This document shows positions 1-64,000 of a DNA stretch of 64,000 nt, in pieces. The translations under genes and the position numbers were made by a program. Position 1 is the first letter of the stretch, and the number at the start of each line of letters is the position of its first letter. The DNA is from Candidatus Methanomethylophilus sp. 1R26. Lineage in GTDB: Archaea; Thermoplasmatota; Thermoplasmata; Methanomassiliicoccales; Methanomethylophilaceae. Location of the stretch: contig NZ_LOPS01000048.1 of assembly GCF_001481295.1 (NCBI RefSeq), positions 1-64,000 of the forward strand, written 5' to 3'. The notes beneath the pieces were generated by a model. The model saw only the letters and a program-made list of their open reading frames with translations. It was not told where the DNA came from and made no database searches.

Positions 1-164
1 GTCCAAGGGATTGGCGAGAGGTTACGGGAAGGAGATGCGTCTCGGAAGGATAGTGTTCTTCCGCGACAGCTGCAGGTCGTTATGAGCCTGCTCCTCTGCC
101 CGATTCCACACGAAATGTTATAGAACCTTATTTATAGGGTCGCTAAGCTCCGAACGCCTGTGCT
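1..164. other. Window edge, no assignable gene
   Basis: Reading frame 2 on the plus strand is open from the window edge to a TGA at 83-85 (27 codons, ending near IVFFRDSC). It could be the 3' end of a gene that begins outside the window, but the peptide is too short to recognise. The rest, up to the stop of the minus-strand membrane protein at 165, shows no coding or RNA signature. Confidence 0.3.
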
Positions 165-776
165 TCAGGCATCTGGGTCTTTGCCGTTGCCTATGCCGTT
201 CCTCTTCTTGAGGTACAGCGAGAGGGCCATACTGGCCCCTATGACTGCGAAGATCATGATCAGCGTGAAGGTCTGCGCATCTCCGCTGTCGAAGAACCCG
301 TAGAAGAAGTCGCTCAGCAGCATGATGATGCCGTATTTGAGGACGCATCCGAGGACGATGTAGAAAGCGCACTTCGCAGGGTTCCACTTCATGATGGAGA
401 TGAACGCCCCGGCGAACGGGATCATGGGCGCCACCCTGTTCAGCAGGAGGAGGCGCTCGTCGCCGAGGACCAGGAAGTCCGTGTAGGCTCCGACGGCCTT
501 CTCGACCTTCTTCGGGATGCGGATGTGCTCCACGACATAATAGAGCGAGAAGATACCGATCAGCTCGGCCGCCGCTGCAGCAGATATGAGCTCGCATCCG
601 AACAGGACGGGGACGTCGGTGTATTCTGTGCCGGCCATGAAGCCGATCACGAAGAAGAGCTCCGGGAGCGTAGGGATCACAAGGGCATCCAGCAGGAATA
701 TGAGGAAAATGCAGAGCAGTATACCGATCTCGCCGTTCCCTCCGAAGAGGTCATAGATGCTCTGCCCGATGTTCAT
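165..776 (-). CDS. VTT/DedA-like integral membrane protein
   Basis: This 203-residue protein has about five hydrophobic segments (roughly residues 15-45, 55-80, 105-125, 135-160 and 170-190). A central re-entrant-like stretch, NRVAPMIPFAGAF, resembles the Arg/Pro-rich loop of VTT (SNARE-associated/DedA) proteins. That family acts as lipid scramblases or transporters, but the substrate here is unknown. The ATG at 776 is preferred to an in-frame start 21 nt upstream because the shorter protein begins directly before the first membrane segment. It stands alone on the minus strand, diverging from the GT-C gene. A TATA-like TAAATAC lies at about 812-821 on the minus strand. Confidence 0.6.
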   Translation of the reverse strand: MNIGQSIYDLFGGNGEIGILLCIFLIFLLDALVIPTLPELFFVIGFMAGTEYTDVPVLFGCELISAAAAAELIGIFSLYYVVEHIRIPKKVEKAVGAYTDFLVLGDERLLLLNRVAPMIPFAGAFISIMKWNPAKCAFYIVLGCVLKYGIIMLLSDFFYGFFDSGDAQTFTLIMIFAVIGASMALSLYLKKRNGIGNGKDPDA

Positions 777-797
777 TGCCGCCCCTGCCTGCTTCAC

Positions 798-965
798 TGA
801 TACTGTGTTCAGTATTTAGGGGGAGCACCCCTCGCGGACAGAAACATCCTGTCGGCACAATCTATATTCGATAATGACGGAGCAAGGCTTTGTAATCTTA
901 TATCGTCCGGAATAAGTCGCAATGTATTTTACAGGGGCGTTCATCGGAAGCTATTGATAAGCCTC
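798..965. promoter_or_regulatory. Divergent intergenic region
   Basis: A 168-bp spacer lies between the divergent VTT-like gene and the GT-C gene. A TATA-like element for the minus strand lies near 812-821. AT-rich stretches near 860-870 and 890-905 could serve the plus-strand gene. No RNA gene is recognised. Confidence 0.35.
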
Positions 966-2318
966 ATGGGCAGATGGTCAGAGATCCCGGTAAAGCAGAA
1001 GCTTGCATTGATAGCGATACTCGCGCTTGCCATCCGCTTTTCCTGCACGGTTTCCGTCACCCATATGGGGGACACGTCCGCATGGCCGAGGATAATGGCG
1101 TCCGTCGAGAGCGGGAACGACATCTACGGGGTCATGGGGAACTACTACACGCCCGTCTGGGGCTACCTTCTGTCGTTCCTCGATATGCTGATCCAGGCGG
1201 TCGGAGCCGTGCCTCTGTTCGGAGATTACTTCGAGGGCCTGCTGCCCCTGGAGGGCGTCAGAAGCTACCGCCCGTTCGTCATATCGCCGGAGATGAACAT
1301 GGCCATCAAGTTCCCTCTGGACGTCATCGATGTGGCCGTCGGATGGATGCTGTACCGCATCGTCCTCAGCAGGACAGGGGACGCATCCCGCGCAGTCCGT
1401 GCCATGGCCTTCTGGTGCTTCTGCCCTATCACCATCTACATGTCCTCGGTGCAGGGGCAGTTCGACTGCATATCGACCGCCCTCATTCTCGGATGCATCG
1501 CGCTGGCCGGGAGGAACAGGCCGCTGCTGGCCGGCATCGTGTTCGGTTTCGCTGTCTGGCTGAAGGTCTTCCCGGCTGTCTGCGTCCTTCTCTTGGTTGC
1601 ATACCTCCGTTCGGTTCGCGGCAGGGAATGGGCAGGAGGAGCCGTATCTGCTGCGATCGGAGCGGCGGCGGTCTCCGCCGTCCTTCTGCTGCCGCAGATC
1701 ATGAACGGTCAGATCGATGATGCGTTCGTATTCCTGACCGACAGGCAGGAAACCGATTTCAGCTCTCTCTACGGGGCCGCCACATCGCTTCGCCAGGCCC
1801 TCGTCGGGCTGCTCCTGCTGGCCCTCATGGTCCTGACTGCGCGCCGCATCTGGCACATGGACAAAGATGAAGCAGGAACGGCCGTGTACCTCTATGCCGG
1901 CCTGCTCATCGCCGTCGCAGCGATACTGAACCGCGGCTACCAGTACGCTCCGTCCGTCATAGGGTTCATCATCCTCTGCATGGAGATGGCCCCGGACCGC
2001 CGCGGGTATTCAGTATCCTACTGGGGACTGGGTCTGTTCTCATTCTTCGAGGCATCAGTCCACGCAGGGTTCACCCTTCTCTGCCTGTCCTGCGCTTACT
2101 ACGGGCTGATCGATTGCGATACCTTCACATCTCTGTCCGTGTCCTTCGCAGAGGGCCTGCCTGTACACCTCATCGAGGGCGTGCTGGCACTGATATGGTC
2201 CGCGGCCGTGTGGCTTTTCATCGCCCTGGCAGCATTTGATCTGCTGGGACGGCGCGATACCCGTTTCAGCATGCTGGTGGAGCGTTTCCGTGCCCCGTTC
2301 GGGAGGGTTTCGGAATGA
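966..2318 (+). CDS. GT-C-like polytopic glycosyltransferase (copy A of a duplicated pair)
   Basis: This 450-residue membrane protein has about ten transmembrane segments. An acidic position in the first extracytoplasmic loop (MGDTSAW) is followed by NYYTPVWGYLLSF, the layout of GT-C lipid-linked sugar transferases (ALG6/PIG-M/DUF2029 type), which use polyprenyl-phosphate sugars outside the membrane. WLKVFP near residue 197 matches the K-(I/V)-x-P motif region of such proteins. The ATG at 966 is chosen over a TTG 12 nt upstream. Its stop overlaps the start of the secreted-protein gene (ATGA), so the two are translationally coupled. A diverged, frameshifted paralogue lies at 27886-29266. Donor and acceptor sugars cannot be read from the sequence. 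Confidence 0.65.
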   Translation: MGRWSEIPVKQKLALIAILALAIRFSCTVSVTHMGDTSAWPRIMASVESGNDIYGVMGNYYTPVWGYLLSFLDMLIQAVGAVPLFGDYFEGLLPLEGVRSYRPFVISPEMNMAIKFPLDVIDVAVGWMLYRIVLSRTGDASRAVRAMAFWCFCPITIYMSSVQGQFDCISTALILGCIALAGRNRPLLAGIVFGFAVWLKVFPAVCVLLLVAYLRSVRGREWAGGAVSAAIGAAAVSAVLLLPQIMNGQIDDAFVFLTDRQETDFSSLYGAATSLRQALVGLLLLALMVLTARRIWHMDKDEAGTAVYLYAGLLIAVAAILNRGYQYAPSVIGFIILCMEMAPDRRGYSVSYWGLGLFSFFEASVHAGFTLLCLSCAYYGLIDCDTFTSLSVSFAEGLPVHLIEGVLALIWSAAVWLFIALAAFDLLGRRDTRFSMLVERFRAPFGRVSE

Positions 2319-3352
2319 GCTTCGGCTCGCATATCGGCAGGAAGAGAGCGGCCGAGGCTGCCGTCGTCATTGCGATCTGCGCCGTGATCTTCATCGGAGA
2401 GGCATATGCCTATCTTCCTGACGACTACGGTTACGGGTCCTCGGCGTCGGATGCCGGAGATTATGCAGAATATACCGTGACAGTGAACGGTTCGCACGAG
2501 TATGCTGCGTCCCTGATCTCCTGCGGAGATTATGTCCCGGTGTCATCAGTATACCTTTTCCTCGAGGAAGGGCGCACGTCCCAGTACAGCGACGGCAGCG
2601 ACCTGTTCCTGTCCCGCATGGACGAGCCCGGGTTCTATCTGGAACAAACCGAGACCGCTCTCAGAGTATGCGGGATCGATGATACTGTCTATATGGACAT
2701 GGACGGCCTCGCCGAGGCGCTGCAGTCCGACATATATGAGGGGACCGCTGCCGGCAAGGGCCTGGTGATGGTGTACGGGGCGTTCCCGATAACGGTCTAC
2801 GACGGGTCCTCCGGCGGGACGGCCCTGGAATGGATGGAAGCGGGCGGCACCGTCTATTGGGTAGGGCCGGCCCCCGGCGATTACGTGATGGCCCGCGATG
2901 GGTACGAATACGCCGGCGGGAGGGCCTTCTTCACCGGAACGGCCGAATATCTTGCCGAAGACGATCCGGCGGATACCGAGGGGCCGTTCAGAAAGGAGTT
3001 GCAGCTCAAGGGCGATCTTCTGATGAACGCCCCCGACATGTCCGGGACAGGGATGGAATCTCTCACGGCCGGATATACGTCCGGGAACAGAGGGACCCTG
3101 ACATTCGTGAGGGAAGGCTCCGGACAGATATGCATCGCTGCAGGCGGGGTCTCCCTCTTCCAGGCGGAGGATATCGCCTCTGCTGCCTCGGCCGGCCTGT
3201 GCTGGTGCAGTGTTCTCTTGGATACCTGCTCGGGCACGGCGCACGGGAGCGATTCCGGGACGCTGGACAAGAACGGGGCCTCGGGCACGCTCTGTGTCTA
3301 CGTGACCGTCGGCGATGCCTACCAGATATACGCGTGCCGGCATCAGATCTGA
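2315..3352 (+). CDS. Secreted/anchored protein, partner of GT-C (copy A)
   Basis: This 345-residue protein has an N-terminal hydrophobic segment (residues 13-33) that could be a signal peptide or anchor, followed by an extracytoplasmic region rich in Gly, Ser and acidic residues. I recognise no catalytic motif. It aligns by eye with the protein at 26871-27893: both have an LVM-Y stretch, then a WxxAGGxxYW motif (WMEAGGTVYW here, WVHAGGSLYW there), a short aromatic DGY/DGL segment, and a FFTGTAE/FFGTEGA strand. In both places it sits next to a GT-C gene, which suggests that the two proteins work together in exporting or modifying the surface glycan. Start ATG 2315 overlaps the upstream stop. 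Its 3' end overlaps the convergent rpiA by 10 nt. Confidence 0.6.
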   Translation: MSFGSHIGRKRAAEAAVVIAICAVIFIGEAYAYLPDDYGYGSSASDAGDYAEYTVTVNGSHEYAASLISCGDYVPVSSVYLFLEEGRTSQYSDGSDLFLSRMDEPGFYLEQTETALRVCGIDDTVYMDMDGLAEALQSDIYEGTAAGKGLVMVYGAFPITVYDGSSGGTALEWMEAGGTVYWVGPAPGDYVMARDGYEYAGGRAFFTGTAEYLAEDDPADTEGPFRKELQLKGDLLMNAPDMSGTGMESLTAGYTSGNRGTLTFVREGSGQICIAAGGVSLFQAEDIASAASAGLCWCSVLLDTCSGTAHGSDSGTLDKNGASGTLCVYVTVGDAYQIYACRHQI

Positions 3353-4046
3353 GGGCGGCGGAGTTCTTCGAACGTATCGCTGTCCCCATGGTAAATGAAG
3401 ACCGAGTCAGCCATTCTCGGGAAGATCCCGCATTCGATCACGCCGGGGACGCGGTCGATATCCGCCTCCAGTTCGGAGGGGCTCTCTATCGGGCCGAAAC
3501 GGCAGTCGTAGATCAGGTTGCCGCCGTCGGTCACGAACGGGGCTCCGTTCTGCATCCTGAGCACGGGCTCGCATCCGAGCTTCCGCAGCAGTTCCGCAGT
3601 GAGGGCGCTGCCGAAAGCGCAGACCTCCACCGGCACCGGGGCCTTCTCGCCGAGTTTTCCCACGAGCTTGATGTCATCGGCGATGATGACCTCGCGGGCC
3701 GTCGAAGCGGCTATTATCTTCTCCCTGAGCAGCGCACCGCCCAGCCCCTTCATGAGGTTGAGTTCCGGGTCCACCTCGTCGGCGCGTCGAACGTCACATC
3801 GATCCTTTCGACGGAGGAGATGTCCGCCACATTCAGGCCGAGGCTCTTTGCCAGCTCCGCCGTCTTCACTGACGACGCTACGCAGACGAAGCCGGCTCCT
3901 TCACGGGCCATCTCCGCCAGGCGCATGACCGCGAAGTTGGCCGAGTTCCCCGTCCCGAGGCCGACCGTCATGCCGCTGCGCGCATATTCGTCGACCGCTC
4001 TCTCGCAGGCGGGGCGCTTCATCTCCCAGGGCTTCAGACCGTCCAC
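3343..4046 (-). CDS. rpiA: Ribose-5-phosphate isomerase A (frameshifted)
   Basis: RpiA interconverts ribose 5-phosphate and ribulose 5-phosphate. The N-terminal part has the phosphate-binding GLGTGNSANFA. The family signature DVTFDGADEVDP and KGLGGALLREKI follows, but the frame breaks inside it near 3785: the sequence reads GACGCGCC where GACGGCGCC would restore the motif, so one G is missing. The C-terminal half continues in the next frame through DDIKLVGKLG to the stop. Total corrected length is about 234 residues, normal for RpiA. The start is taken as GTG 4046, 4 nt after the cytidylyltransferase stop; ATG 4022 is an alternative. It is the third gene of a minus-strand operon. Confidence 0.85.
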
Positions 4047-4050
4047 GGTA

Positions 4051-4767
4051 TCACAGGTTGAAGAGCTGGTCCTCGGAGAAGGACATCAGCGACTCGCAGA
4101 GGGGGATGTCCTCCGGCTTGGTTATCTTGATGTTGTTGGCGAATCCCTTGGAGAAGTACACCCGCCTGCCGTAGTATATCTCCACCAGGTCCGCATAGAT
4201 GAAGTCGTGCTTGCCCTCGGCCTCGGCGCGGTCGTACAGGGACAGAAGGTCCGAGTACTCGTAGGCCTGAGGGGTCTGCACGCGCATCAGGCGGTTCCTG
4301 TCCAGCTCTTTGTCGCCGGATTTCTGGTCGTCCGTGTAGATGACGGTCTCGTAGCAGGGGATGGCAAGGGAAGCGTTGCCCTTCTCCCTGGCGACCCGCA
4401 GCATCTCGTCGATGGCGGCCTGCGGGAGTATGGGGCGCGCTGCATCATGGATTATGACGAAGTCGCCCTTCCCGAGCTCATTGCGCAGGCGGAAGATGCC
4501 GTTGCGGGTGGAATCGTGCGAGGTCTCCCCGCCCGGGACGATGGCCTCCACCTTGGTGAGCTTGTACTCATCGACGAGCTTGGCCATGTGGTCTGTCCAA
4601 TCGGGGACGCATACGATCACCACCGCATCCACCGAAGGATTCCTCTGGAAGTTCTCCACCGTGTGGACGATGACCGGCTTCCCGCGGATCTCCAGGAACT
4701 GCTTGGGGCATGATGCTCCCAGCCTCTTCCCGACCCCTCCGGCCAGGATGACAGCGACCGTCCTCAT
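4051..4767 (-). CDS. IspD/TarI-type cytidylyltransferase
   Basis: This 238-residue protein carries the nucleotidyltransferase signature LAGGVGKRLG at residues 8-17, then PKQFLEI, the HDAARP motif near residue 110 and RVQTPQA near residue 172. All are typical of IspD and of TarI (ribitol-5-phosphate cytidylyltransferase). It should transfer CMP from CTP to a polyol or pentitol phosphate. Archaea make isoprenoids by the mevalonate route, and the next gene is a pentose-phosphate isomerase, so a TarI-like role in making CDP-ribitol or a related CDP-polyol for the glycan cluster is more likely than MEP synthesis. The ATG overlaps the stop of the aminotransferase (ATGA). No TarJ reductase is visible nearby. 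Confidence 0.75.
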   Translation of the reverse strand: MRTVAVILAGGVGKRLGASCPKQFLEIRGKPVIVHTVENFQRNPSVDAVVIVCVPDWTDHMAKLVDEYKLTKVEAIVPGGETSHDSTRNGIFRLRNELGKGDFVIIHDAARPILPQAAIDEMLRVAREKGNASLAIPCYETVIYTDDQKSGDKELDRNRLMRVQTPQAYEYSDLLSLYDRAEAEGKHDFIYADLVEIYYGRRVYFSKGFANNIKITKPEDIPLCESLMSFSEDQLFNL

Positions 4768-5832
4768 TGAGATCGCTCCCTGTCTATTGCGTCCATAGCG
4801 TCAGCGAACATCCTCATGTACTTCTCGTCCCAGACGGTCAGGCGGAGGAGCCCTTCTATGTTGTTGCCGCCGCAGAGGATGAGGATGTTGCGCTTCTTCA
4901 GCTCCTCGGTGATGTACGCCGCATCCCTGTGCTTGGGGCGGATGCAGAGGAAGCATCCGCTGCTGGGGACGTAGTAATAGCCACGGGAGTCCAGCCATCC
5001 GGTTATGTACTCCATGCCTCTAGCGAACTTCTCGGATTCCTCCTTCAGGAGCCTGTCGATGTTGTCCACCACGGCCTCGCCGAAGGCCAGGGTGACCGCG
5101 TTCACGGTGTAATGCGGGCGCAGTTGTTGACGCAGCGGATGTTCTCCTCGTTCGACATCACAATGCCGAGCCTGAGGCCGGCCAGGGAGAACATCTTGGA
5201 GAAGGTGCGCAGGACCGCGACGTGTCATATTTTGATATCAGCGGTACGGACGACTGGGTATCGCTGAAGTAGTGGTATGCTTCGTCGATGACGACCATGG
5301 CCCCGTGCTCCGCGGCCTTCTTCACAACCGCCTCGACCTCCTCGGGCGAATAGGAGTTGCCTATCGGCATGTTGGGGTTCACGAGGACGACGATGCCCGT
5401 ATTGTCGTCGATGGACGAGAGGATGTCACCGATGTCCATCCTGTAGCCGTCGCGGTAGGGGACCTCCCTCAACTTCATCCCGTTGAGCGCTCCGTAGGCT
5501 CCGTACATGTTGAAGGTCGGGCGTACGACCACCAGGTCCTTCCCGGGCTCTCCGAAGACCTTCATCATGTACCCCATGGCCACGACGCTGCCGTCAGTGA
5601 TTGTCACCTGAGAGGCGGGGATCCCTATCATTTTGGAATATTTCTCGATGAAAGGCCCCTCCTCAGGGTACATGCCGAGCATCTCCGGGGTGATGTCCTT
5701 CATGACCTCGTCGAACAGCCATCTCGGGAGCCCGTCCGGGTTCTCGTTCTGGTCGAGGCGTATGAACCCTCCCCTTCCCTCTGGCTGTTTCTTGCGGAAG
5801 GCGCTCTTCACATAAGGATCGACATAGACCAT
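4764..5832 (-). CDS. HisC-like PLP aminotransferase (two frameshifts)
   Basis: This is a class I/II aminotransferase of the histidinol-phosphate type. The N-terminal part has RLDQNENP, then VVVRPTFNMYG, LVNPNMPIGN and VVIDEAYHYF. The frame breaks near 5222 and again near 5125. Restoring one base at each site joins LRTFSKMFSLAGLRLG, which contains the PLP lysine (SK), to NNLRPHYTVN and the C-terminal domain (SSGCFLCIRPK, LLRLTVWDE). The corrected protein is about 355 residues. The start shown is ATG 5832; a TATA-like ATAATTAATAA centred at 5914-5917 would also fit an upstream TTG at 5895 or GTG at 5904, adding a CPLC motif. Pairing with a cytidylyltransferase suggests an amino-sugar or amino-alcohol substrate rather than histidine synthesis. 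Confidence 0.75.
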
Positions 5833-5946
5833 TTTATCGGATCTCACTTTCTGGCACAGCGGACAGAACTGCCACGCTGCGTGTTTGGTGCTCAATATGC
5901 GCACTGTTGTTTTATTAATTATGGGGGATTGCGTCCGCATCATGGA

Positions 5947-5982
5947 CACTTTTTATAGGATATCGCAAATCGGTGCAGTATA
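5947..5982 (+). promoter_or_regulatory. TATA promoter of the GT2 gene, probably leaderless
   Basis: CTTTTTATAGGA at about 5949-5960 is a TATA box centred about 28 nt before the ATG at 5983, which places transcription start at or next to the start codon. The divergent aminotransferase promoter lies at about 5908-5922. Confidence 0.55.
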
Positions 5983-6870
5983 ATGCCCGGTTTAGAGGTG
6001 ACTGTGGGGATATGCGCTTACAATGAGGCGCAGATCATCGAGCGGTCCATACGCTCCGTTTACTCCCAGAAACTCAGCAGCGTTTCGGTGAAGGAGGTTC
6101 TGGTGGTCTCCAGCGGAAGCACCGACGGGACGGACGATATCGTCAAAGGGCTGCAGGCGGAGTTCTCCACGCTCCGTCTCTACAGGCAGGAGAAGAGAGA
6201 GGGCAAGAACTCCGCCATAAACTGCTACCTCGACAACAAGTCATGCGACCTCGTGGTCATGCTGAACGCGGACAATGCGTTCGGTACCGAGGATTCTCTC
6301 GAGAAATTGGTCGAGCCCTTCGCCGACCCCAAGGTCGGCATCACAGGAGGCCATCCTGTCCCGACCAACGGCACGGACACCAAGATCGGTTTCGCAGTCA
6401 ATCTCATGTGGCGCGTCCATCACCAGCTCGCGCTCGAGCATCCGAAGATCGGCGAGCTGATAGCGTTCCGCGATATCGGCACCCGCCTTCCGACCGACAT
6501 GCAGTCGGACGAGGACCTCATACGCATGAAGCTCGAGGATGCCGGGTACATATGCGTCTACGTCCCGGACAGCATAGTTCTGAACCGCGGCCCGGAGACA
6601 GAGGAAGATTTCATCAAGCAGCGTGTTCGTGTAAACATAGGCGAATGCGTGATGCAGAAGAAGTACGGCTACAGCATCCCCACGTGGAACAAACGGTACC
6701 TTCTGAAGGCGGCCCTTGCATGCTTCAAGGAGCTGGGGTTCCACCCGCTTAAGATGCTGTATGTGGCTCGGCTGGAAGGGAAATGCCGCCGCATCGCCCG
6801 CGAGCATGTGGAGGAGGGAGGCGACAACATGAGCGTGTGGGAGATGGTCGGCTCGACCAAGAAACTGTGA
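5983..6870 (+). CDS. Family 2 glycosyltransferase
   Basis: This 295-residue cytoplasmic GT-A enzyme has the GT2 N-terminus VTVGICAYNEAQ (residues 6-17), the SSGSTDGTDD nucleotide-binding loop near residue 46, and an LNADNAFG stretch near residue 95 in the position of the metal-binding DxD motif. A C-terminal amphipathic region probably contacts the membrane. The donor sugar is unknown. It is transcribed divergently from the aminotransferase operon and is followed 9 nt later by a GtrA-like gene. That pairing is typical of polyprenyl-phosphate sugar synthesis and flipping, so it may charge a lipid carrier used by the GT-C enzymes. Confidence 0.8.
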   Translation: MPGLEVTVGICAYNEAQIIERSIRSVYSQKLSSVSVKEVLVVSSGSTDGTDDIVKGLQAEFSTLRLYRQEKREGKNSAINCYLDNKSCDLVVMLNADNAFGTEDSLEKLVEPFADPKVGITGGHPVPTNGTDTKIGFAVNLMWRVHHQLALEHPKIGELIAFRDIGTRLPTDMQSDEDLIRMKLEDAGYICVYVPDSIVLNRGPETEEDFIKQRVRVNIGECVMQKKYGYSIPTWNKRYLLKAALACFKELGFHPLKMLYVARLEGKCRRIAREHVEEGGDNMSVWEMVGSTKKL

Positions 6871-6879
6871 GGCGATGGC

Positions 6880-7335
6880 ATGGGGCTCAGGGATTTCTTC
6901 GACGGTCTTTTCTACGGGAAGCACGGGGAGGTCATGCGCTATCTCTTCATCGGAGCCCTCAATGTTGCCATCACCTGGGGCGTCTATGCGGCCCTGGTCC
7001 TCCTCGGGATCGCGCCGGTCTACAGTAACGCGGCCTCCTGGATCATAGGGGTCATCGTCGCGTTCGTGCTCAACAAGACCTTCGTCTTCGGCAGCCAGAC
7101 AAGGAAGAGGAAGACCGTCAGCAAAGAGGCCACTTATTTCGTCGTGGGCCGTGCCTTCACCGGGGCCATCAACATCTGCGGGTTCCCCGTCCTGTACGAC
7201 ATGGGCCTCGACCTCGAGCTCCTGGGGGTCGACGGGTTCCCCGCCAAGATAATCATCTCGATCATCGAGATCGTGCTGAACTATATCATCAGCAAGTACG
7301 CCGTCTTCGTGAAGAAGACCGACGACGAGCAGTGA
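6880..7335 (+). CDS. GtrA-like four-TM membrane protein
   Basis: This 151-residue protein has four predicted membrane helices (about residues 20-42, 46-66, 85-105 and 122-143). The GtrA family features RYLFIGALNVAITW, NKTFVF and YIISKYAVF are visible. GtrA proteins are thought to translocate polyprenyl-phosphate-linked sugars across the membrane. It directly follows the GT2 gene on the same strand, so it probably forms a two-gene operon supplying a lipid-linked sugar donor. Confidence 0.8.
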   Translation: MGLRDFFDGLFYGKHGEVMRYLFIGALNVAITWGVYAALVLLGIAPVYSNAASWIIGVIVAFVLNKTFVFGSQTRKRKTVSKEATYFVVGRAFTGAINICGFPVLYDMGLDLELLGVDGFPAKIIISIIEIVLNYIISKYAVFVKKTDDEQ

Positions 7336-7417
7336 TTCAGACACGGATTTTCCGGTCCTGAAGGATGCCCTGTGCAGTTCACAGGGGTAGGCGCAAGGGA
7401 TGACTGAGAGCGCCCCT

Positions 7418-9580
7418 TCAGCCGAAAAGCTTCTTTATCGAATTCCTGAACCCTTCTTCCGAAAGGTGCTCGTCGGCGTATGCGCGTCCCTTCCCGCCGA
7501 GGAGCCCCGAATATTCCGGATCCGAAAGTATCCTGAATATCTCGTCCGCGAAGAGCTCTGGGTCATCGAACGAGGGATATTCGAGGCCGTCAAGTCCCTC
7601 CAGGCCGACCGATGTGGACACCACCGGCATACCGGCGGCGAGGGCGTCGGCCACATGGGGGACGATCCCGGAACCGAAGCGCATCGGGTTCACGTACATT
7701 GCGCATTCGGACGACACCGATGCGAAATTCTCTGCGCTGACGGCGCTGTGGAACACCACATTGCCCGATTCCGCTATGGATTCCCAGTCTCCCGGGACCT
7801 CTCCCACGACATGGAGTACAGGCATTGCGGCCCCGGAACCTCCGAAGCGGTCCCTCAGGAGAGGAATCATCTTCTCGGCGAACCATGTCACCGCATCGGC
7901 ATCGGCCCCGCAGAACATGGAACCGACGAAGAGCATGCCGCGGCCCTTCGAGGCGAACCCGGGGCGGTCAGCCGGGTACGCGGCGGACTGCACCCTGGCG
8001 ATCATCGGCGAACGGCAGCTGGAGGCCACGTAGTCCTCGGTCCTTCTGTCCGATACCACGCAGATGTCCGCTCTCTTAATGAGGCGGGGCTGGCGCCTCT
8101 TCGTCTTGGCGATGGACATGAGGGGGTACGAGTCCTGGGTGATGTCGTATTCCCTCTCGAATCCCAGCGTGATGTTCCTGGGTATGATGTAGCAGATCCT
8201 CGCCTTCGAGTTCTTGTCCAGGGCGCGCATGAAGTGGTCGGCCACATCGTACCCGAACACGCAGATGTAGTCGATGTTCCTGCGGTTCTCATGCAGGATG
8301 CGCTTCCAATCGTCGCGGTAGCGCACGCCGCACAGGACCTCGATCCCCAGCTGCTCCAGGCGGACTGTGTCCGTCTCGTCGTAATGGAAGTCGACGGGAG
8401 CAAACTTCACGTTGTAGCCGGATTCCGCGAGGATCTTCAGAGCGGAGAACAGGTGATTGTACCTGGTGGACGGGTTGCCGCTCGGCGTGTGCTGCGCAAC
8501 GACGAGGATGGCCTTCTTGGACTGCGATCTGTCGCGTGCATGGAAGATGTCGGTCCAGGGCCTGCAGGCATCGGCGGACAGGCGGTCGGCCCACCTGTTC
8601 CTGAACTTGACGATGTTCTCGGACTGGTACCTGTTGACGACGGATGATCCGTCCCTGCCGTGCGTCATGCCCTCGAAGTGCACCACCTCGGAGAGGGGCT
8701 GGTACATGACCGAGAAGCCCGCCTCCCTTACCCTGAACGCGAGGTCGCTGTCCTCGCAGTAGGCAGGCGCATACAGCTCGTCGAACCCTCCGAGCTGTTC
8801 GAAGAGGTTCCTGCGCACGAGCAGCGATGCGCCGGAGACGTAGTCGACTTCTCTGACGTAGTTGTACTCCGGTTCGTTGGGGTTGCGGCCCTTGCCGTAG
8901 TTCATCGAGGTCCCGTCCATCCAGATGATCCCTCCGGCCTCCTGGAGAGCCCCCGTGGGGTAGATGAGCTTCGATCCGACAATCCCGATGCTGTCCGAGG
9001 AGTGCATCAGGTCTAGCATCGGTTTTAGCCAATTCTTTTTGACGACGGTGTCGTTGTTCAGGAACAGGATAAACTTTCCGCGGACATGCTTCGCGGCGTT
9101 GTTGCAGTTCCTGATGAATCCGCGGTTGGCCCCGTCCTTCACGACGATGAGGTTCGACACGCGGTCCCCTATGGATACGGTCGCGTCGGTGGAGCCGTCG
9201 TCGGCGACCAGGACCTCGTATTCCGCTTCGGAGGTGTTGTCGATGATCGACCTGATGCATGAAAGGGTGAGCTCGACCTTGTTGTAGACTGGGATGACTA
9301 TCGACACTTCGGGATCGGCGCAGAACGGGAGCTCCATCTTCTCCGGGATGCCGCTGTCCTCATCCCCGTACGTGGACATGCCCTCCGCACGGCGGTAATC
9401 GTCCATGGAGTTGGAGAGCACGTTGCGGGCCGTCCTGACCGCCACACGGAATCCGCTGTAGTGCACAACGGAGCGGAACATCCTGAGGTTCGTCCTGTTG
9501 ATGCATCTGACGGCTCTCAGAGGGCTCCCGAGGACGATGCCGAGAAGAGAATGCCCCTTCCTATCATCCTTAGCAGTCAT
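7418..9580 (-). CDS. Bifunctional GT2-GT4 glycosyltransferase
   Basis: This intact 720-residue protein has two glycosyltransferase domains. The GT2 domain starts at VSIVIPVYN (residues 92-100), followed by FLNNDTVV, a WxDG stretch and CEDSDLAFRV near residue 270, typical of rhamnosyl- or glucosyl-transferring GT2 enzymes. A GT4-like domain occupies about residues 360-720, ending with the donor-site region NPMRFGSGIVPHV and VVSTSVGLEGL. No transmembrane segment is seen. It is the best preserved of three related GT2-GT4 proteins here (others at 15823-18187 and 18430-20520). It is followed by rmlD on the same strand, so rhamnose is a plausible donor. Confidence 0.85.
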   Translation of the reverse strand: MTAKDDRKGHSLLGIVLGSPLRAVRCINRTNLRMFRSVVHYSGFRVAVRTARNVLSNSMDDYRRAEGMSTYGDEDSGIPEKMELPFCADPEVSIVIPVYNKVELTLSCIRSIIDNTSEAEYEVLVADDGSTDATVSIGDRVSNLIVVKDGANRGFIRNCNNAAKHVRGKFILFLNNDTVVKKNWLKPMLDLMHSSDSIGIVGSKLIYPTGALQEAGGIIWMDGTSMNYGKGRNPNEPEYNYVREVDYVSGASLLVRRNLFEQLGGFDELYAPAYCEDSDLAFRVREAGFSVMYQPLSEVVHFEGMTHGRDGSSVVNRYQSENIVKFRNRWADRLSADACRPWTDIFHARDRSQSKKAILVVAQHTPSGNPSTRYNHLFSALKILAESGYNVKFAPVDFHYDETDTVRLEQLGIEVLCGVRYRDDWKRILHENRRNIDYICVFGYDVADHFMRALDKNSKARICYIIPRNITLGFEREYDITQDSYPLMSIAKTKRRQPRLIKRADICVVSDRRTEDYVASSCRSPMIARVQSAAYPADRPGFASKGRGMLFVGSMFCGADADAVTWFAEKMIPLLRDRFGGSGAAMPVLHVVGEVPGDWESIAESGNVVFHSAVSAENFASVSSECAMYVNPMRFGSGIVPHVADALAAGMPVVSTSVGLEGLDGLEYPSFDDPELFADEIFRILSDPEYSGLLGGKGRAYADEHLSEEGFRNSIKKLFG

Positions 9581-9604
9581 GGCCCATCCTCACGTGCCAT
9601 AGGG

Positions 9605-10453
9605 TCATTCGATATAAGGGTTTGACCGAACGTAGCGGGCGACCGCGTCCTGCCATTCCGGAAGCTGGCCGAAGCCCGCCTCGGTCAGGGACGAGGTGTC
9701 CAGCCTGCTGTCCGGAGGGCGGCGGGCGGCGGTCGGGTACTCCCGGGTGGATATCGGCACGGCCTGCGTCCGTACGCCGGCGGCGCTGAAGATCCCGCGG
9801 GCGAAGCCGCACCAGCTGCAGTATCCGGCGTTATGCGCGTGGTACGTCCCGTACTTCCCGCTGCCGATTATCCTGCACAGGAGGGGCGCCAGGTCCGCCG
9901 TGTAGGTCGGGGACCCGATCTGGTCGTCGACGACCTTCACGGTATCCGTCTTCTGCGCGAGGGACAGCATGGTCTTCACGAAGTTCCTGCCGCTGCTGCC
10001 GAAGACCCAGGAGGTGCGCACGATGTAATGCCTGTGGTATGTCCTGACCACTGTCTCCCCGTCCCTCTTGCTGAACCCGTACACGTTCACGGGGCAGGTC
10101 GGGTCGTCCACGGTAATGGGGCGTCCCAGGGTCCCGTCGAAGACGTAGTCCGTGCTGACGTACAGGATCGGTATCCCCGCGCTCCTGCAGGCCTCGGTCA
10201 GGTTCATCGTCCCATTGACGTTGACGTTCCTGCATTCGGCCTCATGCGTTTCGGCGAGGTCTACCGCCGTCCAGGCGGCACAGTGGATGACCGCGTCCGG
10301 ATGTCCGCGCGCGAAGCAGGCATCGACGGCGGAGCGGTCGGTGATATCCATCTCCTCGTGCGAGGGGGCGATCGCGGTGTCCCCGCGGATCTTCAGGCAG
10401 CCGGTGACGTCATGGCCGAGCTGGCCGCCGGCGCCGGTGACGAGCACCCTCAT
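9605..10453 (-). CDS. rmlD: dTDP-4-dehydrorhamnose reductase
   Basis: This 282-residue short-chain dehydrogenase carries out the last step of dTDP-L-rhamnose synthesis. The NAD(P)-binding GAGGQLGHD is at residues 6-14. STDYVFDG lies near residue 100, and the YxxxK catalytic pair appears as YGFSK. The start is ATG 10453, whose first bases overlap the rmlB stop (ATGA). It is the last gene of the rmlA-rmlC-rmlB-rmlD operon. Confidence 0.92.
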   Translation of the reverse strand: MRVLVTGAGGQLGHDVTGCLKIRGDTAIAPSHEEMDITDRSAVDACFARGHPDAVIHCAAWTAVDLAETHEAECRNVNVNGTMNLTEACRSAGIPILYVSTDYVFDGTLGRPITVDDPTCPVNVYGFSKRDGETVVRTYHRHYIVRTSWVFGSSGRNFVKTMLSLAQKTDTVKVVDDQIGSPTYTADLAPLLCRIIGSGKYGTYHAHNAGYCSWCGFARGIFSAAGVRTQAVPISTREYPTAARRPPDSRLDTSSLTEAGFGQLPEWQDAVARYVRSNPYIE

Positions 10454-11462
10454 CTGACTGCCCCGTTCGACCTGAGGTAGCTGCCGTCGAGGATGCGGTC
10501 GCACCATTCCCGGTTGTCCAGGTACCATTCGACCGTCTTCTTCATCCCGTCGCCGAACGAGGTCTCGGGCACCCATCCGAGGTCCCGGTGTATCTTGGAG
10601 GCGTCGATGGCATATCTGCGGTCGTGCCCTTTCCTGTCCTTCACGTACGAGATGAGGCTCTCGGGCTTTCCGAGCTCGCGCAGTATGAGCTTCACGATGT
10701 CTATGTTGCGCATCTCGTTGTTACCCCCGACGTGAAGATCTCGCCCTCGCGTCCCCCGGAGAGGATCGCATCGATGGCGCGGCAGTGGTCCTCTACGAAG
10801 AGCCAGTCGCGTACGTTGAGGCCGTCCCCGTAGACGGGGAGGGGCTCGTCCCTCAGGGCGCGGGAGATCATGAGCGGTATGAGCTTCTCGGGGAACTGGT
10901 ACGGCCCGTAATTGTTGGAGCACCTCGATATCGTGACGGGAAGGCCGTAGGTCCTCCTGTAGGCCATGGCGAGCAGGTCCGCGCCTGCCTTGGAGGAGGA
11001 ATAGGGGCTCGAGGTGCGCAGAGGCGTGTCCTCGGTGAAACGGAGGTCCGGGCGGTCGAGCGGGAGGTCCCCGTAGACCTCGTCGGTGGACACCTGGTGG
11101 AACCTTTTCACTCCGTGCCCGACGGCGGCGTCCATCAGCACCGAGGTGCCGATGATGTTCGTCTCCAGGAATATCTGGGGGTTCTTGATGGAACGGTCCA
11201 CGTGGGATTCCGCGGCGAAGTTGACGACATGGTCCGGATGCTGCTCGGAGAAGACCTTCTCCACTGTCGGGCGGTCGCGGATGTCGCCGCGGATGAAGCG
11301 GAAGCGCTCGGATTCCAGGGCGGGGCCGAGAGTCTCTATGTTCCCGGCGTACGTCAGCGAGTCGAGGCAGACGACCGTGTCGGAAGGATGCGTGCGCAGG
11401 AGGTGGTAGACGAAGTTCGATCCGATGAACCCCGCTCCGCCCGTGACAAGGTATGCCGCCAT
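10450..11462 (-). CDS. rmlB: dTDP-glucose 4,6-dehydratase (frameshifted)
   Basis: RmlB converts dTDP-glucose to dTDP-4-dehydro-6-deoxyglucose. Visible motifs are TGGAGFIGSNF at the N-terminus, DSLTYAGN, FAAESHVDRS, STDEVYGDL with the catalytic Asp-Glu pair, and YSSSKAGAD with the Tyr and Lys. The frame breaks near 10734: GAGATCTTCACGTC should read with TTCCAC, so one C is missing. The frame then continues GGNNEMRN and RKGHDRRYAID to the end. Corrected length is about 337 residues, normal for the family. The ATG at 11462 starts a few bases after the rmlC end. Confidence 0.9.
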
Positions 11463-11466
11463 CGTC

Positions 11467-12014
11467 TCACCAGGTCCCTGAAGAACGGCTGGACGCGGTC
11501 CTTCTCGCTCAGCAGCGGTTCGTCCCCTCCCGGCCAGGGGATGTTCAGGTCGGGGTCGTTCCATCTGATGCCGCCTTCGTCCCCGGGATGGTAGAAGTCG
11601 TCGCACTTGTAGCAGAACACGGCGCTTTCGCTCAGCACCTGGAATCCGTGGGCGAACCCCCTGGGTATGAGGAACTGGCGCATGTTCTCCGCCGAGAGGA
11701 TCACGCCGAACCATTTCCCGTACGTAGGGCTCCCGACTCTCAGATCGACCGCCACATCGTACACCTCGCCCTCGACCACGCGCACGAGCTTGGCCTGCGG
11801 GTGGGCGATCTGGTAATGGAGCCCGCGGAGGACGCCCTTCGACGACTTTGACTGGTTGTCCTGCACGAAGTCGTAATCCAGCCCCGCGTCCTCCATGTCC
11901 CTGCGGTTGTACGTCTCGGTGAAGTACCCGCGGGAGTCCCCGTGGACCTCCGGCCTCAGGACGAGGAGCCCGTCTATCCCCGTTTCCGTGATTTCTATCC
12001 TGCCCGTAGCTCAT
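11467..12014 (-). CDS. rmlC: dTDP-4-dehydrorhamnose 3,5-epimerase (frameshifted)
   Basis: RmlC epimerises C3 and C5 of the dTDP-4-keto-6-deoxy sugar. LRGLHYQ with the catalytic His, the cupin core, and CYKCDDFYHPGDEGG with the catalytic Tyr region are present. The ATG at 12014 overlaps the rmlA stop. After MSYG the frame is wrong: an extra G near 11997 (GGG instead of GG) must be removed to read GRIEITETGIDG. The 3' end is probably also shifted. Removing one G from CTGGTGA near 11470 gives a stop at 11467, just before rmlB; otherwise the frame runs about 110 nt into rmlB. Confidence 0.85.
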
Positions 12015-12883
12015 CCCTCCAGAAGGCTCTTCAGATATCTGCCGTAGGACGTCTTCTGATATCTATCCGCTATCTCGGAGAGCTTCCCGCGCGTTATCCA
12101 TCCGCTGCTGTAGGCGACTGCCTCCGGGGAGCATATGGTGGTGCCGTAATGAAGCGTCTTCGCCTGCACGTACTTGGCCGCATCCATCAGGCTGTCGAAT
12201 GTCCCAGTGTCCCACCAGCGGTATCCTGCGCCGAGCAGCTGGACCTTCAGCCTGCCTTCGGATAGGTAAATGGAGTTGAGGTCGGTGATCTCGAGCTCGC
12301 CGCGGGCGGAAGGCCTTATCGTCTCCGCCTTGCTGCAGACGTCCGACGGATAGAAGTAGAGGCCGGTCACGCAGTAATCCGATTTCGGATGTTCCGGCTT
12401 CTCCTCTATGGACACGGCATTTCCGTCGGCATCGAACTCGACGACGCCGAAACGCTCCGGGTCCGGGACCCTGTAGCCGAAGATGGTGGACCTGCCGTGC
12501 TCGGCATCATCGGCGGCTCTGAGGAGATGCTTTCTGAGTCCTCTTCCGTAGAATATATTGTCGCCGAGGACCATGGCGCATGCCTTCCCGCCGATGAATT
12601 CCTTCCCGATCAGGAACGCCTCGGCGAGGCCGTCGGGTGAGGGCTGCACGGCATACGACAGGCGGACCCCGAAGTCCGATCCGTCGCCCAGGAGACGCTC
12701 GAACTTCCCGATGTCCGCCGGCGTGGATATGACAAGAATATCCCTTATCCCCGCATTCATGAGCGTGCATATCGGGTAGAAGATCATCGGCTTATCATAG
12801 ACCGGGAGCATCTGCTTCGAGCACGCTATCGTGAGAGGATAGAGCCTCGTCCCGGAACCGCCTGCGAGTACGATTCCTTTCAT
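12011..12883 (-). CDS. rmlA: Glucose-1-phosphate thymidylyltransferase
   Basis: This 290-residue nucleotidyltransferase makes dTDP-glucose from dTTP and glucose 1-phosphate, the first step of dTDP-rhamnose synthesis. LAGGSGTRLYPLT is at residues 6-18, then KQMLPVYDKPM, the metal-binding LGDNIFYG near residue 110, and WWDTGTFDSL. The ATG at 12883 lies about 30 nt downstream of a minus-strand TATA box (ATTTTAAAAAA at 12907-12921), consistent with a leaderless transcript for the rmlACBD operon. It diverges from the ABC exporter genes. Confidence 0.93.
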   Translation of the reverse strand: MKGIVLAGGSGTRLYPLTIACSKQMLPVYDKPMIFYPICTLMNAGIRDILVISTPADIGKFERLLGDGSDFGVRLSYAVQPSPDGLAEAFLIGKEFIGGKACAMVLGDNIFYGRGLRKHLLRAADDAEHGRSTIFGYRVPDPERFGVVEFDADGNAVSIEEKPEHPKSDYCVTGLYFYPSDVCSKAETIRPSARGELEITDLNSIYLSEGRLKVQLLGAGYRWWDTGTFDSLMDAAKYVQAKTLHYGTTICSPEAVAYSSGWITRGKLSEIADRYQKTSYGRYLKSLLEG

Positions 12884-13074
12884 ATAGTGAACAGCACGCT
12901 CATTGCCTTTTTTAAAATTATTTGACAGATCGGGGCCGATGCATCGAATATGATAAGGGCGCTGGCCCCGCCATCCGCAGCGGCAGCCGTCCGACAGAAC
13001 GGAAGAGCAACTGCACGGTGCGATTCCGGTGGTTGAAAGCATATTTTTATAAAATGACAAACTAGGTGAAAGGG
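12884..13074. promoter_or_regulatory. Divergent promoter region, rmlACBD / wzm
   Basis: Minus strand: a TATA-like run at 12907-12921, about 30 nt upstream of rmlA. Plus strand: ATATTTTTATAAAA at 13041-13054, centred about 27 nt before the ATG at 13075. Both placements fit leaderless or very short leaders. No RNA gene is seen in the GC-richer centre. Confidence 0.55.
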
Positions 13075-13856
13075 ATGCTCGGTTGGATCAGAGAACTGTA
13101 TGATTACAGATCTATGGTTTGGAACCTGGTAAGGAGGGATCTGAGAGGGAGGTACAAGGGTTCTCTTCTTGGGTTCCTTTGGAATTTCATTCTCCCTCTG
13201 ATGCAGATACTCGTCTACATCATGGTGTTCACGGTCGTTTTCAGGCAGAACATCGAGCATTATTACGTGTACATCATCGTCGGCATGGTTCCGTGGACGA
13301 TGTTCAACGATGCGGTCCTATCCAGTTCTGGATCGATAATAGAGAATTCTCAACTGGTTTCGAAGATATACTTCCCGCGCACCGTCATCCCGCTGTCGAT
13401 GGTCATTTCGAAATTCATCAACTTCCTGATCTCGATGGGCATTGCCCTGCTGATCCTGGCCGTGGGCGGCCACGGGTTCGACGGATGGGCGCTGGCGTCC
13501 CTCCCGGTGGCTGTGTTCTGCCTCTTCGTTTTCTCTCTGGGTCTGTCCCTCCTGCTGGCCGCGGCCGACGTTACATGAGGGATGTGCAGTACATGGTCAA
13601 CGTCATTCTCATGATGCTCATCTGGCTAACGCCGATAATGTACGTCAAGGACTTTATCGACAACGATACGTTCCAAACGATGCTGGACATCAATCCCCTG
13701 ACATACATAGTAGGGATGTTCCAGGACTGCCTGTACTGGAAGGCCGTTCCGGGGATCGAGGATGCAATCATCGCTGTTGCCGCCTCCGTCATCATGCTCC
13801 TCATCGGCACCGCTGTGTTTGAGAAGTATTCTCCGGACTTCGCAGAGGTGCTGTGA
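13075..13856 (+). CDS. wzm: Polysaccharide ABC transporter permease, Wzm-like (frameshifted)
   Basis: This ABC-2 type permease exports a lipid-linked polysaccharide. The N-terminal amphipathic RDLRGRYKGSLLGFLWNF is the family signature, and about six membrane helices follow. The frame breaks near 13571 (GACGTTACATG should be GACGTTTACATG), after which MRDVQYMVNVILM and LTPIMYV continue to the C-terminus. Corrected length is about 260 residues. The ATG at 13075 fits the TATA spacing; a GTG at 13066 is an in-frame alternative. The stop overlaps the start of the ATPase gene. Confidence 0.85.
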
Positions 13857-14631
13857 TGGACGGGGATGACGCCATCGAGGTGAAGCACGTATCGAAGACG
13901 TTCGGCACCCACCGCTCCATGTCCCTCAAGGACCGTGTCATATACTACAAGCAGAAGAAGCAGAGGCCCGCGAGGTCCTTCACGATATCTCATTCGATGT
14001 CAGGAAGGGAGAGGCACTGGGTATAATCGGACGCAACGGTTCCGGGAAGAGCACCATATTGAAACTCCTCACCAGGATCATACGTCCCGACAGCGGGACC
14101 ATCGAGACCCAGGGGAGGATTTCGTGCCTGATCGAGCTCGGCGCAGGATTCCATCCGGACATGTCGGGCCGCGAGAACATCTACATCAATGCATCCATCT
14201 TCGGTCTGGACAAGAAGGAGACCGACGAGAGGATGCAGGACATCCTCGATTTCTCGGAGATCGAGGAGCACATAGACGAGAGGGTCCGCGACTATTCGTC
14301 CGGGATGTATATGAGGCTCGCCTTCTCTATAGCTATCAACGTGAGCGCCAATATACTCATCGTCGACGAGATTCTTTCTGTCGGGGACATAGCCTATCAG
14401 AAGAAATGCATGGACAAGATACGCGAATTGAAGGAGTCCGGCGTGACCATCGTTCTGGTGACGCAGAACCCTGAACAGGCCGCCGGCATATGCGACAGGA
14501 CTATCTGGCTCGATAACGGGCGCATAAAGATGATGGGTCCCAGCAAGGAAGTCTGCGACGCTTATTCCGATTTCATGCTCGGTTCGGGCAGACAGCGATC
14601 CCTTCAGTCCTTCTTTGCCAGGTCCCTGTAA
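13856..14631 (+). CDS. wzt: Polysaccharide ABC transporter ATPase, Wzt-like (frameshifted)
   Basis: This is the nucleotide-binding subunit partnering the upstream permease. Walker A is GRNGSGKS, the signature is YSSGMYMRLAFS, and Walker B is ILIVDEILSVGD. The frame is lost near 13967, where one C is missing before CGCGAGGTC; the corrected frame reads EVLHDISFDVRKGEALGI. At about 258 residues it has no long C-terminal carbohydrate-binding domain, so, from knowledge of the family, chain termination by this subunit is unlikely. Start ATG 13856 overlaps the wzm stop. It ends convergent with, and overlapping, the glycosyltransferase gene on the minus strand. Confidence 0.87.
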
Positions 14632-15822
14632 AAACGATGAGCATATCGGCGCACCGTTCGACGGTGTATTTTTCGCGCACTGTTTCAAAAGCCGCATGAG
14701 CAATATTCTCGCCGTACTTTCTATCGTTCAGAAGTCTCAGCACCGAATCCGCGAATGCCTGAGGATCGTCCGCCAGCAGGATGTTCTCGCCGTCCCTGGC
14801 ATCCGACCCTTCGGCGCCGAACGTAGTGGATACCACAGGGGTGCCCGCTCCCCATGCGGTAATGAGTTTCACTCTGGCACCTGCGCCGATCCACAGGGGG
14901 ATCACAAACACTTTCGCTCTGTGCAAGAACCAGGCATCATCCCCCTGGAAGCCCCAGAATTTCACTGGGACATCTGCCTTCAGTGTATTCAGGAACTCTG
15001 TTTCCGGCTTTCCCGATCCCACTACATGGAACACAGTCCCGGGGCGTTCTCTCTCTATGAGCGGTATAACTTTCTCGATAAACCATCTCAGGCCGTGGGC
15101 ATTAGGATACCAGTTCATGGTTCCTATGTACAGGATATCGATGGGTTTTTCGATCATCTTCTCAGGGGCGTATTTGTTCAAATCCACTCCGCCGCCCGTA
15201 GGCACCGTGGCTACTCTGCGCAGTCCGCCTGACTTGAGAATTCCGCATTCCTCAGCGGAAATCGAGATCGCCGCATCATACCATTGCCACATCCTCTCCT
15301 CCCAGGCCTTCATCTCCGACAGCTGTTCCGAGATATGCTGGGCCTCATCGGGTTTTGCGTACGGCATCCATGTCTCGAACTTCCGATACTCTATGTTGTG
15401 GGAGTCCAGAACGAATATCGATTCGGGGCTGAGAGTTCTAAGTTCCGGAACGATCCAGGACAGTTGACTGTGCTCGATCTGTATGATGTCGTAATGTATC
15501 TGCGTTACAAGCTCTCTCAGATAGTCCATAAGCTCCATGCTCATGGTGTTCCACACATCTTCAGGGATATCGTTCGGCTTGCCGTTTATATTGTTCAGGT
15601 ATTGGTCTGTGAGGATGCCCTTCGCAAAACCTACTGCAGGTATGTTGTTCAGATACTGCTCGCAGCGCGATATGTTTTCCCGGGCTCCGTTGGAGAATAC
15701 GATGTCAAATTCCAATCCGCAGTCCGCATCCATTTTTCCAGAGGGGAGATCACCCTGAGCGCGCCTCCCGATTTGGGCGGGCAGGCCATGTAATAGACGA
15801 TGTCAAGGATGCGGATCGGTCT
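14604..15822 (-). CDS. GT4 glycosyltransferase domain, apparently fused to the upstream GT2-GT4
   Basis: This about 400-residue GT-B domain starts at RILDIVYYMACPPKSGG, the first strand of a GT4 fold. Later motifs are LYIGTMNWYPNAHG, HVVGSGKP and the donor-site region LWIGAGARVKLITAWGAG. Two A/T homopolymer breaks interrupt it: near 15733-15737 (one A missing on the coding strand) and near 14630-14634 (one T missing). The corrected end reads FYRDLAKKD with a stop at 14604, overlapping the convergent wzt by 28 nt. No stop codon separates it from the GT2-GT4 coding region above. Either the whole 14604-18187 stretch is one three-domain protein, or this gene starts at ATG 15789 or at an unrecognised codon. 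Confidence 0.75.
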
Positions 15823-18187
15823 GTGTTTTTCCTTGTGTCCGTCTCCGAACACCGAACGGAACAGGTCCAGGGCCGCATCGTAAGAGAACCTATTCATAAC
15901 ATAGCTGTAATTTGCACGGGATTCCTTTCTGACGGCATCTTTGTCGCTGCAGAGCCGAACAATCTCATCTGCGAATTCCTCGGGGGTATCATGCGGACGG
16001 ATGCAGTCGTTTATGCCAGGAAGCCCCTCCAGTCCGATGGAAGTGGATACGACGGCCATTTTGTGATGCATCGCATCCACTGTCTTTCCCTTGACCCCTG
16101 CCCCGAACCTGACCGGCACTATCGATATGAGTGAGGCATCGTAAAGTTTGTCGAGTTCATCATCGGGAAGATATCCGGTCACGGTGATGTCTTTGCCTGC
16201 AAGGTCGAGTATTTTCTTCTTCGGATTGGAGCCAGCGATTGTCAGTTTTATCCCCGGGATTCTTTTCCTGACAAGCGGAAGGATCTCCTTGACGAACCAA
16301 AGTATGCCGTCCACATTCGGAGTGTGATCGAATCCCCCTACGAACAGGAGGCCGTTCTTGCGGTCGAAATCCGGTTCCTTGTATGGGATGTTCTTGTAGA
16401 AGAATATCGGCGTAACGACGGTTCTGGCGGTTCCGAGCTCTCCGTCGACGATCCTCTTCTCATCAGAGCTCACGACGAGGGAGATGTCCGCCTCCTCATG
16501 CAGATGAAGCTCCTCTATCTTGTGATTCACAGACCGATCCAGAAGCTCTTTGTTCCCAGTGAGTTCGTATTCACGCATTTCTCTGACATAATGCAGATCA
16601 TGTCCGTAATATGCGATCTTGCAGTTCGGTTCGTGTTTGAACCGATCCAGGTATTTCATGCCTATGTTCGGTCTGCTGAGGAGGACGAGGTCGAACCTTC
16701 CTGCGTTTTTATCCATCCAATCAGTTTGATTATGCCAGTACTTGTTGCCGTAGACGACTTCTACGCCCATCTGCTGCAGTATGTCAGTATATTTGCCGTC
16801 ATATCCCCAGCAGCTGTCGTTCAAGAATGTGACATCGTAGCCGAGACCGATGAAGAGCTGCAGGAAGTTGAAAATTGTCTTCGAACCTGCATTTTCATCG
16901 AAATGGATCGGCATATCATCGATCAACAATACGGACTTTCTCCATTTGGAGCGTCCCCTCTGGACATCTGCAGGTCCGTTCGGGAAGAACGAGTCCGTAC
17001 GCAGGACATCCCCCCATTTCTCAAGAATTTGACTTTGTTGTTTTTCATGAGGGCCCATGCAGAATCCCCGGAACTGGTCCTTTCGAAATGTACAAGCTCG
17101 GAGCGTGGCTGGTACAGCACTTTCAGTCCGCGTTTCCTTATCTCGAGGCGAGGTCGCTGTCTTCGAAATACGCCGGCGTGTAACGGGGATCGAATCCGCC
17201 GATTTCGTTCCAGAGGGACCTGGGGATGAGTATGGATGCGCCGGAGATGTAATCGACCTCGCGCACATAATTGTATTTATAATCCGACGGGTCATTTCCT
17301 CTCCCATAGTTGAGGCCGTCGCCGTTCGACCAAACGATGCCGCCGGCCTCCTGAAGGGTTCCGTCCGGATAGAGGAATTTCGAGCCCACCATCCCGACGT
17401 CATCGCGGGACTCTATGAGTTTTACAAGAGAATCAAGCCAGCCCTCCATCACGACGGTATCGTTGTTCAGGAATACCAGGTACTTTCCGCGTGCGTATTT
17501 GGATGCGTTGTTGCAGTTGCGGAGGAATCTGAGGTTCTCAGGATTGCGGATGTGGATGACGTTCTCCGCGTACTTTTCCAATTCTGCAGTCTTATCTGAT
17601 GAGCAATCATCGCCGACTATGATCTCATATGTTGTTTGCCTGCAGGTTTCGAGGATTGACTTCAGACAGAAGTACGTGTAGTTCCACTGGTTGTACACAG
17701 GAATTATTATCGATACCTGAGGATCATCGAACTTCGGGAAAGACAATAACGGATAGCTGCTGTGCGCCTGAAGAGAGGGGAACGCTGCAGCGTCCAAATG
17801 AGAGTACGGTTTCGGGGCCTCTTGGACCTGCTGGGGTATGCTGCGTTCAGGCTCGTTACCTTTACGGAAGACGTAGCGATAGGCAATCCTGATGGCTTCG
17901 GAAGTTCCTTTCTCATATGCTGCTTTTTTGAAATAGAACCAGTACGAATCCAATCTTTCTCTGAGGCTGTTTTTCTCCGGAACTATCCGTGCCGATATTG
18001 TTTGTGCAGACTGAGGAGCATCTTTGATAACAGAGCGCTTACCGGGAGTGTTGACGGAACGGCCTTTGGCGTCAGCGGAAAAGGATGTTACGGTCGAAAG
18101 GTCCCGTTTATAGATGCGGGAGTATCTTTCCAAAAGGGCCGATCTCATTTCCGCTACGTCTTTGTTCAATTCCCCCTCAGAGTTCAT
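15823..18187 (-). CDS. GT2-GT4 glycosyltransferase (two frameshifts)
   Basis: The N-terminal part (about 130 residues) has no recognised domain. The GT2 domain begins at VSIIIPVYNQWNYTY and includes GDDCSSDKT, FLNNDTVV and YFEDSDLA. The frame breaks near 17146 (one base missing in GCCTTCGAG) and near 17025 (one C missing before TTGAGAAATGG). The GT4 domain follows, from SVLLIDDMPIHFDENAG to FGAGVKGKTVDAM and STSIGLEGL. The domain order equals that of the proteins at 7418-9580 and 18430-20520. Start ATG 18187 lies about 28 nt after a minus-strand TATA (ATTATTAATAC near 18208-18222). It reads on, without a stop, into the GT4 domain below. Confidence 0.8.
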
Positions 18188-18429
18188 CAATCATCAAATC
18201 TTGAATAGGTATTAATAATGTTGATTGGACGCAGAATTTTTTTTCCATCGAAAAATAGCAAGGTCTTTCCTCTGACGATAATCGGTTCTGACGGTCTCCA
18301 TTGAACTCCGCATATGTGCTTATATTACTGTTCGAGTTCATCTGTCAGCAAAGACAATTCTATTTCAGAATATGCGATGACGATCAAACCAAACCGCACA
18401 GGACGGTCCAACTGCAGGCACTGACGCTC
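18188..18429. promoter_or_regulatory. Divergent AT-rich intergenic region
   Basis: This region separates two divergent GT2-GT4 genes. The minus-strand TATA is at 18208-18222. On the plus strand an open frame extends upstream to a TTG at 18301, but its peptide looks non-native. A TATA-like CTTATATTAC lies at 18315-18325. If it is used, the plus-strand gene has a leader of about 80 nt before ATG 18430. Confidence 0.4.
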
Positions 18430-20520
18430 ATGATCAGGGATTATTACGATAAGTTTACGTACAGTCTGAAACAGCGCGGAGTGCGCGGAACGGTCTTCAG
18501 GATATACAGCAGTTATCTCAAGCCGTATTTTCAGGACAAGAAAGACCTCAGCGGGATTGTAACGCACTATTGCGGCCTTCAAATCGCGGAGAGTCCCTCC
18601 GGAGTAAGCGACAACCCTGCCGTAAGCATCATAATACCAACATACAAAGGCGTGGAGATGACTTATCAATGCATAAGGTCCATAGCCGATTCGCATACCG
18701 ACGTCCCATATGAGATCATAGTCGCCGATGATCACTCAGAGGATGGGACCGAGAAGCTCAGCGAACTCCTTCCAGGCGTCAAGGTCGCCGTAACCGAGAA
18801 AAACCTCGGTTTCACGCTCAACTGCAACAACGCTTCCAAGCATGCACGCGGAAAATATCTGTTCTTCCTGAACAACGATACGCTGGTCATCGGCGACTGG
18901 CTGAGACCGTCAGTGGACATGATGGAGGCATCTCCCGACACAGGGATCGTCGGTTCGAAACTCCTCTATCCGGACGGAAGCCTTCAGGAGGCCGGCTGCA
19001 TCGTATGGAAGGACGGCAGCGCCTGCAACTGGGGCAACGGTATGGATCCCTCCGATCCGGAATACTGCTATGTCCGCGATGTTGATTATGCCAGCGGGGC
19101 GGCCATACTTGTGAAGAAGGACCTCTTCGACGCCCTGGGCGGATTCGATCCCCGTTACGCACCCGCATACTGCGAGGACAGCGATCTTGCCTTCGGCATC
19201 AGAAAGCTCGGCAAGATCGTGAGATATCAGCCGTTTTCAGAGGTAATTCATTTCGAAGGCATGAGCAACGGCAGGCGCATCGATTCCGGGATAAAACATT
19301 ACCAGGCAGTGAACACGGAGAAGTTCCGCGATAAATGGAGATGCACGCTCGAAGAGGAGAACCTTCCGGAAGGGGAGCGTGCATTCCAGGCCCGTGAAAG
19401 GGCATGTCACAGGAAGACGATACTCTTCATCGACAGCGGGATTCCGCGTTTCGACGACAATGCCGGCAACCGGACGGTGTACGACTACATCCGCGTCCTG
19501 TGCAGGATGGGATACTGCGTCAAATTCATCCCTGATGATTTCAGCTACGACCCCGTCTACACCCCGATCTATCAGAAGATGGGAGTCGAAGTACTCTACG
19601 GCAGGAAGTACGTATTCGGATGGAAGAAATGGATCTCCGATAACGGCTACGCGATCGATCACGTCATGATCTTCAGGCCGGAGAACGCGGAGAAATACCT
19701 GGATTTCATAAAGAAGAATACCAAGGCGGCTGTGCATTACAACCTCGCCGACCTCCACTGCCTGAGGCTGAGAAGGGAGTATGAGATCACCGGGGACGAG
19801 GCCCGTCTTCGCGAGTCCGAAAGGATGAGGAAGAAAGAACAGAAGCAGATGCACGATGCGGACCGCGTGATCACCGTCAGTTGCGATGAGGCGAAGATCC
19901 TAGAGGGTGAATTCGGTCTGAAGGATGTCTCGGTCTTCCCCATATTCTGCTACGACCGGCCCGACATCGGACACAGAGACTATGCCGGCCAGAAGGACAT
20001 CATGTTCGTCGGAAGCTTCAATCACAGGCCTAATGCCGATGCCATGCGGTGGTTCCTCGGAGAGATATTCCCGAAGATCCTCTCGGAACTGCCGGATGTA
20101 AGACTCCACATCATAGGCTCCAACGCGCCAGACGACCTGATGTCCCAGGCGTCCGATCATGTGATCTTCCACAGCCATCTTCCGGACTCGGAGCTGGATG
20201 CGTTCTACCGCAGCACTGCGGTGTGTGTGGTGCCGCTGCGCTACGGCGCAGGCGTCAAGGGGAAGGCGGTCGAAGCGCTCCGCATGAAGATCCCCCTGGT
20301 CTCCACGTCGGTGGGGCTGGAGGGCCTGATGGACATCGGGGATTACATCAGCGCGTTCGATGACGCGGAGTCCTTCGCGAAGGAGGTCGTGAGGCTCTAC
20401 ACCGACCGTGCGGCCGCAGAGGCGGAATCCGTCAGGCATTCAGAGTACGTCGGGCGTTACTTCTCCGTCGCTGGAGCCGAGGAATGCTTCGAAAAGGAGT
20501 TCGGTTCATGCCGGAAATGA
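18430..20520 (+). CDS. Bifunctional GT2-GT4 glycosyltransferase
   Basis: This intact protein is about 696 residues long. The GT2 domain starts near VSIIIPTYKGVEMTYQ, with ADDHSEDGTE, FLNNDTLV and YCEDSDLAFG. The GT4 domain starts near TILFIDSGIPRFDDNAGN and ends with RYGAGVKGKAVEALR and STSVGLEGL. The ATG at 18430 (MIRDYYDKF) is preferred to a TTG at 18301, because the extra 43 residues look like translated intergenic sequence. It is close to the GT2-GT4 protein at 15823-18187 (both have the DENAG/DDNAG and GAGVKGK motifs), which suggests local duplication. It probably adds two sugars to the surface glycan. Confidence 0.85.
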   Translation: MIRDYYDKFTYSLKQRGVRGTVFRIYSSYLKPYFQDKKDLSGIVTHYCGLQIAESPSGVSDNPAVSIIIPTYKGVEMTYQCIRSIADSHTDVPYEIIVADDHSEDGTEKLSELLPGVKVAVTEKNLGFTLNCNNASKHARGKYLFFLNNDTLVIGDWLRPSVDMMEASPDTGIVGSKLLYPDGSLQEAGCIVWKDGSACNWGNGMDPSDPEYCYVRDVDYASGAAILVKKDLFDALGGFDPRYAPAYCEDSDLAFGIRKLGKIVRYQPFSEVIHFEGMSNGRRIDSGIKHYQAVNTEKFRDKWRCTLEEENLPEGERAFQARERACHRKTILFIDSGIPRFDDNAGNRTVYDYIRVLCRMGYCVKFIPDDFSYDPVYTPIYQKMGVEVLYGRKYVFGWKKWISDNGYAIDHVMIFRPENAEKYLDFIKKNTKAAVHYNLADLHCLRLRREYEITGDEARLRESERMRKKEQKQMHDADRVITVSCDEAKILEGEFGLKDVSVFPIFCYDRPDIGHRDYAGQKDIMFVGSFNHRPNADAMRWFLGEIFPKILSELPDVRLHIIGSNAPDDLMSQASDHVIFHSHLPDSELDAFYRSTAVCVVPLRYGAGVKGKAVEALRMKIPLVSTSVGLEGLMDIGDYISAFDDAESFAKEVVRLYTDRAAAEAESVRHSEYVGRYFSVAGAEECFEKEFGSCRK

Positions 20521-20547
20521 TGACGGCGGCGGTTCGAAGACCCAGAC

Positions 20548-21822
20548 TCAGGCTTTTCTCTGTTTAACTGTGCATCCGCGGCCGCCGCATCTCCCTATCC
20601 TTTCCCTATCGAACAGGCTCTTCGACGCCGTAACCGCGATGGCGGCAAGGCAGATATCGCGCAGAAGGAGCACAGCATAGTTTCCGTCTGCCAGGAATGC
20701 TATGGAAAGCCATACCATCAAGACCGAGGAGACGGCGATCATGCGGAATCCGCGGCCGTCTGAAAGGGCCGCGCACAGAGGGATCAATGCGAAGAGCCAG
20801 AGTATGAAGGAAGTGCTGAAGACGTTGAATATCAGCAGAAGGACGACGGTCAGGAGAAGCACGCTCGGGCATAGGTCCTCCGCGGCGGAGCGGGCATCGC
20901 TCGGACGGCCGCTCCGGACGATGGCGTATGCAACAGCGGCCAGAGCGATGCACATCACGCATGCCGTGACGTAAGGCCATACGCCTGACAGCCCGTCTAT
21001 CAGCGGAGATACGACGTTCAGTGTGGAATTCGCATATTCGAAGTGCGCCGCAGGGCCTCCGAGCGCATCTGCGATCATGGCGATGAGCGCCACGGTGCTC
21101 TCCTTGTGGAATCCGCGACTCATGTTGGAATTGAGGAAGGAGAACACTGCGCTCATGTCGCATCCCGCAAGAGCCAGCGCGCCGACTGCGACGGAGGTCG
21201 CGGCGGCGAACAGCACTGTGCAGCCCAGCACGGGCTTTCTGCATTCCCTGTTCTTCACGGCGTATATCAGGAAGACTGCGACCAGGAGTATCGGAGCGAT
21301 CTTCGTCAGCGCCCCTATGAATGCAATCGCCGTAGCGGAGAAGTAATGCTTCTCGAGGAACAGCATCAGGGACAGCGCGGTCAGGAGGCATACCGCGATA
21401 TCGAACCTCCATATGCCGCGGGAGAAGAACATCGCCGATATGATGAGGTAAAGGATCACCGGGGCCGTCCTTCCGATGCCGCAGTTACGCAGGGTCCTGA
21501 TCAGCACCAGTCCGGTCAGGAAGAAGAATACGGTCGTCATCGCGGCGAATGCGACGCAGTACCCGCTGAAATCAGAGGAGAGCAGGTACGGGACGGAGAG
21601 GATCAGCATCGATACGGGCGGATAGCCGGGATTGAAGTCCAGGTACGGGACCTGGCCGTCATCCATGAGCCGGACGTACATGTAGTAATCGCGTACGTCG
21701 ACTGTGGGATGCTTGGACAGGAATCCGAATGCTGCGAAGAGCACCAGGAAGACGACGGCGCTGATGCAGATGAGATATCTGTCCTCGATCCTCCGCAGTT
21801 GGGGCATCGGGGGCATGTTCAC
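20548..21822 (-). CDS. GT-C/DUF2029-like polytopic membrane protein
   Basis: This 424-residue protein has about ten to eleven hydrophobic helices. The first loop contains the acidic HPTVDVRDYYMYVRL, followed by DFNPGYPPVSM, the position of the catalytic Asp in GT-C mannosyltransferase-like (GT87/DUF2029) enzymes. ALTKIAPILL corresponds to the conserved K-x-x-P region. It probably transfers a sugar from a polyprenyl phosphate outside the membrane; substrate unknown. Start GTG 21822, with ATG 21816 and ATG 21807 as alternatives. It converges with the GT2-GT4 gene across a 27-bp gap. Confidence 0.65.
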   Translation of the reverse strand: MNMPPMPQLRRIEDRYLICISAVVFLVLFAAFGFLSKHPTVDVRDYYMYVRLMDDGQVPYLDFNPGYPPVSMLILSVPYLLSSDFSGYCVAFAAMTTVFFFLTGLVLIRTLRNCGIGRTAPVILYLIISAMFFSRGIWRFDIAVCLLTALSLMLFLEKHYFSATAIAFIGALTKIAPILLVAVFLIYAVKNRECRKPVLGCTVLFAAATSVAVGALALAGCDMSAVFSFLNSNMSRGFHKESTVALIAMIADALGGPAAHFEYANSTLNVVSPLIDGLSGVWPYVTACVMCIALAAVAYAIVRSGRPSDARSAAEDLCPSVLLLTVVLLLIFNVFSTSFILWLFALIPLCAALSDGRGFRMIAVSSVLMVWLSIAFLADGNYAVLLLRDICLAAIAVTASKSLFDRERIGRCGGRGCTVKQRKA

Positions 21823-21893
21823 ATTGAAGATATTAAAGGATAATGCAGAAGGCGCTCACGTTCCGGACATCTCAGCCCGCGGCCTCCGTGCCG

Positions 21894-23437
21894 TCAGCTG
21901 AACCTCTTGAAGATGCTGGAGAACGCCCTCGGCATCATCATGGAAGCGGCCCTGCGCTCCTCCGGGGTGATGGCGCGGAACATGCACGGGACGTATACTG
22001 CGAACAGCAGGAGGAAGACGATGATGATAGGGATCCATTCCCCCGGGACCTCCACCAGGGCCTCCAGCCCGTAGAACAGCAGGATGCACGCGCCCATCAC
22101 CAGATATCCCAAGGCTATCGGGCGTATGAGAGCGAAGCGCCCTATGCCGGTGAAATCCTCGATGTAGAGCACGTTGGCGATGAGATATCCCAGCGTGCAG
22201 ATCGTGTATGCCCACATGACCCCGCCGTCCCCCTCGTCCGTGAACTGCAGCACGCGCATGCGCCGGCAACGTTCAGGAGGCCGAAGACCAGGGTGATCTT
22301 GGCCAGGGCGTTCACCTTAAGGTACAGCGTCGACAGGCTGTTCACCACGGATGCCGCGCAGAACATGACGTCGCAGAGCAGCGCGACCCTCAGCATGCCG
22401 CTCAGGTACGTGTAGCCGGAACCGACCCATGCAGTCAGGATCTCCGCGGAGAATGTGAAGACGAAGGCGATGGGCATGGCGAACAGCAGAGCCACGAACT
22501 TGACGCCCGTCCTCATGATCTTGTACATGTCCCCGTAGTCCTCCGCGGAATAGCATTTGTAGAGGAGGGGCTCGACCGACGTCGTGACCGAGTAGCATGC
22601 GGTATGTATCATCGATACGAGCGACGAGACTATCGAGAACCCTCCGCCTGCTTCCGAACCCAGGTAGAGGTTGATCACCACCAGGGACGCCTGGATGTAC
22701 AGGAGGTTGCCGACCTTGTAGACGATCGCCCAGGCGCCCAGCACGCCCATCTCGCGGAAGAGGGTGCCGTCGTACCCGCGGCGGCGCAGCTCCATCTGCG
22801 GGTAGACATGCTTGGCCAGGACATACTTCATGGCGATCAGCACCGCCGACGATATCAGGTAGGCGAGCCCGACATAGACGAGCGACGGGGTCCCGAAGGA
22901 GAACATGGCGACTATGAGCCCCACCTGGATGACCGTGTAGGTCAGCCTCGAAAGGTATTCCAGATATGTGTTGTTGAACGCGGTGAACACGCACATCAGC
23001 GAGGACGACATCGTGACGATGAGCGATGACAGCAGGACCAGCAGGAAGAGGATCTGGACGTCGCCCGATGCGTTCCCGTCGACGTTGAACACGTAGGGGG
23101 ACGCGTACGATACGATGATGACAACGGGCAGCAGCATCAGGCATGCGCGCACGACGCCGAAAAACGCCGTGCTGAGGGTCTTCGAGGCCTCCTCGTCCTT
23201 CTGGATCGCGATAGTGGAGTATCTGGCACATGCAGATTCAAGCGAGTCCGCGAGTATCATGACGTACGACGTCATGGTGGTGGCCAGCGGTATGATCCCA
23301 TATGTTGCCATCCCGAGTTCGTCGAGGTAGTACGGGACGAGCATGATGCCGATCAGGGCCATCACGACCGTCCGGATTATGTTGGTGACCGCATTGAGCG
23401 ATGTCCTCTGCCAGAATGTGCGATCGGTCTCCACCAT
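21894..23437 (-). CDS. Wzx-type polysaccharide flippase (frameshifted)
   Basis: This is a MOP-superfamily exporter with about 12-14 membrane helices that flips lipid-linked oligosaccharide. The N-terminus RTSLNAVTNIIRTVVMALIG and the Pro-Tyr-Tyr following it are typical of polysaccharide flippases. The frame breaks near 22260 (GGCGCATGCGC should read GGCGCCATGCGC), after which MRVLQFTDEG and two or three further helices follow. Corrected length is about 514 residues. The cluster therefore encodes both a flippase and an ABC exporter. Its start lies inside the 3' end of the upstream GT4 frame. Confidence 0.8.
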
Positions 23438-24527
23438 GCGCCCCCTCCCTCCTGCGGCCTCGCCTGAGGCCCTCGATATAATCCGATACGGCCTTCGCGG
23501 GAGAGGGCCCGGACGAATACTCCGCCGCTTTAGCCCTCTGCGCCTCCCTCATGGCGGAATACTGCTCCGGGCCCATGCGGGCGGCCCTCTCCATCACTGC
23601 CGCAAGCGCGTCCGCATCTCCCGCATCGAATAAGAACCCGTTGACGCCGTCCTCGACGATGGACGAGAAGAACGGGATGTCGGAGCATATGACCGGAAGC
23701 GAATACGACATCGCCGTGAGCGCCGGCCCGGACTGGGTGGCGTCGCGGTACGGGAGGACCAGGAAATCCGCCGAGGCGTACAGTTCCGCGGCCTCCCCGT
23801 CGGAGATGAACCCCCTGCGGCATATGAAGCGGCGGTCGTCCCCGATCATCTCATCGTACTTTTCCCAGTCTCCCTTGCCGGCGATGATGAAGTCCGCATC
23901 CGCGTCCGTCTTCTCGGCGGCCTCTATGAAGAGGTCGAGCCTCTTGTAGTCCCTGATGAACCCGAAGAAAAGGAAACGCGGCACTCCCCTCCCCTCCTTC
24001 CTCTCCGCAGCCCCGAAGGTCTTGAGGGGCATCCTGACGGCTGTGGCGTCCATGTCCGGGTGCGATCTGCCGAACGCCTTCTTCTGAAGCTCGGAGAAGA
24101 AGAGGAAGTGCCGGAACTTCCGGTATATCAGCCGTTCCGCGAGGCTCCTCCTGCCCCCGTTGTGCTGCTCGTAGTTGTGCACGGCGATCACGGTGCGGTC
24201 CGCATCCAGCAGGAGGCAGCTGAAGACAAGGTAGAACGGGGACCCGCCCATGACGAAGACGGTGGCATCGGTGTTGTCCGAGACGCGTGCCAGGTTCCTG
24301 CAGTATTTCCACGTACTGAACAGGATCCGCGGGTCGTAGTAATGGTACCTTTCGTTCCGGACGTTCAGCTCTGCGGCCGAGTATGCCTCTTTGACGGGAT
24401 ATTTCAGGCTGCCGGTGCCGTTCTCCACCGATATGCGTACGGTGTTCAGGGCGGTCAGCTCCGGGAGCAGCGTCCTGTCGGTGTCCCACCAGGGGTCCCT
24501 TGTGATGTAGTGTATGCTCTTCGCCAT
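23238..24527 (-). CDS. GT4 glycosyltransferase
   Basis: This GT-B enzyme is about 430 residues as read, of which the last 65 or so overlap the wzx start and are doubtful. Motifs are FLFFGFIRDYKRLDL, the GKGDWEKYDE strand, SADFLVLPYRDATQSG, and DGVNGFLFDAGD, which includes the EX7E-like donor site. ATG 24527 is preferred to a GTG 6 nt upstream. The 200-nt overlap with wzx is unusually long and may hide another frameshift near 23440-23470. Donor unknown. Confidence 0.75.
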   Translation of the reverse strand: MAKSIHYITRDPWWDTDRTLLPELTALNTVRISVENGTGSLKYPVKEAYSAAELNVRNERYHYYDPRILFSTWKYCRNLARVSDNTDATVFVMGGSPFYLVFSCLLLDADRTVIAVHNYEQHNGGRRSLAERLIYRKFRHFLFFSELQKKAFGRSHPDMDATAVRMPLKTFGAAERKEGRGVPRFLFFGFIRDYKRLDLFIEAAEKTDADADFIIAGKGDWEKYDEMIGDDRRFICRRGFISDGEAAELYASADFLVLPYRDATQSGPALTAMSYSLPVICSDIPFFSSIVEDGVNGFLFDAGDADALAAVMERAARMGPEQYSAMREAQRAKAAEYSSGPSPAKAVSDYIEGLRRGRRREGAHGGDRSHILAEDIAQCGHQHNPDGRDGPDRHHARPVLPRRTRDGNIWDHTAGHHHDVVRHDTRGLA

Positions 24528-25054
24528 GTGCACCGTCGGTTCTTCAGGTTCTCGATCTTCTCGTGTCTTTCCTTCTTCCCGGCGATCTCCGAGAGCAGGG
24601 CGTCCAGCCAGGTGACGAGCGACCGGTCTTTGACATAAGGCGGGAAATGCAGGTTCCTGGCCTCGGCAATCTTCTCAGGAAGCTGGTCCAGCGATTCCAT
24701 GACCACCGCCCTTCCCATGCCGGCGACCTTCCTGGCCACGTACTCCTGCTGGTCGGGCCCGCCGCTCCTGCCGACTATCGCGGACCGGGGGAACACCACC
24801 ATGGGGATGTTGCGGTTGATGCCGTTGAGGATCGATCCCACGCCGGCATGGGTTATCAGCAGGTCCGTCCTGTCGAACAGTTCCTGCATCTCCGCGTCCT
24901 TCTTGTAAGGGAAACATTCAGTGTTCTTCCCGACGAAGGTGCTGTGCCCGATCTGCTGGCACACCGGTTCCCCCAGATGGGGCGCCAGGTCGTCGACCGC
25001 CCGGAAGAGGGGGTCGAAGTCGTAGTCGTTCATCCCGATCGTCACGAGGATCAG
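24455..25054 (-). CDS. Alg13/PssE-like glycosyltransferase subunit
   Basis: This is a GT28 C-terminal-type domain. It starts LILVTIGMNDYDFDPLF, then HSTFVGKNTEC and THAGVGSILNGI, the UDP-sugar binding site of Alg13/PssE. Together with the Alg14-like protein it should form the two-part enzyme that adds a sugar, often GlcNAc or glucuronate, to a lipid-linked acceptor. No ATG lies at the expected start. A CTG at 25054 overlaps the Alg14 stop TGA, and a GTG at 25045 is an alternative. The frame runs 72 nt into the next gene, so the true stop may lie near 24540. Confidence 0.75.
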   Translation of the reverse strand: MILVTIGMNDYDFDPLFRAVDDLAPHLGEPVCQQIGHSTFVGKNTECFPYKKDAEMQELFDRTDLLITHAGVGSILNGINRNIPMVVFPRSAIVGRSGGPDQQEYVARKVAGMGRAVVMESLDQLPEKIAEARNLHFPPYVKDRSLVTWLDALLSEIAGKKERHEKIENLKNRRCTWRRAYTTSQGTPGGTPTGRCSRS

Positions 25055-25494
25055 AAGACTCCCCCCTTGTACTCCGCGCCGATCTCCTCTGCGAGCTCCT
25101 CCCACTTCACCAGGAAGCGGTCGCTGAACCTGCGCACGAACGCTCCTGTGCCTGATATCTTGCAGACATCGGCCGCGGACTCGATGTAGATCGTGTATGT
25201 GCGGAGGATCTTCTTGCAATAAGGGAACAGGAAGATGTCGGTCATCCCCATCCCGGTGCTTATCAGCACGTCCGGGCGGTCGAACGTCAGCTTCACGACG
25301 GCCTTGCCGAGGGACCACAGGAACTTCAGCCGGCTTATCCAGGGCGGGAATATGCGGATCAGCGGCTCGTCCATCCCCTTTATGCGCTCGCTCTCGTACG
25401 TGATTATCTCGTAATCGTGCTTCCCCCAGGCATCGCGCAGCTCGAACATCTGCTGCATGTGCCCTCCCCAGCTGCAAAGCAGAGCGACTTTCAC
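25051..25494 (-). CDS. Alg14/PssD-like glycosyltransferase membrane partner
   Basis: This 147-residue protein begins VALLCSWGGHMQQM, the Alg14/PssD signature in which the N-terminal segment anchors the complex to the membrane. It contains DVLISTGMGMTDIFLF and YIESAADVCKISGTG, also typical of the family. It recruits the catalytic Alg13-like subunit encoded next. Start GTG 25494 lies 4 nt after the ugd stop at 25499. UDP-glucuronate made by the upstream dehydrogenase is a plausible donor for this pair. Confidence 0.8.
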   Translation of the reverse strand: MKVALLCSWGGHMQQMFELRDAWGKHDYEIITYESERIKGMDEPLIRIFPPWISRLKFLWSLGKAVVKLTFDRPDVLISTGMGMTDIFLFPYCKKILRTYTIYIESAADVCKISGTGAFVRRFSDRFLVKWEELAEEIGAEYKGGVF

Positions 25495-25498
25495 AGTA

Positions 25499-26683
25499 TC
25501 AGTCCCTGTTGAAGATGTCCCTGCAGAACACCTTGTCCCTGTACGGGGCGATCTGAGGGTCCATGCGGTTGGCGAGTATGATGTCGGACTCCGAGGCGAA
25601 CCTTCCGAGGTCCGGCTCCACCCTGAGGCCGCCGTAGTCCCCCTTCAGGGTCGGTTCGAAGATGATGATCCTGTATCCGCCGTCCTTCAGTCTCCTGATG
25701 ATGTCGAAGATCGACGACTCCCTGAAGTTGTCGGACCCGGACTTCATGATGAGGCGGTAGACCCCGACGGCGGCTCCCTTGGCCAGCCTCTTTTCTATCT
25801 CCTCTGCGATGAAGCTCTTCCTGACGTTGTTGCTCTCGACGACGGCGTGGATGAGGCTGTTCGGGACGTCGCGGTATTCGGAGAGGAGCTGCTTGGTGTC
25901 CTTCGGGAGGCAGTAGCCGCCGTATCCGAATGACGGGTTGTTGTAGAAGTCCCCGATCCTGGGGTCCATGCAAACCCCTTTGATTATGGCCTTGGAGCTC
26001 AGGCCGTGCATCTCCGCGAAGGTGTCCAGTTCGTTGAAGAACGCCACTCTCATGGCAAGATAGGTGTTGGAGAACAGCTTCACGGACTCGGCCTCCGTGG
26101 ACCCCATGACGCCCGTCGGGACATCGGAGTCCACGGCGCAGTCTGCGAGCAGGCCGGCGAACTCCCTGCCGGACCTGTCGAGCTCGGGGTCCGGCCCCGG
26201 CACGCCCACGATGATCCTAGAGGGGTGCAGGTTGTCGTGGAGCGCCTTCCCCTCCCTGAGGAATTCCGGCGAGAAGATGATGTCCTTCGCTCCGGTCCTC
26301 CTGCAGAGGTCCTCTGTGAATCCGATCGGCACGGTGGATTTGATGACGATCGTTGCGTTCGGGCAGGTCCCGCGGATCTCCGCGACCGCGCCCTCGACCG
26401 ATGACGTGTCGAACTTCCCGGTGTCCGGGTCGTAGTTCGTGGGCGTCGCCACGATCACGAAGCGCGAACCGGAGGTCTCCCCGATGTCGGTGGTGGCCTT
26501 CAGCCTGAGGCTGCCGGAGCTCAGGAACCCTTGGATGTCCGCGTCGGCGATAGGGGACCTTCCCGAATTGATCAGGTCGACCTTCTCCTTCACTATGTCA
26601 ACGGCAACAACTTCGTGCCTGCGCGATATGAGGACGGCAAGGGACAGGCCGACGTATCCAGTTCCCACCACGGATACTTTCAT
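25499..26683 (-). CDS. ugd: UDP-glucose 6-dehydrogenase
   Basis: This 394-residue NAD-dependent enzyme oxidises UDP-glucose to UDP-glucuronate. The Rossmann motif VGTGYVGLS is at residues 6-14. IVATPTNYD, STVPIGFTE and FSPEFLREG follow. The catalytic cysteine lies in FGYGGYCLPKDTKQ. The C-terminal MKSGSDNFRESSI is typical of the short bacterial/archaeal form. The start is ATG 26683 (MKVSVVG), about 31 nt after a minus-strand TATA (ATTATTATAAAT at 26708-26721). An upstream in-frame ATG at 26707 falls against the TATA box and is rejected. It is probably the first gene of the operon running down to wzx. Confidence 0.92.
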   Translation of the reverse strand: MKVSVVGTGYVGLSLAVLISRRHEVVAVDIVKEKVDLINSGRSPIADADIQGFLSSGSLRLKATTDIGETSGSRFVIVATPTNYDPDTGKFDTSSVEGAVAEIRGTCPNATIVIKSTVPIGFTEDLCRRTGAKDIIFSPEFLREGKALHDNLHPSRIIVGVPGPDPELDRSGREFAGLLADCAVDSDVPTGVMGSTEAESVKLFSNTYLAMRVAFFNELDTFAEMHGLSSKAIIKGVCMDPRIGDFYNNPSFGYGGYCLPKDTKQLLSEYRDVPNSLIHAVVESNNVRKSFIAEEIEKRLAKGAAVGVYRLIMKSGSDNFRESSIFDIIRRLKDGGYRIIIFEPTLKGDYGGLRVEPDLGRFASESDIILANRMDPQIAPYRDKVFCRDIFNRD

Positions 26684-26870
26684 CGGAGTGAGTCTAGGGT
26701 TTGCCATTTATAATAATTTGGGCACGATGAACGCGGCCGGTCACCGGGACGGCAGGCAGTGCCAGATGCCGGACGTTATGTCAATTCCCCCACGCAGCTC
26801 GGCCTGAGGGCGGCCTCGGCTGCTGTTCGGGAACCCTATATATGCGTCGGGGCATACATCAACGGATTCC
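26684..26870. promoter_or_regulatory. Divergent promoter region, ugd / secreted protein
   Basis: The minus-strand TATA for ugd is at 26708-26721. On the plus strand, CCCTATATATGCG at 26832-26844 is centred about 32 nt before the GTG at 26871, consistent with a leaderless transcript. Confidence 0.5.
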
Positions 26871-27893
26871 GTGACGCTGAAGCTCAAGAAGGACTATGTG
26901 GCGATACTGGCGGTCATCGCCGTCGCCGCTGTCATCGCAGGGGAGTACTGCACGTACGATCATGACATCTCCAGAGGATCCGCGGTCGCCTGGGGGTCCG
27001 GCTCGGCGTCTTACACGGTGACATCCGACGGTTCCGATGCGTTCGATGCCGTCATGGTGGATAACGGGGAGACAGCGCCCGTGGACACCCTCTACATCTA
27101 CAGGGACAGCACCTACGACGACTACTACGACGATGCATGCAGCATGTCCCAGGGCCTGAAGCCGTACAGCATCGACCAGGACTATGACACGGACCAGTTC
27201 GGGAAGTATCTGGCGTACCGCGGGTTCGGCAATGTCGAATTCATCGGGGAGGAGGGTCTTCTCGCGATAACCGAAGATACCGCGAATGCTTCGGGGATCG
27301 GCATACTGGTCATGTCCTATGCGCTGCCGGGAAGCGTCTACGGAGCGTCGGACAAGCTGCTGGACTGGGTGCATGCGGGCGGGTCCCTGTATTGGTGGGG
27401 CTCCGAGATCGGCAGGTTCTATGTGGCGTCCGACGGCCTTCATGAAGCCAACGGTCAGATGCTGTTCTTCGGCACGGAAGGGGCCGTGAACGTCTCCGAG
27501 GACGATCTGACGGCCGATGGGAAGGTCTCCGGCTTCACGGACGCGCTGTCGCTCAAGAACTCGCATCTGGGATTCGCATTGGACATCAGCAGCATGAGCG
27601 GCATCCAGCTGGGATTCTCCAAAGGAGCATATGCCAGCGTTTCGATGGTATCCTGCGGCGGCGGGCAGGTCATCGTGTTTTCCGGGGACTTCTCGAAGGA
27701 CACCTTCGACGATCCGGCGCAGGTCATCGCATCGCATCTGACATGCAGCTCGAAGCTCGTGGACTACGATGAGGGGAAGGTGGTCCGCGGGAATGTCAGC
27801 GGCACTTTCGAATTCGTGCCGTCGTCCCATATGGGAGTGTACATCTACATGGGCGGAACATACCAATACTACGGGGCGTGGCACTCTGGCTGA
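26871..27893 (+). CDS. Secreted/anchored protein, partner of GT-C (copy B)
   Basis: This 340-residue protein has one N-terminal hydrophobic segment (residues 8-24) and a Ser/Gly/Asp-rich extracytoplasmic domain. It is a diverged paralogue of the protein at 2315-3352: shared features are the N-terminal anchor, the SYTVTSDG/EYTVTVNG strand, WxHAGG/WMEAGG followed by YW, and matching spacing in the C-terminal half. No catalytic motif is recognised. The start is GTG 26871. The following GT-C-like gene begins at its 3' end, so the pair keeps the same two functions as the left copy but in reversed gene order. Confidence 0.6.
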   Translation: MTLKLKKDYVAILAVIAVAAVIAGEYCTYDHDISRGSAVAWGSGSASYTVTSDGSDAFDAVMVDNGETAPVDTLYIYRDSTYDDYYDDACSMSQGLKPYSIDQDYDTDQFGKYLAYRGFGNVEFIGEEGLLAITEDTANASGIGILVMSYALPGSVYGASDKLLDWVHAGGSLYWWGSEIGRFYVASDGLHEANGQMLFFGTEGAVNVSEDDLTADGKVSGFTDALSLKNSHLGFALDISSMSGIQLGFSKGAYASVSMVSCGGGQVIVFSGDFSKDTFDDPAQVIASHLTCSSKLVDYDEGKVVRGNVSGTFEFVPSSHMGVYIYMGGTYQYYGAWHSG

Positions 27894-29266
27894 ATACGGC
27901 GCGGCCGTCCGCAGCGCCTGGAGGGCCGTCTGCGGGCGTCTCGACGGGATAAAGCATCCTATTCTGGCGATCTTCCTGGCAGGACTCGTCGCAAGGCTCC
28001 TGATCATGTCCCTTGCGATGGTGTACGATTCCAACTACTGGGCGATAGTGATCAGGAACATCACGCCGGCGGCGGGCTCTATGATTATCAGGGATACTAT
28101 TACACCCCGGTCTGGGGGTACATCCTGGGCCTTGCCAATGCGTTCCAGAACCTATTCCTGGGTCTGGGGGAGTCCGCGGTAAGGGTCGAGGACATCTTCT
28201 ATTTCGAGGACAGCGAGCACCAGACCACGGCCACGGTGACGTATCTGGCGTTCAACTACCTCACCAAAGTCCCGCTGCTCATCGCGGACACCGTGCTGGC
28301 ATATCTTGCGTATGTGCTCACCAGGGACTTCACGCACGACAGCAGGAAGGCCGCAACGGCGTTCGCCCTCGTATATCTCTGCCCTGTGATAATCGGGTCG
28401 TCGGCCGTGATCGGGATGCCGGACTCCATCTCCGCATGTTCATGATGATGTCCGTCATCCTCGTGATGAGAGGGCGCAACTTCCTGGGAGGCGCCTGCTT
28501 CTCCATGGCGGCGCTGACGAAGTTCTTCCCTGTGTTCCTGCTGTTCCCTCTCGTCGCTTATGTCCTCAGCAGGAGGAAGGGCGATCTGAAGACAGGCGCC
28601 GCGGATGTGGCGATGGCCGCCGCAGGGGTTGCAGCCGTCGCGCTGATAATATTCGCGCCCCAGATCATCGACGGCAACATCGCCGATGCGTTCCGTTTCA
28701 TCAGCGACCGCACCGGGTCATCATCGGGCAGCGGCTCATCATCCGTCCTGAGCTTCGTCATCGGCCGTTCGCGCATCATAGTGTACCTGCTGGTGATTGC
28801 CGCCTCTGCGCTGGTGGCTCGCGCGATCTACAGGGCCGACGCGAAGGATCTGGACACGGCGCTCCTCAGGGGCAGCATGATCACCATGGCGCTGACCATG
28901 GCCTATCCGCCTGCGACCCAGTACATATGCGTCGTCGTGCCGCTCCTGGCAGTCTATGCAGTGTCCATCAACCGCGATTACATGCTGTCGTGGAAGCTGC
29001 TTGCAGTAGGTGCGACGGTGGTGATGACAGTGTCCCTCAGCACCCATCTGCTCCCGATAGCGGTGAGCACGGGCTGGATAGAGGTCTCATCGCTCGCCCA
29101 TTTCTTCGATGTATGGAATGCCGGCGGCACCTGGTCGGTATGGAACGTGCAGTTCGTGATCGGGAGCATATTCCAGTACTTCGGCTCGTTCTCGATCCTG
29201 CTGTTCGCATACTACGGCAGGTTCAGGAGATATCTCGCGGAGCGCAGGGGTGCGGACCCTGCCTGA
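27886..29266 (+). CDS. GT-C-like polytopic glycosyltransferase, copy B (two frameshifts)
   Basis: This is a paralogue of the gene at 966-2318. GYYYTPVWGYILG matches NYYTPVWGYLLSF of copy A, and MAALTKFFPVFLLFPLVAY matches its WLKVFPAVCVLLLVAY region. Both then share a FAPQIIDG/LLPQIMNG stretch followed by a D-A-F-x-F-x-x-D-R motif. The frame breaks near 28064 (ACGCCGG should be ACGGCCGG) and near 28434 (TCCGCATG should be TCCGCCATG). Corrected length is about 460 residues with ten or so helices. No ATG, GTG or TTG lies at the 5' end; CTG 27886, overlapping the upstream gene, is a candidate start. Confidence 0.6.
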
Positions 29267-29497
29267 AGAGGTGCGATACAGTTCCGTCCCGATTCCCTTT
29301 CCGGTTAAGACTGATGAGCGCAAACGATGCCTCAGGCCATGCAGGCAAATGCAGTAACCGCGGGGTTTCATGCGGCCGGCATTGTATTTATTGGATATAG
29401 CCAGTGATTGGGGCTCTGAATACGGAAAGTGTATCCGAAGAAAATCTATCTTATGCCTCTGAAGACGTGGCGAAGGGATATCACTTTATTCGTGCTA
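29267..29497. other. Convergent intergenic region
   Basis: This 231-bp spacer separates the glycan cluster (plus strand) from the accessory island (minus strand). It contains AT-rich segments (near 29380-29400) but no gene or clear terminator hairpin that I can support. It marks one boundary of the island. Confidence 0.35.
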
Positions 29498-30061
29498 TCA
29501 GCGCCCGTATCCTTTGACGGCATCAAACAACTCGAAAATATTGGATCCGTTCTCTGCTTCCTGAAAACGGACAGCGGTATCGCAGCCCCTCAGGGCCTTC
29601 TCTGCCGCACTACGCTTTTTGAGAAGGAGGTCCCAGTAATCTCCTGTCTTTGAATAGTCCGGTATGAACTTCTCCAGGGCCGACTGTGTGTCCGCCGGAT
29701 TTCTCAGCAGCGACAGATCATATCCGAAATGAGCTAGGAACACCGTTTCGAAGCATGGCTTGGAGACGATGAGGCTGATGCCGCGCCTGATTGCCTGTGC
29801 AGAGACCCTTTCTAACTCCTCTTGGGGATTATAATCTGTGTCGAAAACGCAGAATGCTCTGTCTCCCCTCTTGATATCGATACCACGGTTTTTGATTTGG
29901 GTGGCAGTATATCTAAGGAGTTTCCGGGGGTTTGCCTCAGGTGACTTCATCACCGTAAGGGAACACCCCATGTTTCTTTCGCGAAGATGGTTAAGGAATG
30001 TCTTCTCAGTGTATCCTTCTGTAACTACAAGTACGACCGGGACCTGCGGATAGCTGCGCAT
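29498..30061 (-). CDS. rloB: RloB-like (TOPRIM-like) protein
   Basis: This 187-residue protein fits the RloB family: an N-terminal VTEGYTEKTFL (E-G-x-x-T-E), a central VFDTDYN acidic motif, and SKPCFETVFLAHF near residue 98, which matches the conserved C-F-E-x-x-x-L-x-H-F of the family. These acidic positions resemble a TOPRIM-like nuclease active site. RloB genes are found beside RloA-type ATPases, often linked to restriction or abortive-infection loci. It starts 3 nt after the RloA stop, so the two are co-translated. Target unknown. Confidence 0.8.
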   Translation of the reverse strand: MRSYPQVPVVLVVTEGYTEKTFLNHLRERNMGCSLTVMKSPEANPRKLLRYTATQIKNRGIDIKRGDRAFCVFDTDYNPQEELERVSAQAIRRGISLIVSKPCFETVFLAHFGYDLSLLRNPADTQSALEKFIPDYSKTGDYWDLLLKKRSAAEKALRGCDTAVRFQEAENGSNIFELFDAVKGYGR

Positions 30062-30064
30062 TTC

Positions 30065-31279
30065 TCACTCCATCAGCCTTTCGGGGGCTATGAAAGGCTT
30101 TGCTCCGAAACTGCCGTTGAGATAGGCCTTCCGAATATCCGTGTTGTTTCTTACCTTATAGTCAGACAGTCTCCGCAGGTCGCTTGCGCCGGTACTCCAG
30201 TCTCTGACGGTGAACCATATCTGGTCCCTTCTGACGATGCTCTGATCGAGAAGGCCCACTTCATGGGTGTTGAATATCAGCTGGGCACCGTGCCTGTTCT
30301 CAGCCGGATCCAGGAAGAGGTTCACTATCCATTGGCAGACGTCGGTGTGGAAGCTCATGTCAATCTCATCGATGACAAGGGTCCAACCGTTGATGAGGGC
30401 GCTCACGACCGGGCCTATGACGCTCATGAAGCGGACGGTTCCCGATGATTCCGAAGATATGGGGAACACAACGGTCTTGCCGTTTACCGAATGCTTCACT
30501 CTCAGGTCCTGCACAGCGAGGAAAGGGAGTTCCGAACCATCCTGGGGGAGCTTGAGACTTTTTCTTGTTGCTGTCGAACACGTCTGTGATTTCGAAATCG
30601 GCGATCTTGAACGCCTTCAGGACGAGTTTCCTGAATCTCTCATCTTTGGACATGGAGTCCGTGAGGATATCCAGGGACAATGCCTGGTCGTAGCCGCACA
30701 TTATCATCAGGCGGAGGATATCCAGTTGTAAAGCTCTGCGCAGACCTCGTCGTTGAACTGTGCCGATACCGAGAGGAACAATACTTTTTCCTTGACCCTC
30801 CTGGCATTGCCCTCCCTGAACCTTTTGTCGCTTCCGAAGGAGAAATCCTGACCTGCTCTTTCGAATACCTTCGTCTTCCTGCCGTTGGGGTAATAGAAGA
30901 GGGACTCCTCGGTAATCCTCTCGATATTGTATGAGAATGAGTAGGCGTATCTCACTCCTTTGATAACCGCTACAGTTTCGAAGCCGGTGGGCCTGTTCGC
31001 ACAGTCAGGATCCAAGGCGAACGGGGTATAGTTGAGCCTTGAATTGTCCATGTGGGAGGGAGAGAGCATGACGAAATTCCTGAACATGGCCATCGCCTGG
31101 AACAGCGTAGTCTTCCCGGAGGCGTTCGCCCCGTAGACCGAGGCGGTTCTGAGGATTCCGCGCTTCATTCCCGCGTCCATGACGTTATCAATGAGCTTCC
31201 TGTCGGCGGTCGCGGTCATGTCAAGGGTTGCCGTGTCTTTGAAAAGCTTGAAGTTAGTAACACTGAAGCTAATCAACAT
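30065..31279 (-). CDS. rloA: RloA-like SMC/ABC-type ATPase (two frameshifts)
   Basis: This ATPase of the AAA15/AAA21 (SMC-like) type is about 405 residues when corrected. The N-terminus SVTNFKLFKDTATLDM and Walker A YGANASGKTTL are followed by a coiled region, then Walker B TLVIDEIDMSFH and the NTHEVGLLD sensor (H-loop). The frame breaks near 30711 (one base missing) and at 30559-30563 (one extra base in an A/T run). ATG 31279 is preferred to 31285 because MLISFSVTNF is the usual family start. A minus-strand TATA in the AT-rich stretch at 31325-31350 would drive it. It forms a two-gene operon with RloB. Confidence 0.78.
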
Positions 31280-31470
31280 AATCATCTAATCGATATTTTA
31301 GTCCTTAAATTTACCGTATACCTGCAAATTTTAAATTTAAATTATTTGATTTGCGTAATTATAACTGATTTTGGATGTTCGATGGGCCCCAGGCTCCCGA
31401 GTATTTCGATCAGGTCTGCAGATTCAATGCTGGCTGTCGCAGAGGAACTGTGCGTACATGAATGGTATGA
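31280..31470. promoter_or_regulatory. AT-rich spacer with rloA promoter
   Basis: This is among the most AT-rich stretches in the window (31300-31370 especially). It contains several possible minus-strand TATA elements, such as the AAATTTAAATT run at 31331-31345, upstream of rloA. No coding signal is supported. Confidence 0.45.
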
Positions 31471-31493
31471 GGCGCTGCTTCGCTGCAGCGCCT
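31470..31493 (-). terminator. Hairpin terminator after the 384-aa gene
   Basis: AGGCGCTGC at 31470-31478 pairs perfectly with GCAGCGCCT at 31485-31493 around a 6-nt loop (9 bp stem). It begins 1-2 nt after the TAA stop of the minus-strand 384-aa gene. It probably marks the 3' end of the cyclase-like operon and separates it from rloA. Confidence 0.5.
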
Positions 31494-31494
31494 T

Positions 31495-32649
31495 TTAGCA
31501 TCCCAATCGCGGCTCCTTGACCTCATCGGGCATGCTCTTGGCGATGAATTCCCTAATCTCGTCGGTATCGTTCTTCCTGATCGCCTCAGACGTTTCGGCC
31601 AAAGCGGCGTTGGTCTTCTCGAAGTTGTATCTTCTCAGGTACTGGTATACCGAGGGGTTCTTCATAGGGTCATCGTCCAGAACGATGCCGTACCTGTCTT
31701 CGATCCACTCGCAGAAAGGCGCGCGGTCGTCTTTTCTGTTGAGCCTGAGGTACTTTATCCTGCTCTCGTCGAAAAGGCGCCCCATATTGCTCCAGCCCAG
31801 CTCTACTCTTACGGAATGAGGCCTCGAATGCGTGGGCCCGACGGCATTGAACATGTAATTGACCATATACATGTCCCAGGCATCCGATATTCCTGCGATG
31901 TCCTCTGCTGTGCGTGCGGCTTTCCTGTAAGGCCTGACGTTGACGGCATACAGGAAAGTATCATCGATCCCTCCCTCTTTGAAGTGTTTGATGATGGTTC
32001 CGGCAGTAGCGCCCGGTTTGTCCATGCGCCCGTTGTTATAATCAACGGCCACGAACCTTGGGTCCTCTCCCTTCCTTTCATAAATTCCGAACAGGTCGTC
32101 GATGCGTCTTCTTGAGTAATAATGGGGGACGCCCATTGCCGCATCGGCGTTGGCCGTCCAGGAATCCTTCAGTTCAAGCATCTTCTCCGTGAATGAATTG
32201 TAGCGGCTGGGCATGATCTTGCGGTCGGCGGTTCCCTCGAATTCAAGGATCGGCATGATGAAGATGTCATTGCGGCTCCATGTGAGCAGCGAGCAGAGAT
32301 AATCGTAATCGGCCTTCTCCATCTCGGAACCATACGGCATACGGAGTTTGATCACGAGAGCATTGACCATCCCCCTGTCCAGGAATCTGGAGCGCTGCAT
32401 GATGTACCTGTCTTGGGCGTACCTGTCGTCATCCAGTTCCCTGAGCTTGTCCAGGGTCAGGTCGATGTAGCATTCGTTCAGTATCTTCTCGCCTGTGTGC
32501 CCGAGGGTCTTCGTGTCTGTTGTCCGTTCGGTGCATTTGCAGAGCCGGTCCACTTCTTTGAACCCGTTCACTCTCAGAGTCGAGAGCTTGATCGATGATC
32601 CGCCGTCAGTATCGGCGAAACGGCTCTTTATCTCACATTTCCCTATCAT
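31495..32649 (-). CDS. Uncharacterised 384-aa protein of the cyclase-like operon
   Basis: I do not recognise this family. It is soluble, 384 residues, with no signal peptide or membrane helix. Predicted alternating strand/helix stretches (FIMPILEFEG, RFVAVDYNNGR, TFLYAVNVRPYR) suggest an alpha/beta fold, possibly a barrel. Striking conserved-looking residues are DYNNGRMDKPG and SRPHSVRVELGWSNMG. Two cysteines occur near the N-terminus (CKC). Its ATG lies inside the 3' end of the YwgA-like gene (17-nt overlap), indicating tight coupling. By position it could be the effector or second catalytic component of the system. Confidence 0.6.
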   Translation of the reverse strand: MIGKCEIKSRFADTDGGSSIKLSTLRVNGFKEVDRLCKCTERTTDTKTLGHTGEKILNECYIDLTLDKLRELDDDRYAQDRYIMQRSRFLDRGMVNALVIKLRMPYGSEMEKADYDYLCSLLTWSRNDIFIMPILEFEGTADRKIMPSRYNSFTEKMLELKDSWTANADAAMGVPHYYSRRRIDDLFGIYERKGEDPRFVAVDYNNGRMDKPGATAGTIIKHFKEGGIDDTFLYAVNVRPYRKAARTAEDIAGISDAWDMYMVNYMFNAVGPTHSRPHSVRVELGWSNMGRLFDESRIKYLRLNRKDDRAPFCEWIEDRYGIVLDDDPMKNPSVYQYLRRYNFEKTNAALAETSEAIRKNDTDEIREFIAKSMPDEVKEPRLGC

Positions 32650-33214
32650 GCGCGTCGCCTCCTGTCAGTTCTGCGCCCCTGCGGATATCGTCTGCGAACT
32701 CGTCTCTGCTCCAATCATCCAGTTTTCTGCCGTTCAGCACCGCGTTCCTGTTCGTGCGTGCGACCGCTTCGGCGATCACTGATTCTTTGGCCAATGCCGG
32801 CCAGAACCTGTAAGTCAGGCCTATGAGGTGGCGGTCGTCTACGCTCTTCAGGCATCTGACGATATTCTTCATCCTCTGACTCCTCTCTCCGTCATTCTCT
32901 TCCAGCAATCTCAGCAGTTTCCTGCCGTACGGAGTAAGTTCGTATCTCATCTCATGTTCCGAGGCTATCCCGTCCTCTACCATGTTCTCAGCGGATCCAT
33001 CGAGGTCGTCCGAATAACCGCCGAGGAAGTACGCCCCGTCGGAAGGGGGGTTGCCTTCTCCGTAGACCATATCGTAGATCAACGAAAGCTTCTGGAGGCG
33101 GGGTTTCATGATTCCGTTGCTGTATCCGATGACAAGCAGCGCCGTTTTATCGGAATCAGAAAGGTCGCCATAATCATCCTCCAGGAAATCTTCGTCGCTG
33201 TACTCTTCCGCCAT
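32633..33214 (-). CDS. YwgA-like small protein
   Basis: This 193-residue protein has an acidic N-terminus, then a winged-helix-like part with KLSLIYDMVYG and AYFLGGYSDDLDGSAENM. The latter resembles the G-x-Y-S-x-D-L-D motif of YwgA-type and Panacea (DUF4065) domains, families associated with regulation and antitoxin functions. TPYGRKLLRLLEE near residue 94 resembles a winged-helix C-terminal helix. Its start overlaps the cyclase-like gene by 41 nt and its end overlaps the 384-aa gene by 17 nt. A regulatory or antitoxin-like role in the operon is inferred. Confidence 0.6.
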   Translation of the reverse strand: MAEEYSDEDFLEDDYGDLSDSDKTALLVIGYSNGIMKPRLQKLSLIYDMVYGEGNPPSDGAYFLGGYSDDLDGSAENMVEDGIASEHEMRYELTPYGRKLLRLLEENDGERSQRMKNIVRCLKSVDDRHLIGLTYRFWPALAKESVIAEAVARTNRNAVLNGRKLDDWSRDEFADDIRRGAELTGGDAHDREM

Positions 33215-34025
33215 CGCTGTTGCCGTCCTCGATCCTGATCACGATTCTGTCAGTATCATCATATGTTTCTGAGAAGTCGATCCGGTATGCATCCGCCGAA
33301 TGCCTGCCGCAGAAGTAGTTGTGATATGCCAGAGCCCATACATCCTTGTCCCTGATGCTGTCCCATTCATGCCCTTTGATGTTGAGGCCCAGGTCCTCGC
33401 TGACATGCTTCTTCAATGCGCTGGCATGATCCGCTATCATCCCGCCGTTCTCGTATGGGCTGTCTTCTGCATAGGGCGCAGGGGAATCGCTCGTCTCCTG
33501 CAGTTTAGTGTATGTGAGGTAGTTGATAAAGAAAATATTCTCGTTCCTTACAACGAGACCGCCGGCATCGATCTTATCTGCGACCGGACCGTCAACAATT
33601 ATGCGCGGATATACCGCTATTTCGGACTCCAGTTCATGGGCGCGCAGGAGTGCCTTCCCTGTCACGAAATCATCGTATGCCCCATCCTCGCTCCAATACA
33701 TCTTTCCTTCAGTTATTCCGCCGCGGAGGAGCAGGCCGTATTTGCAGATGGCATTATACTGAAGTCCGGCCATTCCCTGCACTATCCTCTTGGCTGTATT
33801 CGGCGAATTGTCTTCAGAATAGATGATGAAATTGTCCGAGAATGCTTTGAGGGATATATCTTCTGAATCTTCGAACAATGACACAGCATCTGCCATCAGA
33901 TTGTGTAGCATCTCAGCGTAATGCCTTTCAGCATCGGTTTTCGGGTCTTTGCCGGCATTTTTGATGTAATTGCGAGAACCCAGAACATCGGCCATCGCTA
34001 TCGTCGCGTTTTTGAATACGCTCAT
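33174..34025 (-). CDS. Class III nucleotidyl-cyclase-like protein (Pycsar PycC-like)
   Basis: This 283-residue protein has the core of a class III nucleotidyl cyclase. MADVLG holds Asp13 and AFSDNFIIYS holds Asp64, the two expected metal ligands. LRGGITEGKMYW follows at residues 100-111, then GKALLRAHELESEIA and YPRIIVD, which match the cyclase dimer and substrate-helix region. This arrangement is shared with PycC uridylate/cytidylate cyclases of Pycsar defence and with many uncharacterised prokaryotic relatives. ATG 34025 is chosen because it overlaps the stop of the 71-aa ORF (ATGA); ATG 34049 and GTG 34058 lie upstream. The nucleotide used cannot be told from sequence. Confidence 0.65.
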   Translation of the reverse strand: MSVFKNATIAMADVLGSRNYIKNAGKDPKTDAERHYAEMLHNLMADAVSLFEDSEDISLKAFSDNFIIYSEDNSPNTAKRIVQGMAGLQYNAICKYGLLLRGGITEGKMYWSEDGAYDDFVTGKALLRAHELESEIAVYPRIIVDGPVADKIDAGGLVVRNENIFFINYLTYTKLQETSDSPAPYAEDSPYENGGMIADHASALKKHVSEDLGLNIKGHEWDSIRDKDVWALAYHNYFCGRHSADAYRIDFSETYDDTDRIVIRIEDGNSDGGRVQRRRFPGG

Positions 34026-34237
34026 GCCCCCTGCTTTTCTTTCAGCCATCGGATGCACTTAGCCTTCTGAGTTTTCAATGCCGCTGATTGCATGCAGGTG
34101 TAACCGGCGGGAGTCTTTCCCTGACCGACGGTGCAGGAGTTCTGCCAACGTTGCTTGAATCCCGCAGTTGCCGGTTTCCTCGCTGTTATCTGGGAGAGCA
34201 TCCCGATCCGGCCCTGTCGAAGAGCCGCTGAGCGCAT
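34022..34237 (-). CDS. Small 71-aa ORF leading the cyclase-like operon
   Basis: This basic protein of 71 residues has three cysteines (NSC, YTC, AKC) and a Lys-rich C-terminus, and belongs to no family I recognise. Two features support it as a real gene. Its TGA overlaps the ATG of the cyclase-like gene (ATGA). Its ATG at 34237 lies about 20 nt after a minus-strand TATA box (CCTATAAAAAAAGG region, 34252-34263), consistent with a leaderless transcript. It may instead be a remnant or a leader peptide. Confidence 0.35.
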   Translation of the reverse strand: MRSAALRQGRIGMLSQITARKPATAGFKQRWQNSCTVGQGKTPAGYTCMQSAALKTQKAKCIRWLKEKQGA

Positions 34238-34345
34238 CCTTCTCCACGCATCCTTTTTTATAGGACTGCCCTATAGTCAAGTTGCTCTAATCGAGCCGAT
34301 GAATAATGAAGGCGCTGTTTGAGCGCCCGAAAGAGGTAGTTTGAA
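34238..34345. promoter_or_regulatory. Divergent promoter: cyclase-like operon / rpl7ae
   Basis: The T-run and TATAG at 34252-34263 form a minus-strand TATA box for the 71-aa ORF and may also serve the plus strand. A plus-strand start near 34287 would give rpl7ae a leader of about 58 nt. That leader contains a perfect hairpin, GGCGCT (34311-34316) with AGCGCC (34322-34327), followed by GAAAGAGG and then AGG-containing sequence before ATG 34346. Confidence 0.45.
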
Positions 34346-34711
34346 ATGGCAGTTTACGTCAAATTCGAGACCCCCAAGGAAGTTTCCGACAAAGCCTACG
34401 CCCTCGCCGAAGTCGCCCGCGACTCCGGAAAGGTGAAGAAAGGGACCAACGAGGTCACCAAGGTCGTGGAGCGCGGAGAGGCCGCCATCGTCATCATGGC
34501 AGCCGATGTCGAGCCCCCGGAGATCCTCGCCCACATGCCCGCCCTCTGCGACGAGAAGAACGTCCCCTACGTGTACGTTCCCTCCAAAGAGGAGCTCGGG
34601 AAGGCCATCGGACTCTCCAAGCCCACCGCCTCCGTCGCCATCGTCGACGCCGGCAACGGGAAGACCCAGGTCGACGAGATCGCTGCGGCCGTGAAGGACC
34701 TCAGGCAGTAA
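34346..34711 (+). CDS. rpl7ae: Ribosomal protein L7Ae
   Basis: This 121-residue kink-turn RNA-binding protein belongs to the large subunit and is also a component of archaeal C/D and H/ACA RNPs and RNase P. The RNA-binding motif [16 protein letters not shown] and the hydrophobic loop near [13 protein letters not shown] are intact, as is [11 protein letters not shown]. It is the first gene of the conserved archaeal cluster L7Ae-S28e-L24e-Ndk-aIF5B, with 13 nt to the next gene. Confidence 0.96.
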
Positions 34712-34724
34712 GCGGGGGATCCGA

Positions 34725-34940
34725 ATGGTCGACACAGACAGCATCCCGTCCGAGGTGGTCAAGATCATCGGCCGCACCGGGATGACCGGAGAGGCCACGC
34801 AGGTCCAGGTCCGCGTCCTCGACGGACGCGACAAAGGCCGCGTTATCGTCAGGAACATCATGGGCCCCGTCAGGATGGGCGACATCCTCATGCTCAGGGA
34901 GACCTCGAGAGAGGCCAAGAAACTCGGAATGGGCAGGTGA
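34725..34940 (+). CDS. rps28e: Ribosomal protein S28e
   Basis: This 71-residue archaeal/eukaryotic-specific small-subunit protein has the S1-like OB fold. [20 protein letters not shown] and the strongly conserved [15 protein letters not shown] and ETSREAKKL are all present. It lies between L7Ae and L24e, with a purine-rich ribosome binding site (GGGGGAT) before the ATG. Confidence 0.96.
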
Positions 34941-34945
34941 TTTCG

Positions 34946-35182
34946 ATGGTAGAAGAGAAGAAATGCTCGTTCTGCGGGAAAGTCATCGAGCCCGGCACGG
35001 GCAAGATGTTCGTCAGGAAGGACGGAACCGTCCTCTACTTCGACTCCAGCAAGTGCTACAAGAACATGATCCAGATGAAGAGGGTCGCCAGGACCACCCG
35101 CTGGACCGCCAAAGCGCACGACGAGAAGGACAGCCGTCTCAAGAACGCCGCCGCCAAGGCCGCCGCCGACAAGAAGGAGTGA
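34946..35182 (+). CDS. rpl24e: Ribosomal protein L24e (one zinc ligand replaced)
   Basis: This 78-residue L24e protein has the zinc-ribbon start [18 protein letters not shown] and the conserved KDGTVLYF. The family normally continues with C-S-S-K-C, but here the sequence reads FDSSKCYKN, so the third zinc cysteine is aspartate (codon GAC). The fourth Cys remains. A C-terminal basic/Ala-Lys tail follows. Start ATG 34946 is chosen over a GTG at 34937 that overlaps the S28e stop. The Asp could still bind zinc, or the ribbon may be weakened. Confidence 0.93.
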
Positions 35183-35188
35183 AGCCCC

Positions 35189-35644
35189 ATGGCAATCGAG
35201 AGGACCTACACCATGATCAAGCCCGACGGGGTCCAGCGCGGCCTCGTCGGCGAGATCGTGTCCCGCTTCGAGAAGAAAGGCCTCAAGCTCGTCGCGGCCA
35301 AGCTCATGACGATCCCCAAGGAGACCGCCGAGAAGCACTACGCCGAGCACAAGGACAAGCCCTTCTTCCCCTCCCTGATCGCCTACATCACCTCCGGACC
35401 TGTCTTCGCGATGGTCTGGGAGGGCGAGAACGCGGTCAAGGTGTGCAGGAACCTCATGGGCAAGACCAACCCTCAGGAGTCCGCTCCCGGGACCATCCGC
35501 GGCGACTACTGCATGGTCACCGGCGTCAACATCATCCACGGCAGCGACTCCCCCGAGTCCGCCGCCAGGGAGATCGGCATCTTCTTCAGGCCCGAGGAAC
35601 TCGTGGACTACAAGAGGGACGCCGACAAGTGGATCTACGAGTGA
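35189..35644 (+). CDS. ndk: Nucleoside diphosphate kinase
   Basis: This 151-residue Ndk transfers the gamma-phosphate between nucleoside di- and triphosphates. [16 protein letters not shown] is at the N-terminus, and the catalytic phospho-histidine lies in [12 protein letters not shown]. The length and the C-terminal WIYE are normal. It follows L24e by 6 nt in the conserved ribosomal cluster. Confidence 0.96.
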
Positions 35645-35661
35645 GGCCTGTCCCCGCTCCC

Positions 35662-35690
35662 GGGGCCGCAAGGCCCCTTCCCAAACCCTT
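35662..35690 (+). terminator. GCAA-loop hairpin plus pyrimidine tract after ndk
   Basis: GGGGCC (35662-35667) and GGCCCC (35672-35677) form a 6-bp stem closed by a GCAA tetraloop, followed by a C/T-rich tract. It is probably the 3' end of the L7Ae-Ndk transcript or a processing signal. aIF5B starts 73 nt further on. Confidence 0.4.
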
Positions 35691-35750
35691 TCCTTTCACT
35701 ATTATCCCTAGACGGGCCCTGCTCGAGACGGTCCGGCCGGGAGGCATCAT

Positions 35751-37501
35751 ATGACGACGATCAGGCAGCCTGTTGTTAGCGTTCTGGGACATGTCGACCA
35801 TGGTAAGACCAAGCTCCTCGACAAGATCCGCGGGACCGCGGTCGGGGACCGCGAGGCGGGCGCATCACCCAGCATATCGGCGCCACCGAGGTTCCCATCG
35901 AGCGCATCTACGAGATGTGCGGCCCCATCATCGGCGCCAAGAGGTTCACGGTGCCGGGCCTGCTGTTCATCGACACCCCCGGCCACCAGGCGTTCACCTC
36001 GCTCCGCGCCAGGGGAGGATCTCTCGCCGACATCGCGGTGCTGGTCATCGACATCCGCGAAGGCCTGATGCCCCAGACCATCGAGTCCATCCGCATCCTC
36101 AGGCAGTACAAGACCCCGTTCGTCATCGTCCTGAACAAGATCGATACGATCGAGGGCTGGAACTCCGTCGAGGACCGGCCGTTCGTCCTCGCCGAGAAGG
36201 AGCAGTCGGACCACACCCGCCAGGTCTTCGAGGAGCACATGTACAACGTCATATCCCAGCTCTCCGAGAACGGCGTCTTCGCCGACAGGTACGACAGGAT
36301 CGAGGATTTCACCAAGGCCGTCGCCCTCATCCCGGTGTCCGCCAAGACCGGCGAGGGGATACCCGACCTCATGCTGATGCTCATCGGCCTGGCACAGCGC
36401 TTCCTGGAGTCCAGGCTAGCCAACGAGGAGGGCCCCGGCAAGGGGACCATCCTCGAGGTCAAGGAGGTCAAGGGCCTGGGACAGACCCTCGACATGATCC
36501 TCTACTCCGGGACCCTCAAGACCGGCGCCACCGTCGCCATCGGGACCCGGGGCGCCCCCCTGGTCACCCGCGTCAAGGCCATCCTCAAGCCCAAGCCCCT
36601 CGACGAGATCCGCGACCCCCGCGACCGCTTCGACAGCGTCAAGGAGCTCCACGCGGCCGCCGGCGTGAAGATCGCCGTCCAGGACGCCGAGGGGGTCATC
36701 GCCGGCGCCCCCATCCGCGTCGTGAAGAACGCCAAGGACCCGGCCGTCTCCGAGATCAAGGAGGAGACCTCCATCAAGATCGAGACCGAGGACCGCGGCA
36801 TAACCATCAAGGCCGACGCCATCGGCTCGCTGGAGGCTCTGGCCTATGAGGCGAAGGCCGCCGGCATACCCATCAGGAAGTACGGCATCGGCGAGATCAC
36901 CCGCAGGGACGTCCTGGAGAGCTCTTACGGCAACGATACGCACCATGTCATCCTGGGGTTCAACGTCCCCGTGTCCAAGGACGCGGAGGCCGAGATAGCC
37001 ACCCACAGCATCAAGGTGATGACGAACGAGATCGTCTACGCCCTCATCGACGATTACAAGCTCTGGCTCGAGGAGTCCTCCAAGCAGAGCGACAGCGACA
37101 AGAGGCTGGCATACACCTTCCCGGCGAAGATCGCCATCCTCCCCGACCACGTGTTCCGCGTGAGCAAGCCCGCCGTCGTCGGCGTGCGCGTGCTCGCCGG
37201 CCGCATCCGCGTGGGGGAGGGGCTCATCGACACCGACGGCAGGGCCTGCGGGGAGATCAAGAGCGTCCGCGCCGACGACGGGACCGTCCTCAAAGAGGCC
37301 GTTCAGGGCGATGAGGTGTCCGTCGCCATCGACGGCGTCACCGTCGGCCGCCAGGTGAACGAGGGCAGCGTCCTCTACACCGACATGATCGAGTCCGGCT
37401 TCAAAGAGGTGCAGAAATCCGACCTCACCGACGACGAGAAGCTCGCCCTCAGCGACATCGCGGCCATCAAGCGCCGCGCCGAGCCCTTCTGGGGCATGTG
37501 A
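35751..37501 (+). CDS. infB: Translation initiation factor aIF5B (frameshifted)
   Basis: aIF5B is the universal GTPase that joins ribosomal subunits and positions initiator tRNA. G1 is GHVDHGKT (residues 13-20), G3 DTPGHQ, G4 NKID. The domains II-IV typical of the archaeal form follow, ending in FWGM. The frame breaks near 35860: GCGGGCGCATCACC should read GCGGGCGGCATCACC, restoring [14 protein letters not shown]. Corrected length is about 584 residues, normal for archaea. The gene is essential and single-copy, so this break argues strongly for a sequencing error. Confidence 0.95.
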
Positions 37502-37701
37502 GCCCCCTGCCTGCTCGGAATTCTCCGTACCATCCGGGCCTGCCGCGCATAGGCCGCGTCAGGTCTGTTTTTAAGATACGGGTATGAAACTGCGGTTCTG
37601 AATTTAAGATACAAGTAAGAAACCGCGGCCTTCCCCCTGCTTCCCTTTAAGAAATATTTATAATCCAAGCACCGATGGGTCGTTCACACAAAGGTGTTCA
37701 A
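37502..37701 (+). promoter_or_regulatory. rps6e promoter with an imperfect 26-bp direct repeat
   Basis: Two 26-bp units, 37570-37595 and 37603-37628 (33-bp period), match at about 22 of 26 positions. Both begin TTTAAGATAC and end in GCGG. They lie just upstream of a TATA box (AAATATTTATAA, 37651-37662). The start codon of S6e is at 37702, with an AGGTG ribosome binding site at 37691-37695. The repeats could bind a regulator of the S6e-aIF2gamma-PIN operon. Confidence 0.5.
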
Positions 37702-38100
37702 ATGGCTGAATTCAAAGTCGTTCTCAACGATGTGAAGACCGGCAAATCCTACAACGTTGCCGTGTCGGGAAACTACGCGAACTCCCTTGATGGCAAGAAC
37801 ATCGGGGAAGTCGTCGACGGTATCTTCGTGGGCCTCCCCGGATACAAAGTGAAGATCACCGGAGGTTCCGACAAGACCGGGACCCCCATGAGGGCAGACC
37901 TGCCCGGCAAGAAGAGGACCATGCTCCTCCTCGCCGACGGCAAGGGGTTCCACGAGAAGTACCCTGGGCAGAGGAAGCGCGTCGCCGCCCGCGGCTCCGC
38001 CATTTCCTCTGAGATCGTGCAGATCAACATGATCATCGCCGAGTACGGACCCAAGCCCGTCGAGGAGCTTCTCGCGCCCAGCGAGAAGAAGGAAGAATGA
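37702..38100 (+). CDS. rps6e: Ribosomal protein S6e
   Basis: This 132-residue archaeal S6e begins [17 protein letters not shown] and carries the conserved [19 protein letters not shown]-type loop (here [12 protein letters not shown]) and KRKRV-like basic stretch ([10 protein letters not shown]). The ATG at 37702 is preferred to an in-frame ATG at 37675, because the AGGTG ribosome binding site precedes it and the family begins here. Its stop overlaps the aIF2gamma start. Confidence 0.95.
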
Positions 38101-39338
38101 AGGTCCCCAAGCAGCCCGAGATCAACATCGGGATGATCGGCCACGTCGACCACGGGAAGACGACCCTTACCAAGGCGCTTTCCGGCGAGTGGACCGACCG
38201 CCATTCCGAGGAGATCAAGAGGGGCATCTCCATCCGCCTCGGCTATGCCGATGTCGCGTTCTACAAGTGCCCGAACTGCCGGGGAGCGGCCGCGTACAGC
38301 ACCAAGAAGAAGTGCCCTGTGTGCGGCGCGGACACTGAGTTCCTGAGGGCGGTCTCCTTCGTGGACGCCCCGGGGCACGAGACCCTGATGGCCACCATGC
38401 TCTCGGGCGCCGCCCTGATGGACGGGGCTCTGCTCCTGGTCGCTGCCAACGAGCACTGCCCCCAGCCCCAGACCAGGGAGCACCTCATGGCGCTCTCGAT
38501 CATCGGCATCGACAAGATCGTCATCGTCCAGAACAAGATCGACATCGTCACCCGCGAGCAGGCGATGCAGAACTACAGGGAGATCAAGGAGTTCGTCAAA
38601 GGCACCGTCGCCGAGAACGCCCCCATCGTCCCCGTGTCCGCCAACCGCGGCGTGAACATCGACCTCCTGATCGAGGCCATCGAGAAGACCATCGTCTCGA
38701 AGGTGAAGAGGGACCCCGATGCGGACCCTATCATGTACGTCGCGAGGTCGTTCGACATCAACTCCCCCGGCACCGTGCCCGAGGACATCAAGGGCGGCGT
38801 CATCGGCGGCACCCTCGTCCAGGGGAAGCTGAAGATCGGCGATGAGATCGAGATCGTCCCCGGCAGGCGCGTCGTCGCTCCCGACAAGAAGGTCACCTAC
38901 GAGAAGATCATCGCGAAGATCGTCTCCCTCGAGGCCGGCGAGAGGGCGGTCAAGTCCGTCGTCCCCGGAGGCCTCATCGCCCTCGGGACCGAGCTCGACC
39001 CGTCCATCACCAAATCGGACGGCCTCACCGGTAAGGTCATCGGGTTCCCCGGCAAGACCCCCAAGGTGGTCAGCTCCTTCACGATGAAGATCACCCTGAT
39101 GGACCGCGTCGTCGGCGCCGCCGACGAGCTCAACGTCGACGAGATCAAGAGCAGCGAGCCGCTGATGCTGAGCGTCGGCATCGCCACCACCGTCGGCGTC
39201 GTCAGGAGCGCCCGCAAGGGCGAGGCCGACGTCGTCCTCAAACTCCCCGTCTGCATCCTGCCGGGCCAGAGGGTCGCCATCTCAAGGAGGATCTCTAACA
39301 AGTGGCGCCTCATCGGCTACGGCGTGATCGAACAGTGA
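38097..39338 (+). CDS. eif2g: Translation initiation factor aIF2 gamma
   Basis: This 413-residue GTPase subunit of aIF2 binds initiator Met-tRNA. G1 is GHVDHGKTT (residues 16-24), then a zinc knuckle with CPNC and CPVC, G3 DAPGHE, and G4 NKID. Domains II and III ([34 protein letters not shown]) are complete, and the gene is intact. ATG 38097 overlaps the S6e stop (ATGA). The order S6e-aIF2gamma-PIN is conserved in archaea. Confidence 0.96.
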
Positions 39339-39342
39339 GCCG

Positions 39343-39699
39343 ATGCAGACCGTAGTGCTGGACACCAATGCCCTGCTGATGCCGTTCGAGATCGGCATCA
39401 ACCTCGATGCCGAGGTGTCCGGCCTCCTCGGGGACGTCCGTTTCGTCGTCCCCGGGCCTTTGGTGGGCGAGCTCAAGCACCTCGACAGCAAGTGGGCGAA
39501 GGCGGCCCTGGCGCTGGCGAGGTCCAGGGAGATCGTGCCCTCGGAGGCGCACGGGGACGATTCCGTCCTCGAGGTCGCCCAGAGGGAGCATGCCTACATC
39601 CTCACCAACGACAAGGAGCTCCGGCGCAGGGCCCGCAAACTCTGCATCCCCCTGATCTATCTCAGGTCCGGGACCCATCTCGTGCTCGAGACCTACTGA
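39343..39699 (+). CDS. PIN-domain ribonuclease (Fcf1/UPF0129-like)
   Basis: This 118-residue PIN domain has VVLDTNALLMPF (first catalytic Asp), GELKHL (Glu), and YILTNDKELRRRA (Asp pair). In many archaea a Fcf1/Utp24-like PIN protein directly follows aIF2gamma and is thought to act in rRNA processing, so a housekeeping role is more likely than a VapC toxin. It starts 4 nt after the aIF2gamma stop. A T-rich tract at 39711-39730 may terminate the operon. The RpoE1/Spt4 genes that often come next are absent. Confidence 0.82.
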   Translation: MQTVVLDTNALLMPFEIGINLDAEVSGLLGDVRFVVPGPLVGELKHLDSKWAKAALALARSREIVPSEAHGDDSVLEVAQREHAYILTNDKELRRRARKLCIPLIYLRSGTHLVLETY

Positions 39700-39805
39700 A
39701 CCGGCCAGGGTTTTTCATCTTCTTTCTCTGTTCCTCGGTTCCGGCCATCGTGCTTTCGCTTCCATTCTGAACTTTGCTTGACCCAGGATTCATGGGCATG
39801 CGCAT

Positions 39806-39915
39806 CCACCGCAACGTTACCGCAGAATTTACCGCAAATTACCGTACTGAAACAGCGCAAATCTCCGTACTGAGATACCGCAAAGTTACCGCAGAAATTG
39901 CCACAAATTACCGTA
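39806..39915 (+). repeat. Array of ten TTACCGYA-like octamers, helically phased
   Basis: Ten copies of an octamer near TTACCGCA/TTACCGTA start at 39806, 39817, 39829, 39839, 39852, 39862, 39875, 39886, 39898 and 39908, with spacings of 10-13 bp (mean about 11). Six copies match TACCG(C/T)A exactly; the others differ by one or two bases. The array also reads as two larger units, 39808-39849 and 39877-39918, 69 bp apart. It ends directly at the TATA element (TTAATATACT, 39915-39924) of the DUF4143 gene, so it is probably an operator or iteron-like array. Confidence 0.7.
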
Positions 39916-39946
39916 ATTAATATACTGGCAATGCGTTGAATCATCC

Positions 39947-41212
39947 ATGTCCGAAAAGTATCTCCGCAGGGCCATCGATGAACGTTTCGAAAGCCAGCTG
40001 AATGCTTTCGGAGCCGTCTGCCTCAGAGGGCCGAAATGGTGCGGCAAAACCACCACCGCATCCAGGTATGCGAAGAGCAGGATCATGATGCAGGGCAAGG
40101 ATGCCAAGGCCTATCTGAGGGCAGCAGATACCGATCTCTCCCTGATTCTCGATGGACCGACCCCCCGGCTGATCGATGAATGGCAAGAGTATCCGCAGAT
40201 ATGGGATTCAGTGCGTTACGAAGTGGACGAACGGAATGGCGCAGGCCAGTTCATACTCACCGGATCGAGCGTCCCCAAGGAGGGATCCACGAAGCACAGC
40301 GGAGCCGGCAGGATCGGGTTCCTGGACATGTACCCGATGAGCCTCTTCGAATCGGGGGAATCCAACGGGACGGTCTCCCTCAGGGACCTGTTCTCAGGGA
40401 CGGCCGATCTCAGAGGAGCGACCGCCGATCTCACGGTCAGGAAACTGGCGGAATGCATCTGCCGCGGAGGATGGCCTGCCAATCTCGGCCTCGGTCAGGA
40501 GATATGCAGAGACAGGATGGCAGGCTACCTGGAAGCGATCTTCGAAGGGGAGGATTTCAGTATCGAGAGGTACGGCAAGGACGTGCAGTTGGCCAAGAGC
40601 ATCGTCAGGTCGTATTCCAGGAACATCTGCACCATGGCCTCTCTTCAGACTATATACAAAGACGTTCAGAATGTCGATATCTCCCTGTCTGAGGACAAGT
40701 TCTATGCGTACATCACGGCCCTGAGGAACACTTACCTGATATCCGACGTTCCTGCCTGGAATCCGGCGATCAGATCGAAATCGGCCATCAGGACATCGGA
40801 AAAGAGGAACCTGGTGGACCCGTCGATCGCAGCATATTATCTAGGCATAACGTCGGACAACTTCGTCGAGGATTTCAACACGTTCGGGTTCCTCTTCGAG
40901 AGCATGTGCATACGCGACCTCAGGGTATATTCGTCCGCTCTCAGGGGGGACATCGATTATTATCATGACCGGTACGGTCTCGAAGCAGATGCCGTGATAC
41001 ATCTGGACGACGGGCGCTACGCTCTCGCAGAGGTGAAGCTCGGCAGCAGGGAGATCGACGAGGGTGCCATGCACCTGTGCAGGATTGAGAGCCTTGTCAA
41101 AGAGAAAGGTCTGAAGCTTCCGAGCTTCAAGATGGTGCTGACCGGCGGCAATCAGGCGTACATGCGCTCGGACGGCGTCGCGGTGGTCCCCATAGGCTGC
41201 CTCCGCGACTGA
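39947..41212 (+). CDS. AAA_14/DUF4143 ATPase
   Basis: This 421-residue protein has an N-terminal AAA_14 ATPase domain with Walker A GPKWCGKTT (residues 29-37), a Walker B-like RLIDEWQ, and ILTGSSVPK as sensor 1. The C-terminal DUF4143 region contains a nuclease-like strand pair, ADAVIHL and ALAEVKLG (E-x-K), as in PD-(D/E)xK folds. Such proteins are common in archaea and gut bacteria, but their cellular role is not established. The ATG lies about 27 nt after the TATA box, consistent with a leaderless transcript. It is a single gene placed after the aIF2gamma-PIN genes, and probably accessory. Confidence 0.82.
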   Translation: MSEKYLRRAIDERFESQLNAFGAVCLRGPKWCGKTTTASRYAKSRIMMQGKDAKAYLRAADTDLSLILDGPTPRLIDEWQEYPQIWDSVRYEVDERNGAGQFILTGSSVPKEGSTKHSGAGRIGFLDMYPMSLFESGESNGTVSLRDLFSGTADLRGATADLTVRKLAECICRGGWPANLGLGQEICRDRMAGYLEAIFEGEDFSIERYGKDVQLAKSIVRSYSRNICTMASLQTIYKDVQNVDISLSEDKFYAYITALRNTYLISDVPAWNPAIRSKSAIRTSEKRNLVDPSIAAYYLGITSDNFVEDFNTFGFLFESMCIRDLRVYSSALRGDIDYYHDRYGLEADAVIHLDDGRYALAEVKLGSREIDEGAMHLCRIESLVKEKGLKLPSFKMVLTGGNQAYMRSDGVAVVPIGCLRD

Positions 41213-41660
41213 TGACGGCCCCGTACCTTTCTGCGAGGTCTGCAGAGCGGCCATTCAGGGACATAGGGAACTGTTTCCTGCCGTATCCTGCATTTTCTAC
41301 GATTCGTGCATCAATTACAGCAAGATGCTCAGGTCCGGCACCTTCTCGCTGAATGCACCGGCTCCGGAGCCTGTAGATCCCCATCTCTCCGAGATTTACG
41401 ATCACATCGAGATGCAGGGTCTCGATGGTCGTTTTCAGATCTGCAGGTGTCATTCACGAGTTCTGAATCCTCTGCGGGCCCGAGTCTAAACACGAGTCCT
41501 TTCGCATCCATCAAATCCTTCGATAATGAGGCGCTTTGCAGCCACATCATCAGTCCGATACGAGTGCATGAAAGAAAGATAAATATCAAGTGGAGTCATA
41601 TTGGATTATATGTCCAACTAGGATGCCCCCATCTCTAAGGAGCCCTTTCTCCGTTCCGTG
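41213..41660. other. Intergenic region, no supported gene
   Basis: This 448-bp region has no convincing coding signal. A minus-strand frame at 41127-41453 overlaps the ATPase gene and has no recognisable domain, though its first 80 codons are not obviously random. AT-rich TATA-like elements occur near 41577-41588 and 41604-41613, upstream of the zinc-ribbon gene. Confidence 0.35.
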
Positions 41661-42155
41661 ATGGATGCGGATGGCATCTGCTCATGCCCTTACTGCGGCA
41701 GGCGCTTCAATGCCGCTTCCGCTCCGGAGCTGTGCGTTTGCCTCCGCTGCGGGCACGAATGGGAGAGCCGTGGACCGGAGCCGAAGAAATGCCCCAAATG
41801 CGGCTCTTACTCTTGGAACGTCCCGGCGGAGAGGTGCAAATGCCGCGTCTGCGGATATGAATGGGAGCCCCGCAGGCCGGGAGGCCCGGTGAAATGCCCT
41901 AAATGCAAATCGGAACGGTGGAAGATCGGGCCGCTCTCAGGGGTTCCGGCCGAGGACAGCGCAGTGAGCGATGAGATAGTGGACCGCTGGATCGAGAAAC
42001 GCTATCTCAGAGGGGAGGGCTGCGTCGACATTGCATGCGAGACCGGGCGCCCCCTGTTCAAGGTGATGTCCGTCGTGCGCTCGCGCTTCGGGGAGGAAGT
42101 CTGGAGGTTCCGTTCGGACCCCGGCAGGAGGAACGGCTCGGATGCTGATCATTGA
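41661..42155 (+). CDS. Multi-zinc-ribbon protein
   Basis: This 164-residue protein has five CxxC knuckles in its first 80 residues: CPYC, CLRC, CPKC, CRVC and CPKC. They lie in two repeats of C-x-x-C-G-x-E-W followed by P-x-K-C-P-K-C. The C-terminal 70 residues (SDEIVDRWIEKRYLRGEG onward) look helical and may be a helix-turn-helix. This suggests nucleic-acid binding or transcription regulation. The start is ATG 41661, with GTG 41658 adjacent. It overlaps the next gene by 14 nt, so the two are coupled. I do not recognise the family by name. Confidence 0.6.
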   Translation: MDADGICSCPYCGRRFNAASAPELCVCLRCGHEWESRGPEPKKCPKCGSYSWNVPAERCKCRVCGYEWEPRRPGGPVKCPKCKSERWKIGPLSGVPAEDSAVSDEIVDRWIEKRYLRGEGCVDIACETGRPLFKVMSVVRSRFGEEVWRFRSDPGRRNGSDADH

Positions 42156-42729
42156 GACTGGGAGAAGGGGTCCTTCTGTCCGTTTCGATGATTCGGATGT
42201 CATTGGGCTCCTGAAGATGATCTGGGACGGCAGGTCCGTAAGCCGTTCGGAGGCGTGCGCAGCATTGGAGATAGGCGAGGGGAGCATGCGCAGGCTGGTC
42301 GATCTGATGAAAGGATACGGTCTCGTGGATGTCGGGAGGTTCGGGATTTCAATAAGGCCCGCCGGCCGGAACATGGTGGGTGCCATGGGGATCCGTTTCG
42401 CAGATGTGTCCGCTCCGGGCTGCGTCATCGGGGAATTCTCCTTCTCGCTGGTCGTCGCAGGTGCCGCAGGAAGGGTAGGCAGCGGGACCGCCCAGCGCGA
42501 TGCGGGCATCCGCTCGGGAGGTTCGGGATGCACCACCTGGGTAATCCGCGGGGGAAAGCTCCTGATGGCCCCCGAATGGGACGTTGATGCGAACGATCCG
42601 CGGTCGGCCGCGGCCATCCGCGGTTCGGTGTCCCTGGCCGAGGGAGATGCTCTCGTCATAGGCGGAGGGCCGACGCTCAGGGATGCCCGTGCGGCGGCGG
42701 TAGGGGCCGCGCTGAGCCTTGTCGGATGA
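42142..42729 (+). CDS. Winged-helix protein with DUF4443-like C-terminal domain
   Basis: In this 195-residue protein the N-terminal 65 residues fit a winged helix (SVSRSEACAALEIGEGSMRR, then LVDLMKGYGLVDV). The C-terminal part, with RDAGIRSGGSGCTTWVIRGG and DALVIGGGPTLRDA, resembles archaeal DUF4443 proteins, a family assignment made from memory only. It is probably a ligand-responsive transcription regulator. The start lies inside the zinc-ribbon gene. A weak hairpin (TTGGA 42734-42738 / TCCAA 42746-42750) follows the stop. Confidence 0.5.
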   Translation: MLIIETGRRGPSVRFDDSDVIGLLKMIWDGRSVSRSEACAALEIGEGSMRRLVDLMKGYGLVDVGRFGISIRPAGRNMVGAMGIRFADVSAPGCVIGEFSFSLVVAGAAGRVGSGTAQRDAGIRSGGSGCTTWVIRGGKLLMAPEWDVDANDPRSAAAIRGSVSLAEGDALVIGGGPTLRDARAAAVGAALSLVG

Positions 42730-43113
42730 TTTGTTGGATTATTATTCCAATACGTGTATGATGATCTGATACTATTCTCATGGTATCTGATGCTGAAGCA
42801 CGATACGGTCTGGATTATCGTTCTGGTTTTGTAAAATCTGTTTGTCTGGCACATCTTAATGTGAAGTGTCCTGCGTGATGGTTCGAGCTGCGGGGTTTCT
42901 TGGTGTAGACTGTTGCGGAAAGAAACCAACCAAAAATGAGTGGATATAAAGATACACTGCAGGATTTTTGAATGTCGGCACAGGACTGACCTGTACGGAC
43001 CGACCCGGAGGCAGGTTGCAACGGAGCGCTTGCACGGTGCTGTAAAGAGAAGGCACATGCGGCCGCAGACCGGAACCGTGTCCCGGACACAACAGACCAA
43101 AGGATATGAGAAA
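42730..43113 (+). promoter_or_regulatory. Long leader upstream of the secreted-protein gene
   Basis: A TATA box (GATATAAAGAT, 42942-42952) would start transcription near 42972, leaving a leader of about 140 nt before ATG 43114. That is unusual here, where most genes appear leaderless. The leader has a small hairpin (ACAGG...CCTGT near 42981-42995) and GC-rich pairing potential. It matches no riboswitch class I know. Upstream, GATAC/GTATC (42768-42787) forms a weak inverted repeat. Confidence 0.4.
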
Positions 43114-44016
43114 ATGAAACAAAAATACATTATGATAGCCCTTGCTGTAGCACTTATGATGGCCGCGGCGCCTCTGGTCTATTCCGAAGGCGCTGACGAC
43201 TCCTCTGCACTCACGGGCGACAATGTGCTCGACCTCACGAACGACAGCGCGATCGTTTACGTCGCGTCCGGGGACGGCCACTCCGCCACGTTCTCTGTGG
43301 ATCTCTCCACTATCCCGAGCGGATATTCCGCAAGCAGCATCAGCTGGAAACTCAATGACCTCGACGACGGTACAACCCTCGTCTCTTTCAGCGACACCAC
43401 CGACACTTACACCATGACTGGTGTCTCTTCCGTGACCGTTTACGGGAAGGCTGTCGGAACCCTCGAAATCGAAGCGTACATCAGCGGCACGAACTACTAC
43501 GCGTCAGGCATCGTGGTGGTATTCAGCGCACCCACTGAAACTGCCAGCACGTTCTACTACTTCATCAAAATATACCCCGGAGTCTACTCCTACTTCAATA
43601 ATGAAAACTTGCCCGCCGACGTAACGCAAGATGAGATTCAGGAAGGCTTCTGGGTCAGCGTTACTTACAACTCACAAGCCTTCGGCTCGAACGATTTCAA
43701 TGCGCTGACTGCGTTCGAATATTTCTGCAGTCAAAATGATGGCTGGCAGTTCTCCGCAAGTTCCTACGGATGGATAGATACTTTCCTGGGGCTCGGCACT
43801 TATGAGGGAACCAATGGATCTTGGATTTACTGGGCACAGTACCATGCGACATCAGGTAACGATGCGGGGTGGGCCTTCAACAATACCACCATGGCATACA
43901 TCACATCTGTCGAGTCGCAGTACATCGGCCTAATATTCTGGGAATCGCCGAGCAGCAGTGTCATGCCTGCCTTCCCTGGACTTCCGAACTCGGACACTCT
44001 GAAATTCGAGGTCTGA
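43114..44016 (+). CDS. Secreted protein with DUF4430-like region
   Basis: This 300-residue protein has a clear signal peptide (basic MKQKY, hydrophobic core to about residue 22, then YSEGADDS). A beta-rich middle part is followed by a C-terminal domain, from about residue 150, sharing a pattern with the protein at 52672-54788: GFW, an A/T-F-EYF helix, YGW followed by FLG, then GSWIYWAQY and a W-F-N strand. That pattern resembles the transcobalamin-like DUF4430 domain, but only by eye. There is no C-terminal anchor, so it is probably released or held by a partner. The ATG is preceded by GGATATGAGAAA. Confidence 0.6.
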   Translation: MKQKYIMIALAVALMMAAAPLVYSEGADDSSALTGDNVLDLTNDSAIVYVASGDGHSATFSVDLSTIPSGYSASSISWKLNDLDDGTTLVSFSDTTDTYTMTGVSSVTVYGKAVGTLEIEAYISGTNYYASGIVVVFSAPTETASTFYYFIKIYPGVYSYFNNENLPADVTQDEIQEGFWVSVTYNSQAFGSNDFNALTAFEYFCSQNDGWQFSASSYGWIDTFLGLGTYEGTNGSWIYWAQYHATSGNDAGWAFNNTTMAYITSVESQYIGLIFWESPSSSVMPAFPGLPNSDTLKFEV

Positions 44017-44054
44017 TCAGGGCCGATAAAGGACGATTCAACAGTTGCGAATTG

Positions 44055-44101
44055 CCGGTTGATCCTGTAAACCATTTCCCCCCAAAGGGGGTGTTAACCG
44101 G
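44055..44101 (+). other. Two-tier stem-loop between secreted protein and BspA-like gene
   Basis: An outer stem CCGGTT (44055-44060) / AACCGG (44096-44101) encloses an inner hairpin of CCCCC around AAA with GGGGG (44078-44091). It lies 15 nt before the probable GTG start of the BspA-like gene. It could end the upstream transcript or control translation of the giant gene. Confidence 0.4.
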
Positions 44102-44115
44102 GATGGGTAGGATTA

Positions 44116-47100
44116 GTGAGAGTTGTGAATATTGATGTTAAACTTGTGATTGTGGGTTTATTTATAACTGCTATCGTGGCCGCGGGATCTTTGATTTCTC
44201 CGGATTCTTCGGGGGACGTGTATGATGGAACTTATGAAACAGGGGGGTGAAATATGGGCTTCTGACCGGCGATACAAATGAGGCCATCGTTACCGGAGGA
44301 GACAAGTCGGTTGCAGACATCACCATCCCGGCGACAATAACTACTGATGATGGGAAAACATATTATGTGACTCATATCGAGGCTAAAGCTTTCAGAAATT
44401 ATTCCTCCCTGAAATCTGTAGTCATCGAAAAGAACGATAAACTCACTATCGGTGCCAGCGCATTTGAAATATGCCGCAGTCTCACTTCTGCTGTTATTGG
44501 AGAGGGAATTCAGTCGACGGGAAACAACCTCTTCAGCAATTGCACCTCTCTCCAGCAGATTACCCTTCCATCTTCATTGACAACAATAGATGACAATGCA
44601 TTTGCCTCCTGCACCTCTCTCCAGCAGATTACCCTCCCATCTTCATTGACAACAATCGGGAAGAACGCATTTTCGTCCAGTTCCCTGAAGGATGTCAATT
44701 TTGAGGATTGTACCGCTTTGAAAGGAATCGGTGCCTCCGGGTTCGCTGGTACGAAAATCATATCGTTAGTGCTCCCGGACAGCGTCGAAGCCGTTTATGA
44801 TTGTGCATTTATGAATTGCAGCAGTCTGGCAAGCGTGGTTCTGGATGAAAATCTGAAAAGCATCGGAATCAGGGTCTTCGAAGGATGCAGTTTCACATCG
44901 ATATGCGTCCCATCTAAAATCTCAGATCTTCACGACGGCGATGGGAAATCTACCTTTATCGGAATATGGCCGGCAGACATCAAAGTGATCACCGTTTCAG
45001 ACAGCAATCCCAATTATCGCTCCGAAAACGGGGCCGTTTACAATTCTGCAGGTAACGTCATATTCTTCGACCGTTCGAAAACCGGAAGTTTCTCTGTTTC
45101 GGTCAACATCGAAGCATATGCATTCTCTTATACTTCGCTCGACAGCATCGAGGTTCTTGACGGTGCGCAGTATATCGGAAATTACGCGCTCAAATATTCA
45201 GGAATTAAAACTGTCAAAATAGCAGACTCCGTCACATCACTGGGCGAGGGCGTATTTGCATTTTGCAAAAATCTTGAAAAAGCCGTACTTCCGGCCAACA
45301 TCACTGAATTGCCCAAATCATCATTCAATACTTGCAGCGCTATCTCAGATGTAACGCTCCCAGCAGGTATAGTTGCTATGGGTGATAATGCGTTTAGTTC
45401 CTGTATATCCCTCACCGCTCTGACTCTTCCGGAGAACCTTCAAACAATCGGTGACGCTTGCTTTAATAATACGGGCCTTACATCAATCAGTCTTCCCCCC
45501 CTTGTTGCCGACATCGGCAAGGGCGCATTCTCAAACACATCGATAAGGGAAATTTCTGTAGGGGATTATTCGACAGTTGTAAAACTGAACGTAGGGGTTT
45601 TCAAAGGCGAAAGTTTTGAATCGATAACCCTGAACAATGTCTCTGCAGACGAATCTGCTTTCGGAATGATTTCAACCGACTGCCCTAATGCAATCGTCTA
45701 CACCGGCCCTGATTTCACGCTCTGGAACCAGTGCGGGCCTTTGGCAATAAGCAATGACGGAACGATCCTCTATTCATGTCTTCAGAGCGCGGTCGGCAAA
45801 ATAGTGATCCCCTCATCGGTCACTCAGATCGGTTACAGCAAAAGTTCGATACCGTTCGATCGCTGCAGAAGCATCACTGACATCGCATTCGAGGACGCAG
45901 ATGCGACCGTCACCATGGTCTCGAACAGTTTCTTCAATACTTATGCACATGCATCGCTGGTATCGGTCGAACTGCCCAATATTATCAACAAAGGCTCAGG
46001 GAACCTGTTCACCAACTGCGACATGCTAAAGTCGGTTACCTGGACGAGCATAGATGTACTGAAAGGTAAACCGTTCCTCAATTGCCCTGCTCTCGAGTAT
46101 CTGGATCTCTCCGACACAAAAGTCACTGGCGCCTTGTTCGGTCACGCGGCCCTGCAGACTGTCATCACCAACGAGAATACGACGATAACGTCTGATTTTT
46201 CTGAATGCAGCAGTCTGAAGGAGATATCGATTTACGGAAACGTTACAAAGAACATGTTTAAAAATTGCATGTCCCTGGAAAAGGTATACCTCTACAATAC
46301 CGAATCCATCGGCGATTATGCATTCCAAAACTGTGCATCTCTATCGTATATCGTCATGCCGGAAACCGTCAGTTCCATCGGGAAGAGCTCTTTCGACGGC
46401 TGCACTTCACTCAACATTGCGTTCCCGGCATCATTGGCAAAAGTTGGCAGTTCTGCCTTCGGCACGATATCTCTCCTCGATTCTGACGGAACCACTGCTA
46501 TATCTGCGTCAGCCGATAACATCAAGGGCTGCGCGTTCGCGTCCGACGGGGAGAAGCTGATCAAAACCCATACCGTCAGATGCATTGCGGGAGGCAAAGC
46601 CTATCTGTGCGCATCGCCCCTCTCTGGCAATTTCTCTGTCCCGGCGATCTCGGTAACGGGAAACAGCATTGAATGCTGGTATACGGATGCAGAGTTATCG
46701 ACAGCCTATGCTGCGGGGCCTGTCAGTTCCGATCTCACTATTTACGCCAAGACCTCAGCAGTGATGTACACCATCGATTTCGATTCGAATGCGGATCCGC
46801 GATAGAAAGCAAGACTGCGGCATATGGTTCGGAGATGCTGCTCCCGGACGCCCCTGTGCGCGAAGGCTACATATTCGCAGGGTGGTGCAGTGACAGCGCC
46901 CTGCTCAGCATACTTTCGTCGCCGATAACTGTGCCAGCGGGAGATATGACGCTGTACGCGAAATGGACGCCAGTTTCCTATACGGTGGCCTTCAACCCCA
47001 ACGGAGGCGAAGGCACTATGGAGAGCCAGACCATGGCCTACGGGACGGCATCCGCCTGAATCCGAACGTTTTCACGAAAGACAGCAGTGTGTTCAGCGGC

Positions 47101-49159
47101 TGGAACACCGCTGCCGACGGAACAGGCACACTGTATGCCAATAATTCCGCTGTGGTCAATCTGGCTTCGGCGGACGGCGCAACGGTAACTTTGTATGCGC
47201 AGTGGGTAGAGTCCTCTCAATGCGTGGTGATCTTCGATCCCGCCGGCGGAATGCTGAGCGGAACGCAGACCCTGACCCTGTCCAGCGGATCGGCGCTTGT
47301 CTTCACCCAGACTGCAACCCGCTTAGGGTACACCTTCTCCGGCTGGTTCGATTCGGAGGCGGACGGGAACAAGATAGAAAACGGGGCCTGGGTTCCGCAG
47401 TCGGCGGAGACTACGCTCTATGCTCATTGGACTCCCAATCGTTACATTGTTGCTTTCGAGCCCAACGGCGCGACCGGAGAGCCTTACACTCAGGAATTCG
47501 TCTATGGAGTTGCCCAGAACCTGGTTCCGTGCAAATTCGAGAAGACGGGCTATCTTCTGGCCACTTGGAACACGGAAGCGGATGGTTCCGGGAAGGATTA
47601 TGGGAATATTGCAAATGTCTTGAACCTCACATCCGAATCGAACGGGTGCATCACCCTATATGCTTGCGGATGGAATCTGCAGTCGTATTTGTTCACGGTT
47701 CAGAATAATGGCCCCGTCAAGAGCATGTATCTTGAGTACGGAGCAGAATATTCCGTGACACTGATAGAAAAATAGGCACACTTTCGGCGGATGGTATTCC
47801 GATGCCGGTTTCACTGTTCCCGTGGAAGCTACCGGGACGATGCCTGATCATACGCTCAGAATGTACCCTAAATGGACTCCCAATACATTCACGGTGAAGT
47901 TCATTTCCAACGGGGGGTCTGGGCACATGGCAGACCAGGCCGTCACATACGGTGAAAACACCAAGCTGTCGGCCAATGCCTTCTCGAAAGACGGTTATTC
48001 TTTCGGAGGATGGATGTTCAAGGATGTTGTCTTCGCAGATGAAGCGTATATCCTCAACCTCACCTCGGAAGCGGATGCGGAACTGACATTTACTGCTGTC
48101 TGGATCGTAAACAGTTACACTATCTCGTTTGTATCCGATGATCCAGTTTCCGGAACTACGGAGATGCAGAGGTTCACCGTAGAGGACGAAGGATACGCCA
48201 CGGCTGTGCTGAGCCTCAACGGGTTCCAGAGGGCCGGCTATTCCTTCGCCGGATGGTCTGACGGAAACAGGACCTACAGTGACGGCTCCCTGATCAGCAC
48301 CATCGATCTATCGAAAGCAGTGAGCGAGGACGGGGTTCTGACTATAGCGCTGACTGCTGTTTGGACCGCCAACAGCTACACAATCTTCTTCGATACCAAC
48401 GGGGGCTCGGCTATAGATTCGATAGTCGCCGACTGCGGAACTGCGATCGCGGTTCCCGAACCGACGAAGGAAGGATACACCTTCGCAGGCTGGCTGAAGG
48501 ACGGTGCAGCGTACTCCGTGCCTGAGACCATGCCGGCAGGGGACCTGACCCTCAAGGCATCCTGGAAACTGTATATTCCTGCACCTGTGAACGGGGTCAT
48601 CTCGCTGAATGCGGAGACGGATGGAAACCTTACTCTTACCGACGAGAGCATAGGAACTCTGAAATCTTATGCCTCGAGCGACAGTGCATTCCTCAGAGTC
48701 TCGATGGGCGACAGTACCTTCACCTTCGACAGCAAGGCCGTGGCTGCGCTGAACGCTGGAACGCTCACTATCCGGGCGATGGAGAATCTCGATGATGAGA
48801 CCGCTGCATTGACGAAGGATGCGGCCGTGTACGCCGTTGGTTTCGGGAGCAATACCTACCTCAACGGCGGCACCGTTACCGTTACCGTTCCCTACACCCT
48901 GAAAGACGGTCAGAGTGCGGATGACGTGAGCATCTACCGCATTTCGGACGGCTCGGTAGCAGAGACGATCGAGGCCCAGTACTCCGACGGCACTGTCACC
49001 TTCGCGACCGGGAACCTGTCTTCTCTGTACGCCGTCGGCCACATAGACACGGGCAGCGATGATGAAGATGACAGCACGGCCATCATGGCGGTCGCACTGG
49101 CGGCCGTAGCGGTCTGCCTGGTTGCTGGAATAGTCTACGCCTATTCCAGGAGGGTATGA
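44116..49159 (+). CDS. Giant BspA-like LRR_5 and InlB-repeat surface protein (four frameshifts)
   Basis: The corrected protein is about 1680 residues. It has an N-terminal signal peptide (IVGLFITAIVAAGSLIS), then LRR_5/BspA-type repeats at about 44260-46600. About eight Listeria-Bacteroides (InlB B-type) repeats follow at 46760-48560 with motifs such as GYIFAGW, GYTFSGW and GYSFGGW. A beta domain, an acidic linker and a C-terminal helix (IMAVALAAVAVCLVAG) with a YSRRV tail end it. Frameshifts lie at the G run 44242-44247, near 46790, near 47056 and at the A run 47767-47772; each is repaired by one base. The start is probably GTG 44116 or GTG 44125. Adhesion to host or microbial surfaces is the usual inference for such proteins. 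Confidence 0.8.
44541..44656 (+). repeat. Recent 69-bp tandem duplication in the LRR region
   Basis: The segments starting at 44541 and 44610 are nearly identical for about 47 bp (one difference seen) with a period of 69 bp, exactly one 23-residue LRR_5 unit (TSLQQITLPSSLTTI). The near-identity indicates a recent repeat expansion. Confidence 0.8.
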
Positions 49160-49213
49160 AATTTTCCGGGGGAGGGATTCATCCCTTCCCGACGACACTC
49201 GGGATGAGCTATC

Positions 49214-52200
49214 ATGTCAACGAAGAAACTGATTTTTGCGGCTGTTGTGGTCTCTTTGCTGGCGGCCGTAGCGGTGCTGTGCTCTCCGCAATCCGATGCG
49301 CAGGGCGAGTATACGGTCACTGCGGTTTCCGGACACGGGATCATCACGGACTCCGACGGGAACGTCTTCGGATCCGCCGCGTTTGAGAACGGTATGACCT
49401 TAGAATTCGAGGCTGAAACCGGATACGAGTTCACGGGGTGGGCCGTTATCGGCGACTCTGAATATACCCAGAAAGGCTCCTCGATAACTATCAAGAGCGT
49501 CGCAAGCGACATCACTGTCACTGCGGAAACGAGGAATTATTCCCCATCCACTAATCTTTTCAGCATCATCGATGTCGAGGGCATGCCCCGTGAGGACGAC
49601 ACTCTTGTGAAAATATGGTCGGTCGGCAGCGAGAATTTCACTAAGACCGACGGAGTCTGGCAGGGTGCGCCCTGCACCCCTCTGATCGTCGGCGATTGGG
49701 CTTATACGCGCGCCGGAGGGTATCTTTACCAGATCGATATCGCGACCGGCGCCATCCTCCATTATGTCGAATCCGACAGTCTGGCGATGAACTATTACCA
49801 TTACATAAGCTACGGAAACGGCACCATCTTGGACACGACTGGATACAAGGCCTACGATCTCAATCTGAACTACCTATATGATATCCCATCTACACTGAGG
49901 TTCGCGACGTATTACGACGGCTATTTCTACGGCTGCATCGACAACGGCACCGGATATCTCTCCATGTTCAAGACCAGCGCCGAACCGGACAAGGACCTGG
50001 ACAGTTCCGGGACGAAGATCAACCTATACGGGCAGAATGAGAGCCACCCGCTGCAGAGATATCAGCTGTTCGCTCAGTACGGGCAGTACTCCTCGCTGAT
50101 CGTGAAGAACGGGTGGATATTCTTCCTGGAAGCGACAACGATGGTCGGGAGCACGGGGTATAGAGCGATAACCGCATTCAACATGGAGACCGAGGAATCT
50201 GTCACCCAGGAGCTCACGGGCTTCACTGGGATGCCGTGGGACGACGGTTGGCTGACATTCTATAATGGGTATTTCTATCTGACAGCGTACTGTGCCGGGC
50301 TCTTCGACGGAGTCATCAAAGGGCTGGAAAACAAGAACTCAGCAATCATGTGGGTGAAGTTCGATTTCGGCGAAGGCAAGTTCTGCACTCCGAACTATCA
50401 GGATATCAAGACCCCTTCCGGCGATACCTTCAAAGGGATTGCATCGGGGCTGGTCATAAACAACGGGCGCGGATACCTGTTGGTGAGGGCAGTTCCGGAC
50501 GAAGACCCAGGAAGCAACAGTTTCATTGCGTACGATATCGCTGAGGACGGCACTCCCGTTCCCGAGTCTGCGATATCGAACAACGTCCCCTTCTCACACG
50601 GAGGGCTGGTGGTCAACACCGCCTACGAAGACGAAGGGAAGGTGTACATCTATATGCTCCCGTACGACAGTTCGCGGCAGGGAGTCTATCTTTTCGCCGA
50701 TGAATACAAGGACGGGAAATGGTCGCTCGCCTCCGATTACACCAAATTTGACACTCCTGTGGTTGAGTGGGGGTCTCAGGCGGTTCGCGCCGGCCCTAAC
50801 GGCGAACTAATTTATTACATTGACAGCGGCAAGGTCGACTGCTACACAACAGCGAGCAAGTTCACCGTGAACGTGATAACCATAGACGGAACATCGGCGA
50901 CCGTGTCCTCGGGCACCGGAGTCAATGCGAAGGCGGTAGTGGAGAGCCTCTATCCCGGATGCATCATCGACAAAGATACCGCGATCATGGGCGAGAAGAC
51001 CTACCGCATTTATGGAATGAGCGTGGCCAGAAACACATGGAACAGTGTTTCCGATCTTACCTCTGATTATTCGGCGACATCGAGAGACAGCTCTGCGATC
51101 AACGCTCAGTACAGGTATGTCATCCTTCTTGCAGACGGTTCGAACAAACACACGGACGCCACAGGAGACGCAGGATGGTATTACCTTCTGAAGGGGGAAT
51201 ACATCAAATGCAACCTCAGAAGCACCGGCTCCATGGACGATGCCGTCGGCCATGTCATGATCTACAGGGACAGCGCGCCCACCGCCGACGATGTCCCTCT
51301 GCCGGAAACGATGAATGTGCCATTCGAGGGAACTGAGACGGTCGATGTTTCCGTAGCATCCATCTCAACGTCGGACGAAGGCGTCGTAAAGGTCGATAAA
51401 GAAGACGGCAGCTTTACTGTCACTGGTATAACCGTCGGTACTGCAGTCGTAACAGTTGTCGTCGCCGACAGGGCCTTCGAGATCAACGTGAACGTTCTCC
51501 CGAAGTCCACCGTTGACGAGAACGGGAACAGGATCGTAGAATCCGAGACTGTGAAGGCGATTGATGGCGGCGGCCTGGAACATACTTCGGATAAGATCGT
51601 TACCAGTGCAGACGGCAAGTCGATCGTGAGGGACACCGTTATCGTCGTGACCGACGCTGAAGGCGCTACAGTCTCTGAAACCGTGTTCCACTCTGAGACC
51701 TCGGAGTCGGACGGCTCCACAGTCACGGAGAGCACGACTGTCACCACCGCTGCGGACGGGACCAAGACGGCAGACATCGAGTACTACTCGTCCACAGTCA
51801 CGGAGAGCGGGACCGGCGGAGTCGTGATATCGGACACGACCGAGAACAGCCTTGATAAGATCTCAGGCATCCGCACGGATACCCATACGGTCAGGAAGAC
51901 CCTGAACTCAGCCGTTCGTACAGACATCACCGTGCAGAAGTTCCAACATGCAACTAATGAGAAGATCGGTACCGACACCGTCTCCTCCGATGTGACCGAC
52001 GGGCTGATTAATTTCGATGTCCTCCGGGGCGATGGAAGCTGTATCATCGAAGTTCCGGACGGAACGTCGATAGCCGACTGTGCGGACGCGGTCGCCCTTC
52101 TCGGGAGCGATGCCGGGAACCTGATGTTCAGGACCGGTTCTTCGCTGACGGCGGAAGACAGCGCCTATGCCGATTCGGCTGGGGCCTCAGTCACAATGGT

Positions 52201-52675
52201 TTACGGGAACACAACGATCACGCTCGGTCCCCAGACCCTCGGGGCCCTGTCAGGGGATGTGGCGTTCGAGTCTATCTCCTCTCCCTCCATGAGCGACGTC
52301 CAGAGAAAGGTCGCAGGGGACGCTGCGGTCTTCGACATCACTCTCAGGAGCGGAGGGGACGTCATTCACAGCATCGCTGGCGCGGTTTCCGTTTCGGTGA
52401 GCTGCAGCATCGCCCTGCGTGACGGTGTTTCGCCCGCAGTATGGCGTATCGGCGACGACGGCACCGTTACCGAGATTCCCGGCGCATCGTACAGCGATGG
52501 GGTGATGACCTTCCAGGCAGACCATCTGTCGCTCTATGCCTTAGGCTATATGCCGGAAGAGGACGGCGACGATGGAGATTCGTTCCCCGTTGTCGCAGCC
52601 GTCGCAGTCATAGCTGCAATTGCAGCCTGCCTGTTCGCGGCCGGGTTCCTGTTCCGCAGGAGGGCGAGAGCATGA
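49214..52675 (+). CDS. Large anchored surface protein with propeller-like region
   Basis: This intact 1153-residue protein starts with a signal peptide (IFAAVVVSLLAAVAVLC). An InlB-like repeat (GYEFTGW) follows, then a beta-propeller-like region at about residues 110-530 (repeated GDWAYTRAGGYLYQID-type strands). Residues 540-680 include GDAGWYYLLKGEYIKC and may be a DUF4430-like domain. A Ser/Thr/Asp-rich repeat region (residues 720-900) comes next, then a C-terminal module ending HLSLYALGY, an acidic linker, a helix and FRRRARA. It leads the operon to the importer: its TGA overlaps the next ATG. Substrate capture is inferred only. Confidence 0.65.
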   Translation: MSTKKLIFAAVVVSLLAAVAVLCSPQSDAQGEYTVTAVSGHGIITDSDGNVFGSAAFENGMTLEFEAETGYEFTGWAVIGDSEYTQKGSSITIKSVASDITVTAETRNYSPSTNLFSIIDVEGMPREDDTLVKIWSVGSENFTKTDGVWQGAPCTPLIVGDWAYTRAGGYLYQIDIATGAILHYVESDSLAMNYYHYISYGNGTILDTTGYKAYDLNLNYLYDIPSTLRFATYYDGYFYGCIDNGTGYLSMFKTSAEPDKDLDSSGTKINLYGQNESHPLQRYQLFAQYGQYSSLIVKNGWIFFLEATTMVGSTGYRAITAFNMETEESVTQELTGFTGMPWDDGWLTFYNGYFYLTAYCAGLFDGVIKGLENKNSAIMWVKFDFGEGKFCTPNYQDIKTPSGDTFKGIASGLVINNGRGYLLVRAVPDEDPGSNSFIAYDIAEDGTPVPESAISNNVPFSHGGLVVNTAYEDEGKVYIYMLPYDSSRQGVYLFADEYKDGKWSLASDYTKFDTPVVEWGSQAVRAGPNGELIYYIDSGKVDCYTTASKFTVNVITIDGTSATVSSGTGVNAKAVVESLYPGCIIDKDTAIMGEKTYRIYGMSVARNTWNSVSDLTSDYSATSRDSSAINAQYRYVILLADGSNKHTDATGDAGWYYLLKGEYIKCNLRSTGSMDDAVGHVMIYRDSAPTADDVPLPETMNVPFEGTETVDVSVASISTSDEGVVKVDKEDGSFTVTGITVGTAVVTVVVADRAFEINVNVLPKSTVDENGNRIVESETVKAIDGGGLEHTSDKIVTSADGKSIVRDTVIVVTDAEGATVSETVFHSETSESDGSTVTESTTVTTAADGTKTADIEYYSSTVTESGTGGVVISDTTENSLDKISGIRTDTHTVRKTLNSAVRTDITVQKFQHATNEKIGTDTVSSDVTDGLINFDVLRGDGSCIIEVPDGTSIADCADAVALLGSDAGNLMFRTGSSLTAEDSAYADSAGASVTMVYGNTTITLGPQTLGALSGDVAFESISSPSMSDVQRKVAGDAAVFDITLRSGGDVIHSIAGAVSVSVSCSIALRDGVSPAVWRIGDDGTVTEIPGASYSDGVMTFQADHLSLYALGYMPEEDGDDGDSFPVVAAVAVIAAIAACLFAAGFLFRRRARA

Positions 52676-54788
52676 AAGCCTGGTTCAAGGTCCTCATCCT
52701 CGCAGCCGCCGCAGTCGCCCTTGCCTCGATCTCCATCTCGGCGGTCTCCGACGAGGGCTCCGATGCGGTTCCAGACGATCCTCTCGAATTGGAGACCCAC
52801 GTTTATCTGGTCAAAGAGGACGGAACCTATGACACCTTCACTATCAGTGGTTCCAATCGGACGACCGTCCGCGCCGCTGTTACCGATGCCGTGAGCACAC
52901 AGGGACATCACAGTCTGGAGGTTAAGGCCAACGGGCAGATCAAGAGCATCGACGGGAAGGAAAACACAGAGGATTCATCCTGGGTCGTGTTCATATGGAA
53001 GTCTCCTACGGGCTGGAACCCAGTATCCAACACCAATTCGGACTGCCACTCCGGTGCGAGCCTCGCGGTCGCATTCTCTGAGAGGGTGAAGACCGCTGAC
53101 GGGAGGAACACGTACCAGGCCCCGGACATCGATGTGGAGTACACTGTCCATTTCTTCCTCAGATGGGACAAATGGACCGACCAGTTGAACAGCAACAGAT
53201 GGATGAGAGCCATTTATGACCAAGTCGGGTGGGAGAGCATGAAGGCCGGATTCTGGATCTACGGCAACGGCTTCAACAACAATGATGCTCTGGCACATGC
53301 GGTCTACAACGAGTTCTTCTCGCAGTACTCCTGCAATATCGACACCACCGCCACTGACCGCGTGACATGGTATGTCGGAGGCGAACAGTTCTTCCAGTAC
53401 GGGATCAAATCCGACATGTACGGGTGGTTCCTGGACTTCCTGGGATGGCAGGATACCAAGGAAAGTTCCGCGGGCGGCGGAGGGTACGGGACTTGGACCT
53501 ACTGGTCGCAGTACCGTTACGACCTTTCGTCCGGAAATCTCGCGGACCCCGACAATTGGACCTACAACCAGTTGTCCTTCGGCCTCTACGACATCTCCGT
53601 AGACAGCGTATTCGGGCTCTGGCTCAGGACCACTTCCGAGGAACCTACCGGAACCATCGCTTTGGGAACTCCAGATGCGGTGCGTATGGACAAGACTGAT
53701 TCGACGGTTGCCTCAGAGGACGGAAGGACCGTCACTCGCAACATGACTGTGGTGGATTTCTACGGGAATAAGACAGGCACCAAGACCGATACGACGGTGT
53801 TCTCGGATAGCGGTCGGACGGAGACCGTGGAATCCTCAGATTCTTCCGGCAACCGCCTGTCCTCGGAGATCAGCGTTTCCGATGCGGCCGGCCATCTGAT
53901 GTCAAGGGCGGTGACTAGGTATGCTTATGACTCTTCGGGGAGCCTCATCCGCACGGTGGAGACTGCGACCAGTTATAACCGGGATTCCGAAGGGGAGGTG
54001 CTGTCTTACACCGTGATTGAGAAGACGACCGACTCGGACGGGAAGGTGTCCGCTACCGACTCAGAGGTCAGATATGCCGATGGATATGAACTCACCATTT
54101 CCAAGTCCGGTTCTGGATCATCCATCTCCGCCGAAGTTCAGGGAGGATTGTCTGCGGAGGCGGCGATCGACAGCCTAACTTCGCTGAAGACAGGCGATCT
54201 GGGCAGTGCGGACCTGACGCTTGTTGTTCATGGAAAGATCACCGCCTCTGACATGGCCAAGCGTCGGACGCTGGAATCTCCCTGAAAATGGTCGGCAACG
54301 AGGGAAACATCCTCATTTCCGGCGACGAGCTGAACTCCCTCTCGTCTGCAGGGGACGCGGAATTCTCCCTCGCCCGGGATCTCTCCCAAGAATTGCTGAC
54401 CGAAGACCAGTACAGCGCAGTCGGAGGGAAGGAGGACACGCAGGTGTTCGTTATAACCCTGAAGTGCGGCGGGCAGGAGCAGACATCCTTCGAAAAGATA
54501 ACGCTGACTGTGAATATCACCGGGACGGCACCGTCAGGGGATCTTTATGTCTGGCGCGTCGACGGGGATTCCCTGGTGGAAGTCGGGCCGGCGGAGTACG
54601 ATCCCATCAACGGCAGGGCAACCTTCGAAACGGATCACCTCTCGGTTTATGCCGTGAACGTCAGGTCCCAGTCGTCGGATGACGACGGCGGGCTGCCGAC
54701 AGCGGCTGTTGCCGCAGCGGCCGTGATTGCAATCGCCGTTTTGGCGGCAGCAGTCCTGGTCATGCACCGGAGGAAATCCTCACAATGA
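52672..54788 (+). CDS. Anchored surface protein with DUF4430-like domains (frameshifted)
   Basis: The corrected protein is about 705 residues. The signal peptide is KVLILAAAAVALASISI. The first domain (residues 35-140) contains SWVVFIWKSPTGW, typical of DUF4430-like domains. The second (residues 155-320) has AGFWIYGNGF, YGWFLDFLGW and TWTYWSQY, shared with the protein at 43114. A repetitive Ser/Thr/Asp-rich region follows, then the C-terminal HLSVYAVN module, an acidic SSDDDGGLP linker, a membrane helix and MHRRKSSQ. The frame breaks near 54260 (GCCAAGCGTCGG should be GCCAAGGCGTCGG). The start overlaps the upstream stop and the end overlaps the next ATG. Confidence 0.65.
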
Positions 54789-56244
54789 GGATGTCTCCTG
54801 CGGCGGCAGCGGCCGTCCTTGCCGCCGTACTCCTGGCCGTTTCCGTTCCCCTGTCCTCCGAGTCCGAAGGATACTCTGTGTACTCAGCCGAAGGTTCGAG
54901 TTTTACATACGAGACCTTCGGGAATGGGATTTCCGATCCATACCGCTGCACCCTCAAGTCGGTATCATCATCCGAGGATACTGTGTTCCTACCGGCCGCT
55001 CTCGAAGGATACAATGTCACCGAGATAGGTGGAGGCGCTATGTCCGGGATCTCTGGGTCTCCGACGGTCGTAGTGCCGGGCACTGTTCGGACTGTGGGGA
55101 GCTCGGCCTTCCGGCCGGCTCCGAGGAGATATTCCTCGGCGACAGGCCGGAAGGGGATGTCCCAGAAGGATCGGCACACCTCCCCGGAACGTCCGGCTGG
55201 GGCAAGGACAGCGATACGATCGAGACATGCACTGTCGGCTCCGAAGACGGCTCCTCGGTCGTCTGCGCAGTCATCGGCGGAAAAGCAATGATAATTTCCG
55301 GAACGGTCTCGGCGTCCGGCTCGCTCACTGTACCGTCATCGGCCGGAGGATATCCGGTCGATTCTATCGGACCTTATGCGTTCGGCGCATCGGACAGCGG
55401 AGACAACAACAAGGTTCACCGGACGGATCTGAAGACAGTATCAATCAGCGATGGGGTCCGCTTAATACGCGAAAGAGCGTTCTTCTATCAGGGGGCGTTG
55501 GAATCTGTTTCCATCCCCGGAAGCGTTACGGACATCATGGACGAGGCGTTCCGCAGCGACGGCTCGCTGGAATCCATCGATCTTCCCTCTTCTGTCCGGA
55601 GGATAGGTTTCGAGACGTTCAGGGAGTGCATATCCCTGACGTCTATAACCGTACCTGATTCGGTTACCGAGTTGTGCGACGGTTCCTTCAGACTCTGCCG
55701 CGGGGCGATCCAGATAACTGTGGGCGTTGGAATCTCAGAGATTCCTGCGCACTGCTTCGAGTACGGGGACAGACTGGAGAGGATAGCTCTCCCGGAAACT
55801 CTGAGATCTGTCGGGGACAGCGCCTTCTACATGTGCCCTGCCCTTGTGTCGGTGGATCTGCCGGATGGAGTGACATCCGTCGGGGACAGCGCCTTCCGTG
55901 AATGCACTTCGCTGGAGAACGTAGATTTTGGGAAGTCCCTGAAATACGTCGGCTCGAATTCTTTTGAGAACTGCAGATCCCTATGCGAGGTTTCTTTTCC
56001 TGCATCGCTCGGGAAGATCGGGGACAGTGCGTTCTGGGGATGCACTGCGCTCGAGCATGCTGTGTTCGAGGGCGATGAGCCAGAGATAGGATCGAAGGCC
56101 TTTCCTGCTGCTGCCGAGATCGAGGTCCGCGGCAGCGGCAGCGACGATGGACTGCCTCTTGCGTCTGTCGCTGCGGCCGCTGCAATCATCTTTGCCGCGG
56201 TAATGCTGGCACTGTATTATATCCGCAGGAGGGGGGCTCACTGA
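54785..56244 (+). CDS. LRR_5 (BspA-like) anchored protein (frameshifted)
   Basis: The corrected protein is about 486 residues. Signal peptide residues 5-22 are alanine-rich (AAAAAVLAAVLLAVSVPL). After a short N-terminal LRR-like part the frame breaks near 55110 (GCCTTCCGG should be GCCTTCCCGG). About nine LRR_5 repeats follow from 55330 to 56080 (units like LESVSIPGSVTDI), then a GSGSDDGLPLASV linker, a membrane helix and IRRRGAH. It is coupled by overlap to genes on both sides in the importer operon. Protein-protein or ligand binding at the cell surface is likely. Confidence 0.72.
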
Positions 56245-57635
56245 GAGCGCTCAACATCAAGATCGCAACATCTGCAGTGATTGCGGCCCTGGTTGTGGCA
56301 TCTCTCCCTTTCGTAGGCCTCACTGAAACGTCGTCGGACGCTAAATCGGGGCTGATACTCGATTTCGGGCACTGGAACGTCGAATGGGTTGAATCGGATT
56401 TTCCAGAAGGCACGGATGGAGATGCGGCCTTGGACATTGTCTGCGGGTCCAAAGGATATACAGTCAACCGCGTGAACGGCGCGGTAATTTCTGTCAACGG
56501 GTCCGAGAACGAGCTGAACATATCCTGGGGATTTTACGTGATGGAAGGAGGGGAGTGGAAGTCCTCAGACCCCTCTCAGACCGACGTGTCCGACTATCAG
56601 ATAGTCGCGTGGGCGCGCAGCACAGGCCCGTCAGCTCTGGTGCCGGCGGCCGATTACACAGGCTACACATACTACAGTTACGCCAATGGGGGCAAGGACC
56701 TATCGACGGGCAAGGATCTTCGTATCGTCACTTTGGCTCCGTCTGTCACCGAGACCCTGGTAGCCGTAGGTGCCTTGGGTTACATCGTGGGGACCGACCT
56801 ATACAGCGACTATCCTAAGGCCGTCAGAGACCTGAAGGAGAACGGCACTATCGCCGTTACCGGCGGTTATACAGATCCGAACTACGAATGGATAATCAAA
56901 CTCAACCCGGACGTAGTATTCTGCGACGGAAGCGTCGGTCAGCAGGTCACCATGGCGGACAAATTGAGGAAATCCAGCGTGGATTGCGTGGTCCTCGATG
57001 ATGCAGTGGATGTCGCGTCCATGTACAACAATATCTGGATCGCCGCCTGCTCCATAGGTATGCAAGAGAATGCCACTAAGGTGATTGGCGGCCTCAGTGG
57101 GACCATTGATGACGTTTCGGCGGTCGCCGGGACATCCAACAAGCGTGTCTTCGTCTCGCTCAGCGCAGATCCGTCTCCCTGGACCGCCGGTTCCGGCACG
57201 TTCATGAGCGATCTCATCGGGTCTGCCGGAGGCATCAACGTATTCGATACGCAGTCGTCGTCCTGGTTCATGGTGTCCAAGGAGCAGATCTACAGGATGC
57301 AGCCGCAGGTGATAATCATCATCCAATCCGAGAACGAGATAACTTCGGACAGGGAGTACCTGGAGCTCCTGGATGGCCTGGATCCCATGTGGAAGAATAC
57401 TCCTGCGTTCAAGAGCGGCGAGGTCTTCGTGTTCTCCGGGGATTCCGGTGACATTATGTCCCGTCCCGGGCCCCGTTTGGCGCAGGCGGCCGAACTCATA
57501 GCCAAGCTGCTGAATCCCAATGCCTTCACTGATCAGGACCCTCTCGATTCCGTTCCCAAGTACTTTGGGGACGACTATTGGGGATATCTGAACTACCAGA
57601 GGATAGACCTCTGGGGCGGGGAGGGTTACGAATGA
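56241..57635 (+). CDS. BtuF-like substrate-binding protein with DUF4430-like N-domain
   Basis: This protein is about 464 residues. A signal peptide (TSAVIAALVVASLPFVGL) is followed by a DUF4430-like domain (residues 35-140, with ISWGFYVMEGG and W). A periplasmic-binding domain of the BtuF/FhuD type follows: IVTLAPSVTETLVAVGA, GYTDPNYEWIIKLNPDVVF and VFVFSGDSGDIMSRPGPRL. This family delivers cobalamin or siderophores to a BtuC/FecCD permease, which is encoded two genes downstream. No ATG is present at the 5' end. CTG 56241, overlapping the upstream TGA, is the likeliest start, since GTG 56277 would cut the signal peptide. Confidence 0.8.
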   Translation: MRALNIKIATSAVIAALVVASLPFVGLTETSSDAKSGLILDFGHWNVEWVESDFPEGTDGDAALDIVCGSKGYTVNRVNGAVISVNGSENELNISWGFYVMEGGEWKSSDPSQTDVSDYQIVAWARSTGPSALVPAADYTGYTYYSYANGGKDLSTGKDLRIVTLAPSVTETLVAVGALGYIVGTDLYSDYPKAVRDLKENGTIAVTGGYTDPNYEWIIKLNPDVVFCDGSVGQQVTMADKLRKSSVDCVVLDDAVDVASMYNNIWIAACSIGMQENATKVIGGLSGTIDDVSAVAGTSNKRVFVSLSADPSPWTAGSGTFMSDLIGSAGGINVFDTQSSSWFMVSKEQIYRMQPQVIIIIQSENEITSDREYLELLDGLDPMWKNTPAFKSGEVFVFSGDSGDIMSRPGPRLAQAAELIAKLLNPNAFTDQDPLDSVPKYFGDDYWGYLNYQRIDLWGGEGYE

Positions 57636-59547
57636 AGGCTCTGGGTACATAACGGCTATCCTGCTGGCACTTCTGATGGCGGTGCCTGCGGCGGTTCCGG
57701 CCGGGGGCTCATCGGCAGACTTGCCGGCGGGTTCGGTCCTCATCGATATGGGAGACGGCACCACCTACTGGTACGATTTCACCGAGCAGAAGGGATGTAT
57801 CGAACTGACCGAACAGGCCGCCGGCAGTTTCGGCTTGGAGTGCACTGGGGGGTCTGAAGGGTTCGTCTCCATCGGTGGTATGGCCGAGCATAAGGTCGGT
57901 TCGCAGACATGCAGCTGGATATTCTACCTATGGAACAGCACGGAGTCGGAATGGGAGTCCACTGACATATCTTATTACACAGCAGGGAGCTTCGCATGGG
58001 GGTTCTATCCCGACGGAGCCATAGTCCCGGCCGAGACTCCGGATAGCCGGGCTTCCTGGACGATGCACAGGGGCGATTCATCCTCCTCCGGCGTATCGGG
58101 TTCCTACGGCACGCGCAATGCGGCGACCCCTCTGGAGTGGTACCGCACCTATACCACGGGGTATGTCGACTCTTCTATCATAGTCGCCGGCGACCGCCTC
58201 TATCATACGACTGGCGGCGTCTACGGTGCGATGGGAGGCGACCGCTACCCCTGGGTATATTGCATAAACCGGCTCACCGGGGAGCAGTTATGGGACTACA
58301 GGATGGAGTATGGGAGAGGCTACGAGGTAACATCCCCGTTGGTGGTTGGCGATATTCTGATCGTAACCGCCACATGCGGCAAAGTGTACTGCTTTGATCG
58401 CTTCGATGGGACGGTCCTCCACGTGCTGGACTTAGAGGATGAGGGGAAATTGGACTATCCCTATACGGAAGATGGGAGATACGCCTGGAACGGGAGGACC
58501 TTCCTCACCGGCGCCACCACACCGGTATACGATTCGGGCGCAGTGTACTTCGGGACTTCTTCCGGGCATGTCCTTGCCTACTCGGTGTCCCGTGAAACTG
58601 GATTCACGGAACTCTGGGACTATCTCCCGGACGCAGACTTCGCTGTCGACAGCGGCGGCACCAAGACGTACACAGGCACCAGGGGATGTTTCTACTTCCA
58701 TGCCCCCGTCATCGCCGAGGAGAACGGGACGAGGATGCTGTACATCGGTAGCTATGAGGGATATCTCTATGCCCTCGACGCCTCCACCGGAGATGAGAAG
58801 TGGGTCCGGCAGATGATTAACCTGGGAGGATCCAACCTCCCACATCCTGGCACCCCTGGCTCTGTGGGCTCCGTCACTGCGACCGGGGACGGCAGGCTGA
58901 TAGTGGCCTGCAGCGACGGCGGAATGTCGCCGATGACCGAATGGATCGTCTGCGTCGATGCCCTGACCGGGAAAGGGTCTGACGGCGTGTCGGAGTATGA
59001 TTGGAAGATCGAAGCTCTGTGCGGCGGCCCCGTGCTCAGCGGAGATCGTTTCTGGATGTACATCGAGCCCTCCTCTTCAGGGGCAAAGGAACTGGAGAAG
59101 ACGGACGGGACGTCCGTGGAACTGACCGGGCAGATCTGTTGCTTCGACATGGACGGGAAGGTCGTATGGTCGTCTATTTCATCCCTAGTCAAGGGGGCCC
59201 TTACCCTGGCTGACGGCGTCGTTTACGCCACGGACTACTCAGCGGGTTCCTTCTGGCCGACAGGCGGAGGTGTGGCTGCTTACTCCGCTGACACCGGAGA
59301 GAGACTGTGGAAGATGCAGCTTTCCCCGTATTCGGATGACTCGTATTCCATGGATTCGGTAACGGTCATCGACGGGAAGCTCTACGTGGGCAACGACTAC
59401 GGGGCGATTTACTGCATCTCCGAAGTGGCCGGCCTGGCATGGGGCGACGAAGGCCATGTCGAGATGGAGAACGGCCTGGATTGGACGTGGGGGGTGCTGG
59501 CGGTTGCGGCCGCGGTCTGCATCCTATTCCTGATCAAGTTCTATTGA
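57632..59547 (+). CDS. Surface PQQ-type beta-propeller with DUF4430-like N-domain (frameshifted)
   Basis: The corrected protein is about 638 residues. A signal peptide is restored by adding one G near 57644 (MKALGYITAILLALLMAV). The N-terminal domain (residues 40-130) has SWIFYLWNSTESEW and AGSFAWGFYPDG, the DUF4430-like pattern. A PQQ/quinoprotein-like propeller follows, with repeats such as INRLTGEQLWDY and LYALDASTGDEKW. A C-terminal helix (VLAVAAAVCILFLIKFY) anchors it. ATG 57632 overlaps the BtuF stop (ATGA). It lies between binding protein and permease genes, so it probably helps to capture the importer's substrate; this is inference. Confidence 0.7.
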
Positions 59548-59567
59548 AGGTGAAAGGTGATGTTCGT

Positions 59568-60694
59568 TTGAGCGGAGAGAAAAAAGGCAGGCGTCTGCGC
59601 GAAGGTTACGAAGGGCTCCTGCACCTGATGACCAAGCGCGACGATGAGAGCGAGATAAAGCGCAAGAAGAGGCGGTTCGCGGTCATCGTCATGTTCGGCA
59701 TAGCAATGTCGGTCATAGCTTTCCTGATCTCCATATCCATCTCCTCCGGAGGGATAATCTCTGTCGGCGATGCGGTCTCCGCCCTCATCTCCTCGGTCCA
59801 GAAGCACGGGGAGGACCTCGATACCACCGAGCTCTACATCTACCAGGCCAGGCTCCCGAGGGCCATCGCGGCCATAGCCGTGGGCTCGGGGCTGTCCATC
59901 GCCGGATGCATGTACCAGGCGCTGATACGCAACCCCCTGGTGGACCCCTACATAACCGGCGTGTCCTCGGGGGCAGGATGCCTGGCGATAGCATCGTGGC
60001 ATTGGAGATATCGGTCTCGTTCCTTCCCAACAGCAACCTTTACCTGATACCCATCGCGGCCATCATCGGAGGGATCGCTGCCTTCGGCATAACCATGCTG
60101 GTGGCCGAGGGGGCGGGAGGCTCCGCCACCAATTACATCCTCGCCGGGACCATAGTCGGGTTCGCCTTCTCCTCTTTCCAGACCATCTTCCTGTCCCTGG
60201 GGCAGGACAACATCACCAACGCCATGTGGTGGCTGTTCGGGTCGTTCGCCAACATCACCTGGGAGAACGCTTGGCTGGTGTTCATCCCGGTGATGGGCGT
60301 GTCGTTGATATCCATGCTGTGGGCCCGCGAGTTCAACCTCTTCATGATGGGGGAGGACCAGGCCAAGCAGCTGGGCCTCAACGTGAAGAGGTTCAAGCGC
60401 TGCATGATGGTGATCGCATCAGTTCTCACCGCCCTCTGCGTGGCCTTCTGCGGGATCATCGGGTTCGTCGGGCTCGTCATCCCCCATGCCTGCAGGATGG
60501 CACTGGGGAGCGACCACCGCCTCATCATGCCGGCGTCGATAGTCCTGGGCGCGATGCTGATGCTGTTCGCGGACCTGATAGCCAGGACGGTGCTCTCGCC
60601 CATCGAGCTGCCCGTCGGGGCCATCACGGCCATGATTGGGACGCCGATATTCGCGTACATGCTGATGACCAAGGGGCGCAGTTACAATGGATGA
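59568..60694 (+). CDS. btuC: BtuC/FecCD-family importer permease (frameshifted)
   Basis: The corrected protein is about 375 residues with ten membrane helices. Family motifs are RLPRAIAAIAVGSGLSIAG, QALIRNPLVDPYITG, TNYILAGTIVGFAFSS and CGIIGFVGLVIPHACR (the ATPase-coupling loop). The frame breaks near 59991 (GATAGCATCG should be GATAGCCATCG). TTG 59568 has a GGTGA ribosome binding site 7 nt upstream; GTG 59550 is an alternative. The family imports cobalamin, cobinamide or iron chelates. Its 3' end overlaps the ATPase gene by 8 nt. Confidence 0.87.
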
Positions 60695-61505
60695 GGACGG
60701 CGGCAGATACTGGGAGGGCGACCTGCTCAAGATCCAGGGGCTGTGCATGGATTTCGGCGACTTCAGGGCGCTGGACAACATCAGCTTCAGCCTCGGGAAG
60801 GGGCGTCTGGTGGGCCTTATCGGGCCCAACGGATGCGGGAAATCCACCATGATGAAGTGCATCTGCAAGATCAACCAGATGACCTCCGGCTCCATATCCA
60901 TAGACGGCAACGATGTGGGCTCCATGCATCCGTCGGAGATCGCCAAGTTGGTGGCGTCCGTCCCGGCGGAGGCAGGGCAGACCTTCGGCATGTCGGTGAT
61001 GGACATGGTCATGCTGGGACGCTATCCCTTCGTTGACCGCCTCTGGTGGGAGACCGAGGAGGACGAGGCCAAGGTGAGAGAGGCCCTCAGGACCTTCGGT
61101 CTCGATGAGCTCCGCCGCAACCAGGTGAGCAAGCTCTCGTCCGGGGAACGCCAGAGGGCGCTCATCGCCAAAGCGTACGTCCAGGAGCCGAAGCTCATGC
61201 TGGTGGACGAGCCCACGTCGCATCTGGATATGAAGTACAAACTGGATGTGATGGAGTACCTGCAGTCCATGGCGCGTACAGACATGACCGTCATGGTGGC
61301 GGAGCACGACATCTCCCTGATGGCGCGCTACTGCGACGTCTGCATCATCATGAAGAAGGGCAGGATAATGACCATCGGGGACCCGAAGAAGGTCATCACT
61401 CCGCAGCTAATCCGCGACGTCTACGAGGTGGACGCCCGTGTCGGGCTCGATGATGACGGGGAGATCTATGTGCTCCCCAAGAGGTACATCGGTGCGAAAC
61501 TGTGA
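60687..61505 (+). CDS. btuD: BtuD/FecE-family importer ATPase
   Basis: This intact 272-residue ABC ATPase has Walker A GPNGCGKST near residue 49, signature LSSGERQRALIAKA, Walker B LMLVDEPTSHLD and the H-loop AEHDIS. The sequence is closest to the cobalamin/ferric-chelate type, with MVMLGRYPFV before the signature. It pairs with the permease through an 8-nt overlap and is the last gene of the operon that starts with the anchored surface proteins. Confidence 0.9.
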   Translation: MDEDGGRYWEGDLLKIQGLCMDFGDFRALDNISFSLGKGRLVGLIGPNGCGKSTMMKCICKINQMTSGSISIDGNDVGSMHPSEIAKLVASVPAEAGQTFGMSVMDMVMLGRYPFVDRLWWETEEDEAKVREALRTFGLDELRRNQVSKLSSGERQRALIAKAYVQEPKLMLVDEPTSHLDMKYKLDVMEYLQSMARTDMTVMVAEHDISLMARYCDVCIIMKKGRIMTIGDPKKVITPQLIRDVYEVDARVGLDDDGEIYVLPKRYIGAKL

Positions 61506-61560
61506 AGCTGGGTCATTCGCGGATCAGTCTATCGGGGCAGTTTCCGGCATATGTGCGGCC

Positions 61561-61986
61561 ATGTTCTGTTGGCGCGGTATTATATTCGTATACCGATACG
61601 AATCCGTGAATCCGTTCTGGTGGTTCGGACCACTCTCGGCGGTCCTCCTCCCCTGCATCATGGCCGCCGCCGGTCGCATCATGGCAGCCCATCCGCCCAA
61701 AGATCCGAACCACTTCTGCGGCTATCGCACGCAGCGCTCTATGATGTCAGGCGAATCCTGGAAGTTCGCACAGGTATATTCCGGGAAGAAGATGGAATGG
61801 TTCGGGCTCGTCATGATGCTTCCGGCCGCGGTTTCGATGATCCCGGCGATGGATTTCGATGATGATGGAATCGCACTGCTTATGGCGGCCGTGATGATGG
61901 CCGAATTGGCCATCATGATGGTGCCGATCATCCTTACCGAGAAGGCGCTGAAGAAGAAGTTCGGCGGTCCTCCGAAGAAGAAATGA
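61561..61986 (+). CDS. SdpI-like membrane protein
   Basis: This 141-residue protein has about four hydrophobic segments. It contains FCGYRTQRSMMSGESWKFAQ followed by YSGKKM, the signature of the SdpI/YhfL family (immunity or signalling membrane proteins in Bacillus). Function in archaea is unknown. The ATG at 61561 is used because the upstream part of the frame overlaps the ATPase gene. The C-terminus is basic (KKKFGGPPKKK). Confidence 0.7.
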   Translation: MFCWRGIIFVYRYESVNPFWWFGPLSAVLLPCIMAAAGRIMAAHPPKDPNHFCGYRTQRSMMSGESWKFAQVYSGKKMEWFGLVMMLPAAVSMIPAMDFDDDGIALLMAAVMMAELAIMMVPIILTEKALKKKFGGPPKKK

Positions 61987-62037
61987 GGCCGGGCGGTGCT
62001 GTAAACATCGTCCGGCGAAGGGCTGAGCCTCGGAAGG

Positions 62038-62895
62038 TCAATCTTCTTTTGACAGGAGGTCGGCGTTGAGCAGCGGACGGGGCTCGTCCAGGGGCCCGCC
62101 GTCATACGGCTTCCTGCCGACGGAGGCGAGTTTGCCGATGACCAGCTCCTTGCCGATGTCCGTGACGCCGTAGATCTCGACCTTGTTGCCGGCGACGACG
62201 ATGTCGCGGTTCCCGGCTTCCTTGCGGAGCGGAGCGCTGGCACATGCGGTGACGAGGTCGCAGTTATCGAAGTACATCTGCGCGCCCTTGGGGCCTATCG
62301 CGCTGCTGTGGACGGCCGCCACGACCGCCCTGTCCCCGTACTTCTTCCTGATGGCCGCCGCATCATGGGGGCTGGCCACGGTGACGGCGAACCTCTCGTA
62401 CCTGGCCGCCGCCATGTCCGCTCCTCTCAGCGGATCGATGGAACAGCCATCCGGGTCCAGGATGTTATCCTTCCCGACCGCATCCTGAACGACCTTCAGA
62501 GGCGAGGTCTCGAGCAGTCCGGAAATCCTCCCGCACAGCCCCTGGAGTAGCTCCGGATCTGAAACGACAGCGGTCCCGGCGCCGTCGCAGGCGATGACCG
62601 CCGCACCTATCTTGCCCTCGGCCAGAGCCGCCGAGAGGATCTCGGAGATCCCGAAGGTGACATAATCGCCGTCGCGCACCTTCCTGTTCTCGGTGCAAAG
62701 CCCGAATTCACGGATCCTTGATTCCACGTTCTCCTTCACGGCCTCGGGCGTGATGCGGTCGAGATTGCGGAACTTTTTGTAAAGGGGGCAGTAATCGAGC
62801 TTCGGCTCGCTGACCGAGACTACTTTCCCATCTTCGATCACGACCCTGGTGAGCCCCAGGGCCTGGAACACGTGGTGGTCCCTGCCTACGGCCAT
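62038..62895 (-). CDS. Methanogenesis marker protein 8 (DUF2099)
   Basis: This 285-residue protein matches the methanogenesis marker 8 family: RVVIEDGKVV near the N-terminus, LDYCPLYKKFR, RIREFGLCTENR, TFGISEILSAAL, ACDGAGTAVVSDPELLQG and VTVASPHDAAAIRK. Members occur in methanogens with a conserved, still undefined role. The start is ATG 62895; the cyclophilin stop lies 5 nt upstream at 62900, so the two are co-transcribed. This gene is a main reason to assign the window to a methanogen. Confidence 0.85.
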   Translation of the reverse strand: MAVGRDHHVFQALGLTRVVIEDGKVVSVSEPKLDYCPLYKKFRNLDRITPEAVKENVESRIREFGLCTENRKVRDGDYVTFGISEILSAALAEGKIGAAVIACDGAGTAVVSDPELLQGLCGRISGLLETSPLKVVQDAVGKDNILDPDGCSIDPLRGADMAAARYERFAVTVASPHDAAAIRKKYGDRAVVAAVHSSAIGPKGAQMYFDNCDLVTACASAPLRKEAGNRDIVVAGNKVEIYGVTDIGKELVIGKLASVGRKPYDGGPLDEPRPLLNADLLSKED

Positions 62896-62899
62896 GGGA

Positions 62900-63385
62900 T
62901 CAGTCCTCGATGACCTCTGCCTTCTCGATGACGACATCCTTGAGAGGCCTGTCGTTCATATCTGTGGGGACCTTCTGGATCTTCAGGACGACCTCCATCC
63001 CCTCGACGACCTTCCCGAAGACGGGATGGGCGTAGGGGGTGCTGGGGTTCTCTTTGTCCAGGTATCCGTTGTCATTGGTATTGATGAAGAACTGGCTTCC
63101 TCCGGTGTGGGGGCGGCCGGTGTTGGCCATGGAGACGTATCCAGGCTGGTTGGAGTGCCCGTGGCCGAACTCATCCTCGATGGTGTACCCCGGACCGCCC
63201 ATCCCGGTGCCTTCCGGGTCCCCGCCCTGGATCATGAAGTCGTTTATCACTCTGTGGAAGATGGTCCCGTCGTAGAATCCATCTTTCGCGAGCTTCACGA
63301 AGTTGCCGGTGGTGATCGGCATGTCCTCGTGCATCCGGATCTTGATGTCTCCCATGTTCGTGTGCAGAACGACGTATGTTGCCAT
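62900..63385 (-). CDS. Peptidyl-prolyl cis-trans isomerase (cyclophilin)
   Basis: This 161-residue cyclophilin is complete. Motifs are the catalytic Arg in FHRVINDFMIQGGDP, GGPGYTIEDEF, SMANTGRPHTGGSQFFI and HPVFGKVVEGM. It is cytoplasmic (no signal peptide) and speeds proline isomerisation during folding. It lies upstream of the marker 8 gene and diverges from the corrinoid protein gene. Confidence 0.93.
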   Translation of the reverse strand: MATYVVLHTNMGDIKIRMHEDMPITTGNFVKLAKDGFYDGTIFHRVINDFMIQGGDPEGTGMGGPGYTIEDEFGHGHSNQPGYVSMANTGRPHTGGSQFFINTNDNGYLDKENPSTPYAHPVFGKVVEGMEVVLKIQKVPTDMNDRPLKDVVIEKAEVIED

Positions 63386-63477
63386 GCTCGGCGAATCGGT
63401 ATGGATGGTATAAAGAGGAATTGGAGAAGGAGAACCCTATATGCTCCCAGCACATAACTCGGCGCGGAGACATCGTA
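63386..63477. promoter_or_regulatory. Divergent promoter, cyclophilin / corrinoid protein
   Basis: A plus-strand TATA-like element (CCCTATATGC, 63435-63444) lies about 38 nt before ATG 63478. For the minus strand, TTTATACC at 63405-63413 lies about 25 nt from the cyclophilin ATG. Confidence 0.45.
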
Positions 63478-64000
63478 ATGTCGGAGATATCGGATGCCGT
63501 CGGCAGGATGGATGCCGCCGCTGCCGTGAAGGCTGCGGAGGGCATGGACAGGGATGAGGCGGAGGCAGAGGTGCGCGAAGCTGTCTTCAGGGCCGAAAAG
63601 GGATATACCGCCGGGAGGACCGCCTTCCCCAAGCTCATGGGCACAGTGAAGACCGCTTACGAAGTGCGCGAAGCGCTGGGTATCCCCCGGCCGGACCTGG
63701 GGAAGGCGGTCGTCGCCACTCTGGACATCCATACCGAGGGCAGGAACCTCATGGCGCTGCTCCTGGGCATAGAGGGTTTCGATACCGACATCGTCGAGGA
63801 GGGCATGATGCCCGATGACATAGCCGCCCGTTGCAGGCAGGACGGCGTCACCGCATGCGTGGTGTCCGGGGAGTTCGCCTCTATAGATACCAAGATGAGG
63901 GCGGTCGACCGCGAGCTCAGGAAACTGGGCATCAGGGACCGTATCATCTTCTGCTGCGGCGGCCAGCCGGTCTCGGAAGAAGGTGCCAGACGGGCCGGTG
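63478..64000 (+). CDS. B12-binding corrinoid protein (partial at window end)
   Basis: The first 174 residues are present and the gene runs off the window. A helical N-terminal cap (about 75 residues, ending KLMGTVKTAYEVREALG) precedes a Rossmann-type B12-binding domain with VATLDIHTEGRNLMALLL, the D-x-H-x-x-G motif whose His replaces the lower ligand of the corrinoid. GFDTDIVEEGM and the second strand follow, also as in MtmC/MtbC/MttC. A role as methyl carrier in methyltransferase reactions is likely. The motif is D-I-H-T-E-G-R-N where methylamine-type carriers usually have D-x-H-D-I-G-K-N. Confidence 0.72.
   Translation, partial: MSEISDAVGRMDAAAAVKAAEGMDRDEAEAEVREAVFRAEKGYTAGRTAFPKLMGTVKTAYEVREALGIPRPDLGKAVVATLDIHTEGRNLMALLLGIEGFDTDIVEEGMMPDDIAARCRQDGVTACVVSGEFASIDTKMRAVDRELRKLGIRDRIIFCCGGQPVSEEGARRAG

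Follow-up and report, generated by a model that had tools for sequence, protein, structure and literature searches.

The window (the whole 64,000-nucleotide stretch analysed here) belongs to contig C48 of a 1.72-Mb archaeal genome, the relatives of which include Methanomethylophilaceae. At 39947-41212 (+) it carries a gene for a 421-aa AAA_14-DUF4143 protein, in which an AAA+ ATPase, a winged helix-turn-helix and a PD-(D/E)XK nuclease-fold domain are combined, and upstream of this gene lies a repeat array. The initial annotation had described TTACCGYA octamers at 39806-39924, and these are indeed present: there are five exact copies (at 39817, 39829, 39839, 39886 and 39908) and five more with 1-3 mismatches, spaced 10-13 bp apart and leading into TTAATATA at 39917, and the window holds 7 exact octamers against 1.3 expected. 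The octamer is, however, not the repeating unit. The array, at 39807-39921, consists of five contiguous 23-bp units, each with two similar half-sites about 10 bp apart; its self-match is 0.55 at lag 23 compared to 0.21-0.38 at lags 10-13, 21, 22 and 24, and its five units are on average 0.587 identical, above every one of 5000 shuffles (maximum 0.391). All units lie on the forward strand: unit 1 at 39807-39829 (CACCGCAACGTTACCGCAGAATT), unit 2 at 39830-39852 (TACCGCAAATTACCGTACTGAAA), unit 3 at 39853-39875 (CAGCGCAAATCTCCGTACTGAGA), unit 4 at 39876-39898 (TACCGCAAAGTTACCGCAGAAAT) and unit 5 at 39899-39921 (TGCCACAAATTACCGTAATTAAT), the last of which overlaps the predicted TATA box (TTAATATA, 39917-39924, +). 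The 69-bp spacing previously taken for a higher-order duplication is real, but it equals three times 23 bp and is not a separate level of organisation. A CRISPR-like repeat array was ruled out, as the units are contiguous and without spacers. A 69-bp tandem repeat elsewhere in the window (44541-44672, 1.9 copies, within a large leucine-rich-repeat-like ORF) is unrelated to the spacing of the array.

The protein scored 53.0 bits for Pfam AAA_14 and 87.9 bits for DUF4143, above the curated cut-offs of 27 and 28.1, and matched the PADLOC PDC-S01 model PDLC04790 over its full length (residues 1-419, E 4.2e-56). Across 219 family proteins the Walker A region (residues 28-35; 40028-40051, +) keeps K34 in 219/219, with T or S at T35, and Walker B keeps D77 in 218/219 and E78 in 219/219. 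Likewise, D348, E362 and K364 of the PD-(D/E)XK signature region (40985-41038, +) are kept in 214-218 of the 219. The AlphaFold2 model (pLDDT 92) places the helix-turn-helix at 213-225, 233-241 and 249-261, followed by the PD-(D/E)XK core, a predicted alpha-beta-beta-beta-alpha-beta fold at 310-399 with D...ExK. Its fold neighbours, all of weak TM-score, are the archaeal ATPase 2qen, Orc1/Cdc6 on origin DNA, RuvB, DnaA and STAND/NLR proteins; no solved structure was related to the protein in sequence, and PHROGs gave no match to it. The gene encodes a putative antiviral ATPase-nuclease of the candidate family PDC-S01. In the excerpts available of the published account, PDC-S01 (an AAA ATPase fused to PD-(D/E)XK, candidate antiviral) has 9,986 archaeal and 29,494 bacterial occurrences, and experimental validation is still pending for most PDCs; these excerpts make no mention of a repeat array, a DNA address or regulation. 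The family is reportedly among the commonest putative antiviral genes of prokaryotes, and we found no mechanism for it in the literature searched; nor did the open PMC literature, where DUF4143 is named in one paper, yield a published description of the array.

Private arrays of a fixed period beside one gene family

To see which genes follow such arrays in relatives, a search that the initial annotation had proposed, we drew homologues from 61 relatives and from the GTDB genome collection. The latter set is mostly bacterial (Lachnospiraceae, Bacteroidales, Spirochaetes, Erysipelotrichia, a Verrucomicrobium and a Deltaproteobacterium) and includes archaea such as Methanobacteriaceae. The outcome was strongly positive. 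Upstream periodicity exceeded all 60 shuffles for 81 of 87 archaeal genes, with a period of 23 in 74 and of 24 in 6, and exceeded the shuffles for 72 of 77 GTDB-collection genes, with a period of 23 in 60 and of 46 in 9. A score of at least 16 at period 23, 24 or 46 was reached by 127/163 regions upstream of AAA_14-DUF4143 genes and by 0/2303 control windows from the same loci, and in a held-out set of 91 further family genes 81/88 scored at least 12, all at 23, 24 or 46. Nearly all close homologues, whether from Archaea, Bacillota, Bacteroidota, Spirochaetota or other groups, thus have a strict 23-bp array immediately upstream, as do copies on plasmids and phage records, and a Rhizobium plasmid gene that is 27% identical has a 22-bp array. 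Within 1.2 Mb of a complete archaeal genome (G016), both strong 23-bp arrays precede genes of the 23-bp clade and none lies elsewhere. Approximately 8-20% of homologues have no detectable array, and none was seen at the copy checked of a divergent Thermus DUF4143 gene. The same association recurs across Archaea and many bacterial phyla, whose host promoters are unrelated, which leaves the gene itself as the common factor.

The sequence of the unit, by contrast with its period, is largely private. The units of 153 loci share a sparse scaffold, TNCCRCAAA-nnnnnn-AAAYRAAA (information 8.6 bits, null maximum 3.9), in a mostly constant orientation (137/148 loci; held-out 62/74), and otherwise differ from locus to locus. 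A single genome can hold up to 17-20 such loci, no two of which have the same unit; of 259 within-genome pairs none exceeds 85% identity over the specificity positions. When one unit was searched with up to 3 mismatches in each of three complete genomes (G016, G027 and G012), it was confined to its own array. An octamer search of the genome of the window likewise returned nothing outside the locus, the single weak match at C13:5711 not being an array. TTACCGYA is private to this locus, and it is not arrays of this octamer that recur; conserved instead are the 23-bp period, the scaffold, the way the array is placed and oriented with respect to the promoter, and its association with AAA_14-DUF4143 genes.

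Covariation between protein residues and array bases

We then related the columns of the protein alignment to the positions of the unit. By uncorrected mutual information, residue 250 with positions 15 and 16 came out on top. When units were shuffled inside protein clades only, the top pairs were 250 with 16/15, 342 with 6/5, 249 with 13, 232 with 10 and 343 with 4/3, their covariation reaching 0.28 where the null maximum was 0.10. Several other pairs of high uncorrected mutual information, such as residue 280 with position 6 and 283 with position 7, were absent from the top pairs after this control for clade and are regarded as phylogenetic. In the window protein the retained residues fall into three places: residue 232 (40640-40642, +), which covaries with positions 10-11; residues 248-250 (40688-40696, +) at the N-terminus of the predicted recognition helix 249-261, of which 249/250 covary with positions 13-16; and residues 342-343 (40970-40975, +), a loop beside the nuclease active site, which covary with positions 3-6.

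Phylogenetically independent contrasts gave a consistent direction for these pairs: K/R250 goes with G15 (13 contrasts up and 0 down, p = 1e-4), P250 with A16 (13/0), K/R249 with G13 (7/0) and K342 with G5 (11/1, p = 0.003). The control positions 3, 5 and 12 were not significant against K/R250 in these contrasts. Lysine or arginine facing guanine is a classical major-groove contact. A residue-250 code taken from the first set called base 15 correctly in 46/71 held-out loci, compared to 21/71 by the majority base. In a stricter change/no-change contrast over 106 independent pairs, 250 with 16 ranked fourth and 250 with 15 sixteenth of 7475, both below the 95% permutation maximum, a weaker outcome than that of the tests resolved by base. 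Pairs of loci that share residues 249/250 but not 342/343 agree at 0.55 over positions 13-16 and at 0.35 over positions 3-6; those sharing 342/343 but not 249/250 agree at 0.41 and 0.60, respectively, the pairs in both comparisons being non-independent. Recognition helix and loop thus each mainly predict their own half-site.

The simplest reading of this pattern is that two reading heads, the winged helix and the loop beside the nuclease active site, would contact the DNA one turn apart. It would be unusual for a nuclease-domain loop to take the part of a second reading head. Each protein appears to recognise its own array, a view for which sequence covariation gives strong support and which is in line with the earlier idea that the DUF4143 protein may bind upstream of its own gene. 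The residue-to-base covariation could also serve as a natural, large and testable DNA-recognition code.

Promoter geometry and the probable role of the array

At the window gene, as in the family, an operator-like array is present at the gene's own promoter. Here TTAATATA stands 30 bp before the ATG, and in archaeal homologues the commonest TATA-to-ATG distance is 29-30 bp, so that a leaderless transcript is likely. The archaeal TATA box often starts at positions 16-22 of the last unit. At bacterial sigma-70-like promoters, the -35 box falls in 4 of the 23 array registers at 27/42 loci (p = 2e-11, the register having been picked post hoc); it follows the last unit directly or lies inside it, in which case the last unit forms the -35/-10 spacer. 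Binding at the last unit would exclude TBP/TFB or RNA polymerase, and autorepression is therefore preferred. An array that abuts the -35 box leaves room for activation.

Our data argue that the array is probably the private operator of its own gene, the product of which would bind cooperatively and repress its own transcription, with an address specific to the locus. Each 23-bp unit would take up one protomer of the AAA+/winged-helix/PD-(D/E)XK protein, or one fixed assembly of it, head to tail, with the recognition helix (residues 232 and 249-250) reading positions 10-16, the nuclease-fold loop (342-343) reading positions 3-6 one helical turn away, and the A-tracts between the two read segments serving as a shared scaffold. 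Neighbouring protomers would be in direct contact, probably via AAA+ oligomerisation, as the invariant pitch of 23 bp (33 bp in the sister clade) suggests. This agrees with the earlier proposal that the sites lie on one face of the DNA for cooperative binding of a regulator. Since the last unit overlaps or abuts the TATA or -35 box, the bound protein would most likely shut its own promoter and so hold a potentially harmful nuclease at a low level, with release through loss of binding (ATP state, invader). Divergence of each paralogue to its own address would allow many copies per genome without cross-regulation. The array, its association with the family, its fixed pitch and private sequence, its phasing to the promoter and the residue-base covariation are observed; from them we infer binding, head-to-tail assembly, the sign of regulation, the stoichiometry of protomers, a role in defence and release on invasion. 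Several observations count against an autorepressor: the conserved nuclease residues would be superfluous for a plain repressor, many bacterial arrays end right before the -35 box, a position also used by activators, approximately 8-20% of homologues have no detectable array, and the stricter contrast stayed below its permutation maximum. A more tentative generalisation, which we consider possible though not probable, is that PDC-S01 comprises one-gene systems in which an AAA+ nuclease adjoins an evolvable address of its own. This address would be an array of fixed pitch (23 or 33 bp, depending on the clade) that the winged helix and the nuclease domain itself read together through a decipherable residue-to-base code, and it would be used as a switch, or as a built-in target of the nuclease, during invasion.

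MalT and other STAND ATPase regulators oligomerise on direct repeats that lie ahead of a promoter. The window system would resemble them in this respect, but it consists of one gene with one private array, and MalT lacks a nuclease domain and acts as an activator of other genes. By analogy, the protein may oligomerise on its array on sensing an invader, recruit RNA polymerase and raise its own expression. Such an autoactivation switch would account for the approximately 17 bacterial loci at which the array ends directly before the -35 box, the class-II activator position, and would suit a protein that has STAND/NLR proteins among its nearest folds. For a divergent Thermus DUF4143 gene, the one whose checked copy shows no array, a 6.6-fold change in the presence of plasmid DNA is listed (PMC4406477). 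However, at other bacterial loci the -35 box and the spacer lie within the last unit, and at many archaeal ones this unit overlaps the TATA box, where binding should block the general factors, and we regard autoactivation as rather unlikely.

Less probable still is that the array parks the nuclease, or is a genomic cut site whose cleavage during infection would kill the cell. The nuclease active site is adjoined by the loop covarying with positions 3-6, so that bound DNA would lie nearby, and the catalytic residues are almost invariant; yet the phasing with the promoter points to transcription, and a nuclease resting on its own target would be dangerous.

Centromeres of the ParR/parC type and plasmid iterons consist of short direct repeats at an autoregulated promoter. 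Our arrays share the short direct repeats at a promoter, of about two helical turns and beside an AAA+ winged-helix gene, and some copies are plasmid-borne; Orc1/Cdc6 and DnaA, the weak fold neighbours, similarly combine AAA+ with a DNA-binding domain on repeats. Nevertheless, the ParR/parC and iteron proteins are of different families, and here we find a private site at the gene's own promoter, phase-locked to the core elements, at up to 17-20 loci per genome with a different unit each rather than one origin array per replicon, together with a conserved nuclease motif that an initiator would lack. It is therefore very unlikely that the arrays are iterons of a replication initiator or a partition site. 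Just as little probability attaches to an operator for a host regulator, be it a global repressor or a chromatin protein: the A-tract scaffold is shared, as this would predict, but the same architecture occurs in hosts with unrelated regulators, the units are locus-private, and base identity tracks residues of the adjoining gene's own protein. The iteron-like and chromatin-nucleation readings of the initial annotation are accordingly disfavoured. Functionless chance expansion of low-complexity sequence has next to nothing left in its favour and was refuted by recurrence at a fixed period beside one gene family and covariation with its protein, even though the unit multiplies by tandem duplication and near-identical copies are found at many loci.

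Returning to the autorepressor, a published point of comparison is RptR (PMC12255303), the repressor of a defence island and a small dimer on a 6-bp palindrome conserved among bacteria. In the present case, binding would seem to be done by the effector-like ATPase-nuclease itself, and the site differs from locus to locus. A private DNA site throughout the family also provides an experimental handle, with the predicted ligand of tens of thousands of proteins readable from the genome.

A second clade and the gain and loss of arrays

Other DUF4143 genes of the same genome (L007-L009) are accompanied by 33-34-bp repeats. Among 36 relatives of L009, 24 score at least 13 at 32-34 bp and 2 more do so at 66. 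Each clade thus keeps a fixed pitch, of about two helical turns for the first and about three for the second. The earlier statement that nothing similar occurs elsewhere in the window was not quite correct, as a weak, orphan two-unit 33-bp array lies at 37564-37628 (+) between the IF5B and S6e genes, without a DUF4143 gene. At the equivalent place, a genome of the same species (G063) has a DUF4143 gene of the 33-bp clade with a different array, and the orphan looks like the scar of a gene loss. Arrays can also serve as a marker to locate and classify these genes, even after gene loss.

The window gene itself is present in G063 at 90% identity with a diverged array, while most other relatives checked have no match to it beside the eIF2-gamma and PIN genes. 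In another relative (G002), a DUF4143 gene remnant (L351; 37% over 57 aa) follows these two genes, at the locus of the window gene. The eIF2-gamma/PIN locus is a reused insertion site, and gene and array appear to come and go together.

Further arrangements were seen in G016. At L388-L389 (G016:C1:977403-981119), a gene of the 23-bp clade, on the opposite strand, is bracketed by two 33-bp arrays that differ from each other; one of the two has no adjoining DUF4143 gene, suggesting a nested insertion or gene replacement. At L402 (G016:C1:474574-477130), a 33-bp array precedes a three-gene operon in which the DUF4143 gene is last; an array can therefore serve an operon. Finally, a short 33-bp repeat at L379 (G016:C1:781495-781547) precedes a different ATPase-like gene (MLRKDNPYSPGAGRKPVALVGRD...) by approximately 250 bp, and such arrays may thus extend to further ATPase families.
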